Below are positions 1 to 64,000 of a stretch of 64,000 nucleotides of DNA, in pieces. The translations under genes and the position numbers were made by a program. The notes beneath the pieces were generated by a model. It worked only from the letters and a program-made list of their open reading frames with translations. It was not told the origin of the DNA and did not search any database. The stretch is taken from NCBI RefSeq assembly GCF_006335115.1, contig NZ_VDMJ01000016.1, positions 1 to 64,000 on the forward strand, written 5' to 3'. Positions within the stretch are counted from its first letter, which is position 1; every line of letters starts with the position of its first letter. The stretch is from Streptomyces sp. NP160 (lineage in GTDB: Bacteria > Actinomycetota > Actinomycetes > Actinomycetales > Quadrisphaeraceae).

Positions 1-72
1 GGTCGCGGTGGACGGCCGACGGTGGACACCGCGGCGCGCGGCGGCGGGTGTCGGCGGGGCGACCTACCCTGG

Positions 73-3681
<3,609 letters not shown>

Positions 3682-3790
3682 TCACGGGCTGATCACGGTC
3701 CGGCGGGCGGGTGCGTGATCGCCACCCGTTCGCCGGTCCGCTGGCCTGGACGTTTGCCGGATCTGCGCGCCGGGCCCCCAGGATGGTCGT

Positions 3791-4639
3791 GTGGATCACC
3801 TCGTGTACATCAGCTTCGGAGAGGGGCGCCACGTCGACGAAGTGCGCTTCTCGGTGCAGACGGCCGCCCGCCACCTGGGCGCTCCCCGGGGTGACTGGCG
3901 GATCGACGTGTGGACCGACAGCCCCCAGGCGTGGAAGGACCTCCCGGTGGAGGTGGTCGAGGTGGCCCCGGAGCAGGTGGACACCTGGATGGGACCGCAC
4001 CGCTACGTGTGGCGCTCCAAGATCGAGGTGCTGCGCGCGGCGCTCGAGCGGTCCGGGGGTGGGCGCTGCCTGTACGTCGACGGCGACACGTGGTGGCGCC
4101 GCTCTCCGACGGTGGTCTTCGACCGCATCGGGCCCGGTCGCAGCGTCATGCACCTGCGCGAGGGGCGTCCCCCGGCTCCGGAGGTCGCCGCCCTGGACCA
4201 CGTGCTCCAGCGGTACCAGCCCGTCGACACCTCGGGCCGGCCGTGGGTCTTCCCGGCCGACCGCGACTCCTGGAACGCGGGCGTCATCGGGCTCGACCCC
4301 GCCGACGCGGCGGTCTGCGCTGATGTCGCGCTCCTGACCGACCAGCTGCTCGAGCACGGCTTCGGCGACCACTCGCACACGTCGGAGCAGCTGGCCTTCG
4401 CGGTGGGCCTGGCCGCGCGGACCTCGGTGGCCGAGGCGCGCGACGCGGTGGTCCACTACTGGCCGACCGAGATGCGCGCCCCCTTCAGCGCGGCGCTCGC
4501 CGGGGCGAGGTCCGCCGACGGGGTGCCCGCGGGGGAGCTCTTCGACCGCCTGTGGGCTCAGCGTCCGCGCGTGACGGCCGAGCGCGCCGCGAAGGACGCC
4601 GCCAAGCGGCTCCTGCGGCGCGTGGGCGTGCGCCGCTGA
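3791..4639 (+). CDS. GT-A-type glycosyltransferase-like protein
   Basis: This 282-residue cytosolic protein has no signal peptide or membrane segment. It carries a likely nucleotide-sugar/metal motif YVDGDTW (D97-G98-D99) and, further on, WNAGVIGLDP (residues 161-170), a combination typical of GT-A folds of the GT8/GT77 kind. A basic C-terminal tail (KRLLRRVGVRR) could bind the membrane. I infer a glycosyltransferase acting in the adjoining EPS locus; donor and acceptor are unknown. The GTG at 3791 follows AGGA with a 7-base spacer. The gene is the first of the accessory block after mfd, and a CACCCGTTCG element lies about 60 bases upstream. Confidence 0.65.
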   Translation: MDHLVYISFGEGRHVDEVRFSVQTAARHLGAPRGDWRIDVWTDSPQAWKDLPVEVVEVAPEQVDTWMGPHRYVWRSKIEVLRAALERSGGGRCLYVDGDTWWRRSPTVVFDRIGPGRSVMHLREGRPPAPEVAALDHVLQRYQPVDTSGRPWVFPADRDSWNAGVIGLDPADAAVCADVALLTDQLLEHGFGDHSHTSEQLAFAVGLAARTSVAEARDAVVHYWPTEMRAPFSAALAGARSADGVPAGELFDRLWAQRPRVTAERAAKDAAKRLLRRVGVRR

Positions 4640-4681
4640 GGCTGCCGCCGCTGACGCCACCGTCGTCCAGCGGCGCCTGAC

Positions 4682-4731
4682 CCCGGGTGAGCGGAGGGTC
4701 GCTCAACGTGCGCGGGTGCCGCTCACCCGGG
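4682..4731. terminator. Inverted repeat after the GT-A gene
   Basis: Two perfect 13-base arms (4682-4694 and 4719-4731, CCCGGGTGAGCGG and its complement) flank a 24-base spacer, 43 bases after the stop at 4639. There is no T-run, as is usual in high-GC actinobacteria. A second short palindrome, GAGGGGCGCCCTC, lies at 4821-4833. A terminator is the simplest reading; a regulatory site for the next gene is possible. Confidence 0.45.
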
Positions 4732-4858
4732 TGCCAGCCACCCGCAAGGGGCCGCCCCCGACAGCCTGCTGTTCACCTGCGGGCCGTCCACCGGACACCA
4801 TGGCCGGTGCGGGGGGTCCAGAGGGGCGCCCTCCGCCGAGGCGAGGGGGGCGGTTCAC

Positions 4859-5725
4859 GTGGCCGCACGGTCCAGGACGTCGAGCACGCCGGAGGCGGTG
4901 GACACCGCGGCCCGGGAGGCGGGGCGCGAGGGCGCGGGGAGCGTCGTGCAGACGCACCCGCCCAGGTGGCGGGAGCCCGCGCGGCTGGTGAGGCCGCTGG
5001 CTGTGGTCCTCGCCGTCCTCCTGGTCGTGGGGCCGGTGGTCCGGCTGGCCGTGGACGCCGTGACCGGTGACCCGTCCCTGCCGCAGGCCTGGCTCACCGA
5101 GGCGGCCCGCCTGGTCGACCTCGACGCGGAGGGCAACCTGCCCACGTACTTCTCGTCGGCGCTGCTGGCCGCCACCGCCGCGGGCCTGGCGGCGGCCGCG
5201 GTGCTCGCGAGGGCGCGCGGCTGGCGCGCCTGGCCGCTGGCGGCCCCGGCTGCCGTCGCGGCGCTGCTGTCGGTGGACGAGCTGGCCTCCCTGCACGAGC
5301 AGATGGCGCTGCTGGCCGACCTCCTCGGCGTCGACGCGGGCCTGCGCTTCTCCTGGGTGGTGCCGGGCGTCGTCGTCGCCGCGGTGGTGGGCACCGGGCT
5401 GCTGCTGGTGGCGCGCGGGATGGCTCCGCGGCTGCGGTGGCGCCTCGTGGTGGCCGGCGCGGTGTACCTGCTGGGCGCCCTGGTGGTGGAGACCGTGACC
5501 GGCGGCATGTTCCGCCCTGCGCCGCCCGGCGGGCTCGAGCCGGTGCAGAGCACCGCCTACGTGCTGCTCAACGCCGTCGAGGAGGGGCTGGAGATGGTCG
5601 GGGCGCTGCTCGCCCTCCGGGCGGTCCTGCTGGCGCTGCGCGTGGCCGCGACCCCGGGCGGCGTCGTCGTCGACCTCGACCCCGACCGTCCGGTGCTGTC
5701 CCAGCGGGCCCGCGCCGCCGCCTGA
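4859..5725 (+). CDS. Polytopic membrane protein, paralogue 1
   Basis: I do not recognise the family. The 288-residue protein has a basic N-terminal tail of about 40 residues and then about five or six hydrophobic segments. Most are broken by conserved acidic patches: a DLDAEGNLPT loop, SVDELASLHEQ, and a final YVLLNAVEEGLEMVGALLAL segment. The next gene encodes a clear paralogue with the same landmarks in the same order. The GTG start at 4859 follows GAGGGGGG with an 8-base spacer. Position between glycosyltransferase genes suggests a role in envelope or EPS assembly, but that rests on location only. Confidence 0.7.
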   Translation: MAARSRTSSTPEAVDTAAREAGREGAGSVVQTHPPRWREPARLVRPLAVVLAVLLVVGPVVRLAVDAVTGDPSLPQAWLTEAARLVDLDAEGNLPTYFSSALLAATAAGLAAAAVLARARGWRAWPLAAPAAVAALLSVDELASLHEQMALLADLLGVDAGLRFSWVVPGVVVAAVVGTGLLLVARGMAPRLRWRLVVAGAVYLLGALVVETVTGGMFRPAPPGGLEPVQSTAYVLLNAVEEGLEMVGALLALRAVLLALRVAATPGGVVVDLDPDRPVLSQRARAAA

Positions 5726-5829
5726 CCAGGATGCGCCGCACGGGCGATCTCGCTGCTCGGGTGGACCTGCGCCGCGTCGGGGGACTGTGCGGATCCGTTG
5801 CCGAGGGGCATGATCCTCCGATCGCCCCA

Positions 5830-5843
5830 CCGGACCCGTCCGG
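5830..5843. repeat. Short palindrome between the paralogue genes
   Basis: CCGGACCCGTCCGG is a 6-2-6 perfect palindrome, extended by CCCC/GGGG outer arms with one mismatch. It sits in the gap between the two paralogous membrane-protein genes and could be a weak terminator or a regulatory site for the downstream gene. Confidence 0.35.
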
Positions 5844-5855
5844 CGGGGCGGTGCG

Positions 5856-6887
5856 GTGCGGCGCAGAGGCCGGGGCGCGAGGGAGCAGCGGTGCGGGACG
5901 CGTGCCCGCCGGGGGGTGGTGGCCGTGGTCCTCACGAGGAGCGGCGGACGTGCGGGAGCGGTGCGGAAGGGCTCGCGGAGGTGGTCCGAGGGCGACCTGC
6001 TGCGCCTGACCCCGCTGGTGGGGGTGCTGGCCGTGGTCGCGCTCGTGCTCGTGCTCGTCGGCCCGTCGGTGCGGATCGCCGTCGAGGCGGTGCAGGGCGA
6101 CGCGGCCCTGCCGCTGGCCTGGCTCGACGAGGCCAAGCGCCAGACGGACCTGGACGGCGAGGCGAACCTGCCCGCCACCTTCAGCGCCGCCCTGCTGGCC
6201 CTCGTCGGCCTCGGGTTCGTCTTCCTGGCCGGCGTGCGGCGCTCGCGCGGCGAGAGGGCCTGGCCCGTGGTGGTCCTCGCGGCCGGCGCCGGCTACCTGG
6301 GCCTCGACGAGGCGTCCGAGCTGCACGAGTCCCTCGCGCTCTTCGCAGACCGCCTCCACGCGACGCTGGGGCTGCACAACTTCGCGTGGCTGGTGCCCGG
6401 GGTGCTGCTCGCCGTGGCCGGTGGCGTGGTCGCCCTGCGGCTGGCGCGGGCGCTGCCCCCGCGGCTGCGCCGCCGGCTCGTCCTCGCCGGAGTCGTCTAC
6501 CTCTTCGGCGCGGTCCTCATGGAGTACGTCACGAGCTTCTTCCTGGTGGACCTGCCCGGCAGCGCCGAGCTGACCGCCCCCCAGCCGGTCTCCTACATCC
6601 TCCTCAACGCCGTGGAGGAGGGCTCGGAGATGGCCGGCGCGCTGCTGGCGCTCGCGGCGGTGCTCGCGGAGCTCCGGCTGCGCGTGGTCACCGGAGGTGT
6701 CGCCGTCGTGGGGGCCCCGGACGCGGTCCTGGAGGCTGCGGGGGGCGCGAGCGTGCGCCAGACGGGGGGTGGTGAGCACCGTGCGTCCCTCGGACGGACG
6801 GCCGCCGCCTCCCACCACCCAGGTGCCGTGACTACCGTCAGCGATCAGCAGCAGGGGAGCCTGCGCGGGGGAGAAGGAGACCGATGA
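5856..6887 (+). CDS. Polytopic membrane protein, paralogue 2
   Basis: This second copy of the upstream membrane protein shares DLDGEANLPATFSAALL, GLDEASELHESLALFADRL, YLFGAVLMEYVTS and YILLNAVEEGSEMAGALLAL. The function is unknown. Coordinates give the longest frame. Translation may begin further in, at GTG 5916, 5925 or 5961, because the first membrane segment starts only around residue 47 and no start has a convincing ribosome site. The stop overlaps the ATG of the aminotransferase gene by four bases, so the two are probably translationally coupled. That link is the main reason to tie this family to EPS biosynthesis. Confidence 0.7.
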   Translation: MRRRGRGAREQRCGTRARRGVVAVVLTRSGGRAGAVRKGSRRWSEGDLLRLTPLVGVLAVVALVLVLVGPSVRIAVEAVQGDAALPLAWLDEAKRQTDLDGEANLPATFSAALLALVGLGFVFLAGVRRSRGERAWPVVVLAAGAGYLGLDEASELHESLALFADRLHATLGLHNFAWLVPGVLLAVAGGVVALRLARALPPRLRRRLVLAGVVYLFGAVLMEYVTSFFLVDLPGSAELTAPQPVSYILLNAVEEGSEMAGALLALAAVLAELRLRVVTGGVAVVGAPDAVLEAAGGASVRQTGGGEHRASLGRTAAASHHPGAVTTVSDQQQGSLRGGEGDR

Positions 6888-8146
6888 GCACCGACACCAG
6901 CCTCGACAGCAGCCTGGACCAGACCCTGGGCGCCGACCAGGACGCTGCGTCGGGCCTCGGCGTCGCCACCCTCAACGACCTGCGCTACCCAGCGCTCGGC
7001 TCCGACGAGCCGGTGCCGGTCTACCGCCCCTACCTCGGCGCCGAGGTGCAGGAGGCCGCGCGGTCCGCGCTCGAGGTCGGCTGGCTCGGCATGGGCAAGC
7101 TCAGCCAGGACTTCGAGCTGGGCCTGGAGTCCTTCCTGCACCTGGGCGAGAGCGGGCGCCGCGCCGTCTCCACCAACTCCTGCACCGAGGCGCTGCACCT
7201 GGCCGGTCAGCTCATCGGCCTGGGCCCGGGTGACGAGGTCATCGCGCCGTCCTTCACGTACGTGGCGGGCCACCAGGCCATGAGCCGCACCGGGGCGTCC
7301 GTGGTCTTCGCCGACGTCGAGGACCGCCGGCTCTGCCTGGACCCGCAGCGGGTCCGCGAGGCGATCACCGAGAACACCAAGGCGATCCTCGCCGTCGACT
7401 ACCTCGGCCTGCCGGCGCAGCTCGACGAGCTGCTCGAGATCGCCGACGAGCACGGCCTGCGGGTCATCGAGGACGCCGCGCACGCCTTCGGGTCGGTGTC
7501 GGACGGTCGTCCCGTCGGCTCCTTCGGCGACATCACCTGCTTCAGCTTCGGCCCGGTGAAGACCATCACCACGCTCGAGGGCGGCGCGATCATCACCCGC
7601 GACCCGGCCGACGTGCAGGCCCTGCACGAGCTTCGCCACCTGGGCATCGACGCCGACACCGACGCGCGGTACAAGAACCAGCGCAACTGGGAGTTCGACG
7701 TGGTGCGGCAGGGCTTCCGCTGCCACCTCGGCTCGGTGCCCGCCTCCATCGGGCTGGCCCAGCTGGCGCTGGTGGACGAGTTCATCGCCAACCGCCGCAG
7801 CTACTGCCAGGCCTTCGACGCCGCGTTCGCCGACCTCGCCGAGGCCGGTCACCTGCAGCTGTTCGACACGGACTGGGAGGGCGTGGCGCCCTACATCTAC
7901 GTCATCCGCCTGCGCGACGGCTCGCGCCGCGCCGAGCTCATCGCCCACCTGAAGGCGCGCGGCATCGGCTCGGGCATCCACTTCCTGGGCGCCCACGAGT
8001 TCTCGTTCTACGCCGACTCCCGCCGGGGCCCGCTGCCGGTGACGGACCTGGCCACGAGCCAGGTGCTCACCCTGCCGCTGCACCCCTACATGGACCCGGC
8101 CACCATCGACCGCGTGGTCGACGGCGTGCGGTCGTTCTTCGCATGA
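6884..8146 (+). CDS. DegT/DnrJ/EryC1/StrS sugar aminotransferase
   Basis: This PLP-dependent enzyme family transfers an amino group to a nucleotide-activated keto-sugar, for example dTDP-4-amino-4,6-dideoxy sugars. The 420 residues contain SVSTNSCTEALHLA-like phosphate-binding residues near 96-107, the APSFTYVA block, VIEDAAHAFGS (residues 194-204) and the PLP lysine in FGPVKTITTLEGG (K226). All catalytic blocks look intact. The ATG follows GAAGGAGA. The gene overlaps the preceding membrane-protein gene and the following glycosyltransferase-like gene by ATGA, giving a three-gene translationally coupled unit. It probably supplies an amino-sugar for the EPS; the exact substrate cannot be read from sequence. 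Confidence 0.9.
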   Translation: MSTDTSLDSSLDQTLGADQDAASGLGVATLNDLRYPALGSDEPVPVYRPYLGAEVQEAARSALEVGWLGMGKLSQDFELGLESFLHLGESGRRAVSTNSCTEALHLAGQLIGLGPGDEVIAPSFTYVAGHQAMSRTGASVVFADVEDRRLCLDPQRVREAITENTKAILAVDYLGLPAQLDELLEIADEHGLRVIEDAAHAFGSVSDGRPVGSFGDITCFSFGPVKTITTLEGGAIITRDPADVQALHELRHLGIDADTDARYKNQRNWEFDVVRQGFRCHLGSVPASIGLAQLALVDEFIANRRSYCQAFDAAFADLAEAGHLQLFDTDWEGVAPYIYVIRLRDGSRRAELIAHLKARGIGSGIHFLGAHEFSFYADSRRGPLPVTDLATSQVLTLPLHPYMDPATIDRVVDGVRSFFA

Positions 8147-9096
8147 GCGTGGCGGAGGGCGGCTGGGAGCACACCGCGACCCTGGCGCAGGTCAGCGGCG
8201 GCAGCACGGGCCGCCTGCGGGTGGTGTACCGCTCCTACGGCGGCGACAACCTCAAGAACCGCCCCGCCTACTACTCCAAGACGACGTCGCTGCTGTCCTT
8301 CCTGCGCGCGCTCGACCAGGTCGACGCCGACGTCGTGTTCATGAACAACGGCCCGATCCCCGAGGAGCGCCTGGCGCTCATGCGCGGCCGCGGCGAGGTC
8401 GTGAGCATCGGCCCCACGAACATGCAGGGCTCGTGGATGACCATGCTCCAGCTGGCCGCCACCTGGGGAGACGACCTGGTCTGGCTCGCCGAGGACGACT
8501 ACCTCTACACCGAGGAGTCCCTCGCGGCCCTCGTGGAGGCCGGCAGGGCGCTCCCGGACGTCGACTACTTCGCCCTCTACGGCGTCACCGAGAACTCCTG
8601 GTACCTGCCGCCGGGCCTGGACCAGCCCCGTCCGAAGGGGTGGACCGACCGGGAGGAGTTCGTCGGAGGCCGCCGCTGGCAGCGCATCGACTCGACCGCG
8701 AGCACCTTCGCGGTGCGGGCGGACGCCCTGGCGCAGGACGTCGGCATCTTCCGGCTGGCGATGGTCCCGCACCGGAGCATGTACCGCGACCACGACATGT
8801 TCCACAACGTGCAGGGCTACGAGACGCACCTGTGGAGCGACCTGGGCCGCACCCTGCTGCTCCGCGGGGAGGGCGGCCTGTTCCGCAAGCTGCGGCGCGT
8901 GTACCTGGCGCCGTTCCTCGCGGCGAGCAACCTGCGCTCCCACCGGCGCCCGGAGAACCGCCGGACGCTCATGGCGGTGGACCTCAACCTCGTCGCGCAC
9001 ATGGAGGTGGAGCTGCTGCCGCCCAACCACGACTGGGCCGCCGAGGCCGCGTCGGTGCTCGGGTGGGCCGAGCAGCGCCACCTCGTCGCGCACTGA
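8143..9096 (+). CDS. Glycosyltransferase-like protein, EDDY family copy A
   Basis: This 317-residue soluble protein begins its conserved part with LRVVYRSYGGDN and has an alternating hydrophobic pattern consistent with a GT-A fold. It contains VVFMNNGPIP and an acidic WLAEDDYLY motif that could be the metal/nucleotide-binding DxD equivalent. Later blocks RIDSTAS, GIFRLAMVPH and YRDHDMFHNVQGY are shared with the minus-strand paralogue at 17206-18126. I infer a glycosyltransferase of an uncharacterised family; no catalytic assignment is certain. The start overlaps the aminotransferase stop (ATGA), so the protein may use or modify the amino-sugar made by that enzyme. Confidence 0.65.
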   Translation: MSVAEGGWEHTATLAQVSGGSTGRLRVVYRSYGGDNLKNRPAYYSKTTSLLSFLRALDQVDADVVFMNNGPIPEERLALMRGRGEVVSIGPTNMQGSWMTMLQLAATWGDDLVWLAEDDYLYTEESLAALVEAGRALPDVDYFALYGVTENSWYLPPGLDQPRPKGWTDREEFVGGRRWQRIDSTASTFAVRADALAQDVGIFRLAMVPHRSMYRDHDMFHNVQGYETHLWSDLGRTLLLRGEGGLFRKLRRVYLAPFLAASNLRSHRRPENRRTLMAVDLNLVAHMEVELLPPNHDWAAEAASVLGWAEQRHLVAH

Positions 9097-9119
9097 CGGC
9101 ACCGGGTCCACGACTCTCA

Positions 9120-9163
9120 CGACGACGCCCGGCCACCCCGCGAGGGGCGGCCGGGCGTCGTCG
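9120..9163. terminator. Bidirectional terminator
   Basis: Perfect 15-base arms (9120-9134 and 9149-9163) flank a 14-base loop that itself has CCCC/GGGG pairing. The hairpin lies between two convergent genes ending at 9096 and 9208, so it can serve both. Confidence 0.8.
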
Positions 9164-9207
9164 TCGGTGCTGCCGGGTGTGTCGGGCGGTGGCGCTGGAC
9201 GGCCGGC

Positions 9208-10296
9208 TCAGGCGCCGAAGCAGCGGCGGTACGCCTCCGAGGCGTGCGGCAGCCGGTCCGACGGCAGGAGCGTGAAGGCGCCCCCGAAGCCGGAGCTCAC
9301 GTTGAACTGGCAGGCGTAGAGCACCTGTCCCGCTCCCGCCCCGGCGTGGGCGAGCAGCCAGGAGTGCAGGGCCGTGACGAAGTCCGGGGCGTCACCACCG
9401 GACCCGTCAGCGCAGAGAGACCACTCCGGCACCGCCAGCGGCAGCCCCCACGCGGCGGCCAGCGCCCGGAAGGCGTCGAGCCCGGCGGGGCCGCCCCAGC
9501 GGTCGCGGGCCGGCAGCCAGCCGGCGAAGTCGGCGGCGGTGGCCAGGTAGGGGTAGCGGTTGTAGTAGCCGACGCCCAGGACGTCGGCCTGCCCGGCGCC
9601 CGGGTGCAGCACGGAGCTGTCGGCGTCCAGGCCCACGGTGTTGTGGTTGAGCGAGAAGACCAGACGCGCCGAGGGGAAGACGCGCTGCTGCAGCGCGCGG
9701 TAGCGCTGCCAGCCGCGCTGGAAGTCCGCGACCTCGCTGGCGCGCACGCTCCACGGGTACCAGTTGCCGTTCATCTCGTGCGCGAAGCGGATGTAGGTCG
9801 TGCCGGGCCTGCCGGCCCGCAGACCGGCCAGCGCGGTCAGCGAGGCCGTCCACGCCTCGTCACACGCACCGGCTGCGGCCTGCGCCCACGTCGTGCCCGC
9901 CTCGAAGGCGCCCACGGAGACGTCGAGGGCGCGGTCCCAGCCCGCGAGCTCGCCCCCGGGCTGCAGCACCGGCAGGTGCGTGCTGGCCCAGGTGCTGTCG
10001 GCCCAGGTGGCGGTGAGGTCGAGCCGGCGGCCCAGCTGGCGCTCGTACTCGCCCGAGGCGACGCCGTCCCCCGCCGCCCCGAGCATGAAGGGCAGCCCGC
10101 TCGACGCGGTCTGCAGCACCGGGGGAGCCGCGGCGGCCGCGGGGGCCGCGACCACCCGAGCGCCCACGAGCGCCCCGCCCACCGCCGCCGCGGCTCCCGC
10201 GATCACCGTCCGGCGACCCGCGAGCGGGCCCGCGCTGGCGGGACCGGCTCCCGGGCCGGGGCGGCGGGAGACGGGGGAGAGCTGCTGGCCGACCAC
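9208..10296 (-). CDS. Secreted GH26-like glycanase, copy 1
   Basis: The 362-residue protein starts with a twin-arginine-type leader (GRRTVIAG followed by an Ala-rich hydrophobic stretch ending near AAPAAAAA), so it is probably exported. The rest matches the glycoside hydrolase family 26 pattern. FAHEMNGNWYPW has the likely acid/base E174, and VPEWSL has the likely nucleophile E291; YYNRYPY lies between them. GH26 enzymes are mostly beta-mannanases, though other beta-glycan substrates are known, so the substrate is open. It is the last gene of a five-gene minus-strand operon (14481 to 9208), starting 7 bases after the GT4 stop. Cutting or trimming of the locus's own EPS is a reasonable inference. 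Confidence 0.8.
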   Translation of the reverse strand: MVGQQLSPVSRRPGPGAGPASAGPLAGRRTVIAGAAAAVGGALVGARVVAAPAAAAAPPVLQTASSGLPFMLGAAGDGVASGEYERQLGRRLDLTATWADSTWASTHLPVLQPGGELAGWDRALDVSVGAFEAGTTWAQAAAGACDEAWTASLTALAGLRAGRPGTTYIRFAHEMNGNWYPWSVRASEVADFQRGWQRYRALQQRVFPSARLVFSLNHNTVGLDADSSVLHPGAGQADVLGVGYYNRYPYLATAADFAGWLPARDRWGGPAGLDAFRALAAAWGLPLAVPEWSLCADGSGGDAPDFVTALHSWLLAHAGAGAGQVLYACQFNVSSGFGGAFTLLPSDRLPHASEAYRRCFGA

Positions 10297-10303
10297 CCTG
10301 AGA

Positions 10304-11542
10304 TCATGCCCCAGGTGGGACGAAAGGGGCAGACGGGATGCCCGAGGCGCCCTCCGCCCGCCGGTGGGTGCCGCGGCGCCGTCCGCGGCCGTCCACCGCC
10401 GCGTGCAGGGCTGCCGCCCAGCCGGCGGCCATGGCCGAGACGTCGAACTGCTCCACGTGCCGCAGCCCGGCGGCGGCCTTCGCGCGCAGCGGGTGGGGGT
10501 CGACCAGGTGCGCCTCGAGCGCGGCGGCCAGCGCTGCGACGTCCCCGACGGGCACCAGCTGCCCGGTGCGGCCCCCGTCGAGCACCTCGCGCACCCCCTC
10601 GCTGCTCTCCGAGATCAGGCACGGCACGCCCAGGGCCACGGCCTCGATCAGCGCCAGCGGCAGCCCCTCGTGCCGCGAGGGGAGGCAGAAGAGGTCGGCG
10701 CGGGCGACCTCGGGCAGCGGCGCCTCCACCGCTCCGGCGACGTCGACGCTGGCGGTCACCCCGAGCTCGGCCGCCAGCGCCTGCAGGGCCGCCAGCTCCG
10801 GGCCGTCGTTGAGCACGCGCAGGCGGTGGGGGACCCGGCGGACCACTGCCGCGTGGGCGCGCAGGAGCAGGTCGTAGCCCTTCTGCGGCGCCAGGCGGCC
10901 GGTGGCCACGACGACGGGGAGCGGTTCCTCGCCGTCGCCGTCCTGGTGGGTGCCGGTCCGGGGCGGTGCCGCGGCCGCGGCGCGCACCGCGGCCAGGTCC
11001 ACCCCGTTGCGGACCACGTGCAGCCGGTGCGGCGGCAGGCCGTTGGCGAGCACCGGGCCCGCGACCCCGGCGTCGACGCAGACCGCGGCGTCGGCACGGC
11101 GGTGCACCAGCCTCAGCAGCGGGCGAGCCGGTGCCGGCACCCACTCGGCGAGGGCGTCGTCGAGGTCGGCGTGGACGGAGACGACGAACGGCCGCCGCGC
11201 CAGGCGCGCGGCCAGCCAGGCCAGCACCACGCCGGGGCCGATCTCGGAGGTGGCCAGCACCACCTCGTGCCGGCGCGCGAGCGCCACGAGCCGCAGCAGC
11301 GAGGGGACGGCGGTGGCCCGCAGCCGCTGCCCCGGGCCGGACAGCAGCTGCACCGGAGCTCCTGGCGGGGCGCTGAGCAGCGAGGGGCCCGGGGGCTCGC
11401 CGAGCACGGCGAGCCGGCCGCTGCCGGGGCCCCAGCGCTCCAGCAGCGACAGCACCACCCGCGTGGCCCCGGTGCGGAACAGGGCGTCGGCCACGAGCAG
11501 CGTGCGAGGGGGACGGGGCGCTGCCCCGGCGGCGTCGCTCAC
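10304..11542 (-). CDS. GT4-family glycosyltransferase
   Basis: The 412 residues form a two-Rossmann (GT-B) retaining glycosyltransferase. The N-terminal half begins PRTLLVADALFRTGATRVVLSLLE. The C-terminal half has VVVATGRLAPQKGYDLLLRA and the GT4 EX7E motif inside RHEGLPLALIEAVALGVPCL. It transfers a sugar from a nucleotide donor to a lipid-linked EPS intermediate on the cytoplasmic side. It is followed closely by the GH26 gene and preceded by the sugar-nucleotide genes of the same operon. The GTG start is preceded by a 76-base gap to the upstream stop. Confidence 0.88.
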   Translation of the reverse strand: MSDAAGAAPRPPRTLLVADALFRTGATRVVLSLLERWGPGSGRLAVLGEPPGPSLLSAPPGAPVQLLSGPGQRLRATAVPSLLRLVALARRHEVVLATSEIGPGVVLAWLAARLARRPFVVSVHADLDDALAEWVPAPARPLLRLVHRRADAAVCVDAGVAGPVLANGLPPHRLHVVRNGVDLAAVRAAAAAPPRTGTHQDGDGEEPLPVVVATGRLAPQKGYDLLLRAHAAVVRRVPHRLRVLNDGPELAALQALAAELGVTASVDVAGAVEAPLPEVARADLFCLPSRHEGLPLALIEAVALGVPCLISESSEGVREVLDGGRTGQLVPVGDVAALAAALEAHLVDPHPLRAKAAAGLRHVEQFDVSAMAAGWAAALHAAVDGRGRRRGTHRRAEGASGIPSAPFVPPGA

Positions 11543-11618
11543 GAGGTCGACTGTGGCGCACGCCGCGGCCCCCTGGCCGCACCGGGGTGCGGTCAGGGGG
11601 CCGGAGGGAGGACGATCT

Positions 11619-12911
11619 TCAGGAGAGGGGGGCGAGGCGGGCGTCCTGAGCCGCGCGCAGCTCGTCCACCAGGCGCCCGGAGGGCACCTCGACCATGTCG
11701 TAGGTGATGACCGCGTCCTTCGGGACGTCGACCGTGAGCGTGCAGCCCGGCGCGAGGCCCAGCGGCAGCAGGCGCTGCGCGCGGGCGGTGCCGGCGTCCT
11801 CGGCCTGGCCGTAGACGTGGTACCCGCCGAGGCCGTCGATCGTGGTGCCCGCCGCCAGGTCCGTCTTGGCGGTGGTGAGCACCTCGACCTTCAGGTCGCC
11901 GGCGGCCACGAGGGCGGCGTCGTCGAAGTCGACGGCGCGGACCACCGTGGTGGGCACCTCGAAGTGGCACAGGTGGTACGGCGTGTAGAAGGAGTACAGC
12001 GGCCCCTCGCCCAGCTTGTAGAGGTTGAGGTAGTGCTGCTGCTTCGGGTCGTCGTGGGTGGCCAGCACGTAGACGCCCGGACCCGGCTTGGAGCCGACGA
12101 CGTAGTCGACGACACCGCCCTTGGCCTTGAGCTCCTCCACGTCGTAGCGGCTCGTGAGCTCGTCGACGTGGCCGCGGTGGTCCCAGCCGTTCATGCCGCG
12201 CTGCGGCACGGTCATGCCCCACGCGTTGGCCACGATCGCCTGCTCGAAGGAGATCTTCGTGCCGTCGGCGAAGCTCGTGACCATCCACGGGTCCTGGCCC
12301 CACTTCTCGGCGAAGCCCTGCTGCGTGGTGGGGGTGCGGTACGGGTCCTGCAGGCCCTTGATGTTGCCCGCCACCAGCGGGGTCAGGCCGATGCCGCGCA
12401 CGAAGCGCAGCAGGTTGACCGTCACGCCGGGCTGGTCGCCGTCGGCGCCGGTGAACATGACGCCGGCCGCGGCGAAGCGGCGGGCGATCTCGGGTCCGAC
12501 GGTCGCGTCGAGCTCGGCGTTCATCGTCACGACGGGCGTGCCGGCCTCCAGCGCGGCCATCGTCACCCGGGCGCCGTGCTCGACAGCGCCGGTCACGTCC
12601 ACCACGCAGTCCACGCCGTCGGCAGCGACCAGCTCGAGGGCGTCGGCGACGACCGCCGGGGTGCCCTCGCGGATGCTGCGCTCGAGATCGGCGCGGGAGT
12701 CGACGACCTTCGCCGCGGTGCCGGCCTCCTCGTAGGCGCGCAGGCCCTTGGCCTCGGTGCGGTTGGCGATCGCCACCAGCTCCATGCCGGGGGTGCTGTT
12801 GATGATCTGGTTGGCCAGACCGCGCCCCTGGAAGCCGGCGCCGACCATGCCGACCCGGATGGGCCGTCCCTCGCGCTGCCGCTTCGCCAGGGCGCTGTCA
12901 GTGATGATCAC
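11619..12911 (-). CDS. NAD(P)-dependent oxidoreductase with SAF domain
   Basis: This 430-residue enzyme has an N-terminal Rossmann fold (VGMVGAGFQGRGLANQI, residues about 20-36), followed by a homoserine-dehydrogenase-like middle region with VDCVVDVTGAVEHGA. The C-terminal SAF domain contains LAAGTTIDGLGGYHVYG and LPLGLAPGCTL. Such proteins occur in sugar-nucleotide and surface-polysaccharide clusters, but I know of no assigned reaction. The ATG overlaps the stop of the RmlC-like gene (ATGA), placing it in the operon epimerase - RmlC - this gene. I infer a late redox step on the same activated sugar. Confidence 0.78.
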   Translation of the reverse strand: MIITDSALAKRQREGRPIRVGMVGAGFQGRGLANQIINSTPGMELVAIANRTEAKGLRAYEEAGTAAKVVDSRADLERSIREGTPAVVADALELVAADGVDCVVDVTGAVEHGARVTMAALEAGTPVVTMNAELDATVGPEIARRFAAAGVMFTGADGDQPGVTVNLLRFVRGIGLTPLVAGNIKGLQDPYRTPTTQQGFAEKWGQDPWMVTSFADGTKISFEQAIVANAWGMTVPQRGMNGWDHRGHVDELTSRYDVEELKAKGGVVDYVVGSKPGPGVYVLATHDDPKQQHYLNLYKLGEGPLYSFYTPYHLCHFEVPTTVVRAVDFDDAALVAAGDLKVEVLTTAKTDLAAGTTIDGLGGYHVYGQAEDAGTARAQRLLPLGLAPGCTLTVDVPKDAVITYDMVEVPSGRLVDELRAAQDARLAPLS

Positions 12912-13459
12912 GAGGGGGCCTTTCCGCCGTTCTCGGCCAGCAGCGGCCAGGAGGCGTCCTTGTCGGAGATGACGGCCACCGGCACCGGCCAGGACAGGCC
13001 GAGGTCGGGGTCGTCGTGGCGCAGGCCGCGCTCCACGCCCGGGGTGTAGGGCGCGGAGACGTTGTAGGTGGCCTCGGTGTCGTCGACCAGGGTGATGAAC
13101 CCGTGCGCGAACATCGGGGGCACGTACAGCGCCACGTGGTTGTCCGCCGTCAGCTCGACGGACACGTGCTGCAGGTACGTGGGGGAGTCCGGGCGGACGT
13201 CCACGATCTGGTCCAGCAGGGCGCCGCGGGTGCAGCGGACCAGCTTGGCCTCCGGGGCCACGGGCAGCTGGTAGTGCATGCCGCGCAGCGTCCCGGCCCT
13301 CCTGTTGTAGGAGATGTTCGCCTGCACGAGCTCCGTGTCGAGCCCGGCCTCGGCGAACGCCGCCTTGTCGAAGGACCTGGCGAAGAACCCGCGCTCGTCG
13401 GTGTGCGGCTCGATGCGCACGATGGCGACGCCGTCGATGGGCGTCGTTTCTATCCTCAC
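12908..13459 (-). CDS. rfbC: dTDP-4-dehydrorhamnose 3,5-epimerase-like protein
   Basis: RmlC-type cupin epimerases invert C3 and/or C5 of a dTDP-4-keto-6-deoxyhexose. The 183 residues show the family order: IVRIEPHTDERGFFARSFD, then NISYNRRAGTLRGMHYQ with the catalytic-site His region, then DQIVDVRPDSPTY, YVPPMFAHGF and TYNVSAPYTPGVERGLRHDDP. I start at GTG 13459, which overlaps the upstream epimerase stop (GTGA). A longer frame continues upstream but is only a shadow of that gene. No RmlA, RmlB or RmlD is present in the window, so it may act on a sugar other than rhamnose together with its two operon partners. Confidence 0.88.
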   Translation of the reverse strand: MRIETTPIDGVAIVRIEPHTDERGFFARSFDKAAFAEAGLDTELVQANISYNRRAGTLRGMHYQLPVAPEAKLVRCTRGALLDQIVDVRPDSPTYLQHVSVELTADNHVALYVPPMFAHGFITLVDDTEATYNVSAPYTPGVERGLRHDDPDLGLSWPVPVAVISDKDASWPLLAENGGKAPS

Positions 13460-14481
13460 TTGCTGGTCCAGAACAGCTCTGCGTCGATCTGTCCGGTGCT
13501 CAGCAGGTGCTCGAGCTGCTTGAGGCGGGTGTGGCCGCGGCCGTTGAAGGTGGCCTCGTCGAGCTGGATCGCCTCGAAGACGTCGTGCAGCTGCTGGGCG
13601 CCGCGGGCGGCGTCCCACTGGCACTCGAAGTCCGGCAGGACCTTCTTGATCTTGTCGAAGTTCACCTTGTACGAGCGGTTGTCGGCGCTCGGCGGCCCGA
13701 AGCTCAGCTCGCAGCCCGGGAAGGCCGCGGCGACCTTCTCGGCGATGTCGCGCACCTGGTAGTTCTGCTCCTCCGAGCCCACGTTGAGCACCTCGCCGCG
13801 GACGGCCTCGACCGGGGCGGTGAGCACCCGGCGGATCGCCTGGGCGATGTCGAGGCCGTGCACCAGCGGGCGCCACGGGGTGCCGTCGCTGTTCATGGCG
13901 ATCTTGCCGGTGGTCCACGCCAGGCCGGCCAGGTTGTTCAGCACGATGTCGAAGCGCATGCGCGGGCTGGCCCCGAAGGCGGTGGCGTTGCGCAGGAACG
14001 TCGGCGCGAAGGTCTCGTCGGCCAGCGGGGCGACGTCGCGCTCGACGCGGGCCTTGCAGATCGCGTAGGCGGTCTGCGGGTTGACCGGGCTGGTCTCGTC
14101 GACGGTGCCCTCGGCGACGCCGTACACCGAGCAGCTCGACATGTAGACGAAGCGGCCGACGCCGGCCTCCTTGGCCACCGTGGCCAGGCGCACCGAGCCC
14201 TTGTGGTTGACGTCGTAGGTGACCTCGCCCAGCAGGTCGCCCAGGGGGTCGTTGCTCAGCTCGGCCATGTGGACCACCGCGTCGAAGCCGCGCAGGTCCT
14301 CGACCTGCACGTCGCGGATGTCCTTGGCGATCGTGGCGACCGTGCTCGTCACGCCGTTGTAGAGCCAGCCGTGCTTGTAGTAGCCGGTGTCCAGGCCCGT
14401 CACGTCGTGGCCGTCCTCGACCAGCAGGGGTGCCAGGAGGCAGCCCAGGTAGCCCTCGGTGCCCGTCACAAGGATCTTCAT
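13456..14481 (-). CDS. NAD-dependent epimerase/dehydratase (extended SDR)
   Basis: The 341-residue extended short-chain dehydrogenase has the glycine-rich NAD motif VTGTEGYLG at residues 5-13, the VHMAELSNDP substrate loop, the MSSCSVYG serine motif and the YAICK catalytic Tyr/Lys. This is the family of GalE-type epimerases and 4,6-dehydratases that remodel nucleotide sugars. The final about 60 residues are longer than in typical GalE. It begins the operon with rfbC, the SAF oxidoreductase, GT4 and GH26 genes. It likely generates the keto-sugar used by its neighbours; the precise substrate is not predictable. Confidence 0.87.
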   Translation of the reverse strand: MKILVTGTEGYLGCLLAPLLVEDGHDVTGLDTGYYKHGWLYNGVTSTVATIAKDIRDVQVEDLRGFDAVVHMAELSNDPLGDLLGEVTYDVNHKGSVRLATVAKEAGVGRFVYMSSCSVYGVAEGTVDETSPVNPQTAYAICKARVERDVAPLADETFAPTFLRNATAFGASPRMRFDIVLNNLAGLAWTTGKIAMNSDGTPWRPLVHGLDIAQAIRRVLTAPVEAVRGEVLNVGSEEQNYQVRDIAEKVAAAFPGCELSFGPPSADNRSYKVNFDKIKKVLPDFECQWDAARGAQQLHDVFEAIQLDEATFNGRGHTRLKQLEHLLSTGQIDAELFWTSK

Positions 14482-14646
14482 GGTGGAGCGGCCCCCGCCT
14501 GTCGTCGTTTCTCGGCCCGTGCAAGGAATCGGCGCCCACGCTAACGGGCCGTGACGGGAGCTCCGCCTCTCGCGTCCGGCGGACGGGTGAGGCGCCCGCG
14601 GCCCGTCACACGTCTGCCGGAGCGCCCGGCGTCCGTGACCTGCGGG

Positions 14647-15591
14647 TCAGCCGCGGGTGACGACGCGCCCGCCGACCGTCGCCGTCGTCGTCGCCGCACC
14701 GACCGCGTAGGCCCAGTGCTCGCGGGCGCGCCTGCGGTCACCCCTGGCCACCTGCTCCGCGGCGCGCACGGCGTAGCCGGCCGCCGTGAGCGCGCGCATC
14801 ACCAGCGCCGGCAGGAGGGCGTGGTGCTTGCGGACGTAGCGGGCCATGGACGCCCCGCGCAGGCGCATCATCTCCAGGCTGGGGGCGCCGGAGCCGCCGC
14901 TGGAGCCGGGGACGAGCACGTCGGTGCGCAGCACCTCGTGCAGCCCGGCGGCGCGGGCGGCGCGCCCGAAGGCCATGTCCTCGTTGTAGACGTAGAAGTC
15001 GGTGTCGAACCCGCCCAGGCGCTCGAACACCTCGCGGCGCACCGCCATGCAGCCACCGCTGACCCAGTCGACGCGCAGCGGCTGGTTGGCGCGCGGTTTG
15101 GCGTACACACCCGCGGTGGGCAGGCGCTTGTGCAGGCCGGCGGCGTGCACGGCGACGCGGCGCACCGTCGGCTCCCATCCGCCGCAGCCGATCTGCGGCT
15201 GCCCCGCCTCGGGGCCGTCCGCGTCCACGATGCACGCGCCGCTGGCTGCGACGTCCTCGTGCCGGCGGACGTCCGCCACGACGGCTGCCAGGTGCGCGGG
15301 GGTGGGACGGACGTCGGGGTTGACGAAGAGCACCACCTCGGCGCAGGAGCTCAGGGCGCCCCGCGTGGCGGCGCGGGCGAAGCCGACGCCGCCACCGGCC
15401 AGGTAGCGCCCGTTCGGCCGGGCCTCCACCACGCCGCGCAGGCCGTCGGAGCCGTCGGAGTTGTCGACGACGACGATGGGCAGGTCGCCGGGGAGCCCGG
15501 CCAGCATCTGCTCGACCTGGGCGCGGCTGCGGTAGGCGACCACCACCAGCTCGACGTCCTCGAGGGCGTGCTGCGGGGTTTGAGGGGGCAC
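14647..15591 (-). CDS. GT2-family glycosyltransferase (rhamnosyltransferase-like)
   Basis: The 314-residue inverting GT-A enzyme has the N-terminal block VELVVVAYRSR, VVVDNSDGSD and a central FVNPDVRPTP that supplies the metal-binding acid. SGGCMAVRREVFERLGGFD and YNEDMAFGRRA-like residues follow. This layout is that of WbbL/RfbF-type rhamnosyltransferases. The start is the GTG at 15591, with GGAGG eight bases upstream; the open frame extends much further but only as a shadow of the opposite-strand GH26 gene. It is probably soluble or peripheral and adds one sugar to the EPS repeat unit. It is a single gene, diverging from the GH26 copy 2 gene. Confidence 0.88.
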   Translation of the reverse strand: MPPQTPQHALEDVELVVVAYRSRAQVEQMLAGLPGDLPIVVVDNSDGSDGLRGVVEARPNGRYLAGGGVGFARAATRGALSSCAEVVLFVNPDVRPTPAHLAAVVADVRRHEDVAASGACIVDADGPEAGQPQIGCGGWEPTVRRVAVHAAGLHKRLPTAGVYAKPRANQPLRVDWVSGGCMAVRREVFERLGGFDTDFYVYNEDMAFGRAARAAGLHEVLRTDVLVPGSSGGSGAPSLEMMRLRGASMARYVRKHHALLPALVMRALTAAGYAVRAAEQVARGDRRRAREHWAYAVGAATTTATVGGRVVTRG

Positions 15592-15987
15592 CGGTCCTCC
15601 AGGTGGGCCTGTGATCTGCGCGAGCTCACGGGGGCGCTGCGTGGTGGGCGCCACCCGAACGGGTGAGCGGTGGTGTCGTCCGCGCCTCGGCGGGAAACCC
15701 TCACCCCGCGGGAACGTTACGCGAGTCGGGCGGTCAGCACCCTCGTCCGGCCGCGACGGGTCCCCCGCTCGGCCCCCGGGTGCGAGACCATGGGAGCAGT
15801 CCGGCACCACGCTCGGGGCCGGTCCGCGACGAACCCAGCGCAGCACACGCGCGCAGGGGCTCGCGCACCGCCCGTCCCGCCGCAGGCCCCGACCCGCGGC
15901 CGGGGGCTCCCGCGGCCCAGCGCCGCACCAGCACCCAGCACCTGCAGACCAGCCGCCCAGCACGCGCACACCAGGGGGAGAGCACCG
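15592..15987. other. Divergent control region with palindrome
   Basis: This 396-base gap separates the GT2 gene (leftward) from GH26 copy 2 (rightward). It contains a perfect 14-base palindrome CACCCGAACGGGTG at 15652-15665, about 60 bases upstream of the GT2 start, and a less GC-rich stretch around 15700-15720 (GGGAACGTTACGCG). The palindrome is a plausible operator for one or both genes. I see no protein or RNA gene in it; the open frames here have no matching start or composition signal. Confidence 0.45.
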
Positions 15988-17124
15988 ATGGCCGCCACGC
16001 CGCCGTCCACGTCCGAGAGGCCCGCGGCCCCGACGCCGCCCGAGCCGCACCACCCCTCGCGCCGCCGCGCGATCGGCATCGGCGCCGGCGCCCTGGCCTC
16101 GGCCGGCCTGGCCGCCTGGGCCGGCGTGCGCGTGTTCGGCGCCGGCGAGGAGGCCCCGGCCCCCGCTCCCGTGGAGTCCCCCACCCCCACCGAGACGCCG
16201 TTCGTGCCCGCGGAGTGGATGTCCGGCGCCGCCGGCGAGGGGGTCCGCGACGGCTCCTACGCCGCCGCGCGCGGCAGCGAGCTGGACATCTCCGCCACGT
16301 GGTTCGACAACAACGAGGCGATGGTCAAGCTCTACACGCTGCAGCCCGGCGAGGAGTACGCGGACTGGACCAAGCCCCTCGACGTGGCCGTCGGCGCCAT
16401 CGACGACGACGAGGGCGAGTCGTGGGCCGAAGCGGCCACCGGGGCCTACGAGGACCGCTGGCGCGAGTCCCTGACGCTGCTGCGCGACACCTGGGGCGCC
16501 CGCACCGCGACGATGTACATCCGCTTCGCGCACGAGCTGAACGGCAACTGGTACGGCTGGCGCGTCCGCTCCGACGAGGTCGAGGACTTCAAGACCTCCT
16601 GGCGGCGGTACCGCGCGCTGCAGCAGGAGATCTTCCCCGCGGCCAAGCTCGTGCTCTGCATGAACCGCGAGTCCGTGCGGGACACCGAGGCCGGCGACCC
16701 CGGCCTGGACTGGCGCACCCTGTACCCGGGCGAGGGCCAGGTCGACGTCATGAGCGTCGACTACTACAACCAGTTCCCCTCGGTGGAGACCGACGAGGGC
16801 TGGGACGCCGCGATGACGCAGGTGGACCAGTGGGGCGCGCCCAAGGGCCTGCAGGGGCACCTCGACTTCGCGAAGAGCGTCGGGCTGCCGCTGGCGGTCT
16901 CGGAGTGGTCCGGCAACGCCGAGGAGGGCGACATGCCCGTCTTCGTGCGCCGGATGAACGACTTCTTCGCCCGCAACGGCGGCACCGGCGCGGGTCAGGT
17001 CCTCTACGAGGTGCAGTTCAACGTCATCATGCAGGGCGAGGAGGTCCCCGACCAGTGGCTGCTCGTCAGCCCGGCCACGCGGATGCCCGAGTCCCAGGCG
17101 ATGTACACCAGCCTCGACTGGTAG
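15988..17124 (+). CDS. Secreted GH26-like glycanase, copy 2
   Basis: The ATG at 15988 follows GGGGGAG and gives 378 residues. The leader SRRRAIGIGAGALASAGLAA is twin-arginine-like, and a Pro/Thr/Glu linker (residues 52-75) leads into the catalytic domain. FAHELNGNWYGW contains the likely acid/base E183, and VSEWSG contains the likely nucleophile E306; YYNQFP lies between. Overall it is closer to the catalytic domain of copy 3 than to copy 1, sharing RYRALQQEIFP, NRESV and GQ(V/I)LYEVQFN-like blocks. A mature exported endo-glycanase or lyase-like trimming enzyme for EPS is inferred. It ends in a strong hairpin shared with the converging gene. Confidence 0.82.
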   Translation: MAATPPSTSERPAAPTPPEPHHPSRRRAIGIGAGALASAGLAAWAGVRVFGAGEEAPAPAPVESPTPTETPFVPAEWMSGAAGEGVRDGSYAAARGSELDISATWFDNNEAMVKLYTLQPGEEYADWTKPLDVAVGAIDDDEGESWAEAATGAYEDRWRESLTLLRDTWGARTATMYIRFAHELNGNWYGWRVRSDEVEDFKTSWRRYRALQQEIFPAAKLVLCMNRESVRDTEAGDPGLDWRTLYPGEGQVDVMSVDYYNQFPSVETDEGWDAAMTQVDQWGAPKGLQGHLDFAKSVGLPLAVSEWSGNAEEGDMPVFVRRMNDFFARNGGTGAGQVLYEVQFNVIMQGEEVPDQWLLVSPATRMPESQAMYTSLDW

Positions 17125-17147
17125 CCGGCAGCCGCTGGCGCAGCGCA

Positions 17148-17188
17148 CACGAGGGCCCCCGGACCAAGCAGGTCCGGGGGCCCTCGTG
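17148..17188. terminator. Bidirectional terminator
   Basis: Perfect 18-base arms (17148-17165 and 17171-17188) surround a 5-base AAGCA loop. The hairpin lies between convergent genes ending at 17124 and 17206, without a T-run. Confidence 0.85.
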
Positions 17189-17205
17189 CGCGTCGGCCGG
17201 TCTGC

Positions 17206-18126
17206 TCAGGCCTTCGCGCCGTCGGAGAGCAGGCCCTGCTGCGCGCCCCAGGCCAGGGACTCGGCCGAGACGCGCTCCCAGTCGGTGCCGGTGGCGATGC
17301 GCATCTGCTCCATGTGCGTGGCCAGGTTCGGCTCCACCGCCAGGAACGTGCGCCGGCGGCTGGGACGCCGGCTCAGCGCCCGCGCCACCGTGACCAGCAG
17401 GAAGGGCAGGATCAGTGCGTCGCGCACCCTCATCTTGAGGCTGCGTCCCCGCTCGTAGAGCGGGTGCAGCAGGTCGTACGGGCGGTACGGGCTGAAGCCC
17501 TGCACGGCCACGCACGTGTCGTGGTCCCGCAGCATGTTCTTGTGGGGGAGCATGCAGAGCCGGAAGATCCCCTTGTCCTCGCGCAGCGCGCGCAGGCGCA
17601 CACCGAGGCTCGACGTGGTGCTCTGGATGCGCACCCAGTCGCGGCCCTCGGAGCGGTACGGCCCCAGCTGCACCCAGCCCGGCGGCGGCTCCGACGGCGG
17701 CTCGTCGGGGCCGTGGACGGTGCGGTCCGGGGTGGACCCGTACAGCCCGAAGTACTGCGCCGGCACGGCCTCCGGCCCGTCCGCAGCGGCGACCAGGGCC
17801 GTGAAGGCCTCCGGGTGGTAGAGGTAGTCGTCCTCGCTGAACCACACGACGTCGTCGTCGGACCAGTCGGAGTCGACGGCGAGGCTGATGGCGCCCCAGT
17901 AGGAGCCGCGCATGCCGGCGCCGGACAGCTCCACCACGCGGCCCGCGCCGTCCATCAGGCGCCGCAGCTCCGGCGCCACCGGGCCGTCGTTGAGGAAGAC
18001 GACGTCGGCCTCGACGGCCTGCGCGGCGCGCAGGAAGGAGACCAGGCAGGTCAGCTTGCTGTAGCCCTCGGGCCTGTCCTTCTCGTTCTCACCGCCCCAC
18101 GAGCGGTACACCACCCTCAGTGCCAC
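17206..18126 (-). CDS. Glycosyltransferase-like protein, EDDY family copy B
   Basis: This 306-residue paralogue of the protein at 8143-9096 keeps LRVVYRSWGGEN, VVFLNDGPV, the acidic VVWFSEDDYLYHP motif, RIQSTTSS and GIFRLCMLPHKNMLRDHD. No signal peptide is visible; a short basic/hydrophobic segment around LRVRDALILPFLLV may contact the membrane. I infer a GT-A-like glycosyltransferase of an unnamed family, acting within the same EPS pathway as copy A. It is monocistronic, starting GTG at 18126, and divergent from the ExoA-like GT2 gene. Confidence 0.65.
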   Translation of the reverse strand: MALRVVYRSWGGENEKDRPEGYSKLTCLVSFLRAAQAVEADVVFLNDGPVAPELRRLMDGAGRVVELSGAGMRGSYWGAISLAVDSDWSDDDVVWFSEDDYLYHPEAFTALVAAADGPEAVPAQYFGLYGSTPDRTVHGPDEPPSEPPPGWVQLGPYRSEGRDWVRIQSTTSSLGVRLRALREDKGIFRLCMLPHKNMLRDHDTCVAVQGFSPYRPYDLLHPLYERGRSLKMRVRDALILPFLLVTVARALSRRPSRRRTFLAVEPNLATHMEQMRIATGTDWERVSAESLAWGAQQGLLSDGAKA

Positions 18127-18265
18127 GTGCAGTCCTTCCTCGGGCCTTCTCGGTGAGGCCGGTGCGTGTGGACCCGGCCACGGGTCAGTCCGAGCACCCC
18201 TGCGTGCCCCACCGCCGACGGTACCGTCCCTCGGCCGAGAGGTTGACGTTGCGGAAGGGGGGCGT

Positions 18266-18279
18266 CACCCGACCGGGTC
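18266..18279. promoter_or_regulatory. CACCCG-type element in divergent region
   Basis: TCACCCGACCGGGT resembles the perfect palindrome CACCCGAACGGGTG at 15652-15665 (half-sites CACCCG and CGGGT). It lies between the divergent genes starting at 18126 and 18351. This is only a candidate operator; two sites cannot establish a motif. Confidence 0.3.
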
Positions 18280-18350
18280 GCTGGGCGCAGACGGCGCGCC
18301 CGCCACCCGCGTAGATTCGCGGGAGACCCGTCTTCCCTGAGGAGGTGCGC

Positions 18351-19427
18351 GTGAGCGCCCTGACCGACGCCGCCCGCCCGGGCAGCCCGGCGCACGACGC
18401 GCGAGCCGCCGGCACTCGAGAGCACGGTGCAGCCGCCCCCGCCGTCGTCGAGGTGACGGTGCTGGTGCCCGCTCGGAACGAGCTCGGCTCCATCGAGCGC
18501 TGCCTGGGGTCGGTGCTGTCCCAGCGGGGCGTCGACTTCGAGGTCGTCGTCGTCGACAACGGCTCCACCGACGGCACCACCGAGCTGCTCGAGGCCATCG
18601 CTGAGCGCGACCCGCGGGTGGTCGTCGTGCACCAGCCGGTGCCGTCCATCCCCGTCAGCCTCAACGCCGGGCTCGACCGCGCCCGCGGTCGCTGGCTGGT
18701 CCGCGTCGACGCGCACTCCACCATCAGCGAGGGCTACCTCGCCCACGCCGTGGAGCGCCTGCGCGAGGGCCGGTGGGCTGCCGTCGGCGGCCGCAAGACG
18801 GCCGTGGGCCGCACGCCGGTGGGGCGCGCCGTGGCCGCCGTCCTCAACTCCAAGCTCGCGGTGGGCGGCTCGACCTACCACTGGGGGACCGAGGAGCAGG
18901 TGGTCGACCACGTGCCCTTCGGCTGCTACCCGACGGAGCTGGTGCGCCAGCTGGGCGGGTGGGACACCGAGATCGCCAACAACGAGGACTTCGAGTTCGA
19001 CCAGCGGCTGCGCAGCCGCGGCGAGATCCTCTTCGACCCGGCGCTGACCATCGACTGGGACTCCCGCGAGACCGTCGGCGCGCTGTACCGGCAGTACCGC
19101 CGCTACGGGACCGGCAAGCCGGGGGTCGCACTGCGCCACCCCGGGAGCATGAAGCCGCGCCACCTCGCGCCGCCGCTGCTCGTGGCCTACCTCGCCGGCG
19201 CCGCGGTGCTGGGCCTGCGCCGGCCGGGCCTGGCGCTCGCCGCCGTCGCCCCGTACGCCGCGGGCGTGGCGGTGCTCGGGTCGCGCATCGGGAGGTCTGC
19301 GCCGGCCGGCGCCGACAAGGCAGCGATCCCGCTCGCGCTGGCCGCCATGCAGGTCGGCTGGGGGGTCGGGTTCTGGCGCGGCGTCAGCACCCTGCTGCGC
19401 CGTTCCGGCGCGCGGCGCGGCGCGTGA
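18351..19427 (+). CDS. GT2-family glycosyltransferase, ExoA-like
   Basis: The GTG at 18351 has GAGGAGG five bases upstream and gives 358 residues; GTG 18345 is in frame but too close to that site. The GT2 domain shows VTVLVPARNELGSIERCL, VVVDNGSTDGT and the acidic motif RVDAHST (DAH in place of DxD), then FGCYPTELVRQLGGWDTE and NNEDFEFDQRL. Two or three C-terminal hydrophobic segments (from about residue 270) anchor it in the membrane. The arrangement matches ExoA of succinoglycan synthesis. Its stop overlaps the start of the polymerase gene (GTGA), so the two are coupled. Confidence 0.87.
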   Translation: MSALTDAARPGSPAHDARAAGTREHGAAAPAVVEVTVLVPARNELGSIERCLGSVLSQRGVDFEVVVVDNGSTDGTTELLEAIAERDPRVVVVHQPVPSIPVSLNAGLDRARGRWLVRVDAHSTISEGYLAHAVERLREGRWAAVGGRKTAVGRTPVGRAVAAVLNSKLAVGGSTYHWGTEEQVVDHVPFGCYPTELVRQLGGWDTEIANNEDFEFDQRLRSRGEILFDPALTIDWDSRETVGALYRQYRRYGTGKPGVALRHPGSMKPRHLAPPLLVAYLAGAAVLGLRRPGLALAAVAPYAAGVAVLGSRIGRSAPAGADKAAIPLALAAMQVGWGVGFWRGVSTLLRRSGARRGA

Positions 19428-20779
19428 GCGCCACCGCAGCGGCCCTGGCGCGCATCGCCCGCGGCCCCGCCGCGCGGCACGAGGAGGTGCCGCACCTGCA
19501 CCCTGTCGACGAGGTGCGACCCAGCCGCACCGACCTGCGCATCGTCAGCGTCTTCACGGTGCTGCTCGTCCTGACCAACCGCATCGGCGTGCCTGCGGGC
19601 GAGACAGCGATCTCCGTGGGCATCCCGCTGGCCTACGCGTTCTCCGCCGTCATGCTCTACCGCGGGGTGCTGCGCGTGGACCGCCTGCGCGGTGAGCTGT
19701 ACCTGCTGGCCGTGGGCGCCACGCTGGCCACCACCGCGTACGTCGCCATCTCCGGGCGCGACTTCTCCATGACGTCGTACCTGCTGCTGGTGGTGGTGTA
19801 CCTGCCGTGGATCCTCAGCAGCGGCGGCCGGGCGGGGCGTGACGTGGTGGTCGCGGCGGGACGCGCCTTCGTCGGCACGATGCTCGTGCTGTCCGTGGTC
19901 GGCGTGCTGCAGTTCACCAGCCAGGTCGTGGGCGTCTGGAGCTTCACCGACTACCTGTCGGACTGGGTGCCCACCGGCTGGATCGTGCCGTTCTACAACT
20001 TCGACAACCCGCTCGGGTACGACAACCCCGTCCGCAAGGCCAACGCGTTCGTGCTCCTGGAGCCGTCGTTCCTGTCGCAGTACGCCGCGCTCGCCGTGCT
20101 CGTGGGGCTCGTCATCGGCGTGCGCGCCTGGAAGCAGGCGGTGCTGCTCGCGGGCGTGGCCTCCGCGGTCTCGGGCACCGGTGTGCTGCTGCTGGCCGTC
20201 GGGGGGCTGCTGGTGGTGGCGCGCGCCCCCAAGCTCGTGCGTCCCAGCCACCTGGTGGCCGGAGCGGTCGGCGTGCTGGTGGTCTTCGCGACGCCCGTGG
20301 CCGACACCCTGCTGAGCCGCCGCGGCGAGCTGTCGGAGCCCGGCTCCAGCGGCTACGCGCGCTTCGTCTCGCCCTACCAGGAGGTGCTGAAGGGCCTGGC
20401 CGAGGAGACCCAGCGCAACATCGTGGGCGCCGGCGCGGGCATGACCGAGCGCCTGCTGGCCTCCAACCGCTACGGCGGCGGTGACGACGTCCTCTACGGC
20501 GTCATCCCCAAGCTCTTCTTCGAGTACGGGCTCGTCGCGGGTGGTCTCGTGCTGCTCTTCCTCGTGCTCGCGGTCCTCGACAGGGCCCCGCTGCCCGTGG
20601 TGCCCGTCGCGATGCTCTTCATGGTGCTGGTGCTCTCCGGGGCGCTGCTGCAGCCCCAGACGGCCTACCTCGTGTGGCTGCTGTCCAGCATCGGCGGTGG
20701 TGACGTGGTGCGCCGGGTGGTGCTGAGGCGCCAGGAGGCCCGCAGCGCCCCACCGGCCGAGCTGGCGTCGTCGTCCTGA
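19424..20779 (+). CDS. O-antigen ligase/Wzy-like polymerase
   Basis: This 451-residue integral membrane protein has about ten hydrophobic segments, starting after a 35-residue cytosolic tail. Between membrane segments sits a large polar region containing SEPGSSGYARFVSPYQEVLKG-like residues followed by GAGAGM, the usual pattern for O-antigen ligases and Wzy polymerases. It probably joins flipped EPS repeat units on the outer membrane face. The start is GTG 19424, overlapping the upstream GT2 stop; the longer open frame is a shadow of that gene. The Wzx, Wzz-like and WbaP-type partners are all in the same locus. Confidence 0.85.
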   Translation: MSATAAALARIARGPAARHEEVPHLHPVDEVRPSRTDLRIVSVFTVLLVLTNRIGVPAGETAISVGIPLAYAFSAVMLYRGVLRVDRLRGELYLLAVGATLATTAYVAISGRDFSMTSYLLLVVVYLPWILSSGGRAGRDVVVAAGRAFVGTMLVLSVVGVLQFTSQVVGVWSFTDYLSDWVPTGWIVPFYNFDNPLGYDNPVRKANAFVLLEPSFLSQYAALAVLVGLVIGVRAWKQAVLLAGVASAVSGTGVLLLAVGGLLVVARAPKLVRPSHLVAGAVGVLVVFATPVADTLLSRRGELSEPGSSGYARFVSPYQEVLKGLAEETQRNIVGAGAGMTERLLASNRYGGGDDVLYGVIPKLFFEYGLVAGGLVLLFLVLAVLDRAPLPVVPVAMLFMVLVLSGALLQPQTAYLVWLLSSIGGGDVVRRVVLRRQEARSAPPAELASSS

Positions 20780-21122
20780 CCCGCTGAGGGTCTCCTGGCC
20801 CCGGCCCGCAGACGCACCTGGCCGCGGTCACCTCCGCAGGTGACCTCGGTCGGGTGTGTCGGCGTCTGCCCTGCAGCGGTGCACCGCAGGTGACCGCGGT
20901 CAGCTGCGTCGGCGCCCGACCTGTGGGGGGCGCGGAAAGTGACCGCGGTCTGCCGTGGACCCGCTCGGGCTCTCCGGGACGGCTCCGTCCGTGCGTCCAG
21001 CACGCGGGACCGCGGCAGGCGCCCCGGGCCCCGCTGGGCCGCTGAGGGCGACTCCCGCGCACTCGACCGGACCCCCCTCCCGGGCGCGGACGCCGCCTGG
21101 CCGCAGCCGACGTCGGCGGCGG
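20780..21122. repeat. Intergenic repeats around TGACCGCGGTCA
   Basis: This 343-base gene-free stretch holds four copies of a palindromic core: TGGCCGCGGTCA at 20819, TGACCTCGGTCG at 20841, TGACCGCGGTCA at 20891 and TGACCGCGGTCT at 20940. The last three sit at about 50-base intervals, and the 20837 and 20887 copies share more flanking sequence (GCAGGTGACC(T/G)CGGTC...GTCGGCG). The exact core recurs at 43973-43984, between other genes. It may be a REP-like dispersed element or a regulator's binding array. No gene-like frame is convincing here. Confidence 0.55.
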
Positions 21123-22436
21123 TCAGGCGGTGCGGTCGGAGGCCTCGGCGGCGGCGAGGTCGTCGCCGGTGCCGTGGCGGCGCATCAGGCGGACGACCAT
21201 GACCCACTGGATGGGCGTCACCACGCACTGCGCCAGCGACAGGCCCAGCGCCGCGCCGTAGGCGCCGCCCAGCTGCAGGCCCACCAGGCTGAAGGCGATG
21301 AGCGCCGGCCCGAGCACGAGGTTGGTCCAGAAGGTCTGCTTGGCGAAACCGAGGGCGATGAGCAGGGTGCTGGCGCCGAAGCCGGCGCCGATCGCCACCA
21401 GGCCCACGAGCGAGGCGCCGAGCACCGAGCGCGCGCCGTCCCAGGAGTCGCTGAAGGCGAGCTCACCCCAGCGGTCGGGCACCGCGAGGACCACCAGGCC
21501 GTAGGCCAGCTGGACGGCGACCATCACCGCCGACAGGCCCAGCCCGACCAACAGCGCCCTGCGCCCGCGCAGTCCGCGGCGGGCGATCTCCGGGGTGGCG
21601 AAGGCGGCCAGGGCGTAGCCGATGAGGTTCAGAGGCCCCAGCACCACCTGGGCGGCCCGCAGGGAGCCGACGATGACGGCGGAGCCGATGCCGGCGATGA
21701 GGAGGATGGCGAGCTGGTTGGCGCCCAGCACCGACAGGAAGCTCGCCAGGTAGTACTTGACCAGGTCGCGCTGCTGCAGCACCCACGGCCACGCCGAGCG
21801 CAGCCGGGGCCCGCCGCCGAAGAGCCGACCCCCGACCAGCCCGGAGGCGAGGGCCACCAGGCCCCAGGCCAGCAGGAGGGTGCTGGCGGTGGCGTGCCCG
21901 GTGCCCCAGATGGCGGCGACGGCGACCAGCTGCCCGACCGCCCAGATCGCGTCGATGGTGACCGCGCGCTGCGGCTTCCCCTCCGCGATGAACGCCAGGC
22001 GCCACAGGTCCTGCAGGAGCAGCCCGGGCATGAGCAGCCCGATGACGATGAGCGCCGGGCCGGAGCCGTCGGTGGTGAAGAGGCCGACGACAGCGGTCAC
22101 CAGGCCAGCGCCGATGCCCAGCAGGATGCCCGCGCCGGTGCTGGAGCGGGCCGCTTCGTGGAACCGCTCGTCGCCGTCGCCGGTGTACCGGACCACCAGC
22201 GGCTGGTTGATCAGCGCCCGGCTGCCGCCGACGATCAGGGAGTACACGGCGAAGGCGACGGCGAAGGTGCCGAACCCCTCCTTCGAGAGCGCGTTGGCCA
22301 CCAGCACGTTGAGCGCCATGTTGGTGAGGCTGACCAGCACCTGGTCGCCGGTGGTCCAGCCGGCGCGGCCGAGCAGCTTGACCACCTGCTGTCGGCGCGT
22401 GGGGGGCACCACGAGCGGAGGGGTGGGGGAGGTCAC
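21123..22436 (-). CDS. Wzx-like polysaccharide flippase
   Basis: The 437-residue protein has about twelve hydrophobic segments and the fold pattern of the MVF/MATE-related polysaccharide exporters (opening GRAGWTTGDQVLVSLTN and conserved FGTFAVAFAVYSLIVG). It would flip undecaprenyl-linked EPS units to the outer face for the Wzy-like polymerase. A minus-strand -10-like TACCGT (22443-22448) ends 6 bases before the GTG, so the mRNA may be leaderless. The gene stands alone, converging on the polymerase gene across the repeat-rich gap. Confidence 0.85.
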   Translation of the reverse strand: MTSPTPPLVVPPTRRQQVVKLLGRAGWTTGDQVLVSLTNMALNVLVANALSKEGFGTFAVAFAVYSLIVGGSRALINQPLVVRYTGDGDERFHEAARSSTGAGILLGIGAGLVTAVVGLFTTDGSGPALIVIGLLMPGLLLQDLWRLAFIAEGKPQRAVTIDAIWAVGQLVAVAAIWGTGHATASTLLLAWGLVALASGLVGGRLFGGGPRLRSAWPWVLQQRDLVKYYLASFLSVLGANQLAILLIAGIGSAVIVGSLRAAQVVLGPLNLIGYALAAFATPEIARRGLRGRRALLVGLGLSAVMVAVQLAYGLVVLAVPDRWGELAFSDSWDGARSVLGASLVGLVAIGAGFGASTLLIALGFAKQTFWTNLVLGPALIAFSLVGLQLGGAYGAALGLSLAQCVVTPIQWVMVVRLMRRHGTGDDLAAAEASDRTA

Positions 22437-22483
22437 CGCAGGACGGTACCTGCGGCACCCGGGTGCTCGCGGCGCCGCGCACG

Positions 22484-22524
22484 GCGACGCCCCCCGACCG
22501 GGTGGTCCGGTCGGGGGGCGTCGC
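22484..22524. terminator. Hairpin between flippase start and GH26 end
   Basis: Perfect 18-base arms (22484-22501 and 22507-22524) enclose a 5-base loop. It follows the stop of the GH26 fusion gene (22577, minus strand) and lies upstream of the flippase promoter, so it mainly insulates the flippase gene from read-through. Confidence 0.82.
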
Positions 22525-22576
22525 TCGGGCGGCCCAGCCGCTCCTCAGCGGCTGGCCAGCGGCAGGGCCGAGAGGC

Positions 22577-25042
<2,466 letters not shown>

Positions 25043-25394
25043 GCGGTCTCCAGGTGCTTCGGTGGCAGGAGCGGCCCGTGGGCCGTTCCGGGCGCGCCGT
25101 CCGAGCTGCCCGGTCTCGTGCTGGACGTCGGCGGACCGGCGACAGCACTTGTGCGACCACGTCGTCGATCACCCGGACGGTGGAGCCCGACCCAGTGGCG
25201 CACCGCCATCGTGGAGGCACGGAGGGTGCTCGCGGGTGAAAACGGACCAACGCGCACGAAATCCGTCACGACCACCCGGCGCGCCGTCCGCGTCCGTGCT
25301 CCGTCCGTGGTGTAGGGGAGCGCCTCCCCGGGGGAGTGCGCCACCCTGGGACGGGGCCCCGCGGGTCCCGCACGCCCTCGACCGAGGAGAGACC
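25043..25394. other. Divergent promoter region
   Basis: This 352-base gap lies between the GH26 fusion (leftward) and a GT4 gene (rightward). A relatively A-rich patch at about 25235-25275 (GGGTGAAAACGGACC ... CACGAAATCCG) stands out from the high-GC background and is the likeliest promoter position. No gene is evident. Confidence 0.4.
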
Positions 25395-26549
25395 CTGCGC
25401 AGCACCGTCGTCGCCAAGTTCCTGCCGTGGCCGCCCAACAGCGGTGACAAGCGCCGCACCCTCGGCGTCTGCCGCGCGCTCCTCGAGCGCGGTCCGGTCA
25501 CCGTGGTGGCGTTCAGCGGCGCCGACGAGGACGCCGAGGGTCTGCGCGCCCAGGGCTTCGAGGTGGTCACCGCTCCCTGGCGGCGCCACCCGGTGGACCT
25601 GGCGCTGGGGCTGCTGCGCAGCGGGTCGCTCAGCTCCGCGCGCTTCTACGACCGCGCCCTGGAGCGCCTGGCGCTGGCGCTGCCCGCCGCCGACCTCCTC
25701 GTGGTCGAGCACGTCCAGCTGCTGCCGCTCGCGAAGCGCCTGCGCGGCGCTGTGCGCGTGCTCGACATGCACAACGTCGAGTCGGTCCTGGCCCAGCGCG
25801 TCGCAGCGACGACGACCGGCCTGAAGAAGGTCGTCTGGGCGGTCGAGGCGCGGGCGCTGCGCCGCGTCGAGTCCGGGCGCCACGCGGACGTCGTCGCCGT
25901 CACCAGCGCGGTGGACGAGCAGGCGCTCGCCCGCGTCGCCCGCCACGACCGCGTCGTCGTCGTCCCCAACGCGTGGGACGAGCCCGCGCCGCTGCCGCCG
26001 TCGGCCGAGCCCGTGGTGAGCTTCGTGGCGCTCATGAGCTGGACGCCCAACGTCGAGGCCGCGGTCTGGTTCGCCCGGGAGGTCTGGCCGCTGGTGCTGC
26101 AGCGCGTGCCCGCCGCGCGCCTGCAGCTGGTGGGGCGCAACCCCACCCCGGCGGTGCAGGCGCTCGCGGGGGAGTCCGTGGTGGTCACGGGCACCGTCGA
26201 CAGCCTGGAGCCCTGGTACGCGGCCACGCGGGTGGCCGTCGCGCCGCTGCTCGCCGGCGGCGGCTCGCGGCTGAAGATCCTCGAGGCGCTCGCGGCGGCC
26301 CGGCCGCTGGTCGCCACGACGGTCGGGGCCGAGGGCCTGGAGGACCTCGTCGGGCGCGGCGTCGTGGTGGCCGACGCCCCGGCCGACCTCGCCCGCGAGG
26401 TGGCCGACCTGCTCGAGGAGCCCGAGCGCGCCGCCGCGCTCGGGGCCGCCGGGGCGCGCGCCGTGGGCACCGACCACAGCTGGCGGGCGGCCGTGGCGCC
26501 GCTCACGGCGGCGGTCGACGCGCTGGGTCGGGGCGCCGCGCGGGAGTAG
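25395..26549 (+). CDS. GT4-family glycosyltransferase with probable CTG start
   Basis: The 384-residue GT-B enzyme opens with STVVAKFLPWPPNSGDKRR, the loop that binds the acceptor. It contains LDMHNVES, VTSAVDEQAL, VVVVPNAWDEP and the C-terminal donor-site block GGGSRLKILEALAAARPLVAT. No ATG or GTG lies near the conserved N-terminus. CTG at 25395, five bases after GAGGAGAG, is the best start; GTG near 25291 is the next upstream choice and would add about 35 residues of poor composition. The role is a cytoplasmic sugar transfer in EPS assembly. A weak GGGTCGGG/CCCGACCC hairpin follows the stop. Confidence 0.82.
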   Translation: MRSTVVAKFLPWPPNSGDKRRTLGVCRALLERGPVTVVAFSGADEDAEGLRAQGFEVVTAPWRRHPVDLALGLLRSGSLSSARFYDRALERLALALPAADLLVVEHVQLLPLAKRLRGAVRVLDMHNVESVLAQRVAATTTGLKKVVWAVEARALRRVESGRHADVVAVTSAVDEQALARVARHDRVVVVPNAWDEPAPLPPSAEPVVSFVALMSWTPNVEAAVWFAREVWPLVLQRVPAARLQLVGRNPTPAVQALAGESVVVTGTVDSLEPWYAATRVAVAPLLAGGGSRLKILEALAAARPLVATTVGAEGLEDLVGRGVVVADAPADLAREVADLLEEPERAAALGAAGARAVGTDHSWRAAVAPLTAAVDALGRGAARE

Positions 26550-26796
26550 GGTCGGGTCAGAGCCGCTCCCGACCCGTCACTGCGTCCCCTGCGGACCCGC
26601 AGGAGCCCTTCAGCTGGCGTGGAGGCGGCTCGCAGGTCGGGGCAGTCCGCTGACCTGCGCTGCCGGAGGGCGGCCGCGGGCACACGGGTGGCCGTGGCGG
26701 GCCCGTTCACCCTGCTGGATCAACTGCACCTGTGGCACCGGAAGCCCCTCCGGCACCGTTGCTGCCATGTCCGCGTCGTCGATGGGTAGGAGAGGT

Positions 26797-28464
26797 ATGT
26801 CGGAGCTGGAGCCGAGGGCCGACGAGCCGGCGGGTCGTTCCGTGGTCTTCTCCGCCCTGCGGCGGTCGTGGATGTGGATCGCCGTCGCGTCGATCGTGGT
26901 GGGGGTGGCCGCCTACGAGGTGAGCCTGTTCACCCCGGAGCGCTACGAGGCCGAGTCCACCGTGGTGCTCGCGAGCACGCAGCCCTTCAGCGCGCTGGGC
27001 GACCAGCAGGGCGGCGGCGACCCGGAGCGCTTCCTGGCCAACCAGGTGGCGGTGGCCACCTCCACCGACGTGCTGACCGCCGCCATCGCGGCGGACGGGG
27101 TGGGCGCGACCGAGGAGCAGCTGCGCGACGCGGTCACGGTCGCCCCCAGCACCGCCAGCGACGCCTTCACCGTCACCGCCACCGGCACCACCGGCGCCCA
27201 GGCCGCCGCGCGCGCCAACGCCGTGGTGGCGGCCTACCAGGCCGAGGTCCTCCGGCGGGTGACCGACGCGGCCGCCCTCGCCACCCAGAACAACGCGGAC
27301 GCCACGCGCAACGCCGCGCAGGCCGCCGGCGCCGGCGCTCCCGCGGGCGACGCCGACGCCGCCGCCGCCGTCCGCAACGCCAACTCCGAGGGGGCGCTGC
27401 AGGCGGGCCAGATCGCCATCCGCGCCGCCGCCTACGGCGACAACGTCACCTCGGTCGACGCCGCGGTGGCCCCCACCTCCCCGACCGAGCCCAAGCCCTG
27501 GCGCAACGCCTTCATCGGCTTCGTGCTCGCGGCGCTCATCGCCAGCGCCGTGGCCATCTGGCGCCGAGGCCGCTCCCGCGAGGACGTCGAGGGCCTGGTC
27601 CGCGGGTCCGGCGTGCCGCTGCTGGGCGTGGTCCCCGTCACGGGCCGCCGCGACCAGCCGGTCGCCGAGGCGCTGGCGCCCCTCGTGTCCCTGCGCTACC
27701 TAGCCGCCGGCCGCCCGAAGGGCCCGGTGCTCGTCACCGGCCTGCAGTCCGGGGACGCGACCGCGGAGGTCTCGCTCGCGCTCGCCGCCGCGGCCGCCCG
27801 CGACGGCCGCTCGGTGCTCGTCCTGGCTCCGGCCGAGGACGAGGCCGGCCTGGTGCACGCCAGCGGCCTGCCCGTCGCCCCGGCCCCGCTGACGGCGCGC
27901 GCCGCCGGCGGGTCGCTGCCCCCGGGCGCGCTCGCCCCGGTCCCGGCGCTGTCCCACCTGCCCGGACGGGCGTCGCTGGGCGTGCTCGACGCCGCGCTGC
28001 TGCACGGCGACTCCCTGGAGGAGGTCCTCGCGGGCCTGTCCGCCCAGCACGACCTCGTCGTGGTGGCGGCTGGACCGCTGGCCCGCAGCCCCCGCGCCTT
28101 CGCCGTCCTCGGCGCGTCGGCCACCTCGGTGGCCGTGGTCCGCTCGGACCGCCCCGCCGCGCAGCTGTCCGCGTCCTGGGACGAGCTGCAGGACCGCCTG
28201 TCCGTGGCCGGTCGCACGCTCGACGGCGTCGTGGTGACGCAGAAGGGCCGCAAGGCGCGCGCACCCCGCAGCGGCGGCGGCAGCAGCTCGGCGGCGGGCG
28301 CTCCCGCCGGAGAGGGGCCTGCCCCAGCGGCGGGCCGCCCGTTGCCCGCGGCTCCCCGGCCGGCGTCCGCGCCGGCCCCGGCGAAGGCCGCCCAGGGCGC
28401 TGCGACGCCGCAGGGAACTGGCGGCTCCGCCGGCCTGGCACCCGCCGAGCCGCGCAAGTCGTGA
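26797..28464 (+). CDS. Wzz-like chain-length protein with degenerate kinase domain
   Basis: The 555-residue protein has a Wzz/polysaccharide co-polymerase domain: a first membrane segment (about residues 22-42), an extracytoplasmic Ala-rich coiled region, and a Pro-rich second membrane segment after TEPKPWRNAFIGFV. A cytosolic part resembles a BY-kinase (bacterial tyrosine kinase) core, VLVTGLQSGDATAEVSLALAAAAA, but lacks a Walker A GKS/T, so it is unlikely to bind ATP normally. A Pro/Ala-rich tail ends it. ATG 26797 follows AGGAG by four bases; ATG 26767 is an alternative. It should control EPS chain length with the adjacent WbaP-type enzyme. Confidence 0.8.
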   Translation: MSELEPRADEPAGRSVVFSALRRSWMWIAVASIVVGVAAYEVSLFTPERYEAESTVVLASTQPFSALGDQQGGGDPERFLANQVAVATSTDVLTAAIAADGVGATEEQLRDAVTVAPSTASDAFTVTATGTTGAQAAARANAVVAAYQAEVLRRVTDAAALATQNNADATRNAAQAAGAGAPAGDADAAAAVRNANSEGALQAGQIAIRAAAYGDNVTSVDAAVAPTSPTEPKPWRNAFIGFVLAALIASAVAIWRRGRSREDVEGLVRGSGVPLLGVVPVTGRRDQPVAEALAPLVSLRYLAAGRPKGPVLVTGLQSGDATAEVSLALAAAAARDGRSVLVLAPAEDEAGLVHASGLPVAPAPLTARAAGGSLPPGALAPVPALSHLPGRASLGVLDAALLHGDSLEEVLAGLSAQHDLVVVAAGPLARSPRAFAVLGASATSVAVVRSDRPAAQLSASWDELQDRLSVAGRTLDGVVVTQKGRKARAPRSGGGSSSAAGAPAGEGPAPAAGRPLPAAPRPASAPAPAKAAQGAATPQGTGGSAGLAPAEPRKS

Positions 28465-28629
28465 GCCACGGGGTGGGACGGGCGCCGTTCGCCCGTTCCA
28501 CCCTCTTGGCCCTGTTCCTCCTCGATCGGCTGGACGCGGGCCGGTGCGGGCGTCCAGACTCTCCGAGGGCCACAGCGGGTCGGCGAAGGAGCCTGGCGCG
28601 ACAGACACATCGACCATGGGGGGCGACGA

Positions 28630-30090
28630 GTGACGATCAGCGGGCGCAGGGAGCCGGCTGCGGGGAACGTCGGGACGGGTGACGCGGACGTGTTCCGCAA
28701 CCACCGGGCGGACCTCGTCGGCTCCCGGAGCGACCTCCCGGAGCGCCGCCGCGGCTGGCAGGGCGTCTTCCTGTCGATGTCGGCGATCCTCCTGGTCGCT
28801 GACGTCGCCGCCTGGGCGCTGTCGTGGATGGTCAGCTACCACGGCGACACCCTCGAGGTCTGCATGACCCTGATGGTCGCCCTCTCGCTCGCCGCCCAGC
28901 GGCTCTACCAGTCGCACCTGACGGCCTCGGTGCTCGACCAGCTGCCCGGGATCCTCGTCGCCTGCTCCAGCGCCTTCGTGCTCACCCTCGTGGTGGTGAA
29001 GCTGCGCTGGCCCGACGTCCTCGCGCTGGACGTCTTCCGCCGCGCCGTGGTGTTCGCCCTCGCCATCATCGTCTTCCGCGCGATCGCCCTGGCGCTCGTG
29101 CGCTACGCGCGCCGCAAGCGGATCATCGCCCACCGCACGCTGGTGCTCGGCGCCGGCACCGTCGGCGCCGCCCTGCTCGACCGGCTGCACAACCACCCCG
29201 AGGCCGGCCTGCTGCCGGTCGCGGTGCTCGACCCGTTCCCCATCCACACCGACAAGACCATGGGCCTGACCTGGCTCGGCAGCGTCGACGACCTCGCGGC
29301 GGTCATCGAGGAGCAGCGCATCAACGTGGTCGTGGTCGCGTTCAGCAGCGTCCGCGAGGCCGACCTCGTGGAGGTCCTGCGCACCTGCGACCGCCTCGAG
29401 TGCGAGTTCTTCTTCGTGCCCCGGCTCTTCGAGCTGCAGCACGTCAACGGGGACATGGAGCAGGTCCACGGGATGCCGCTGGTCCGCGTGCGCCGCGCGG
29501 CGTTCCGCACCCCGGCGTGGAAGGTCAAGCGCCTGTTCGACATCGTCTTCTCCAGCGCCCTGCTGCTGCTCTCGGCCCCGGTCATGGCCGCCATCGCCCT
29601 GGCCGTCCGCTGGGAGGGCGGACCCGGCGTCCTGTTCAAGCAGGTGCGCGTCGGCCTCGACGGCCGCCCCTTCACGATGCTGAAGTTCCGCTCGATGAAG
29701 CCGGTGAACGACGCCGAGCAGCAGACGCAGTGGAACATCAGCAACGACAAGCGCGTGGGCCCGGTGGGCAAGGTCCTGCGGGTGACCTCGCTGGACGAGC
29801 TGCCGCAGATCTGGAACGTGCTGCGCGGCGACATGAGCATCGTGGGCCCGCGTCCGGAGCGGCCCCACTTCGTGGACGAGTTCTCCTCGCACATCCCGCG
29901 CTACACCGGCCGCCACCGCGTGCCGGCGGGCCTGACCGGCCTGGCCGCGGTGCACGGCCTGCGCGGGGACACGTCGATCTCCGAGCGGATCATGCTGGAC
30001 AACCACTACATCGAGAACTGGTCCCTCTGGCTCGACGCGAAGATCCTCCTCCGCACGGTCGGTGCGCTCTTCCGCCACCCGGGCTCCTGA
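28630..30090 (+). CDS. EPS polyprenyl glycosylphosphotransferase (WbaP/CpsE family)
   Basis: This membrane enzyme transfers a sugar-1-phosphate from a nucleotide sugar to undecaprenyl phosphate, the first step of EPS repeat synthesis. The 486 residues have four N-terminal hydrophobic segments and a Rossmann-like CoA-binding-3 region (RTLVLGAGTVGAALLDRL). The C-terminal transferase domain carries KRLFDIVFSS, FKQVRVGLDGRPFTMLKFRSM, LDELPQIWNVLRGDMS and IVGPRPERPHFV. All catalytic blocks of the family are present. The GTG start follows GACGAG; the ribosome site is modest. A GCCCGTTCCACCC element lies 127 bases upstream. Confidence 0.93.
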   Translation: MTISGRREPAAGNVGTGDADVFRNHRADLVGSRSDLPERRRGWQGVFLSMSAILLVADVAAWALSWMVSYHGDTLEVCMTLMVALSLAAQRLYQSHLTASVLDQLPGILVACSSAFVLTLVVVKLRWPDVLALDVFRRAVVFALAIIVFRAIALALVRYARRKRIIAHRTLVLGAGTVGAALLDRLHNHPEAGLLPVAVLDPFPIHTDKTMGLTWLGSVDDLAAVIEEQRINVVVVAFSSVREADLVEVLRTCDRLECEFFFVPRLFELQHVNGDMEQVHGMPLVRVRRAAFRTPAWKVKRLFDIVFSSALLLLSAPVMAAIALAVRWEGGPGVLFKQVRVGLDGRPFTMLKFRSMKPVNDAEQQTQWNISNDKRVGPVGKVLRVTSLDELPQIWNVLRGDMSIVGPRPERPHFVDEFSSHIPRYTGRHRVPAGLTGLAAVHGLRGDTSISERIMLDNHYIENWSLWLDAKILLRTVGALFRHPGS

Positions 30091-30124
30091 GCCCCACCGG
30101 ACCCCAGAGCGCCGCAGCCGCACG

Positions 30125-30162
30125 ACAGCGCCCCGCCACCCGAGAGGGTGGCGGGGCGCTGT
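30125..30162. terminator. Bidirectional terminator
   Basis: Perfect 17-base arms (30125-30141 and 30146-30162) flank a GAGA tetraloop, between convergent genes ending at 30090 and 30182. Confidence 0.88.
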
Positions 30163-30181
30163 GCGTCGCGGGCGGGTGCCC

Positions 30182-30580
30182 TCAGGCGTCGACCTCGGGA
30201 CGGGCGTAGTCGTCGTGGAGGCGCTCGATGTCGGCCTCGTCGAAGCTGCCGAAGGCGATCTCGAGGATGCGGCCGGTCTGGGTGCCGGAGTTGCCCAGGC
30301 GGTGCAGGGACCCGGCGGGGGTGTAGACGATCTCCCCGACCTGGGCGGTCCAGGACTTCTCGCCCACCTGCACGTCGAGGGGGACGTCGAGGACCTGCCA
30401 CATCTCGTCGCGCTCGCCGTGCTTCTGCAGGGACAGGCGGTGGCCGGGCTCGACGGTGATGACCTTGACGGTGCAGGTCTGGTTGAGCACGAACTGCTGG
30501 AACTGGCCCCAGGGGCGCTCAGCGGTGAAGACGGCGCCGCGGCGCTCCGCCTCGAGGGACTCGGCGGTGGGCGTGCTCAT
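30182..30580 (-). CDS. Mannose-6-phosphate isomerase type II-like cupin
   Basis: The ATG at 30580 is preceded by AGGAGG and gives a 132-residue single-domain cupin; the longer frame upstream is not needed. ERPWGQFQQFVLNQTCTVKVI, the metal-site block PGHRLSLQKHGERDEMW and LGNSGTQTGRILEIAFGSFDEADIERL-type ending match the C-terminal isomerase domain of GMP/PMI fusion proteins. It probably interconverts mannose-6-P and fructose-6-P, or serves a related phosphosugar, feeding GDP-mannose to the EPS locus. That would agree with the mannanase-like GH26 genes, but is inference. Confidence 0.82.
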   Translation of the reverse strand: MSTPTAESLEAERRGAVFTAERPWGQFQQFVLNQTCTVKVITVEPGHRLSLQKHGERDEMWQVLDVPLDVQVGEKSWTAQVGEIVYTPAGSLHRLGNSGTQTGRILEIAFGSFDEADIERLHDDYARPEVDA

Positions 30581-30693
30581 GTGGCCTCCTGCTGGTGGTC
30601 GGGGACGAGCCTGGACAGAAGTGTGCAGGCTCGCGCCGGGCGGATGAACCCCGTGCGGAGGATCCGCCCCGATCGGGGGTCGCCCGTTCCGGC

Positions 30694-30699
30694 TAGGGT
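30694..30699 (+). promoter_or_regulatory. Likely eno -10 element
   Basis: TAGGGT (TAnnnT form) occurs 56 bases before the eno start, preceded by CCCGTTCCGG. It is the only -10-like hexamer in the short intergenic region. Confidence 0.4.
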
Positions 30700-30719
30700 C
30701 AGGCCGACCGGTGCGCTGA

Positions 30720-32033
<1,314 letters not shown>

Positions 32034-32046
32034 CGCCCAGCAGCAC

Positions 32047-32097
32047 CACGGCCAGGGCCCCCGGGAGCGCACCGCGCGCCCGGGGGCCCTGGCCGTG
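32047..32097 (+). terminator. eno terminator hairpin
   Basis: Perfect 19-base arms (32047-32065 and 32079-32097) flank a 13-base loop, 14 bases after the eno stop. It probably limits read-through into divIC. Confidence 0.8.
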
Positions 32098-32170
32098 CGG
32101 GCCACGGCCGGCGCGCGCCGACGCCCCGACCTGCCGCGGGCACGCCCGCGCGGCTGAGAGACTGGGGCGC

Positions 32171-32773
32171 GTGGCCCCTGCGAGACCCTCCTCACGGAGC
32201 GCGGCCGCCGGCGCGCGTCCCGGTGTCCGGCTGCGCCGTCGTCCTGGTCGTGCCCCCGGCGAACCGGTCAGCAGCCGCCCTGCGCCGGCGGCCCGGCCCC
32301 GCACGACGGACCCCGAGACCGCCGGGCGCGCGCGCGGCCTGACGGCGCGCGGCGCCGCACTGCTCGCGGTGGGCCTGGTGGCCGCCGCGTCGCTGCTGGG
32401 CCCGGTGCGCGCCTACGCCGAGCAGCGCTCGGAGCTGAGCGCCCTGCAGGACGACATCAGCGCCCGCCAGGAGCGGGTGGCTGCGCTGCAGGCCGAGTCC
32501 GCCCGCTGGGACGACCCGGCCTACGCCGCCGCGCAGGCCCGCGCCCGCCTCGGCTACGTGCTGCCGGGGGAGACCGGCTACACCGTCCTGGGCGCCCCGG
32601 CGCCAGCGTCGGCCGCACCGAGCGCGGGGGCCGCGGCCCCGACCGCCACCGCCACCCCGGGGCCCACGTCGCTGCTCGACAGGGTGCGCTCGGGGGTGGG
32701 GCTGGGCGGCGGCGGTGCCGCCCCGACGCCGTCCGTCACGCCCGCCGACATCGCCACCTCGGTGGCGCCGTGA
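32171..32773 (+). CDS. Septum formation initiator FtsB/DivIC
   Basis: The 200-residue bitopic protein has a basic cytosolic N-terminus (about 60 residues), one membrane segment (LTARGAALLAVGLVAAASLLG), then a coiled coil (QRSELSALQDDISARQERVAALQAE) and the DivIC hallmark WDDPAYAAAQARARLGYVLPGE. It belongs to the FtsQ-FtsB-FtsL division complex. The C-terminal about 70 residues are Ala/Pro/Thr-rich. GTG 32171 is the first start before the conserved part. The stop overlaps the DUF501 start by ATGA-type coupling (GTGA). Confidence 0.92.
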   Translation: MAPARPSSRSAAAGARPGVRLRRRPGRAPGEPVSSRPAPAARPRTTDPETAGRARGLTARGAALLAVGLVAAASLLGPVRAYAEQRSELSALQDDISARQERVAALQAESARWDDPAYAAAQARARLGYVLPGETGYTVLGAPAPASAAPSAGAAAPTATATPGPTSLLDRVRSGVGLGGGGAAPTPSVTPADIATSVAP

Positions 32774-33294
32774 GCGAGGACCGAGAGACGGCCCTGCCCC
32801 CCGGGCTGTCGCAGGAGGACCGGGAGGCGGTGCGGCGCCAGCTCGGCAGGCCTCCGCGCGGCGCCGCGAGCACCGCCCACCGCTGCCCCTGCGGGCGTCC
32901 CGACGTGGTCGCCACCGCGCCCCGGCTGGAGGACGGCACGCCCTTCCCCACCACCTTCTACCTGACCTGCCCGCGGGCGGCGTCGCTGGTGGGCACCCTC
33001 GAGGCCTCCGGCCTGATGCGGGAGATGGCGGCGCGACTGGAGGACGACGACGAGCTCGCGGCGTCCTACCGCGCCGCCCACGACGACTACCTCGCGCGGC
33101 GCGCGCAGCTCGAGTCCGAGCTGGGAGAGGTCCCCGAGATCGCGGGCGTCTCCGCCGGCGGGATGCCCGCGCGCGTGAAGTGCCTGCACGCCCTGCTGGG
33201 CCACGCCCTGGCGGCCGGGCCGGGCACCAACCCCCTCGGCGACGAGGTGCGCGAGGCGCTCGGGCCGTGGTGGGCCGAGGGGCCCTGCGCCTGA
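32770..33294 (+). CDS. DUF501 family protein
   Basis: This 174-residue protein matches the actinobacterial DUF501 family, found between divIC and ppx. It contains the Cys/His cluster HRCPCGRPDVV, then the TFYLTCPRAASLVGTLEASG block, and ends with GGMPARVKCLHALLGHALAAGPGTNPLGDE. Conserved Cys (CPCG, C in LTCPR and KCLH) suggest metal binding. The biochemical function is not known to me. In this genome ppx lies 9 kb away, because the signalling block separates them. Confidence 0.92.
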   Translation: MSEDRETALPPGLSQEDREAVRRQLGRPPRGAASTAHRCPCGRPDVVATAPRLEDGTPFPTTFYLTCPRAASLVGTLEASGLMREMAARLEDDDELAASYRAAHDDYLARRAQLESELGEVPEIAGVSAGGMPARVKCLHALLGHALAAGPGTNPLGDEVREALGPWWAEGPCA

Positions 33295-33303
33295 GGGCGG
33301 TCG

Positions 33304-34941
33304 TCACGGACGGGGGAGGCGCACCCTCACGGTGAGGCCGCCGCCGGGGGTCTCGTCCAGCGCGATCCGGCCTCCGTGGCGGTCGACGATCCGCTGCGCG
33401 GTCGCCAGCCCCAGTCCGTGCCCGGCCACGAGACCGTCCGCCGCGGCGCCGGGACCGCCCGGGCCGCGGTGCGATCCGCGCTCGAAGGCCCTGAACACGG
33501 CGGTGCGCTGCTCGGGAGGCACCCCCGGCCCGTGGTCGGCCACCACCAGCTCCCAGGCACCGGGCAGCTCGTGCAGCGCGCACGCGACGTCCGCGGGCGC
33601 GCCGGGGCGGGTGAACTTCAGCGCGTTGCCCACGAGGTTGGTCAGCAGCTGGTGCAGCTGCACGGGGTCGCCCACGAGCGCCGTCGAGCCCTGCGGCAGC
33701 GTGACGACGGCGTCCGCGGGCACCGCCAGGTCGGCGAGCACGGCCTCGAGCAGCGGCCGCAGGGGCACCTGCTGCCGCCGTGCCTGGTCGGGGGCCCCGG
33801 CGGTCGCGTAGGCCAGCAGCGCCTGCAGCAGGGACGCCATGCGGCCCGCGCTGCGCCGCGCGGTGGAGGCCCAGCCGGCGGCGCGGTCGTCGCCGCGGTC
33901 GGCGGCGTCGTCCTGCAGGACCTCGAGGTAGCCGTCCACCACGGTGAGCGGCGACCGCAGGTCGTGTGCGGCGATCCCGGCGAACGCCTCCAGCTCGGCG
34001 TTGGAGCGCTCGAGCTCGGCGCGGGCAGCCCGCCCCGCCGTGACGTCGGTGAGGGAGGCGACCACGCCCGTCAGCGCCCCGGACGCGGTGGCCAGCGCCC
34101 GCGTCCGGCACACGCACGTGACCACCCGGCCGGTGGCGCTGGCGAAGACGACCTCCGACTCCGCCTCCCCGCCGGCGGCGAGGGTGGTCAGCAGGGGGCC
34201 GCGGACGGCGGACAGCACCGTGCCGGCGGCGTCCGCGCACAGGGCGGTGGTGGCGGCGCTGGTCGCGGCGGCGGCGTCCAGGTGGTCGGGCAGCCCCGCC
34301 CAGGCGCGCACGACGGGGCTCAGCACGCTGACCCGGCCGCTGGCGTCGAGGGCCACCACGCCCACGTCGGCGGTCTCCAGCACTGCCTCGAGCAGGTCGT
34401 GGCGGTCGGCGAGACCCGCCTGCGCGAGCGCCACGCGCTGGTCGGCCGCGGCGACCGCCGCCGCCAGCCCGCCCAGCGCCCGCGAGCGCCGGTCGGCCAG
34501 CACCGAGCCGGCCGCCAGCTCGGCGAGGTCCGCCAGGGCCGCCTCCCGCTCCGGGCTGGCGGGGTGCGGCACCTCGTCCCGGGCCACGAGCACGGCGAGC
34601 AGACCGCCACCCTCGGCCGTCACGGGCACCGCGGCGAAGGCCCGCGTGCGCGCGATGCGACCGTCCACCCAGGGGTTGCCGGCCAGGGCGCCGGCCTGCG
34701 CGGCGTCGGCCAGGTGCACGGCGGCGCCGCGCTCGGCGGCGACCGCGCCGAGCGACGTCGGCAGGAGGTGCTCGGCCAGCTCCAGGGATGCCCACGGCCA
34801 TCCCGTCGCGGCGCGCACGCGGCGCAGCAGCGCCGCGTGGGGCTGGGGGCGGGCGGGGGCGTCGTGACCACCGGCAGCCGCGCGCGGTGCGGGCGGGAGG
34901 GTCGACGAGGCGACCTCCGGCTCGACCGGGCTGCTGGGCAC
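33304..34941 (-). CDS. Soluble sensor histidine kinase (GAF-PAS-HisKA-HATPase)
   Basis: The 545-residue kinase has no membrane segment. A GAF-like domain occupies about residues 35-150. A PAS domain covers about 185-300 (LLEAVLETADVGVVALDASGRV, ending GVVASLTDVTAGRAAR). HisKA follows with phospho-acceptor H326 in GIAAHDLRSPL. The HATPase domain (about 430-543) has an N box in NLVGNALKFT, a G1 box DHGPGVP and GHGLGLATAQRIVDRHGG. It diverges from the single-domain response regulator at 35196 across a mirrored promoter region, so the two are likely partners. It converges with DUF501 with only 9 bases between the stops. Confidence 0.9.
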   Translation of the reverse strand: MPSSPVEPEVASSTLPPAPRAAAGGHDAPARPQPHAALLRRVRAATGWPWASLELAEHLLPTSLGAVAAERGAAVHLADAAQAGALAGNPWVDGRIARTRAFAAVPVTAEGGGLLAVLVARDEVPHPASPEREAALADLAELAAGSVLADRRSRALGGLAAAVAAADQRVALAQAGLADRHDLLEAVLETADVGVVALDASGRVSVLSPVVRAWAGLPDHLDAAAATSAATTALCADAAGTVLSAVRGPLLTTLAAGGEAESEVVFASATGRVVTCVCRTRALATASGALTGVVASLTDVTAGRAARAELERSNAELEAFAGIAAHDLRSPLTVVDGYLEVLQDDAADRGDDRAAGWASTARRSAGRMASLLQALLAYATAGAPDQARRQQVPLRPLLEAVLADLAVPADAVVTLPQGSTALVGDPVQLHQLLTNLVGNALKFTRPGAPADVACALHELPGAWELVVADHGPGVPPEQRTAVFRAFERGSHRGPGGPGAAADGLVAGHGLGLATAQRIVDRHGGRIALDETPGGGLTVRVRLPRP

Positions 34942-34985
34942 GCGGACCTCCCTGCACGGGCCGCGGGCGCGGCCGTCTCCCTCTG

Positions 34986-35130
34986 GCGTCGGCGCGCGGT
35001 CCGCCGTCCTTGAGCCGATCGGGGCACCGAGCGTCTCCCGCGGTCGTCCCCCCGTGCCGGCGGCGCGCCGCAGCGCCCCTGCCCGCCGCCGTCACCCGAT
35101 CGGCTCAAGGAGCGGGTGCGGGCTGCCGAT
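34986..35130. promoter_or_regulatory. Mirrored divergent promoters with 16-bp inverted repeat
   Basis: Inverted arms CCTTGAGCCGATCGGG (35008-35023) and CCCGATCGGCTCAAGG (35095-35110) match perfectly, 71 bases apart. Reading outward from each arm gives the same promoter-like layout. On the plus strand it is CTCA (35104-35107), 17 bases, then GCCGAT (35125-35130). On the minus strand it is CTCA, 17 bases, then GCCGAC, occupying 35012 down to 34986. This resembles the FliA/WhiG (sigma-28 type) promoter form CTCA-N15-17-GCCGAA I recall for motile actinobacteria. It would drive the kinase gene leftward and the regulator operon rightward. Confidence 0.55.
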
Positions 35131-35195
35131 GCCGCAGCAGACGCGCAGCGCCCCGCGCTGACCGACCCGCAGGCCCGCCCCAGACCGGAGGCACC

Positions 35196-35570
35196 ATGAC
35201 CACCGTCCTCGTCGCAGACGACGACCTCGACATCCGCGAGCTCGTCGCCTTCAAGCTCACGCAGGCCGGCTTCGAGGTGCGCTCCGTGCCCGACGGGGCC
35301 GCTGCCCTCGACGCCGCGCGCGCCGGCGGGGTGGACATCGCGGTGCTCGACCTCATGATGCCGGGGCTGTCGGGCCTGGACGTCTGCGCCGAGCTGCGCC
35401 GCACGCCCGCCACCGCCGAGCTGCCGGTCATCATGCTGACCGCCCGCGCGCAGGACCAGGACGTCGCCAGCGGCTTCGCCGCCGGTGCCGACGACTACGT
35501 GGTCAAGCCGTTCAGCCCCCGCGAGCTCGTCAGCCGCGTCCAGGCCGTGCTGGGGCGGTCGCGGCCGTGA
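35196..35570 (+). CDS. Single-domain response regulator (CheY-like)
   Basis: The 124-residue receiver domain has the acidic pocket D8-D9-D10, phospho-acceptor D52 in AVLDLMMPG, T82 in IMLTARAQ and K104 in VVKPFSP. It has no output domain, so it must act through protein contacts, possibly the HEAT-repeat protein or the synthase encoded directly downstream. The ATG follows GGAGG. It begins an operon of four genes with four-base overlaps and a probable FliA-type promoter. Confidence 0.92.
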   Translation: MTTVLVADDDLDIRELVAFKLTQAGFEVRSVPDGAAALDAARAGGVDIAVLDLMMPGLSGLDVCAELRRTPATAELPVIMLTARAQDQDVASGFAAGADDYVVKPFSPRELVSRVQAVLGRSRP

Positions 35571-36787
35571 CCTTCCTCGCCGTCGTCGTCGCGGGGCTGG
35601 TGCTCGTCTCGGCGCTGGTGCTGGCGCTGGCCCTGGCGATCGCCGCCGTCCGGGGCCTGAGGGCCCGCCGCGACGCGCGCCGCCGCGCGGTCGCGGAGCC
35701 GCTGCGCCCGCTGATCCTCGAGGTGGCCGTGGGGGAGGGGGAGGAGTCCGCCGCCGCCGCGGACGCCCTCACCGCGCTGGACCCCGCCGCGTGGCGCACC
35801 GTCGAGCCCGCGGTCCTCGCCGTGCTCGGCAAGGTCCGCGGTGACGGTCAGCGGCTGCTCGTGGAGCTGCTCGCCGTGCGCGGCGTCATCACGCGGGAGC
35901 GGGCGCGCCTGCACGCCCGCAGCGCGGTGCGCCGCGCCGCCGCCGCCGAGCTGCTGGGGGCGGCCGCGTACGCCCCGGCGGTGCCGGAGCTGGCAGCGCT
36001 GCTGCACGACCGCGACGCCGAGGTGCGCCTGGTGGCGGCGCGCGCCCTGGGGCGCGCAGGCGCCCCCGGCGCCGTCGGGGTGCTGGACGACGACGCCACC
36101 GGACGCGCCGCCCGGGCGCTGCTGGCGGCCCTGGCGGGCGAGCGCCCCGCCGCGCCGCCGGACGTCGCTGCCCGCTCGCTGCTGCTGCTGGGTGCGCCCG
36201 CCACCGGCGCGCTGCGCGCCGCGCTCGCGGCGCCGACCCCGCTGGTGCGCCTGACCGCGGCCGAGGTCCTCGGCCGCCTCGGCGCCAGCTCCGCCACCCG
36301 CGACCTGGAGGACCTCGTGCTGCGCGACGCCACCGACGCGGTGCGCGCCCGCGCGGCCACGGCGCTCGGCCGCATCGGCGCCCCGACCGCGGCCTCCGCG
36401 CTGCGCGCCGCGACCAGCCCCTCCAGCGCGCCCGCGGTGCGCCGCGCCGCGGTGGTGGCCCTCGGGGAGGTGGGGGACCCCGCGGCCCTGCGCTGCCTGT
36501 GGGGCCTGCTCGACGACCGCGACGCCCACCTCGCCGACGCCGCCGCCAGCGCCCTGCTCGCCCTGGGGGCGCCCGGGGCGCGGGTGCTGGCGCAGGTCGC
36601 GTCCCACGCCGAGGGCGGGTCGCCGGAGGCGGTGGCGCGCGCCCACGAGGTGCTCGCCTGCGCCGTGCTGGCCGAGGTGCTGCCGCAGGCCTCGCTCGCC
36701 GAGGTCGAGTCCGTCCGGGCGGCCCAGGCCGCTCGGGCCGCAGCGGCGTCCACCGCGCGGGGTGCGCTCGTGGGGGCCGGCGCGTGA
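35567..36787 (+). CDS. Membrane-anchored HEAT-repeat protein
   Basis: The 406-residue protein has one N-terminal membrane segment (residues about 3-30) followed by RGLRARRDARRR, so the bulk is cytosolic. The body is a series of about eight HEAT/PBS-lyase-like helical repeats, with recurring patterns such as DRDAEVRLVAARALGR, DATDAVRARAATALGRIG, APAVRRAAVVALGEVGDPAAL and DRDAHLADAAASALLALG. HEAT solenoids are protein-binding scaffolds. Coupled by overlaps to the upstream response regulator and the downstream GT2 synthase, it may link the two at the membrane, though this is inference. Confidence 0.85.
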   Translation: MTFLAVVVAGLVLVSALVLALALAIAAVRGLRARRDARRRAVAEPLRPLILEVAVGEGEESAAAADALTALDPAAWRTVEPAVLAVLGKVRGDGQRLLVELLAVRGVITRERARLHARSAVRRAAAAELLGAAAYAPAVPELAALLHDRDAEVRLVAARALGRAGAPGAVGVLDDDATGRAARALLAALAGERPAAPPDVAARSLLLLGAPATGALRAALAAPTPLVRLTAAEVLGRLGASSATRDLEDLVLRDATDAVRARAATALGRIGAPTAASALRAATSPSSAPAVRRAAVVALGEVGDPAALRCLWGLLDDRDAHLADAAASALLALGAPGARVLAQVASHAEGGSPEAVARAHEVLACAVLAEVLPQASLAEVESVRAAQAARAAAASTARGALVGAGA

Positions 36788-38382
36788 GCGGGGCCTGGCC
36801 GGAGGCGCTCGGCGCCCTGCTGGACGCCGTCGGCGCGTGGGGGACGCACGCCCACGCCCAGCTGCTCGGCGGCACGGTGCGCGGCACCGTCGTGGTGCTC
36901 GTGCAGGTGCTCGCGCTGCCGGTGCTCCTTTACGTGCTGGCCATCAACTCCAGCTACCTCGTGCTGATCGGCCTGGCCGGCGCGGACATGGGCCGCTACC
37001 TGCGGCGCGGGCGGTTCCGCGGTGTGGAGGACGCCAGCGCCTCGCCGCTGACGCAGTCGGTGTCCGTGGTGATGCCGGCCTTCGACGAGGAGGCCTCCGT
37101 GGTGGGCTCGGTGAGCGCCATGCTGGCGCTGCGCCACCCGCGCCACGAGGTCGTCGTCGTCGACGACGGCTCCACCGACGCGACCTTCGCCCTGCTGCAG
37201 GAGGCGTTCGACCTCGTCGAGGTGCCCCGCAGGTCCGCGCAGGACGTGCCCGTGCGCGGCGCGGTCCGCAGCGTGCACGTGCCCCGCGGCGGCCGCTCGC
37301 CGCTCGTGGTGGTGCGCAAGGACAACGGCGGTCGTGCGGACGCGGTCAACGCCGGCATCAACGCCGCCCGCCACGAGCTCGTCTGCATCACCGACGCCGA
37401 CTCCGTCCTCGACCCCGACGCGCTGCTCACCGTCTCGCGCCCGTTCGCCGACGACCCGGTGCGCGTGGTGGCCACCGGCGGCGCGGTGCGCGCTGTCAAC
37501 GGCTCCACCCTCGTCGGTGGCCGTGTCACGGACGTGCGGATGCCGCGCGGCTGGATCGCGAGGTTCCAGGTGGTCGAGTACCTGCGGGCCTTCTGCGTGG
37601 GACGCGCCGGGTGGTCCCGGCTGCAGTCCCTGGTGCTCATCTCCGGGGCCTTCGGCATGTACCGCCGCGACGTCCTCGTGGAGGTCGGCGGGCTCGACCC
37701 CACGTGCATAGGGGAGGACTTCGAGCTGACGGTGCGCCTTCACCGCCACCTGCGCGACGCCGGCCGCGACCACCGGGTGGTCTTCGTGCCCGAGCCCGCC
37801 AGCTGGACCGAGGTGCCCGCCACCCGCGCCGTGCTGGCCCGCCAGCGCCGCCGCTGGCAGCGCGGCCTCGCGGAGACGCTGTGGCGCCACCGCGGCATGC
37901 TCGGCAACCCCCGCTACGGGCGCATCGGCCTGCTCGCGCTGCCCTACTACGTGGTCTTCGAGCTGGTGGCCCCGGTCGTCGAGCTGGTGGGTGTGGTGCT
38001 CACCCCGCTGGCGGTGGCCTTCGGGCTGGTGCCGTGGAAGGCGGCGCTGCTGCTCATGGCGCTCTGCTACGGCTACGCCATCATGGTCACCGTGGCGGCG
38101 CTGCTCGTGGAGGAGCTGTCCTTCCACCGCTCCCAGCGGTGGCGCGACCTCGTCCGGGGCCTGGCCGCCGCGGTGCTCGAGAACGTGGGGCACCGCCAGC
38201 TCACCGCCCTGTGGCGCGTACAGGGGCTGTGGTCGCTGCTGCGCGGCCAGCAGCAGGTCTGGGGCGCCATGGACCGCCAGGGCCTGGCCGCCGGCGGTGG
38301 CCCCACCGACGCCGGCCGCGCCGTGGTCGAGCTGCCGGACACCAGCGCCTCCGGCCGCCCGCTCGCCGGAGCCGGCCGGTGA
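36784..38382 (+). CDS. Processive membrane GT2 polysaccharide synthase
   Basis: The 532-residue enzyme has an N-terminal membrane segment (about 28-60), a cytosolic GT2 domain and several C-terminal membrane segments (about 380-460). The catalytic set is complete for processive beta-glycan synthases: DD at 127-128 (VVVDDGSTD), D204-A-D206 (ITDADSV), ED around 311-312 (IGEDFEL) and Q354-xx-R-W358 (RQRRRWQRG). The PgaC/BcsA/hyaluronan-synthase class polymerises and extrudes a polysaccharide. The product cannot be told, but no BcsB, PgaB or deacetylase partner is present. GTG 36784 overlaps the HEAT gene stop. The synthase is bracketed by signalling genes. Confidence 0.9.
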   Translation: MSGAWPEALGALLDAVGAWGTHAHAQLLGGTVRGTVVVLVQVLALPVLLYVLAINSSYLVLIGLAGADMGRYLRRGRFRGVEDASASPLTQSVSVVMPAFDEEASVVGSVSAMLALRHPRHEVVVVDDGSTDATFALLQEAFDLVEVPRRSAQDVPVRGAVRSVHVPRGGRSPLVVVRKDNGGRADAVNAGINAARHELVCITDADSVLDPDALLTVSRPFADDPVRVVATGGAVRAVNGSTLVGGRVTDVRMPRGWIARFQVVEYLRAFCVGRAGWSRLQSLVLISGAFGMYRRDVLVEVGGLDPTCIGEDFELTVRLHRHLRDAGRDHRVVFVPEPASWTEVPATRAVLARQRRRWQRGLAETLWRHRGMLGNPRYGRIGLLALPYYVVFELVAPVVELVGVVLTPLAVAFGLVPWKAALLLMALCYGYAIMVTVAALLVEELSFHRSQRWRDLVRGLAAAVLENVGHRQLTALWRVQGLWSLLRGQQQVWGAMDRQGLAAGGGPTDAGRAVVELPDTSASGRPLAGAGR

Positions 38383-40418
38383 GGGGCGCCCAGCCGCTCG
38401 CGGTGGGCCTGCGCGGCTGGCTGGCGCTGCTCGTCGTCCTGCTGGTGGCGCTCGCGGGGGCGGGTGCGGCGGCGCTGCTGCTCGGCGACGCCCGCCACAC
38501 CGCCGCCGAGCGCCTGGACGAGCTCAACCACACCAGCAGCGCCCTGGTGGTGGCGGCGTCCGACGCCGGGGCCGCGCAGGGGGCGCAGGCGCAGGAGGCG
38601 GAGGTCTCGGACCTCGCCCGCCGGCTGCGCGCCCTGGCGAGCACCGAGACCGAGGTGCGCGCCGTCGAGCGGGAGGTCCTGGCGGCCGAGGCGTGGATCC
38701 GCCGCGGTCCGCCGTCGCCGCCGACCGGGCCCGCCGCCTCGGCGGCGAGCGACCTCCCGGAGGCGCACCGGGCGCTGGTCGAGGGCGTCGCCGTCGAGCA
38801 GGCCCGCCTGCGCGAGCAGCAGACCGGCCTCAGGGACACCTCCCTCGTGCTCGTCGGCCTGGTCCTCGCCGGGGCCCTCGCCCTCACGCTGCTGCTGGCC
38901 GTCCGCGTCCGCCGCGGACTGGTGGCGCCGCTGGCCGAGGTCGCCTCCGTGCTCGGCGCCCTCACCTCCGGCGACCACGCGCGGCGCGCCGACGCCGGCC
39001 GCGGCCCGGCCGAGGTGCGCGCGGTGGCCCGCTGGGTCAACGCCCTGGCCGACGAGGGCACGCGCGCCCGCGCCGCCGCGGAGCGCTCGGCCGAGCTGCG
39101 CCGCCTCGCCAGCGAGGTGGGCCGCCTGGCTCGCGACCCGATCGACCCCCAGCGCTCCCTGGCCCAGGCGCTGCGCGTGCTCGGCGAGGGGCTCGGCGTG
39201 GACCGGGCCTGGGTGCGCCTCGTCGGGTCCGCCCCCGGCGACCCCTGGGACCGCCGCGGCCGCGCGGCGCCCGTCACCCCCGTGGCGACGCTGCAGGGGA
39301 GCTGGGCCCGCGAGGGGGCGCCGCCCGTGGTCGAGGACGTCGGCCAGGCCGCCGAGGGGCTCCCGGACTGGCTCCAGCGGGTCTGGGAGGAGGACGGGCA
39401 CTTCGCCGTCGCCGACCTGCCCTCCCTGGTGGCCTCCGGCTCCGCCGAGCCGGCCACGGTCGACTTCGCCGAGCGCACCGGCGCCACGGCGGTGCTGGTG
39501 GTGCCGGTCGGCGCCGGTGAGGCCGCGGTCGGTGCGCTCACCGCCTTCACCCACGACGGCCCCCGGGCGTGGACCGACGAGGAGGTGGCCCTGCTGCGCT
39601 CGGTGGCCGCCGACCTGGGCCGCGCCGTGGTGGTCACCCAGCTGCTGGCGGGTTCGGAGGCGCTCGTGGAGCAGCTGCGCGAGCTGGACGTCCGCAAGTC
39701 GACGTTCCTCGCCACCGTCTCCCACGAGCTGCGCACCCCGCTGACGAGCATCGCCGGCTACGTGGAGATGCTCCGCGAGGGCGGCGCCGGGGAGCTGGAC
39801 GCCGGCGTCGACCGCATGCTCGCCGTGGTCGAGCGCAACACCGTGCGCCTCAGGGTGCTCATCGAGGACCTCCTCGCGCTGTCCCACATCGAGGACGGCG
39901 CGCCCCGCGGCGTCCACGAGCCGGTCGCGGTGGCCGACGTGGTCCGCGAGGTGGTCGACGAGCACCGCGGGCCCGCCGCCGCCTCCGGGGTGCACCTCGA
40001 CGTCGACGTCGACCTCGACGCCGAGCTGCTGGGCGCGCTCCGCGTGGCCGGGGACCCCGCCTCGCTGGCGCGCGCCCTGGCCGGCCTGGTCTCCAACGCC
40101 GTGAAGTTCACCCCGGCCGGCGGCTCCGTGCTGGTGCGAGCGCTCCGCGAGGGCCCGCACTGCCTCGTGGAGGTGGTCGACACCGGCATCGGCATCCCCC
40201 TGGCCGAGCAGGGCGGCCTCTTCACGCGGTTCTTCCGCGCCAGCAACGCCACCGCGCTCGCGGTGCCCGGCGCGGGCCTGGGCCTGACCATCGCCCGGTC
40301 CCTGGTGGAGCACCACGGGGGTCAGCTGGTCATCGCGTCCGCCCCGGAGACGGGGACGACGGCGCGGGTGCTGCTGCCCTGCGCCGCCACCGCCGAGGCG
40401 GTCCCCACCACCGCCTGA
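38379..40418 (+). CDS. Membrane sensor histidine kinase with GAF domain
   Basis: The 679-residue protein has two membrane segments (about 11-35 and 165-190) flanking a helical extracytoplasmic sensor of the CHASE3-like type. HAMP (about 190-240) and GAF (about 255-420) domains follow. HisKA has the phospho-acceptor H449 in TVSHELRTPLTSI, and the HATPase domain has NAVKFTPAGG, DTGIGIP and GAGLGLTIARSLVEHHGG. Start GTG 38379 overlaps the synthase stop. It is the last gene of the regulator - HEAT - synthase operon and ends at a 22-base inverted repeat. It may phosphorylate the CheY-like protein of the same operon. Confidence 0.92.
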   Translation: MRGAQPLAVGLRGWLALLVVLLVALAGAGAAALLLGDARHTAAERLDELNHTSSALVVAASDAGAAQGAQAQEAEVSDLARRLRALASTETEVRAVEREVLAAEAWIRRGPPSPPTGPAASAASDLPEAHRALVEGVAVEQARLREQQTGLRDTSLVLVGLVLAGALALTLLLAVRVRRGLVAPLAEVASVLGALTSGDHARRADAGRGPAEVRAVARWVNALADEGTRARAAAERSAELRRLASEVGRLARDPIDPQRSLAQALRVLGEGLGVDRAWVRLVGSAPGDPWDRRGRAAPVTPVATLQGSWAREGAPPVVEDVGQAAEGLPDWLQRVWEEDGHFAVADLPSLVASGSAEPATVDFAERTGATAVLVVPVGAGEAAVGALTAFTHDGPRAWTDEEVALLRSVAADLGRAVVVTQLLAGSEALVEQLRELDVRKSTFLATVSHELRTPLTSIAGYVEMLREGGAGELDAGVDRMLAVVERNTVRLRVLIEDLLALSHIEDGAPRGVHEPVAVADVVREVVDEHRGPAAASGVHLDVDVDLDAELLGALRVAGDPASLARALAGLVSNAVKFTPAGGSVLVRALREGPHCLVEVVDTGIGIPLAEQGGLFTRFFRASNATALAVPGAGLGLTIARSLVEHHGGQLVIASAPETGTTARVLLPCAATAEAVPTTA

Positions 40419-40427
40419 CCTCCTCCA

Positions 40428-40481
40428 CCGTGATCATGGGCGGTCGGCCGCCGCGAGGTGGCCGACCGCCCATGATCACGG
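40428..40481. terminator. Long bidirectional hairpin, 22-bp arms
   Basis: Arms 40428-40449 and 40460-40481 match perfectly over 22 bases with a 10-base loop, between convergent genes ending at 40418 and 40476. The right arm covers the stop codon of the minus-strand gene. The outer part contains the palindrome TGATCA. Confidence 0.8.
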
Positions 40482-42023
40482 ACGGGAGGGGGTGGCCCTG
40501 GCGGTCCGGACCAGCTCGAGGGGGTCGCGGTGGTCGCCGAAGCGCTGCCGCAGGACCCGCCGCGCGGCGTGCACGCCGTTCATGCCATGCACGGCGGGTC
40601 CCGGCGGGGTCGCCGCCCCGCACAGGTAGGCGCCGTCGAGCCCCGGCACCCGGTACGGGTCCCAGCGGGGGAGCGGGCGCATCACCAGCTGCCACGGCGT
40701 GACCGCCCCGGCCGCGACGTCGCCGCCGGGGATGCTCGGGTTCTCCGCGCCCAGCTCGGCGGCCGTCGTCGTCGTGCTGGCCAGCACCAGGTCGCGGAAG
40801 CCCGGCGCGAAGCGCTCCACCTGGGCGGTGACGTCCGGCTCGAGGTCGCGGCGGGAGCCGCGCGGCGCGTGCGCGTAGGTCCACAGGGTGTGCTTCCCGG
40901 CGGGCGCGCGGGTGGGGTCGACCACGCCCGGCTGGACGACGATGCAGAAGGGCCGGCGCGGGTGGCGCCCGGCGCGCACCTCCCGCTCCGCCGCGCGCAC
41001 CTCCGCCCGGGTGCCGCCCAGGTGCAGCGTGCCCGCCGCCTCCAGGCCCGGCGCGGTCCAGGGCACCGGGCCCGAGAGCGCGTAGTCGACCTTGCAGACC
41101 GCGCCGCCGTAGCGGTAGCGCCGCAGCTGGGCCGCGACGCCGGCGGGCAGCCGGTCGCCGGCGACGTCGAGGAGCCCGCTGGGCGTGAGGTCCAGGAGGA
41201 GCGCTCTCGCCCGCGGGAGCTCGGACAGGTCGTGCACGCGGTGGCCGAGCACCACGCTGCCGCCGAGGCGCTCCAGCTCGGCGACCATCGCGTCGGCCAG
41301 GGCCTGGCTGCCGCCGCGCGCCACCGGCCAGCCGCCGGCGTGCGCCATGGCCGCCAGGTAGAGCCCCGCGCCCGCGGAGGACAGGTCGCGGGGGTCGCCG
41401 ATGTTGTGCGCCGAGGCGCCCGTGAGCAGCGCGGGAGCCTCCTCGGTGCGGAACCGCGCGTCCCACGCCGGGGTGCCCTGCTCCAGGGCCCGCAGCCCCA
41501 GCCGCACCGCCGTGGTGGCGGTGCGCGCGACGCCGCCCGGCGTGCGCGGCACGCCGGGGAAGGTGCGCAGGTCGGACTGGGTCAGCGAGACCACCTCGGC
41601 CGTGCGCTCCACGAGCGGCCCGAGCAGCGAGCGCCACGCCGGGCCGTCGGGGCCCAGGCCCTCCGCCGTCCGCTCCAGGTCGCGGTGGGCCAGCGCGGCG
41701 CGGCCCCCGTCGAGCGGGTGGCCGAACGGGACCTCGGGCTGCAGCCACTCCACGCCGGAGGCGCCGAGGTCGAAGGCGTCGAAGAAGGGGCTCACCGCGC
41801 CGGCGGGGTGCGCGATGGAGCAGTGGTCGTGCCGGAAGCCCGGCAGCGTGTTCTCCACCGTCCGGGTGCCGCCGCCGGACTGCGCCGCCTGCTCGTGCAC
41901 CTGCACCCGCAGGCCCGCGCTGGCCAGGACGACCGCCGCTGACAGGCCGTTCGGCCCGGCTCCGACGACGACGACGTCGAGGTCGTCGTCGGTCCTGCTG
42001 GGCCGGGCCGGTGGGGTGCTCAC
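40476..42023 (-). CDS. FAD-dependent amine-oxidase/phytoene-desaturase-like oxidoreductase
   Basis: The 515-residue flavoprotein has the dinucleotide motif VVVVGAGPNGLSAAVVLASAGLRVQVHE at the N-terminus and a matching C-terminal FAD block, GLDGAYLCGAATPPGPAVHGMNGVHAA. The middle has GGSQALADAMVAELERLGG, characteristic of the CrtI/NAD(P)-FAD oxidoreductase superfamily. The substrate is unknown; no carotenoid genes are nearby. GTG 42023 is the last start before the Rossmann fold. It diverges from ppx/gppA, with starts 37 bases apart, so the promoters must overlap. Confidence 0.85.
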   Translation of the reverse strand: MSTPPARPSRTDDDLDVVVVGAGPNGLSAAVVLASAGLRVQVHEQAAQSGGGTRTVENTLPGFRHDHCSIAHPAGAVSPFFDAFDLGASGVEWLQPEVPFGHPLDGGRAALAHRDLERTAEGLGPDGPAWRSLLGPLVERTAEVVSLTQSDLRTFPGVPRTPGGVARTATTAVRLGLRALEQGTPAWDARFRTEEAPALLTGASAHNIGDPRDLSSAGAGLYLAAMAHAGGWPVARGGSQALADAMVAELERLGGSVVLGHRVHDLSELPRARALLLDLTPSGLLDVAGDRLPAGVAAQLRRYRYGGAVCKVDYALSGPVPWTAPGLEAAGTLHLGGTRAEVRAAEREVRAGRHPRRPFCIVVQPGVVDPTRAPAGKHTLWTYAHAPRGSRRDLEPDVTAQVERFAPGFRDLVLASTTTTAAELGAENPSIPGGDVAAGAVTPWQLVMRPLPRWDPYRVPGLDGAYLCGAATPPGPAVHGMNGVHAARRVLRQRFGDHRDPLELVRTARATPSRP

Positions 42024-42059
42024 CTGCTCGAGGCTAGGCAGGTCCGGGAGGATGGGCGC

Positions 42060-43061
42060 GTGGAAGAGACCCGGGTCCGCGTGGCAGCGATCGACTGCGG
42101 CACCAACTCCCTGCGCCTGCTCGCGGCTGACGCGGTGGTCGACGCCGACGGTGCGCCGCGGTCGCTGGTCGACCTCGCGCGGACCATGGAGGTGGTGCGG
42201 CTCGGCCAGGGGGTCGACAGGACGGGCGAGCTCGCGCCGGAGGCGCTGGAGCGCACCCTCGCGGAGACGCTGCGGGTGAGGGACCGGCTCCTGGAGCTGG
42301 GCGTCCCGCTCGACGCCGACCACGTGAGGTTCGTGGCGACGTCCGCCAGCCGCGACGCGCGCAACGCCCACCTGCTCGTCGACGGGGTGCGCGACCTGCT
42401 GGGCGTGGCCCCCGAGGTCATCACCGGGGCCGAGGAGGCGTCGCTGAGCTTCCTCGGTGCCACCGGAGAGCTGTCCGGCGCCGGCGTGGCGGGCCCGCAC
42501 CTCGTCTGCGACCTGGGCGGCGGCTCCACCGAGCTGGTGCTGGGGGAGCACGACGTGCGGGCGGCCCGCTCCGTGGACGTCGGCTGCGTGCGCCTGACCG
42601 AGCGGCACGCGCTGTCCGACCCGCCGACGCCGGCGCAGGTCGAGGCGCTGGTGGGCGACGTGCACTCGGCGCTCGGGGTGGCCGCGGCCGCGGTGCCGCT
42701 GGAGGAGGCGCGCACGCTGGTGGGCGTGGCCGGCACCGTGACGACGGTGACCGCGCACGCGCTGCGCCTGCCCGCCTACGACCCGGCGCGCATCCACGGG
42801 GCGGTGCTGCCGGTCGCCGACGTGGTCGCCGCCTGCGACGAGCTGGTGGCGATGACGCGCGAGCAGCGCGCGGCGCTGCCGTTCATGCACCCCGGGCGCG
42901 TGGACGTCATCGGCGCGGGAGCCCTCGTGTGGCGGGAGGTGGTGCGCCGGGTGGCCGAGTGCGCCGGCGTGGGCGAGGTGCGCACCAGCGAGCACGACAT
43001 CCTCGACGGCACAGCCCTCGCCCTGGCGCGCCGGGCCGCGGGCACGAGGACCTCCCCGTGA
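42060..43061 (+). CDS. Ppx/GppA family phosphatase
   Basis: The 333-residue enzyme carries the ASKHA-fold phosphate motifs AAIDCGTNSLRLLAAD near the N-terminus and CDLGGGSTELVLG in the middle, then VGVAGTVTTVTA. Family members hydrolyse polyphosphate or pppGpp. The length matches the short actinobacterial Ppx. GTG 42060 follows GGGAGGA. In related genomes it directly follows DUF501; here 8.7 kb of signalling and flavoprotein genes separate them. The stop overlaps the next start (GTGA). Confidence 0.93.
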   Translation: MEETRVRVAAIDCGTNSLRLLAADAVVDADGAPRSLVDLARTMEVVRLGQGVDRTGELAPEALERTLAETLRVRDRLLELGVPLDADHVRFVATSASRDARNAHLLVDGVRDLLGVAPEVITGAEEASLSFLGATGELSGAGVAGPHLVCDLGGGSTELVLGEHDVRAARSVDVGCVRLTERHALSDPPTPAQVEALVGDVHSALGVAAAAVPLEEARTLVGVAGTVTTVTAHALRLPAYDPARIHGAVLPVADVVAACDELVAMTREQRAALPFMHPGRVDVIGAGALVWREVVRRVAECAGVGEVRTSEHDILDGTALALARRAAGTRTSP

Positions 43062-43918
43062 GCGCGGCCGCGGTCCCCGCAGCCGACGCCGCGACCGCGC
43101 CGCCCGACCCGGCGCGGCCGGGCGGCGCGCTGCGGCTGCTGCCGTCGGCGCTGCTCGCGGCCTCCGGCGTGCTGCTCTTCGCGCTGGAGGCGCGCCCCGA
43201 GGGCTGGGCGGTGCTCGTGGCCGGCGTCGTCGTCGCGGCCCTGGTGGGACGGCGGGAGCGGTCCTCCTACGGGCGTGACCACCTGCTGGCGGCGCTCGGC
43301 CTGTGCGTCATGAGCCTCGTGCCCGTCACCACGGACATCTCGTGGGCGCACATGACCACCATGGGCGCGGCCATGGTGGCCGCGGTGGGTCTGCCGTACG
43401 CGCTGTCGCGCTGGGGCTTCCGCGACCACGCCATCACCTTCCCCGTGGCGACGGGCCGGCGGTGGAACCGCTTCGAGTGGTGGTGGCTGGCCGCCGTCGT
43501 CGTGCTGGGGTGGACCGCGCTCCCGTTCTACCTCATCACCAGCGGGGTCTACGAGAACTGGCCGGCGGCGAGGACCCCGGACGAGCTGGGGCGGCTGTTC
43601 CTGGGGACGAACGCCCTGGGCATCTGGGACGAGCTCTTCTTCATCTGCACGGTCTTCACGCTGCTGCGCCGCCACCACCCGGTGTGGCTCGCCAACCTGC
43701 TGCAGGCGGTGCTCTTCACGGCGTTCCTCCACGAGCTGGGGTTCCGCGAGTGGGGGCCTCTGCTGGTGTTCCCGTTCGCCCTCATCCAGGGCCTGACGTT
43801 CGCCGTGACCCGCTCGCTGAGCTACGTGGTGGCGGTGCACCTGACCTTCGACGCGATCCTCTTCATGGTGCTGGTGCACGCCCACACCCGGGAGTGGTTC
43901 CCGCTGTTCCTCTACTGA
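43058..43918 (+). CDS. CPBP-like intramembrane protease homologue
   Basis: The 286-residue membrane protein has about eight hydrophobic segments. The last part, IWDELFFICTVFTLLRRHH, FTAFLHELGF and VVAVHLTFDA, resembles the three CPBP/Abi motifs (acidic pair, H, and HxxxD). CPBP proteins are putative intramembrane endopeptidases of the CAAX-protease type. The first motif is not a canonical EExxxR, so activity is uncertain. GTG 43058 overlaps the ppx/gppA stop. A small GGCCGGC-based hairpin (43924-43948) follows. Confidence 0.65.
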   Translation: MSAAAVPAADAATAPPDPARPGGALRLLPSALLAASGVLLFALEARPEGWAVLVAGVVVAALVGRRERSSYGRDHLLAALGLCVMSLVPVTTDISWAHMTTMGAAMVAAVGLPYALSRWGFRDHAITFPVATGRRWNRFEWWWLAAVVVLGWTALPFYLITSGVYENWPAARTPDELGRLFLGTNALGIWDELFFICTVFTLLRRHHPVWLANLLQAVLFTAFLHELGFREWGPLLVFPFALIQGLTFAVTRSLSYVVAVHLTFDAILFMVLVHAHTREWFPLFLY

Positions 43919-43972
43919 CGGGGGCCGGCCGGCACGTCGGCCGAGCACGTCGGCCGGCGCCTCGGCCGCAGC

Positions 43973-43984
43973 TGACCGCGGTCA
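43973..43984. repeat. Solitary TGACCGCGGTCA palindrome
   Basis: An exact copy of the 12-base palindrome found as an array at 20819-20951, here in the gap upstream of the PadR gene, about 100 bases from its start. Confidence 0.6.
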
Positions 43985-44051
43985 GGCCCGGGACTGACCC
44001 GGTCTCCTGGCGGAACCCCCGTGGAGGACACCGGTGTGGCGCTCTGGAAGG

Positions 44052-44074
44052 TAGTGCGCTTCGCGCAGTAGTGT
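44052..44074 (+). promoter_or_regulatory. PadR gene promoter and operator
   Basis: TAGTGCGCTTCGCGCAGTA (44052-44070) is a near-perfect palindrome of the form TAxTGCGC-n3-GCGCAxTA. It overlaps a -10-like TAGTGT (44069-44074) that ends 7 bases before GTG 44082. This suggests a leaderless, autoregulated transcript. Confidence 0.55.
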
Positions 44075-44081
44075 GCGGTGC

Positions 44082-44414
44082 GTGGACACCACGCAGCTCC
44101 TCAAGGGGGTGCTCGACGCGGCCGTGCTCGCCGTCGTCGAGGACGACGACGGCTACGGCTACGACGTCGTGCGGCGCCTGCGCAGCGCCGGTCTGGAGGA
44201 CGTCGGCGACGCCTCCGTCTACGGCACGCTGCGGCGCCTCTACGCCGCCGGCGCGCTGAGCAGCTACGTGGTGCCCTCCGAGGAGGGGCCGCACCGCAAG
44301 TACTACGGCATCAACCCCCGCGGACGGGAGCTGCTCGAGGCCCAGCGCAAGAGCTGGCGCGCCTTCAGCGAGACCGTCGACCACCTGCTCGCGCCCGAGG
44401 GAGAACCCCGATGA
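44082..44414 (+). CDS. PadR-family transcriptional regulator
   Basis: The 110-residue winged-helix repressor has the family pattern LLKGVLDAAVLAVVEDDDGYGYDVVRRL, then DASVYGTLRRLYAAGALSSYVV and HRKYYGINPRGRELL. The C-terminal helix (RKSWRAFSETVDHLL) is the dimerisation part. GTG 44082 is preferred over the frame's first GTG (44073), because it sits 7 bases after a -10-like hexamer and begins at the conserved helix. It overlaps the HAAS-domain gene (ATGA), the usual PadR partner. Confidence 0.92.
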   Translation: MDTTQLLKGVLDAAVLAVVEDDDGYGYDVVRRLRSAGLEDVGDASVYGTLRRLYAAGALSSYVVPSEEGPHRKYYGINPRGRELLEAQRKSWRAFSETVDHLLAPEGEPR

Positions 44415-45568
44415 GCACCACGCTGCCCGTGCCCGCCCCCGGCCCCTCCCTCGACCCCGCCGCCGAGGCGCGCGGGTACGCCGCCGCGGTGCGCGCGGAG
44501 CTGGCCGACCTGCCCGCCGAGGTGGTCGAGGAGCTCACCGGGGGCCTCGAGGCCGACCTCGCCGAGCTGGCCGCGGAGTCCTCCACGCCGCTGCTGGACC
44601 GGCTCGGCAGCCCCCGCGCCTACGCCGCCGAGCTGCGCTCCAGCGCAGGGCTGGCGGACCGCAGCGGTGCGGCGCCGGCGCCCGAGCGGCGCGGCCTGTG
44701 GGAGCGGACCGCCGACGCGGTGCGCGAGGACCGCGAGCGGCTGCTCGGGGCCCTGCGCGCCAGGCCCTGGTGGCCGGGGGCGGTCGAGCGCGGAGTGCAG
44801 CTGCGCCCCGCGTGGTGGGTGCTGCGCGGAGCCGTCGGCGGGTGGCTCCTGGCCTCGGTCCTGGACGGGCGCGGCGTGCTGGGGCTGCTGGTGGTGGTCG
44901 CCGCGGTGGCGGCCAGCGTGGAAGCGGGACGCCGGACGTGGACCGAGGAGTGGCAGCGCAACCTGCTCGTGGCGGGGAACGTGCTCGCCGTCGTCGTCCT
45001 GCCGTTCGCGCTCGCCGCGGTGGTGGCAGGGCCGAGGGAGGTCTACGTGTACCCGAGCTCCACCACTCCCGACGGGTCGCTGGAGATGTCGCAGGGCGTC
45101 TGGTCCGACGGGCAGGTGGTGACGAACATCTACCCCTACGACGCGCAGGGCCGGCCCCTGACCGGTGTCCAGCTGCTCGACGACTACGGCCGCCCCCTCG
45201 TCACGTCGACGGGCGACAAGGCCGACTGGTCCGGCGGTGGGGCGTCTCCGCTGGTGCCCACCGTCTCGACCGACGGCGCCCTGCGCTGGAACGCCTACCC
45301 GCTGCGCGCCCAGGCGGGTGCGGCCGGAGCGGCTCCGACCACGCCGCCGCTGCCCGAGCCGACGCTGCCGCCGCTGGTCGGGTACACCGCCGACGGGGGG
45401 AGCGCCGCCGCCCCCGTCCCGTCGGCCACTGCGACGGCGACCGCACCGGCCAGCGGGGCGCCCGCCCCGCTGCCGGCCACCGGGACCGCACCGGCCGGGA
45501 CCGCACCGGCCGACGGGGAGACCGCGGTGGAGCCCGTCGTCGTCGCGACGGCTGCGCCGACCAGCTGA
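44411..45568 (+). CDS. HAAS/DUF1700-type membrane protein
   Basis: The 385-residue protein starts with a helical HAAS-like domain (AARGYAAAVRAELADLPAEVVEEL ... LGSPRAYAAELR pattern, residues about 18-75), which in other PadR pairs couples to membrane proteins. A linker leads to two or three hydrophobic segments (about 140-210), then an extracytoplasmic domain with VYVYPSSTTPDG and a long Pro/Ala/Thr-rich tail. Function is unknown. The pairing with PadR suggests an envelope-stress or surface-adjustment role. Confidence 0.8.
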   Translation: MSTTLPVPAPGPSLDPAAEARGYAAAVRAELADLPAEVVEELTGGLEADLAELAAESSTPLLDRLGSPRAYAAELRSSAGLADRSGAAPAPERRGLWERTADAVREDRERLLGALRARPWWPGAVERGVQLRPAWWVLRGAVGGWLLASVLDGRGVLGLLVVVAAVAASVEAGRRTWTEEWQRNLLVAGNVLAVVVLPFALAAVVAGPREVYVYPSSTTPDGSLEMSQGVWSDGQVVTNIYPYDAQGRPLTGVQLLDDYGRPLVTSTGDKADWSGGGASPLVPTVSTDGALRWNAYPLRAQAGAAGAAPTTPPLPEPTLPPLVGYTADGGSAAAPVPSATATATAPASGAPAPLPATGTAPAGTAPADGETAVEPVVVATAAPTS

Positions 45569-45718
45569 GCCCGGGCGCCGGGAACGCTCCCGTCCCCAGT
45601 CCTGGGGGTGGCGGCGCCCGGCTCGTGGCGGTTTGGGTGGATCTCGGGCGGGGTACCGTTGCCCTCGGACGTCAGCGGCACAGGTGCCGCTGCCAGCACT
45701 CGCGTCGGGGGGCGGAGG

Positions 45719-47404
45719 GTGACGGCGACCAGGGTCGTGCGCACGGTGGTCACCACCGCCCTTCTCTCCTGCGCGATCGCCGCCCTGTGGCTGCTCCTCG
45801 CGGCGCCCACCGCCTCGGCGTCCGGACGTGACGACGCTGCTCCGTCCCTGGTCGCGGGCGCCGTGGAGGACCTGGACGACGTCGTCGGCGGCCTCTCGGG
45901 TGGCGGCTCCGGCGCGGCCGGCGCCGACCCAGCGGTCGAGGAGCCGGCGCCCGCGGCCGAGCAGCCGGCGGAGCCCGCTGACCAGGTGGAGCCCGCCGAG
46001 CAGGCGGAGCCCGCTGACCAGGCGGAGCCCGCTGAGCAGGCGGAGCCTGCTGACGAGGCTCGTCCTGCGGGCGGCGGAGCCGACCGCGGCTCCGCGGAGC
46101 CCGTCCAGGAGGACCCGGTGGTGCGCGTCCTCGACGCCGTCGACGAAGCGGTGCCGGCGGTGGAGCCCGTGACCGAGGCGGCGCAGCCGGTCGTGTCCGC
46201 TGCGGAGCCCGTCGCCGCGTCTGCAGCCCCGGTCACCGAGCCCGTCGTCGAGGCCGCCGAGCCGGCGCTGGAGCCGGCGCTCTCCGAGGTGGTCGAGCCG
46301 GTCGCGGCTCCCGTCTCGCGCGCCGTGGAGCCCGCCGCGCAGGTCGTCGAGGCGGTCGTCGAGCCGGTCGTGCAGGCCGTCGACGTGCCTGCGGTCGCTC
46401 CTGTCGCAGAGGCCGTCAGCCCAGTGGTCGAGGACGTCGCCGCCGCCGTCGTCGCCCCGGCGGCGGAGGTCGCCGCCCCGCTCACCGAGCAGGTCGCCGC
46501 GCCCGTCGTCCAGGCCGCGTCGACCGCCGCCCGCCCGGTCGTCGAGGACGTCGCAGCCCCTGCCGCAGCCCCGGTCGCAGCGGTCGTCAGCGCTGCCTCG
46601 GACGGCGCGGTGGCGCCCGTGGTCCAGCCCGCCGCCCAGGTCGCCGCTCCCGTGGTGAGCGGTGTGGTGGTGCCCGTGGTCGAACCCGTGGCCCGGTCCG
46701 CGGGCGCTGCCGTCGACGGGACCGCCAGCACCGCGGTGCCAGCCGTCGGCGCTGCAGCCGCTCCCGTCGTGAGGTCGGTCGCCGCTGCCGCGGTGGAGCC
46801 GGTGGTCGCCCGCGCGGTGGCCCCCGTCCTCGCCGCGGTCCCAGCGGCCCCGGCTGCGGCCGGGGTGCCGGCGACCGCCGACGTCGTCCGCACCCCCTCG
46901 GCGGAGGTGCCGTCGCTCGTGCGCCCCGCGCTGCCGGCCCGAGCGCTCGTGGTGGGGCCGCCCGCTGACGCGCCCGTCCCTGCGCCGGCAGCGGCGTCCT
47001 CCGCGCCTGCGGTGGTCGAGCCCCTCGGCCCCCCGGTGCCCGCGCCGTCCGCGGCCGCCACCCCGGCGCCGCTGGCCCTGACCTCCGCCGCCTCCAGCGA
47101 CGCCGCCGCGCCCCGGACCTCACCCGCATCCCACGCCGCCGCGGCCACCAGCGCCGACCGCGGCGGGGCCACGGGCGGCACCGTCCCGGGTGACGGCGCA
47201 CCCGCGTCACCGGTGGGTCCGCGCGCGGCGGTCGCCGCCAGCGCCAGCGCGTCCCTGACCGCCTCCAGCGCTGGTCACGACGGCCCGAGCGCGGTCCTGC
47301 CGGCCTTCCTCGTCCTCGCCGCGGCCGGTCTCACCGTCCGCGGCCTGGCCCGCTCCGCGCGGCCCTCGCAGCGCGCGTCGCTGCCCCTCGTCCGACCCGC
47401 CTGA
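45719..47404 (+). CDS. Val/Pro/Ala/Glu-rich repetitive surface protein
   Basis: I do not recognise a family. From GTG 45719 the protein is 561 residues, with a signal peptide (RVVRTVVTTALLSCAIAALWLLLAAPTASA). An acidic Pro/Glu/Ala region contains about four AEPAxQ(V/A)EP units (about 80-115), followed by some 250 residues of degenerate PVVEPV/AAPVV repeats. A C-terminal membrane segment (VLPAFLVLAAAGLTV) and basic tail retain it in the membrane. It looks like an extended wall-spanning stalk. Ribosome-site spacing is poor; GTG 45608 is the only other in-frame start. A TACCGT at about 45655 may be the -10. Confidence 0.68.
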   Translation: MTATRVVRTVVTTALLSCAIAALWLLLAAPTASASGRDDAAPSLVAGAVEDLDDVVGGLSGGGSGAAGADPAVEEPAPAAEQPAEPADQVEPAEQAEPADQAEPAEQAEPADEARPAGGGADRGSAEPVQEDPVVRVLDAVDEAVPAVEPVTEAAQPVVSAAEPVAASAAPVTEPVVEAAEPALEPALSEVVEPVAAPVSRAVEPAAQVVEAVVEPVVQAVDVPAVAPVAEAVSPVVEDVAAAVVAPAAEVAAPLTEQVAAPVVQAASTAARPVVEDVAAPAAAPVAAVVSAASDGAVAPVVQPAAQVAAPVVSGVVVPVVEPVARSAGAAVDGTASTAVPAVGAAAAPVVRSVAAAAVEPVVARAVAPVLAAVPAAPAAAGVPATADVVRTPSAEVPSLVRPALPARALVVGPPADAPVPAPAAASSAPAVVEPLGPPVPAPSAAATPAPLALTSAASSDAAAPRTSPASHAAAATSADRGGATGGTVPGDGAPASPVGPRAAVAASASASLTASSAGHDGPSAVLPAFLVLAAAGLTVRGLARSARPSQRASLPLVRPA

Positions 47405-47510
47405 CCCCTCTCCCTCCCGACGGCTGCGGCCGCCGCTGCCCAGCAGCGCGTCCGCTGCGGACCTCGCCGCTCCGCGCCCCGGTCGAACCTCGGAAGAGAG
47501 AAGCCCCGCC

Positions 47511-48701
47511 ATGCTCGTGCGCACCTGCCTGCGCGCGCTGGCCGCCCTGCTCGTGTCGACGGTGGTCCTGGTCCCAGGACCACCCGCGACCGCGCACCCG
47601 GTCCCCGCCGCAGCCGCACCACCCGCAGCGACCTCCACCAGCACCACCGCCACCACCACCGCGCCGTCGACCGCCCCGGTCGGCCTTCCGGCAGCTCCGC
47701 CCAGCGGCGCGGCCCCCTACGTCGTGCGCTCCGGCGACACGCTCACCGGCATCGCCCGCGCCACGGGCACACCCGGAGGGTGGCCCGAGCTCTTCGCCGC
47801 CAACCGCGACGTGCTCGGCCCCTCACCGGACCTCCTCCGCGTCGGCACGGTGCTCGTCCTGCCCGGGACCTCCCCCGCGGGCGCGCCGGCCGCGCAGCCG
47901 TCAGCGCAGCCCGCCGCGGTCACCACCTACGAGGTCGCCCCGGGCGACTCGCTGCGCTCAGTGGCGTCCCGCCTCGGCGTCGACGGCGGGTGGCCCGCCC
48001 TCTACGCGGCCAACCGGTCAGCGGTCGGGCCCGACCCCGACCGCCTCGCCGTCGGCGCGCGGCTCGTCGTGCCCGCCGCGGTGGCGTCTGCGCCCGCAGG
48101 GCCCGCGCCCGGGACGTCGGCCGCTCCCGGTGCCGGAGCGGGCACCCGCCTCGGTGCTGCGCCCGAGACCCCCCGGTCCGCACCCGGAGCGGCACCTCCG
48201 GCCTCCAGCGGTGCGGGTGCGGACGGCGCCGTGTCGAGCGCCGTGCCCGCCTGGGTGACGTGGCCGATGGGTCTGGTCGCGGCCCTGGCCGCGCTCGTGC
48301 TCGTCGGCGACCCGCTCCTGGCGCTGGTCCGCCGCCGCACCGCTGCCCGCAGCGCCCGCACGGCGGCCGCCGCGCCCGCAGGTGCGACGGCAGCGGCGAG
48401 CGCCGTCCAGCGGCCCGGTCTCAGCCTGCTGCAGCGGGTCGACGACGTCGGCCGGCCCGAGGAGGGGGAGGCGACCGGCCCGTGCGTCCACGTGGAGCGG
48501 CACCCGACCCTCCTGGTCAGCTACAGCCCCGCCGACGACCTGGTGCTCCTCCTGCTCCCGGAGGAGCACCGCGTGGACGACGTGCTGCAGGTGGCGCGCG
48601 TCGCGCTGCCCGAGCGCGCCTACCGAGCCGTGGAGCGCCGCCTCCCCACGCCGCTGCGCCGCCCGGCGCCCGGACCGGTCAGCGCTCGGTGGGCGGGGTG
48701 A
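47511..48701 (+). CDS. Membrane-anchored double-LysM protein
   Basis: The 396-residue protein has a signal peptide, a Thr/Ala/Pro linker and two LysM modules: YVVRSGDTLTGIARATGTPGGWPELFAANRD (about 69-117) and YEVAPGDSLRSVASRLGVDGGWPALYAANR (about 138-186). LysM binds peptidoglycan. A membrane segment near 250-272 is followed by a cytosolic part with LLVSYSPADDLVLLLLPEE of unknown function. The ATG follows AGAGAGAAG. It forms a pair with the upstream surface protein. Its last 23 bases overlap the 3' end of the opposing regulator gene. Confidence 0.85.
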   Translation: MLVRTCLRALAALLVSTVVLVPGPPATAHPVPAAAAPPAATSTSTTATTTAPSTAPVGLPAAPPSGAAPYVVRSGDTLTGIARATGTPGGWPELFAANRDVLGPSPDLLRVGTVLVLPGTSPAGAPAAQPSAQPAAVTTYEVAPGDSLRSVASRLGVDGGWPALYAANRSAVGPDPDRLAVGARLVVPAAVASAPAGPAPGTSAAPGAGAGTRLGAAPETPRSAPGAAPPASSGAGADGAVSSAVPAWVTWPMGLVAALAALVLVGDPLLALVRRRTAARSARTAAAAPAGATAAASAVQRPGLSLLQRVDDVGRPEEGEATGPCVHVERHPTLLVSYSPADDLVLLLLPEEHRVDDVLQVARVALPERAYRAVERRLPTPLRRPAPGPVSARWAG

Positions 48702-49158
48702 CGCGGCGGGCGCTCGCGGCGCGCAGCGACTCCACCAGGGCCGCCACGTGACGGCGGTCGTCCGGGCTGAGGTCAGCCAGGCCGGCGACGATCACCGCGG
48801 TGTCCGGCTCGACGCCGACCGTGCCCCGCGACAGCCCCGTGGCCTCGGCCACGGCTGCCTGCAGCACGGACAGCGGCAGCTCCAGCGCTGCGGCGAGCGC
48901 CTCCAGCCGGCTGGGGCGTGGTGCGCGCTGGATCGGCGTGGTGGCCAGGTGGTGGACCGTCGAGCGGGGCAGGCCGCTGCGGCGGGCGACGTCCCCGTAG
49001 GACCAGCCGCGCTCGCGCATCCGCTCCTGCAGGAGGCGCTGCACCGCGCCCGGTGGTCCCTCGAGGGGGCCCGTCGGCCCGTCGGCCCGGGACGCGGCGT
49101 CCTGCTCGGCGGCGGGTCGAGCCGCCGGCTGCGTCGGGGGCTCCGGATGCGTGCTCAC
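48679..49158 (-). CDS. Cro/C1-type helix-turn-helix regulator
   Basis: The 159-residue protein has an HTH in AVQRLLQERMRERGWSYGDVARRSGLPRSTVHHLAT, continuing through RLEALAAALELPLSVLQAAVAEATG, typical of XRE DNA-binding domains. A C-terminal DLSPDDRRHVAALVESLRA helix may dimerise. The N-terminal about 45 residues are disordered. I use GTG 49158; GTG 49161 and a TTG at 49272 are alternatives. A 23-base palindrome lies between its promoter and that of the peptide gene. It probably represses both itself and the peptide. Confidence 0.82.
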   Translation of the reverse strand: MSTHPEPPTQPAARPAAEQDAASRADGPTGPLEGPPGAVQRLLQERMRERGWSYGDVARRSGLPRSTVHHLATTPIQRAPRPSRLEALAAALELPLSVLQAAVAEATGLSRGTVGVEPDTAVIVAGLADLSPDDRRHVAALVESLRAASARRVTPPTER

Positions 49159-49263
49159 CACCACTGGTCCGCCGTCCTCCCGCTCGCTGCCCGCCCCCCG
49201 ATCCCGGAAGTCCACCACAACCCGGGGCGGTGCCGGGGGTTGTGCTCCCGAGGAACGCCGCCT

Positions 49264-49286
49264 ACTGTACAAGTTACTTGGACAGT
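49264..49286. promoter_or_regulatory. 23-bp operator palindrome with divergent promoter elements
   Basis: ACTGTACAAGT, one T, then ACTTGGACAGT form an inverted repeat with a single mismatch per arm of 11. On the minus strand it contains TACAGT, a -10-like hexamer for the regulator gene. On the plus strand it contains TTGGAC, a -35-like hexamer for the peptide gene. Its AT-rich content stands out from the surroundings. It is the likely binding site of the adjacent Cro/C1 regulator. Confidence 0.65.
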
Positions 49287-49394
49287 TCGTTCAAGGGTTT
49301 CGGTCGATCGGTCGAGTCGGACGCTCAGCAAGGGGGGGTGTCTCGAAGGACCGGCCGGAGCCTGGAGCACCACAGAGGCACAAGGAGACGTGCG

Positions 49395-49715
49395 ATGACT
49401 GTTCTCACTGCAGCCGACCTGGCTCTCGAGTCCGTCGAGATGCTCCCGACCCGCGAGACGCTCAACGCGTACAGCGGGGGCCACGGGTCGCTGATCTCCG
49501 TCGGCGACGTCCTCAGCGGCAACGACGTGCTGAGCGACAACGACGGCAACTTCAGCGGCAACCTCAACGGCAACTTCAGCGGCAACGAGTACACGGACAA
49601 CTCCGACAACTCCGTCGACAACTCCGACAGCTCCACCAACGACTCGTACAACGACTACGGCCACGGCGGCTGGGGCGGCGGCCACGGCGACTGGCACGAC
49701 GACTGCACGTGGTGA
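49395..49715 (+). CDS. Small Gly/Asn/Asp/Ser-rich peptide, candidate RiPP precursor
   Basis: I do not recognise this 106-residue protein. Residues 1-32 (MTVLTAADLALESVEMLPTR and onward to SGGHGS) look like a leader. The rest is low-complexity: GN, DN, SGN and NSDN units, including a doubled GNFSGN encoded by an exact 18-base repeat (49545-49562 and 49569-49586). It ends in an aromatic, His/Asp-rich tail HGGWGGGHGDWHDDCTW with a single Cys. AAGGAGA eight bases before the ATG is a strong ribosome site. There is no hydrophobic signal peptide. A strong terminator follows, then a PqqD/M50 gene. Confidence 0.8.
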   Translation: MTVLTAADLALESVEMLPTRETLNAYSGGHGSLISVGDVLSGNDVLSDNDGNFSGNLNGNFSGNEYTDNSDNSVDNSDSSTNDSYNDYGHGGWGGGHGDWHDDCTW

Positions 49716-49734
49716 CCCGTCGCGCCTGAGCGGT

Positions 49735-49773
49735 CGGAAGGGCCGCCCCCGGTGCCCGGGGGCGGCCCTTCCG
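49735..49773 (+). terminator. Terminator/attenuator after the peptide gene
   Basis: Perfect 18-base arms (49735-49752 and 49756-49773) close on a TGC loop, 20 bases after the peptide stop and 41 bases before the M50 gene. Partial read-through would make the peptide much more abundant than its processing protein. Confidence 0.85.
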
Positions 49774-49813
49774 CACGTCGGGGGTCGACGACGACGAGTG
49801 AGCAGGAGGCGGC

Positions 49814-51202
49814 ATGACCGCGCAGCTGGAGCACCCCGACCTCGCCGGGCCGTCCGCGACCCGCCGGCCGCCGGCCCGGGCCGCCGGGCTGGAGCTGCTC
49901 GGCGAGCTCCGCGGCTCCGGCTCGCAGCGGCCGCCGGGCCTGGTGCGCCGCGACGACGGGCAGGTGCTGCAGCTGACGCCGCTGGCCTACCGGGTGCTCG
50001 CGGCGCTGGACGGCGTCCGCACGTCCGCCGACGTCGCCGCGGAGGTCTCGCAGGGCGGCGGCGACGAGGTCGACGCAGCGGGCGTCCGCTTCCTCGTGGC
50101 GAGGAAGCTGGCGCCGCTCGGCCTGCTCGACGACGAGCGGTCGACCCCGCCGCCGCGCGCCGACCCCCTGCTGGCGCTGCGGGCCCGCACGCCGCTGCTG
50201 GGCCCGCGAGCCGTGGGGGCGGTGGCGCGGGTCCTGCAGCCGCTGTTCCGCCTGCCGGTGGTGCTCGCCGCCGTGGCGGCCCTGGCGCTGCTCGACGTGT
50301 GGCTGCTGGCGGTGCACGGGCTCGGCGGGGCGCTCGGGGCCGTGGTGCGCGACCCAGCGCTCGCGCTGGCGGTGGTCGGCACGGCGGTGGCCGCGGCGCT
50401 CTTCCACGAGTGCGGGCACGCGGCCGGCTGCCGGTTCAGCGGCGCGCGGCCCGGTGCGGTCGGCCTGGGGCTCTACCTCGTCTACCCGGCCTTCTACACC
50501 GACGTCAACGACGCCTACCGCCTCGGGCGGGCCGGGCGGCTGCGCACCGACCTCGGCGGGCTGTACTTCCACACCCTCGCTGTGCTGGCCCTCGGCGGGG
50601 CCCACGCGGTCACCGGCGCCGAGTGGTTGCTGCTCGCGGTGCTGGTCATCCAGCTGGGCATGCTGGAGCAGCTGCTGCCGCTGGTGCGCTACGACGGCTA
50701 CCACGTGCTGGCCGACCTCGTCGGCGTGCCCGACCTCTTCGCCCGCATCGGCCCTGTGCTGCGCCACGCGGCCGGGCGGGGGTCGGGCCGCGACCCCCGC
50801 GTGGTGGGCCTCAAGCGCTGGGTCCGGGTGGTGGTGACCGGGTGGGTCGCCGTCGTCGTCCCCTTCCTCGTGGTGGCCCTCTCGCTGCTGCTGTGGCACC
50901 TGCCCCGGCTGGTCGCAGCCCTCGGGGGAGCGGGGCTGGCGGAGGCGGGAGCGGCTGCGCGCGCCTTCGAGGCCGGCCAGGCGGCCGCCGGCACCGCCGC
51001 CGCCCTGAACGCGGGCCTCCTGCTGCTCGTGGTCGGGGGTGTCCTCTGCGTGCTCGGGCGCGTCCTGCGGGCGGCATCCCGGGCGGCGCGGCGCTGGTCC
51101 GCGGGGCACCGCCGCCGCCGCACCTGCCTGGTCGCCGCCGCGGTGGCGCTCACCGCCGCGCTGCTCACCGGGTGGCTGGCCTCCGGGCAGCTCGTCGTCT
51201 GA
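49814..51202 (+). CDS. PqqD-like plus M50 zinc metalloprotease membrane protein
   Basis: The 462-residue protein has an N-terminal PqqD/RRE-like domain (about 26-108), with GLVRRDDGQVLQLTPLAYRVLAAL and RTSADVAAEV. Several membrane segments follow. The zinc site H198-E-C-G-H202 lies in the segment ALFHECGHAAGCRFSG. A second motif, VRYDGYHVLADL (D294, H297), supplies the third ligand region of M50 site-2-type proteases. PqqD-like domains bind RiPP leader peptides, and M50 proteins of this architecture occur in RiPP loci as peptidases or export proteins. I infer that it binds and cleaves or exports the adjoining peptide. Confidence 0.85.
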   Translation: MTAQLEHPDLAGPSATRRPPARAAGLELLGELRGSGSQRPPGLVRRDDGQVLQLTPLAYRVLAALDGVRTSADVAAEVSQGGGDEVDAAGVRFLVARKLAPLGLLDDERSTPPPRADPLLALRARTPLLGPRAVGAVARVLQPLFRLPVVLAAVAALALLDVWLLAVHGLGGALGAVVRDPALALAVVGTAVAAALFHECGHAAGCRFSGARPGAVGLGLYLVYPAFYTDVNDAYRLGRAGRLRTDLGGLYFHTLAVLALGGAHAVTGAEWLLLAVLVIQLGMLEQLLPLVRYDGYHVLADLVGVPDLFARIGPVLRHAAGRGSGRDPRVVGLKRWVRVVVTGWVAVVVPFLVVALSLLLWHLPRLVAALGGAGLAEAGAAARAFEAGQAAAGTAAALNAGLLLLVVGGVLCVLGRVLRAASRAARRWSAGHRRRRTCLVAAAVALTAALLTGWLASGQLVV

Positions 51203-51222
51203 GGAGCGCCCACACTGGCGGG

Positions 51223-52110
51223 GTGCCGCCCCCGCGCCCGGAGCTCCTGCGCCACCCGCTGCCGGGCGACCTCCACCGCTCGCCGGTCGAGCCCGGGTCG
51301 GGGTGGCCGGAGGACCCCGCCGAGCCGGGCACCCGCGTCGCGCGGACGCCGGCGGGGGTGGTGCGGTCCGCGGCGGCCTCGCGGACCACCGAGCAGCTCG
51401 ACGCGCGGGTCTCGGTCTGCCGCGCCTGTCCCCGCCTCGTCGCCTGGCGGGAGGAGGTGGCCGCCACCGGCCGGCGGGCCTACCGCGACCAGCCCTACTG
51501 GGGCCGCCCGATCTCCGGCTGGGGGGACGCGCACGCCCCGCTGCTGGTGGTGGGGCTGGCCCCCGCCGCCCACGGCGGCAACCGCACGGGACGCGTCTTC
51601 ACCGGTGACAGGTCCGGTGACTGGATCTTCGCCGCGCTGCACCGCGCCGGCCTCGCCGCGCAGGAGCGCAGCGACCACGCCGGTGACGGGCAGCACCTCA
51701 CCGGCGTCCGCATCGCCGCGGCCGTGCGCTGCGCCCCGCCGGACAACCTGCCCACCCCCGACGAGCGCGCGGCCTGCGCGCCCTGGCTCGACCGCGAGGT
51801 GCAGCTGGTCCGGCCGCGGGTGCTCCTGGCCCTGGGCGGCATCGCCTGGGACGCCTCGCTGGCCTGCGCCCGCCGCCTCGGGTGGGCGGTGCCGCGACCG
51901 GCGCCGCGCTTCGGGCACGGCGCCCGCGCCGTCCTGGCCCTCCCGGGGCAGGACGGCGGCGGAGCCGTGCACCTGGTGGGCAGCTACCACGTCAGCCAGC
52001 AGAACACCTCCACCGGCCGGCTCACGGAGGCGATGCTCGACGACGCCGTCGCCCTGGCCGCGGCGCTCGCCGGGCTGCCCGGTGCGGGGGCCCCTGGGCC
52101 GCGCGGGTGA
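51223..52110 (+). CDS. Type-5 uracil-DNA glycosylase (UdgB-like)
   Basis: The 295-residue enzyme removes uracil and other deaminated bases from DNA. Cysteines in VSVCRACPRLV and VRCAPPDNLPTPDERAACAPWL form the 4Fe-4S site. Active-site motif A is VVGLAPAAHGGNRTGRVFTGD, and HLVGSYHVSQQNT is the C-terminal motif B. GTG 51223 gives an N-terminal extension (HPLPGDLHRSPVEPG) common in this family. It begins 20 bases after the M50 stop but appears unrelated to the peptide system. Confidence 0.92.
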   Translation: MPPPRPELLRHPLPGDLHRSPVEPGSGWPEDPAEPGTRVARTPAGVVRSAAASRTTEQLDARVSVCRACPRLVAWREEVAATGRRAYRDQPYWGRPISGWGDAHAPLLVVGLAPAAHGGNRTGRVFTGDRSGDWIFAALHRAGLAAQERSDHAGDGQHLTGVRIAAAVRCAPPDNLPTPDERAACAPWLDREVQLVRPRVLLALGGIAWDASLACARRLGWAVPRPAPRFGHGARAVLALPGQDGGGAVHLVGSYHVSQQNTSTGRLTEAMLDDAVALAAALAGLPGAGAPGPRG

Positions 52111-52243
52111 TCGGGCGCCCCCTGCGGTGTGCTTCGGGTCGCGCGCGACGCGACTGGAGGAGACGATCACGGGCTCACCCCCGCGGGTGCCTCCTGACGG
52201 CGGAGTCTGGCGGCCCCGTTAGCACGCGTGCCCGGGCGAACCC

Positions 52244-52249
52244 TAGATT
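52244..52249 (+). promoter_or_regulatory. Leaderless ndh promoter -10
   Basis: TAGATT (TAnnnT) ends 6 bases before the ATG at 52256, the spacing expected when transcription starts at the start codon. No ribosome site precedes the ATG, which agrees. Confidence 0.55.
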
Positions 52250-52255
52250 TGGGGC

Positions 52256-53659
52256 ATGACCGCCCCCTCCTCCCTGGAGTCCCCTGTGCCCGCCGCGGCG
52301 GGACGCCCCCGGATCCTGCTGCTCGGCGGGGGCTTCGTGGGCCTGCTCACGGCGCGCCACCTGCTCAAGCAGCTCAAGCCCGGCGAGGCGCAGGTCGTCG
52401 TCGTCGACCCGCGCCCCTACATGACGTACGCGCCGTTCCTGCCCGAGGTGGCCGGCGGCTCGATCGAGTCCCGCCACGTGGTGGTCTCCCTGCGCCAGGC
52501 GCTCAAGGGCGCCGACGTCGTCACGGGCACCGTGACCGGCATGGACCCGGCCCGCAAGGTCGCCTTCGTGCAGCCGCAGGAGGGCGAGCAGGTCGAGATC
52601 TCCTACGACCAGGTCGTCGTCGGCCTCGGCGCGGTCTCCCGCACCTTCCCGATCCCCGGGCTCATGGAGCAGGCGATCGGCTTCAAGTCCGTCGAGGAGG
52701 CCACGGCCTGCCGCGACCACATCCTCGACCGCCTCGACGCCGCCGCGGTCATGACCGACCCCGCCGCCAAGGCGCGCGCGCTGACCTTCGTCTTCGTCGG
52801 CGGCGGATACGCCGGCATCGAGGCCATGGCCGAGCTCGAGGACCTCGTCCGCGCCTCCGTGAAGGACCACTCCGGCATCAGCCAGGACGAGGTCAAGTTC
52901 ATCGTCGTGGAGGCGCTCGGGCGGATCCTGCCCGAGGTCGGCCCCGAGATGAGCCTGTGGTCGCTGCACCAGCTCCGCGAGCGCGGCATCGACATCCGCC
53001 TCGACACCCAGCTGAAGTCCATCGAGGGCGGTCACGCCGTGCTCTCGGACGGCACCGAGTTCGACACCGACACCGTCGTGTGGACCGCCGGCATCAAGTC
53101 CAACCCGGTGCTGGCCAACACCGGCCTCCCGCTGGACAAGCTCGGCCGCCTCACGGTCCGCGCCGACCTGCGGGTGGCCGGCGAGGACGGCGTGGTCGAG
53201 GGCGCCTGGGGCGCCGGCGACGCCTGCGCCGTGCCGGACCTCACCAAGGAGCCGGGCCAGTTCTGCGCTCCCAACGCCCAGCACGCCGTGCGCGAGTCCA
53301 AGGTGCTGGCCGCCAACCTCGTGGCCACGCTGCGCGGCGAGGGCCTGACCGAGTACCGCCACAAGTACATCGGCACGGTCGCCTCGTTCGGCATCGGCAA
53401 GGGCGTCGCCAACACCTTCGGCGTGAAGGTCAAGGGCTTCCCGGCGTGGGTCATGCACCGCGCGTACCACCTCTACGCGATGCCCACCCTCGACCGGAAG
53501 GTCCGCATCGCCCTCGGCTGGGCGGCCTCCGGCATGGGCGTCACCCGCGACATGGTGGCCATCGGCCGCCAGGCGCGTCCCCGCGAGGACTTCGTGGCCG
53601 CCGGCGCCAAGCCGCCGGCGCCGCGCCCCGTGGGCGACCCGGCTCCCTCCAAGAGCTGA
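52256..53659 (+). CDS. ndh: Type II NADH dehydrogenase-like FAD oxidoreductase
   Basis: NDH-2 passes electrons from NADH to membrane quinone without pumping protons. The 467 residues show the first dinucleotide fold (ILLLGGGFVGLLTARHLL), the YAPFLPEVAGG substrate-side block and a second NADH fold (FVFVGGGYAGIEAMAEL). VWTAGIKSNPVL and GAWGAGDACAVPD, then PNAQHAVRESKVLA complete the family pattern. The C-terminal amphipathic helix region (GFPAWVMHRAYHLYAMPTLDRKVRI) would dock to the membrane. No complex I genes are in the window. Confidence 0.92.
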   Translation: MTAPSSLESPVPAAAGRPRILLLGGGFVGLLTARHLLKQLKPGEAQVVVVDPRPYMTYAPFLPEVAGGSIESRHVVVSLRQALKGADVVTGTVTGMDPARKVAFVQPQEGEQVEISYDQVVVGLGAVSRTFPIPGLMEQAIGFKSVEEATACRDHILDRLDAAAVMTDPAAKARALTFVFVGGGYAGIEAMAELEDLVRASVKDHSGISQDEVKFIVVEALGRILPEVGPEMSLWSLHQLRERGIDIRLDTQLKSIEGGHAVLSDGTEFDTDTVVWTAGIKSNPVLANTGLPLDKLGRLTVRADLRVAGEDGVVEGAWGAGDACAVPDLTKEPGQFCAPNAQHAVRESKVLAANLVATLRGEGLTEYRHKYIGTVASFGIGKGVANTFGVKVKGFPAWVMHRAYHLYAMPTLDRKVRIALGWAASGMGVTRDMVAIGRQARPREDFVAAGAKPPAPRPVGDPAPSKS

Positions 53660-53666
53660 GGACCTG

Positions 53667-53714
53667 ACGACGACGGCGGGGCCGGTGCACGTGCGCCGGC
53701 CCCGCCGTCGTCGT
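53667..53714 (+). terminator. ndh terminator hairpin
   Basis: Perfect 19-base arms (53667-53685 and 53696-53714) flank a loop that can itself pair (TGCAC/GTGCG), starting 8 bases after the ndh stop and ending 26 bases before the tRNA. Confidence 0.85.
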
Positions 53715-53740
53715 GACGGCCGACCGCGCGGGCCCGGCCC

Positions 53741-53817
53741 GCCCCCGTAGCCCAACCGGCAGAGGCAGGCGCCTTAAAAGCGCCTCAGTGCGGGTTCGAA
53801 CCCCGCCGGGGGCACCA
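53741..53817 (+). tRNA. tRNA with UAA anticodon (Leu), short variable arm
   Basis: The 77-base sequence folds as a cloverleaf. Acceptor arms are GCCCCCG and CGGGGGC (7 pairs), followed by A73 and an encoded CCA. The D stem is 3 pairs (GCC/GGC), the anticodon arm is GGCGC-CTTAAAA-GCGCC with anticodon UAA, and the T arm is GCGGG-TTCGAAC-CCCGC. The variable region is only 5 bases (TCAGT). Standard bacterial leucine tRNAs have a long variable arm, so charging identity is uncertain even though UAA would read the rare codon UUA. Confidence 0.85.
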
Positions 53818-53835
53818 GCACCCGTCCGCCCGCTC

Positions 53836-55680
53836 TCACGCCTGGGCGGCCAGGCGCACGTGCGTGGAGGCGCCGCCGTACCCCGCGTACCCGCCGCGCC
53901 GCTCGAGCAGCTCGACGTGGAAGCCCGTGGAGAGCACCGCCGTGTAGAGGTGCAGCAGCTCGCCGCCGTCGGCGTCGCGGTCGTAGAGCAGGCCGTGGGA
54001 GCGCAGGTCGTCCAGCTGCTCGTCCGGCAGCGCGAAGCGGGCGCCGAGGTCGGCGTAGTAGTTGTCGGGCACCGGCATGAGCGGCACGCCGGCCTCCCGC
54101 AGCCGCACCGCCTCGGCGCGCACGTCGGGCACCGCGCACGCCAGCTGCGTCACTCCGCGCCGTCGCGGGGCCCCCGCCGCGGTCTCGGGGGCGTTGAGGA
54201 CCAGGCGCAGGTCACCCCGGGCCGGGCGCAGCGCGCGCGAGCGCATGCGGCCGTGCGGCTCCACGAACTCCTCCACCGGCCCCGGCTCGAGCCCGAGGAG
54301 CGTGCGGTGGAAGGAGACCTCCTGCAGCAGCAGGTCCGGCGGCACGGCCACGGTCACGTGGTCCAGGCAGGTCCAGCCCGCTCCCGCCGCGCCGCCGGCC
54401 TCGAGCCCGCCGGTCGAGCCGGCCGGGAGCGCCTCGAAGTCGCCGCGCCAGTGGTCGGCCTGCCCGGGCTCGGCGGACAGGAGCACCTGCAGGCCCGAGG
54501 GGGTGGCCAGGCCCGGCAGGACCGCCTCGCCCCCGGACCTCACGACGTCGACGGCGGGCCACAGCAGGGCGGCGGCGCGCGCTGCGACGTCGGTCACCGG
54601 GGGAGCGACCAGGCCCAGAGCGGTGGCTCCTCCGGTGGCCATCGCCTCGGCGGGGGCCTGCGAGACCACCACGTGGGCGCCGCCGTTGCGCCACAGCGCC
54701 ACGGGCTTGCTGCGGTGGCGGCCGGCCGCGACGAAGCCGAGCGCCTCCAGCAGGCGCTCGACGTCCGAGCCGGGGCTGGCCGCCAGCTCCACGAAGGCCG
54801 GGTCGACCCTCGCGGCCGCCGGGGGAGAGGCCGCCACCACCTCGCGGGCGGGGGAGGACGCCGGCAGGCGGGCGGCGAGCTGGTCCTCGAGGAAGACCAG
54901 GGAGCGCTTCGCGTCGCGCGCGGTGACGGACGGCGCGGCCTCGCGCACGAGGTCGCTGAAGACCTCCAGCGACAGCGGTCCGCGGTAGCCGGCCTCCAGC
55001 ACCGCCGCGACCACCCCGGCGACGTCGAGCGCGCCCTGCCCCGGGAAGCACCGGTGGTGGCGGCTCCACTCCAGCAGCCCCATCTGGAGCACCGGGGCGT
55101 CGGCCACCTGCAGGAAGCCGATCCGGTCACCCGGCACCCCGGCGAGCGCTGCGGGCCCGTCACCGCGGGAGAGCAGGTGGAAGGTGTCGACGGCGAGCGT
55201 CACCGCCGGGTGGTCGGCCCGCCGGACGACGTCCCAGGCCCGCCCCACCCGGTGCACGTGGCGGCCCCACGCCAGCGCCTCGTAGGCGATGGTCACCCCG
55301 GCCTCGGCGGCCAGGTCCCCCAGGCGGTGGAGCTGCTCGGCGGACAGGTCGACGTCGTCGACGGCGTCGGGCAGGGCGTTGGAGCAGCACAGCACCGTGG
55401 TGGCGCCCAGCTCGGCCATCACCGCCAGCTTGGCCCGGAAGCGGTGCTCCACCGCCGCGAAGCGCCCCGGGGCGACGCCCTCGACGTCGCGCACCGGCTG
55501 GAACAGGTCGATGCTCAGCCCCAGGTCCGCGCACCGGGCGGCCACCTCCCGCGGCGTCAGCGCGGAGGCCACGAGGTCGTTGTCGAACAGCTCCAGCCCG
55601 TCGAAGCCCGCCGCGGCGATGGCGGGCAGCTTGTCGACGAGGCGCCCGCTGAGCGAGACGGTGGCGATGCCCTGGTGCAC
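53836..55680 (-). CDS. 3-Dehydroshikimate dehydratase, QsuB-type fusion
   Basis: The 614-residue enzyme has an N-terminal TIM-barrel (AP-endonuclease-2/xylose-isomerase-like, residues about 1-270) with metal-site blocks DGLELFDND, ITIAYEALAWG-like residues, LAVDTFHLL and LSLEVFSD. The C-terminal half is a hydroxyphenylpyruvate-dioxygenase-like vicinal-oxygen-chelate domain (LDHVTVAVPPD ... ELLHLYTAV ... GFHVELLERRGGY). This is the architecture of QsuB/QuiC, which converts 3-dehydroshikimate to protocatechuate. GTG follows GAGGGAG. It is the last gene of the MFS - AroE - QsuB operon. Confidence 0.88.
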   Translation of the reverse strand: MHQGIATVSLSGRLVDKLPAIAAAGFDGLELFDNDLVASALTPREVAARCADLGLSIDLFQPVRDVEGVAPGRFAAVEHRFRAKLAVMAELGATTVLCCSNALPDAVDDVDLSAEQLHRLGDLAAEAGVTIAYEALAWGRHVHRVGRAWDVVRRADHPAVTLAVDTFHLLSRGDGPAALAGVPGDRIGFLQVADAPVLQMGLLEWSRHHRCFPGQGALDVAGVVAAVLEAGYRGPLSLEVFSDLVREAAPSVTARDAKRSLVFLEDQLAARLPASSPAREVVAASPPAAARVDPAFVELAASPGSDVERLLEALGFVAAGRHRSKPVALWRNGGAHVVVSQAPAEAMATGGATALGLVAPPVTDVAARAAALLWPAVDVVRSGGEAVLPGLATPSGLQVLLSAEPGQADHWRGDFEALPAGSTGGLEAGGAAGAGWTCLDHVTVAVPPDLLLQEVSFHRTLLGLEPGPVEEFVEPHGRMRSRALRPARGDLRLVLNAPETAAGAPRRRGVTQLACAVPDVRAEAVRLREAGVPLMPVPDNYYADLGARFALPDEQLDDLRSHGLLYDRDADGGELLHLYTAVLSTGFHVELLERRGGYAGYGGASTHVRLAAQA

Positions 55681-55689
55681 GGGGCTCCC

Positions 55690-56616
55690 TCAGGACGCGG
55701 CGGGGGCCGCGGTCGGCGTGGCGGTCGAGGTGGGACGGCGGGCGCCCGTCAGCTCCAGGAAGTGCTGCTCCACCCGGCCCGCGTCGGCAGCGAGCCCGGT
55801 GAACAGCTCGAACGCGCCCACGGCCTGGTGCACGGCCATGCCGCCGCCGGGCAGCACCCGGCAGCCGCGGGCGCGGGCCGCGGCCACCAGCTCGGTCTCG
55901 AGGGGGAAGTAGACGACGTCGCAGACCCACAGGTCCTCGCGCAGCAGGTCCACCGGCACGGAGGCGCCGGGGTGGCCGTGCATCCCGAGCGGGGTGGCGT
56001 TGACCACCCCCGACGCCCCCGCGAGCGCACCGCGCAGGTCGGTGGTGGCGCTGACGCGGCCGGACCCGAAGCGGTCCGCGAGGCGCGCCGCGCAGGCGGC
56101 GGCGCGCTCGCGGTCGCTGTCGACGACGGCGACGTGCTCGGAGCCGCCGTGCAGCAGCGCGTACCCCACCGCCGAGCCGGCCCCTCCGGCGCCGACGAGC
56201 ACCGCGCGGTCGTGCACCGCGTCCGGCAGGGCCGCGGAGAAGGCCCGGCCGTAGCCGGACCAGTCGGTGTTGTGGCCCAGCGCGCGACCGTCGCGGAAGA
56301 CGACGGTGTTGACCGCACCCAGGTCCGCGGCGTCGGGGGAGACCTCGTCGAGCAGCGGCACCACGGCCTGCTTGAAGGGGTGGGTGACGTTGAGGCCGGC
56401 GTAGCCGAGGCGCCGCGCCCACAGCAGCAGCTGGGGCAGGTCGGCCGCGGTGACGCCGAGCTGCTCGGCGTCCAGGAGCCGGTAGTGCAGGTCGAGGCCG
56501 TTCCAGCGGCCCTCCCGCTCCTGCATCGCAGGGGTGAGGGAGGCGCCGATGCCCTGGCCGACCAGGCCCAGCTGGACCACCGGCCGTCCCGGAGAGGGCG
56601 GCTGCGGCCCGCTCAC
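55690..56616 (-). CDS. Shikimate/quinate dehydrogenase (AroE/QsuD family)
   Basis: The 308-residue enzyme has the substrate domain GLVGQGIGASLTPAMQEREG and the catalytic Lys in NVTHPFKQAV, then NTVV and NTDWSGYG. The Rossmann part is LVGAGGAGSAVGYALL and the C-terminal block is MAVHQAVGAFELFTG. In this operon context it probably works in the catabolic direction (quinate or shikimate oxidation) rather than aromatic amino-acid synthesis. GTG 56616 overlaps the transporter stop, while the longer frame is a shadow of the transporter gene. Confidence 0.88.
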   Translation of the reverse strand: MSGPQPPSPGRPVVQLGLVGQGIGASLTPAMQEREGRWNGLDLHYRLLDAEQLGVTAADLPQLLLWARRLGYAGLNVTHPFKQAVVPLLDEVSPDAADLGAVNTVVFRDGRALGHNTDWSGYGRAFSAALPDAVHDRAVLVGAGGAGSAVGYALLHGGSEHVAVVDSDRERAAACAARLADRFGSGRVSATTDLRGALAGASGVVNATPLGMHGHPGASVPVDLLREDLWVCDVVYFPLETELVAAARARGCRVLPGGGMAVHQAVGAFELFTGLAADAGRVEQHFLELTGARRPTSTATPTAAPAAS

Positions 56617-57986
56617 GCGGCGCTCGCGGTGGTGCGGGCGGTGGTGGGCGCCGGGGTGCGGGCCAGGCCGACCTGGGGGGTGGGCACCAGGTGCGTGGCC
56701 CGGGGGCCGGTGAGCACCGCGATGCTGGAGACGAGGCAGGCCGCGAGGGCGAACAGCGCCACCCGCCACCAGCCGCTGGCGTCGCCGCCGACGAGCGCCC
56801 CGGCGATGCTCGGGGTGAAGCCGGCCAGCGCGAACCCGAACTGGGTCCCCACGGCGGTGCCCGACAGGCGCACCGAGGTGGGGAAGTACTCGGCGTAGGT
56901 GGCGGGCCACACCGCGTTGGGCATCGAGTAGACGACGCCCGCCAGGGCGATGCCGAGCACGAAGACGAGCGGCACGGAGCCCTGGGAGATCGCCCACAGG
57001 AACGCCGCCGTGAGGACGCCGCTGCCGAGGGCTCCCGTGACGAAGACCTGCTTGCGCCCGACGCGGTCCGACAGCGCCGCCCAGAGCGGGATCGTCGCGA
57101 TGGCCACGAGGTTGGAGACGATCGCCAGCCACAGCATGGTGTTGCGGTCGATGCCGATGCCGTAGTCCTCCGAGGTGGCGAAGTTCAGGGCGAACACCTG
57201 GAACGTCGTGTTGACCATGGCGATGAAGGCGGCGAAGAAGACGCGGAGCACGCCCGCGCGGTGGTCGCGGAAGAGCTCGGCGAGGGGGGTGCGCGCCGGG
57301 CGGGGCGCGGCGGCCCGGGCGGTGAACTCCGGCGTCTCGTGCAGGGAGCGGCGGATGAGGAAGCCGACCACCAGCAGGACGGCGCTGAGCCAGAACGGCA
57401 CCCGCCAGCCCCAGCTGAGCAGCTGCTCCTCGGGCATCAGGGCCGCCACCGGCAGGAAGACGGCCGGGGCCAGCACCTGGCCCGCCTGGGTGCCGCTGAG
57501 GGTGAAGCTGGTGAAGAAGCCGCGCCGGCGGTCGGGGGCGTGCTCGAAGCTCATGGCGTTGGCGCCGGCCTGCTCGCCGGCCGCCGACAGGCCCTGGAGC
57601 AGGCGCAGCAGCACCAGCAGGGCCGGCGCCAGGAGGCCCACCTGGGAGTACGTGGGCAGGCACCCGATGAGGAAGGTCGAGAAGCCCATCAGCAGCAGCG
57701 TGCCGATGAGGACGGTCTTGCGGCCGAGCCGGTCTCCGACGTGCCCCATGAGGAAGGAGCCGAACGGGCGGGCCACGTAGGCCACGCCGAACGTGGCCAG
57801 CGAGGCGATCGTGGCCGCGTGCCCCTCGGGGAAGAAGATCTTCGGGAAGACGAGCGCGGCGGCCGTCCCGTAGATCGCGAGGTCGTAGTACTCCAGGGCG
57901 CTGCCGCTCCAGGCGGCCACGGCGGCCTTGCGCGGCGTGCGCTGGGTGCGCTCCGCCTCGGGGGTGGTGCTGCTGGTACCGGCCAT
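56613..57986 (-). CDS. MFS transporter, metabolite:H+ symporter (shikimate-type)
   Basis: The 457-residue, twelve-segment transporter belongs to the MHS branch of the major facilitator superfamily (ShiA, ProP and KgtP relatives). Evidence is SALEYYDLAIYGTAAALVFPKIFF, the loop VARPFGSFLMGHVGDRLGRKTVL, LLQGLSAAGEQAGANAMSFEHAPDRRRG and LSDRVGRKQV. It likely imports shikimate, quinate or dehydroshikimate for the enzymes encoded downstream. ATG 57986 has GGAGGAG upstream, and the promoter region is shared with the LacI-type regulator. Confidence 0.9.
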   Translation of the reverse strand: MAGTSSTTPEAERTQRTPRKAAVAAWSGSALEYYDLAIYGTAAALVFPKIFFPEGHAATIASLATFGVAYVARPFGSFLMGHVGDRLGRKTVLIGTLLLMGFSTFLIGCLPTYSQVGLLAPALLVLLRLLQGLSAAGEQAGANAMSFEHAPDRRRGFFTSFTLSGTQAGQVLAPAVFLPVAALMPEEQLLSWGWRVPFWLSAVLLVVGFLIRRSLHETPEFTARAAAPRPARTPLAELFRDHRAGVLRVFFAAFIAMVNTTFQVFALNFATSEDYGIGIDRNTMLWLAIVSNLVAIATIPLWAALSDRVGRKQVFVTGALGSGVLTAAFLWAISQGSVPLVFVLGIALAGVVYSMPNAVWPATYAEYFPTSVRLSGTAVGTQFGFALAGFTPSIAGALVGGDASGWWRVALFALAACLVSSIAVLTGPRATHLVPTPQVGLARTPAPTTARTTASAA

Positions 57987-58070
57987 CGTCGGCTCCTCCA
58001 GTGGGGGACGCCCGCGGGCGTCAGGCTCGTCGTCGAGGTGTGGTGACGCTAGGAGCCGCCTCCGGGCCGT

Positions 58071-58110
58071 GACAATCGTTTGTCGTTTTTTGCCACGCGG
58101 CGGCTAGCCT
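58071..58110. promoter_or_regulatory. LacI-type operator and promoter
   Basis: GACAATCGTTTGTC (58071-58084) has inverted GACAA/TTGTC half-sites and overlaps a -35-like TTGTCG (58080-58085). A -10-like TAGCCT (58105-58110) ends 6 bases before GTG 58117, so the regulator mRNA may be leaderless. The unusually AT-rich stretch lies midway between the divergent genes. Confidence 0.6.
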
Positions 58111-58116
58111 GCCGCC

Positions 58117-59139
58117 GTGGAGCGCCGTCGCCGTCCGACGATCACCGACGTCGCCGCCGAGGCGGGCGTGGCGGCCTCCACCGTGTCGCGCTCCTTCACC
58201 CACCCCGGCCGGGTCAACGAGCACACCCGCGCCCACGTCCTCGCGGTGGCCGCGCGGCTCGGGTACGCGCCCAGCCCCCTGGCGCAGGCGCTGGAGTCCG
58301 GGCGCACCAACACCGTGGCCCTGGTCGTCCCCGACATCGCCAACCCCCTCTTCGTGGGCTTCGTCAAGGGCGCCGAGCGCGCCCTGGCCAGCTCGCAGCG
58401 CACCCTCGTGCTGGCCGACGGCAGGGAGAGCGCGGCCGCCGAGGAGGCCGTGGTGCAGCGGCTGCACCGCGGCGTGGACGGCTTCGTCCTGGTGGCCTCC
58501 CGCCTGGGCGACGAGGCCCTGCGCCGCGCTGCCGCCCTCGCCCCCGTCGTCCTCGTGAACCGGGTGACCACGGGGCTGCCCAGTGTCGTCGCCGACTACG
58601 TCGGCGGGGCCGAGCAGATCGTCAGCCACCTCGCCTCGATGGGGCACCGCCGGCTCGTGGTGCTGGGCGGTCCCGCCGGGTCCTGGTCGGGGGCGCGCCG
58701 CTGGACGGGGCTGCAGGTCGCCGCTGGGCGCCACGACGTGGCGGTCGAGCGCCTGGGACCGTTCTCCCCGACCTTCGAGGCCGGTGCTGCAGCGGCGGAC
58801 GCCGTGCTGGGCCTGCGGCCGGCCGCCGGTGGCGGTGGCCGCGCCACCGCCGTCGTCGCCCACAACGACCTGCTCGCGATGGGGGTCCTGGCGCGCCTGG
58901 CGGAGCGCGGTGCGACCGTGCCCGCCGACCTCAGCGTGGTCGGCTTCGACGACGTGTTCGGCGCTGCCCTGTGCTCCCCGCCCCTGACCACGCTCGCGGA
59001 GCGCTCGGAGCGGGCCGGTGAGCTCGCCGTCGACGCGCTGCTGGGCGGTGGCAGCGCCGTGGGCCCCGGGCGGCCCCCGCAGGTGGTGCCGACGCACCTC
59101 GTGGTGCGCCGCTCGACGGGCCCCGCGCCGTCGTCGTGA
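58117..59139 (+). CDS. LacI-family transcriptional regulator
   Basis: The 340-residue regulator has an N-terminal HTH (ITDVAAEAGVAASTVSRSFTHPGRVNE) with hinge helix SPLAQALESGRTN, and a periplasmic-binding-protein-like effector domain (VALVVPDIANPLFVGFVKGAER ... VVGFDDVFGAALCSPPLTTLAE). It diverges from the shikimate transporter operon with an operator in between, so it likely represses that operon until a pathway intermediate binds. The Corynebacterium qsu cluster uses a LysR-type activator instead. Confidence 0.93.
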   Translation: MERRRRPTITDVAAEAGVAASTVSRSFTHPGRVNEHTRAHVLAVAARLGYAPSPLAQALESGRTNTVALVVPDIANPLFVGFVKGAERALASSQRTLVLADGRESAAAEEAVVQRLHRGVDGFVLVASRLGDEALRRAAALAPVVLVNRVTTGLPSVVADYVGGAEQIVSHLASMGHRRLVVLGGPAGSWSGARRWTGLQVAAGRHDVAVERLGPFSPTFEAGAAAADAVLGLRPAAGGGGRATAVVAHNDLLAMGVLARLAERGATVPADLSVVGFDDVFGAALCSPPLTTLAERSERAGELAVDALLGGGSAVGPGRPPQVVPTHLVVRRSTGPAPSS

Positions 59140-59190
59140 GGCGCGCGCTGCCGGTGCGCCCGTCCGGGCGCGTCCGCTGCGCACACCTCT

Positions 59191-59212
59191 TTACCAATCC
59201 ATTACCATTGGT
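59191..59212. promoter_or_regulatory. AT-rich inverted repeat upstream of the BI-1 gene
   Basis: ACCAAT (59193-59198) and ATTGGT (59207-59212) form an inverted repeat in a patch far richer in A/T than its surroundings, with TTACCA occurring twice (59191, 59202). It lies 48 bases before the ATG and is probably the promoter or operator. Confidence 0.45.
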
Positions 59213-59259
59213 GGTACGAGACCGGCGCCCGCCGGTGTCGAGTCCTCGGGAGGACGCGC

Positions 59260-60090
59260 ATGGAGAGCAACAACCCGGCGCTGCGCAACGCGCCGCAGTT
59301 CAAGCGCGGCGGCTACGCGGGCTTCGACGCCACCCCTCGCGGTGGTGCGAGCACCGCCTCGTACGGCCAGCCGACGCTGGAGGAGATGTACTCCGCACCC
59401 TCGGCGGGACCCGCCGAGACCGGGCGGATGACCTATGACGACGTCGTGATGCGCGCGGGCATGACGCTCGGCACCGTCGTCCTGCTCGGCGCCTTCAACT
59501 ACTTCCTCTTCAGCCCGCTGCTGATGATCGTCGGCGTGCTCGGCGGTCTGGTGCTGGGCCTGGTCAACTCGTTCAAGCGCGAGCCCAGCCCCGTGCTGAT
59601 CCTCCTCTACGCCGCGCTGCAGGGCCTGTTCATCGGTGGCCTCAGCCGCGTCATCGACATGCAGCTCGAAGCTCGCAACCTCGGTGCGGTGTCCATCCAG
59701 GCGGTCATCGCCACCGTCGCGGTGTTCGCCGTGATGCTCGTCCTGTACCGCAGCGGGGCCGTGCGGGCCACGCCGAAGTTCCGCCGGATCCTCATCGGCG
59801 CGGTGCTCGGCTACGCCGTCTTCTGCCTCGTCAACTTCGTGTTCGCGATGTTCGGCAACGGCCTGAACCTCTGGGCCGGTGCTCTGGGCCTCGCGGTCGG
59901 CGCCATCGGCGCGGTCCTCGCGTCGCTCTCGCTCGTGCTCGACTTCGACTTCATCGAGACGGGCGTCAAGAACGGCATCCCGCAGCGCTACGCCTGGACC
60001 GCCGCGTTCGGCCTCACGGTCACGCTGGTCTGGCTGTACATCGAGCTGCTGCGCATCCTGTCGATCATCCGCTCCATGGCGGGCGACTGA
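59260..60090 (+). CDS. Bax inhibitor-1/YccA family membrane protein
   Basis: The 276-residue protein has a 55-residue Gly/Pro-rich cytosolic N-terminus and then seven hydrophobic segments. It matches the actinobacterial branch of the BI-1 family: MTYDDVVMRAGMTLGTV, LLYAALQGLFIGGLSRV, LNLWAGALGLAVGAIGAVLASLSLVLDFDFIE and NGIPQRYAWTAAFGL with acidic residues thought to gate ions. BI-1 proteins are proposed pH-dependent calcium leak channels. ATG follows GGGAGGA. The gene is monocistronic with an AT-rich promoter patch. Confidence 0.92.
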   Translation: MESNNPALRNAPQFKRGGYAGFDATPRGGASTASYGQPTLEEMYSAPSAGPAETGRMTYDDVVMRAGMTLGTVVLLGAFNYFLFSPLLMIVGVLGGLVLGLVNSFKREPSPVLILLYAALQGLFIGGLSRVIDMQLEARNLGAVSIQAVIATVAVFAVMLVLYRSGAVRATPKFRRILIGAVLGYAVFCLVNFVFAMFGNGLNLWAGALGLAVGAIGAVLASLSLVLDFDFIETGVKNGIPQRYAWTAAFGLTVTLVWLYIELLRILSIIRSMAGD

Positions 60091-60125
60091 CCGGCGGCCG
60101 GCTGGCTGACTGACAGCATGGTGCG

Positions 60126-60461
60126 GTGACCGGATCACCGCGCGAACGGGCCGAGCGCGAGCTCGGGCGGGTCCTGACCCGCCTGGCGGCGCTCGGCCCG
60201 ACTCGTCTGTCCCGGCCCGCGGACGACACCGGGCCCTCCCCGGCGGACCGCGTGCGCCCGGTGCTGCAGGAGCTGGCCGACGCGGCCGCCACTGCCGAGG
60301 CGCGGGCGCCCGTCGTCGTCCCCGTCCTCGCCGACCGCGCCCTGGGCGACCAGCTGTCCGTCCTGGGGCGGGACCTGCTCGACGCCACTCGGACCGGCGA
60401 CGACGCCGCGCTCCTCGAGCGCGCCGCCGACCGGCTGGAGGCCCTGCGCCGCGCCCTCTGA
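60126..60461 (+). CDS. Hypothetical small helical protein
   Basis: The 111 residues are charged and Ala/Leu-rich, with no signal or membrane segment. It looks like a four-helix protein (RERAERELGRVLTRLAAL, RVRPVLQELADAAATAEARA, LSVLGRDLLDATRTGDD and LLERAADRLEALRRAL). I do not recognise it. The codon use matches neighbours and the frame sits alone between the BI-1 and cbs genes, so it is probably real. GTG 60126 lacks a clear ribosome site. Confidence 0.6.
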   Translation: MTGSPRERAERELGRVLTRLAALGPTRLSRPADDTGPSPADRVRPVLQELADAAATAEARAPVVVPVLADRALGDQLSVLGRDLLDATRTGDDAALLERAADRLEALRRAL

Positions 60462-60489
60462 CACCCCAGCGGGGTGGGAGGATGCTGGC

Positions 60490-61905
<1,416 letters not shown>

Positions 61906-61911
61906 CGCTCG

Positions 61912-61945
61912 TCGGCGTGCGCCGCTCAGCGGCGGCGCACGCCGA
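61912..61945. terminator. Bidirectional hairpin overlapping a coding end
   Basis: Perfect 14-base arms (61912-61925 and 61932-61945) flank a 6-base loop between the convergent cbs and HerA-like genes. The right arm encodes the basic C-terminus of the HerA-like protein. Confidence 0.7.
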
Positions 61946-63509
61946 AGATGCTGCGGGTGATCTCCCGGCCCAGGCTGGAGGCCGCTGACCGCGCGAAGCT
62001 GCGGAAGGCCGAGGAGCCGAGCACCTGCTCGACCACGGAGCGCTCCTCCGGCTCGGTCCTGCGCCGCTCGGGGGCAGGGGCCCGGGTGGGCTGGGACGAC
62101 GACGACGGCGCGCGGCCGTCGGAGCCGCGCGGCGGCGCAGCCGTCCTGCGCGTCAGGCGCTCGTAGGCGGAGTCCCTGTCGACGGGCGCGCCGTACTCCG
62201 CCTGCAGCGGTGAGGCGGCCACGATCCGCTGCTGCTCGGCCGGTGGCGCCGGCGCCATGAGCGACTGGGGCGCACGCAGGCGCGTCCACGCCACCGGCGT
62301 CGGCACGCCGCTCTCGGACAGCACCGTCACCACGGCCTCGCCGGTGCCGACGCTGGTCAGCAGGGTCTCGGTGTCGTACTGGTCGCTCTTCGGGTAGGTC
62401 GAGGCGGTGGCGCGCAGGGCCTTCGCATCGTCCGGGGTGAAGGCCCGCAGCGCGTGCTGCACCCGTGAGCCGAGCTGGGCCAGGACCTCCTTGGGCAGGT
62501 CCGTGGGGCTCTGCGTCACGAACACCACGCCGACGCCCTTGGAGCGCACCAGGCGGACCGTCTGGGCGACCTGCGCCACGAAGTCCCTGCTGGCGCCGGT
62601 GAAGAGCAGGTGCGCCTCGTCGAAGAAGAACACCAGCTTCGGCTTGTCGAGGTCGCCGACCTCGGGCAGCTCCTCGAAGAGCTCCGCGAGCAGCCACAGC
62701 AGGAACGTGGAGAACAGCGCCGGGCGGCCCTGGACGGCGGGCAGCTCCAGGCAGGAGACCACGCCGCGCTCCTCGCCCTGGACGGTGGTCGTGCGCAGGA
62801 GGTCGTGGACGTCGAGCTCGGGCTCGCCGAAGAAGGCGTCGGCGCCGCCGTCGGCGAAGGCGAGCAGCTCGCGCAGCAGCACCCCGGCGGTCTGCTTGCT
62901 CAGGCCGCCCAGGCCCTCCAGGTCGGCCCTGCCCTCGGGGGAGACGAGGTGGGTGATGACGGCGCGCAGGTCCGCCAGGTCGAGCAGCGGCAGTCCCGCC
63001 CTGTCGGCCCAGTGGAACACCAGCGCCAGCGAGGAGGACTGCACCTCGGACAGGTCCAGCACCCGCGCCAGCAGGGCCGGGCCGAAGCCCGTGATGGTGG
63101 CCCGCACGGGCACCCCGGTGCCGATCCCGCCAAGCGCGAGCAGCTCGGTGGGGCAGCCGGCCGGCACCCACTGCTGGCCGACGTCGGCGGCGCGCGACGT
63201 CACCCGGTCGGACGCGGCGCCGGGCAGGGCGATGCCCGACAGGTCTCCCTTGACGTCGGTGAGGAAGGTCGGCACGCCGTGGGCGCTGAGCTGCTCGGCG
63301 ACCAGCTGCAGCGTCTTGGTCTTGCCGGTGCCGGTGGCGCCGGCCACGAGCCCGTGGCGGTTGAGCACGGACAGCGGCAGCTGGACGGGCGCCTCCGGGT
63401 GGGCGGCGCCGTCCACCACCAGAGCGCCGAGCTGCACGGCCGGCCCGGTGGTGGAGTACGCGTCGCGGACCGCGGTGACGAACGCCGCTGTGTCGGGGTG
63501 GCTGCTCAC
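61926..63509 (-). CDS. HerA-like/DUF853 family ATPase
   Basis: The 527-residue P-loop ATPase has Walker A GATGTGKTKTLQ (about residues 57-68), Walker B KLVFFFDEAHLLF and the sensor region GVGVVFVTQSPTDLPKEVLAQLGSRVQHALRAFTPDDAKAL. It matches the DUF853 (YjgR-like) helicase-HerA family; the physiological role of these proteins is unclear. A Pro/Ser/Arg-rich linker precedes a conserved C-terminal helix SFARSAASSLGREITRSIFG. The GTG start has no strong ribosome site. It follows the partial MocR-type gene on the same strand. Confidence 0.9.
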   Translation of the reverse strand: MSSHPDTAAFVTAVRDAYSTTGPAVQLGALVVDGAAHPEAPVQLPLSVLNRHGLVAGATGTGKTKTLQLVAEQLSAHGVPTFLTDVKGDLSGIALPGAASDRVTSRAADVGQQWVPAGCPTELLALGGIGTGVPVRATITGFGPALLARVLDLSEVQSSSLALVFHWADRAGLPLLDLADLRAVITHLVSPEGRADLEGLGGLSKQTAGVLLRELLAFADGGADAFFGEPELDVHDLLRTTTVQGEERGVVSCLELPAVQGRPALFSTFLLWLLAELFEELPEVGDLDKPKLVFFFDEAHLLFTGASRDFVAQVAQTVRLVRSKGVGVVFVTQSPTDLPKEVLAQLGSRVQHALRAFTPDDAKALRATASTYPKSDQYDTETLLTSVGTGEAVVTVLSESGVPTPVAWTRLRAPQSLMAPAPPAEQQRIVAASPLQAEYGAPVDRDSAYERLTRRTAAPPRGSDGRAPSSSSQPTRAPAPERRRTEPEERSVVEQVLGSSAFRSFARSAASSLGREITRSIFGVRRR

Positions 63510-63537
63510 GGCGCGGACGCTAGTGCCGGGGCGCTCC

Positions 63538-64000
63538 TCAGACCAGGTGGCGGCGAGGGGCGGCGGGGGAGCGGCCTGCGCTGGCGCCGGTGGCCTCGAC
63601 GAGCAGCTCCACCGCCCGCTCGAGGTCGGCGACGGGGGCGGTGAAGGGCAGCCGCAGCCTGTCGTCGAAGGCGTGCCCGGCGCCGAAGCGCGAGCCGGTG
63701 GCGAGCCGCAGGCCCAGCTCCTCGGCGGTGTCGACCAGCACGGACGACGACACCCCCGGCGGCAGGTGGCACCACAGCGACTGCCCGCCCGGCGGCACGG
63801 GCACCTCCCAGTCGGGGAGGTGGGTGCGCAGCGCCGCGACGAGGGCGTCGCGCTGGGCGCGCAGCTGGACCCGGCGGCGTGCGGCGATGCCGTCGTAGGA
63901 GTCGAGCAGCGCGCACGCGGCCAGCTGGTCGACCAGGGAGAAGGAGCCGTGGTCCCGCGACGCCGCGGCGGCGGCCCGGGCGATGACGTCGGGTTCGGCG
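63538..64000 (-). CDS. MocR-family regulator/aminotransferase, 3' part
   Basis: The frame is open through the window end, so only the C-terminal about 153 residues are visible and the start lies beyond 64000. The segment has FSLVDQLAACALLDSYDGIAARRR, LRTHLPDWEVPVPPGGQSLWCHLPPG and a final GLRLATGSRFGAGHAFDDRLRLPFTAP, the small domain of fold-I aminotransferases as found in MocR/PdxR regulators. A stand-alone aminotransferase cannot be excluded without the missing N-terminus. Confidence 0.75.
   Translation of the reverse strand, partial: AEPDVIARAAAAASRDHGSFSLVDQLAACALLDSYDGIAARRRVQLRAQRDALVAALRTHLPDWEVPVPPGGQSLWCHLPPGVSSSVLVDTAEELGLRLATGSRFGAGHAFDDRLRLPFTAPVADLERAVELLVEATGASAGRSPAAPRRHLV

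Follow-up and report, generated by a model that had tools for sequence, protein, structure and literature searches.

Daptide proteases, as the available excerpt of PMC10036551 describes them, are fusions of an RRE with a site-2 protease (RRE-S2P) that remove the leader of their precursors. The epipeptide protease EpeP/LiaK/YydH, an intramembrane enzyme of the M50 group, is considered to cut a small peptide and export it, and the pearlin proteases TglG/TmoG are membrane M50 enzymes working with a ribosomal peptide, from whose C-terminus they free one modified residue (excerpt of PMC10885120). RREs have a βββααα fold topology, and 21% of the proteins retrieved by RRE-Finder were without any Pfam match (excerpt of PMC12710340).

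Here, we describe a locus in which a leader-bearing peptide gene is followed by the gene of a predicted RRE–site-2 protease fusion. Its closest known system is the daptide protease MpaP, from which it differs in leader, C-terminus and neighbouring enzymes. RRE–leader recognition is commonly taken as a sign of modification chemistry; the conserved unit of this locus is a precursor and an RRE-protease, with no typical modifying enzyme recurring. In the literature searched, mainly open-access, we recognised no description of an RRE-M50 pair without modifying enzymes.

A two-gene unit with a divergent regulator

In the window (the whole stretch of 64,000 nucleotides analysed), a peptide ORF is followed by a membrane protease ORF, both on the + strand, and this two-gene unit recurs across many actinobacteria (Table 1). 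An earlier note on this DNA had placed a Cro/C1 regulator divergent from the peptide gene, with a 23-base palindrome between them, and both elements held up. The regulator matches HTH_3, and its gene starts, judging from the sequence, at one of three in-frame GTGs (49164, 49161 or 49158). The palindrome, with 10 of its 11 arm pairs matched around one central base, has a single match in the window at ≤3 mismatches, where shuffles expect none; across the 4.77-Mb genome, the 11-base core is found at a single site. In G001, the sole genus relative with the locus, an identical 34-nt stretch spans 22 of the 23 palindrome bases (the last base is the one that differs), and both flanks have diverged.

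Divergent XRE homologues (45-52% identity) precede precursors at L032, L036, L041, L046 and L087, and the precursor is accompanied by a conserved XRE gene and operator in two families, the window's own and one other. Searched with a pattern written by eye from the very sequences it was later counted in, seven of eight genomes carry the operator in one copy, at the precursor locus. Some other loci have a BTAD-type regulator in place of XRE. A second inverted repeat (49216-49244), not conserved in G001, was discarded. The 98-nt stretch between precursor and protease genes folds strongly (z=-4.65; G001 counterpart, z=-3.90), and its hairpin lacks a T run and was not called as a terminator. A promoter and terminator scan at the locus called nothing, and an Rfam search around it gave no match.

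Table 1. Features of the locus, with positions in the window
Feature	Position	Strand	Basis or remark
XRE (Cro/C1) regulator	48679..49164	-	HTH_3 E=7.2e-9; divergent from peptide gene
Putative operator, 23-base palindrome ACTGTACAAGTTACTTGGACAGT	49264..49286	.	Shared consensus TGTnCAA-N5-TTGGACA
Precursor peptide gene P0001, 106 aa	49395..49715	+	Leader score 33.2 bits (held-out matrix)
Leader region, residues 1-28, motif DLALESVEMLPTRETL	49395..49478	+	Alignment A2, held-out matrix
Core, Gly/Asn/Asp/Ser-rich repeats and His/Asp/Trp/Cys tail	49479..49712	+	Boundary set by choice
18-bp hairpin, precursor-protease gap	49735..49773	+	Possible attenuator or terminator
Predicted RRE-site-2-protease fusion P0002, 462 aa	49814..51202	+	Model, alignment, NCBIfam below cut-off
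Predicted RRE (PqqD-like) domain, residues ~18-109	49865..50140	+	Model topology; TbiB1, LynD alignment
Predicted site-2 protease core, residues ~123-360	50180..50893	+	Invariant H198, E199, H202, D294; 3b4r, 8vjl
Presence/absence block, ~5.65 kb	45569..51222	.	Edges inferred from ORF ends

A conserved leader precedes divergent cores

The peptide starts with a motif approximating ELxxExxELLPxRExL, in which L17, P18 and R20 are invariant across the 29 rows of the precursor alignment A2. This alignment and A4 comprise 29 and 28, respectively, of the 117 precursors retained from 127 candidates after 10 ORFs were judged false by eye. Each locus has one to three precursors, with conserved leaders and very different cores, and what the earlier note had described as a leader-like start carries a motif found family-wide. 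Between the window and G001, leader codons 1-28 contain three synonymous and no non-synonymous changed codons; the core contains four synonymous and five non-synonymous ones together with an in-frame 4-codon indel, and the ribosome-binding region is identical. This pattern of changes shows the peptide to be a real gene.

The window core has the Gly/Asn/Asp/Ser body with one Cys that had been noted (52 of its 78 residues are G, N, D or S); it is hydrophilic, without a membrane segment, contains 14 acidic residues and no Lys or Arg, and ends in Trp. C-termini vary in the family, Thr being last in 5 of the 117 precursors. In the c- and g-type cores (A4), small residues alternate with regularly spaced Ser/Asn/Gln, and one c-type precursor was modelled, at low confidence (pLDDT 54.7, pTM 0.28), as four long strands in two repeats. 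Ten representative precursors matched no curated Pfam or NCBIfam family, and no fibre family at a meaningful score; the window peptide had no match in Pfam.

Precursor and protease genes occur together

Removal of 10 duplicates and 5 weak homologues (L010, L017 and L084-L086, E above 1e-40) left 74 loci, four of which (L024, L030, L053 and L083) have no upstream sequence. In each of the other 70, a leader-type precursor lies upstream of the homologous protease. Above 16 bits, a leader matrix trained without the protease cluster under test gave 110 same-strand upstream matches against three at other positions in 471 kb; two of these three are additional precursors in L011.

Among 394 genomes of the class, the protease clade was present in 58, about one in seven (61 before the weak G306, G316 and G339, E 1e-17 to 1e-16, were dropped), and a precursor match in 58, with 57 common to both, a result whose sensitivity, but not specificity, is partly by construction since the profiles A2/A4 were built from protease-adjacent precursors. 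The single protease-only genome and the single precursor-only genome each have their gene at a contig end, and three orphan precursors sit far from the protease. Within the genus, two of six genomes have the protease, and the same two have the peptide; a peptide search in the four protease-free genomes gave no match. The earlier note would have been refuted had the two genes not co-occurred in relatives; these two genomes and the 70 loci show that they do.

The protease is a predicted RRE–site-2 protease fusion

A PqqD/RRE-like domain joined to an M50 protease had been proposed for the second gene product. The Pfam profiles do not bear this out: P0002 matched no family, neither PqqD nor M50, and among 58 homologues PqqD was absent at E≤0.01 and M50 was matched by just 3. 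The proposal stands on other grounds, the structure model and NCBIfam matches below cut-off, and with these the earlier note's second ground for refutation, an N-terminal domain unlike PqqD/RRE, does not hold either. In the model of P0002 (pLDDT 89.4), the N-terminal domain is a βββααα winged helix (strands 27-31, 42-45 and 51-54; helices 56-64, 71-82 and 88-102), the fold of the leader-binding RREs, and aligns to TbiB1 (Z 8.4) and LynD (Z 7.2), as well as to TruD and TigE. The model also aligns to site-2 proteases (3b4r, Z 8.0; SpoIVFB 8vjl, Z 7.6). Moreover, H198, E199, H202 and D294 are invariant in all 58 aligned homologues (A1, 58 of the 74 proteases); an HExxH with a downstream Asp in membrane helices provides the zinc ligands of a site-2 protease.

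The top VIA row for the model was 8hkr (Z 9.1), annotated as a methyltransferase, and every Foldseek E-value was above 1, so that the fold assignment leans on VIA Z values of about 8, the RRE topology and the zinc ligands. The protease profile, run against solved-structure sequences, had its best rows in the profile tail beyond the protease, with 3b4r at E=2.1. All 58 homologues scanned matched daptide_HExxH (best E 6.9e-34); P0002 itself scored 97.4 bits against NF041824, below the equivalog cut-off of 300, and 45.6 against NF058609 (cut-off 225).

Neighbouring genes and comparison with known systems

The earlier note saw no typical modifying enzyme nearby, and this also holds in the wider set: none recurs in the 30 loci with wider flanks. 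When all ORFs of at least 100 aa were counted there, no gene other than the protease and its opposite-strand frame recurred in more than 7 of the 30, nor was an immunity-like gene seen recurring. Genes that we take to be ABC-type and aldehyde-dehydrogenase-like lie near five and four of these loci, respectively. Epipeptide loci also hold a radical SAM epimerase beside the precursor; no such enzyme was found among the 10 window neighbours scanned with NCBIfam, nor was any daptide enzyme (MpaB, MpaC, MpaD or MpaM), the neighbours at other loci being examined for recurrence only.

Like daptide MpaP, the protease has its predicted RRE N-terminal to a predicted intramembrane site-2 protease and is actinobacterial, and, as in daptides, there are several precursors per locus with a conserved leader motif (excerpt of PMC10036551). 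However, according to the same excerpt, the daptide motif is ELExMEAP rather than LLPxRExL, daptide precursors end in an invariant Thr that those described here do not share, daptide clusters encode MpaB/C/D/M, none of which was found in the neighbourhoods examined, and the scarcity of the ABC-type gene is unlike these clusters (PMC10036551). As a predicted M50 intramembrane protease, the enzyme resembles EpeP/LiaK/YydH (NF058609), and as a membrane M50 enzyme with a ribosomal peptide it resembles TglG/TmoG, although the latter act at the C-terminus and the conserved element here is an N-terminal leader (excerpt of PMC10885120). Unlike the RREs of TbiB1 and LynD/TruD, the predicted RRE described here shares one chain with a site-2 protease, and we recognised no modifying enzyme in its vicinity.

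Proposed mechanism and alternatives

We consider it likely that the locus performs a minimal leader-guided maturation, in which the site-2 protease takes off a leader docked on the RRE and leaves a core that the locus does not otherwise modify. A conserved leader tag and a tag-reading domain on the protease imply that the protease probably recognises, and then trims or exports, the peptide. The following account of leader docking, of the cut and where it falls, of export, of how the regulator and the hairpin act and of what the mature peptide does is inferred. The RRE domain would bind the precursor from the same locus by its conserved N-terminal leader and hand this leader to the protease active site within the membrane. 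The cut would fall at or shortly after LPxRExL, and the core would be released or exported without further modification from the locus, while a modifying enzyme may be encoded elsewhere in the genome. The XRE regulator would control the operon via the palindrome, and the hairpin downstream of the precursor gene may ensure that more peptide than protease is made. The mature peptide probably works extracellularly or on the cell surface. Counting against this mechanism, the hydrophilic window core would be an unusual substrate for an intramembrane protease.

Alternatively, the locus could be a cut-down daptide-type or other modified RiPP system, with enzymes encoded elsewhere modifying the core and the protease taking the last step. 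The daptide_HExxH matches of all 58 homologues scanned, the leader-removing RRE-S2P fusions of daptides (excerpt of PMC10036551) and the aldehyde-dehydrogenase-like gene would fit, but the different leader motif, the varying C-termini, the absence of daptide enzymes among the window neighbours scanned and the fact that no gene apart from the protease (and its opposite-strand frame) recurs in more than 7 of the 30 wider loci make this quite improbable. It is also unlikely that the peptide, once trimmed and exported by the protease, acts as a quorum-like signal to which the XRE regulator responds by direct or indirect sensing: the XRE protein has matches of the HTH type but none to a peptide-binding repeat domain, XRE is found at few loci, and a signal would not usually come as two or three distinct precursors from one locus, even though the conservation of XRE and operator with the precursor, and the replacement of XRE by a BTAD-type regulator, agree with such a role. 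High-GC DNA often has low-complexity reading frames, and the peptide ORF might be such a chance frame, the regulator and operator belonging to the protease alone; given a leader conserved across the class, with only synonymous changes and an identical ribosome-binding region in G001, this is extremely improbable.

Two refinements concern the product of leader-guided maturation. An amyloid-like surface or matrix peptide, rich in beta structure and self-assembling, for which the protease would be the maturation and release step, is possible but doubtful: the alternating c- and g-type cores, the four-stranded c-type model, the Gly/Asn/Asp/Ser repeats of the window core and the LysM and surface-like genes of the block point to it, whereas the model is of low confidence and derives from a c-type precursor rather than from the window core, which is acidic, and no fibre family matched meaningfully. 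Slightly more doubtful is a secreted antibacterial (bacteriocin-like) peptide. Leaders before divergent cores, one to three precursors per locus and a patchy distribution (two of six genus genomes) are typical of bacteriocin loci, and an ABC-type gene lies near some loci, but no immunity-like gene recurs and the window core combines many acidic residues with an absence of Lys and Arg.

Leader-guided maturation could tentatively be extended to a widespread undescribed class of otherwise unmodified peptides, in which the RRE serves only proteolysis and export by a site-2 protease, and one leader code and enzyme family handle widely differing cores, some of them self-assembling surface peptides rich in beta structure. 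If so, RRE–leader recognition would serve to sort peptides in general, independently of modification chemistry. Leader-guided maturation by the pair would in itself be a remarkably simple route to a peptide, with no evident modifying enzyme, and genome searches seeded with modifying enzymes would overlook the precursor/RRE-protease pair. Being small, this pair suits tests of whether an RRE can steer a site-2 protease, of the leader code by mutation and of the function of the many cores, and the operator offers a direct handle on the timing of expression.

A presence/absence block

The block of ∼5.65 kb that contains the locus is present in G000 and G001, and the same place is empty in G002-G005. 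Together with the family-wide leader motif and the operator shared with a second family, it goes beyond the earlier note. A plasmid search gave three hits, all partial, with 24-28% query coverage. A LysM gene also lies in the block, as does one that is surface-like.

Organization of the locus

The earlier note had described an XRE gene, a palindrome, a peptide gene and a membrane protein gene in this order at 48679-51202 of the window, and all of them are present there (Table). A search of the source genome (G000) returned a single copy of the 11-base palindrome core. One other genus genome, G001, carries the same XRE-peptide-protease locus; the two genomes agree fully over a 34-nt stretch that takes in 22 of the 23 bases of the palindrome, and the flanks on both sides have diverged. 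The hairpin is maintained in G001 with a different loop, the z value of the intergenic stretch being -4.65 in the window and -3.90 in G001. Between these genomes, the leader codons show three synonymous and no non-synonymous changes, and the core codons four synonymous and five non-synonymous changes plus an in-frame 4-codon indel.

Table. Features of the window locus and related sites
Feature	Position	Strand	Remark
XRE gene	48679 to about 49164	minus	divergent from peptide gene
Palindrome, 23 bases	49264-49286		between XRE gene and peptide gene
Peptide gene, 106 residues	49395-49715		
Strong hairpin	49735-49773		between peptide gene and membrane protein gene
Membrane protein gene (P0002), 462 residues	49814-51202		
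Flanking gene families common to window, L117 and L121	59260-60090 and beyond		
Orphan leader-type precursors	G153:C1:5247652, G184:C1:2812679, G392:C178:77969		protease elsewhere in genome

Genomic pairing of the leader with the protease

Protease homologues were collected from 59 relatives, 394 genomes of the class and a named genome collection, the last contributing loci of Gandjariella, Amycolatopsis and Pseudonocardia. Removal of duplicates and weak matches left 74 loci, 70 of which have upstream sequence. All 70 contain a same-strand ORF bearing the leader motif, which bears out the co-occurrence of peptide and M50 genes proposed earlier. Since the motif was first found in these same loci, a held-out test was performed with a position matrix for the leader, leaving the protease cluster under test out of training. 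Above 16 bits, 471 kb of sequence gave 110 upstream same-strand matches, 2 downstream matches, both of them additional precursors of one locus (L011), and a single opposite-strand match. The matrix matched 69 of the 70 loci above 16 bits and all of them above 12 bits, the held-out score of the window leader being 33.2 bits. Only L17, P18 and R20 are invariant in the alignment of 29 precursors. Three weaker RRE-M50 homologues (L084-L086; tblastn E 1e-16 to 1e-13) lie at loci without this leader; L084 is preceded instead by another small ORF, rich in Ser/Thr, whose start resembles a leader.

Two precursor profiles, A2 and A4, were then run against the same 394 genomes as the protease search. A4 matched 28 genomes and A2 38, giving 58 combined (hand count from match lists), and 57 of these 58 also carry the protease clade, itself present in 58 of the 394. 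In the remaining genome, G138, a contig end lies 222 nt from the precursor on its downstream side; the protease without a precursor match (G160) stands at a contig start and carries an in-frame stop. Among the 89 A2 matches, 82 have a protease no more than about 2 kb away (hand count from positions), three are remote from it in protease-bearing genomes (Table), one is that of G138, and three are found in G067 at the edge of a different contig, which looks like an assembly break within the locus. Because the profiles were built from protease-adjacent loci, finding precursors beside proteases is partly built in; the absence of matches in protease-less genomes is not.

Beyond the leader, the cores diverge into several types: Gly/Asn/Asp/Ser (window), long Ala/Asn repeats after LPDKEVxS, short AVNxAS, and Cys-containing. 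One precursor is present in 32 loci, two in 29 and three in 9. Ten representative precursors had no meaningful Pfam or NCBIfam match (best chance E 0.059 and 0.026). The alternating patterns of some cores and a strand-rich model of low confidence hint at a beta-rich assembly.

The protease and its predicted role

The membrane protein had been described as a PqqD-M50 fusion. P0002 has no Pfam match. In its AlphaFold model (58-sequence alignment; pLDDT 89.4, pTM 0.84), three strands and three helices precede long helices. Residues 18-109 align structurally to leader-binding RREs (TbiB1, Z 8.4; TigE, Z 7.5; LynD, Z 7.2) and residues 123-360 to site-2 proteases (3b4r, Z 8.0; SpoIVFB, Z 7.6), although a Z near 8 is not decisive by itself; the top match, 8hkr (Z 9.1), covers the same N-terminal region and is annotated as a methyltransferase. 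The topology, which agrees with the RRE fold as described in PMC12710340, and the residues H198, E199, H202 and D294, invariant among aligned homologues, suggest that P0002 is an RRE-site-2 protease.

The RRE domain would bind the precursor leader, the site-2 protease part would then take it off, and the core would thereby be released or exported. We consider this mechanism the most likely and rather probable, given the domain fusion, the strictness of the gene pairing, the leader, and the role of the daptide protease MpaP, an RRE-site-2-protease fusion that removes the leader (PMC10036551). The system resembles the last step of daptide maturation, and all 58 homologues were matched by the model for daptide proteases, with a best E of 6.9e-34, P0002 scoring 97 bits against a cut-off of 300. 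However, it is not a daptide system: the precursors have neither the daptide leader motif nor an invariant C-terminal Thr, and no neighbouring enzyme of daptides was found among ten genes scanned around the window locus. A literature search, with most subscription journals outside its scope, returned no recognised description of an RRE-M50 pair without modifying enzymes.

Consistent with the lack of a modifying enzyme noted earlier, no RiPP enzyme was found among ten window neighbours at E 1e-4, and no typical one recurs when the flanks are widened at 30 loci (492 kb in all). There, the protease is the only gene present in 30/30, followed by a BTAD-type regulator (7), c-type precursors (7), an ABC-type gene (5) and, at four loci each, an XRE gene, an aldehyde-dehydrogenase-like gene and two others, in a census whose 100-residue minimum drops short precursors; the remaining neighbours are lineage-specific or generic. 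Where no family search was made, names such as ABC-type and aldehyde-dehydrogenase-like are our presumption. These two genes near some loci very slightly lower our confidence in the mechanism proposed above, and individual lineages may encode an enzyme that modifies the core, or one may be encoded at another place in a genome.

In 4 of the 74 homologues (L021, L033, L037, L044), the protease frame runs on into a MinD/ParA-like ATPase domain (KGGVGKT motif), making an RRE-M50-ATPase fusion. The long proteases of L018-L020 have a Cys-containing, secreted-looking stretch fused at the C-terminus, and a stretch similar by eye is a separate ORF near the protease in L025 and L050.

Regulators and putative operator

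XRE homologues (45-52% identity) stand divergently ahead of the first precursor at five loci of another family (L032, L036, L041, L046 and L087); at L054 the homologue is instead on the downstream side, some 4 kb from where the protease starts. The window and these five intergenic regions have in common TGTnCAA-N5-TTGGACA. A whole-genome search of eight genomes found exactly one site, at this locus, in seven and none in G154; the pattern being derived from these sequences, its single occurrence per genome is the informative part. A BTAD-type regulator replaces the XRE gene near 7 of the 30 wider loci (L011, L014, L021, L022, L118, L122 and L125; Pfam-checked at L014 only).

Distribution in the genus

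The protease is present in two of six genus genomes, and the peptide in those same two. G000 and G001 carry a block of about 5.65 kb, absent from the same place in the other four, that encodes an Ala/Pro/Val-rich surface-like protein and a LysM protein as well as the XRE regulator, the peptide and the protease. At that place in those four, a PadR gene is followed 1.1-1.3 kb on by a uracil-DNA-glycosylase-like gene, a gap wide enough for a HAAS gene, and their 12-kb stretches gave no match to the block genes. Gain by two genomes and loss by four would both produce this distribution. Two window flanking families, which we take to be Bax-inhibitor-like and cysteine-synthase-like, also adjoin the system at L117 and L121 (two genomes of another family), which fits an old shared location. 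The patchy distribution of the system hints at antagonism. Within the block, the surface-like and double-LysM genes occupy 45608-48701 of the window.
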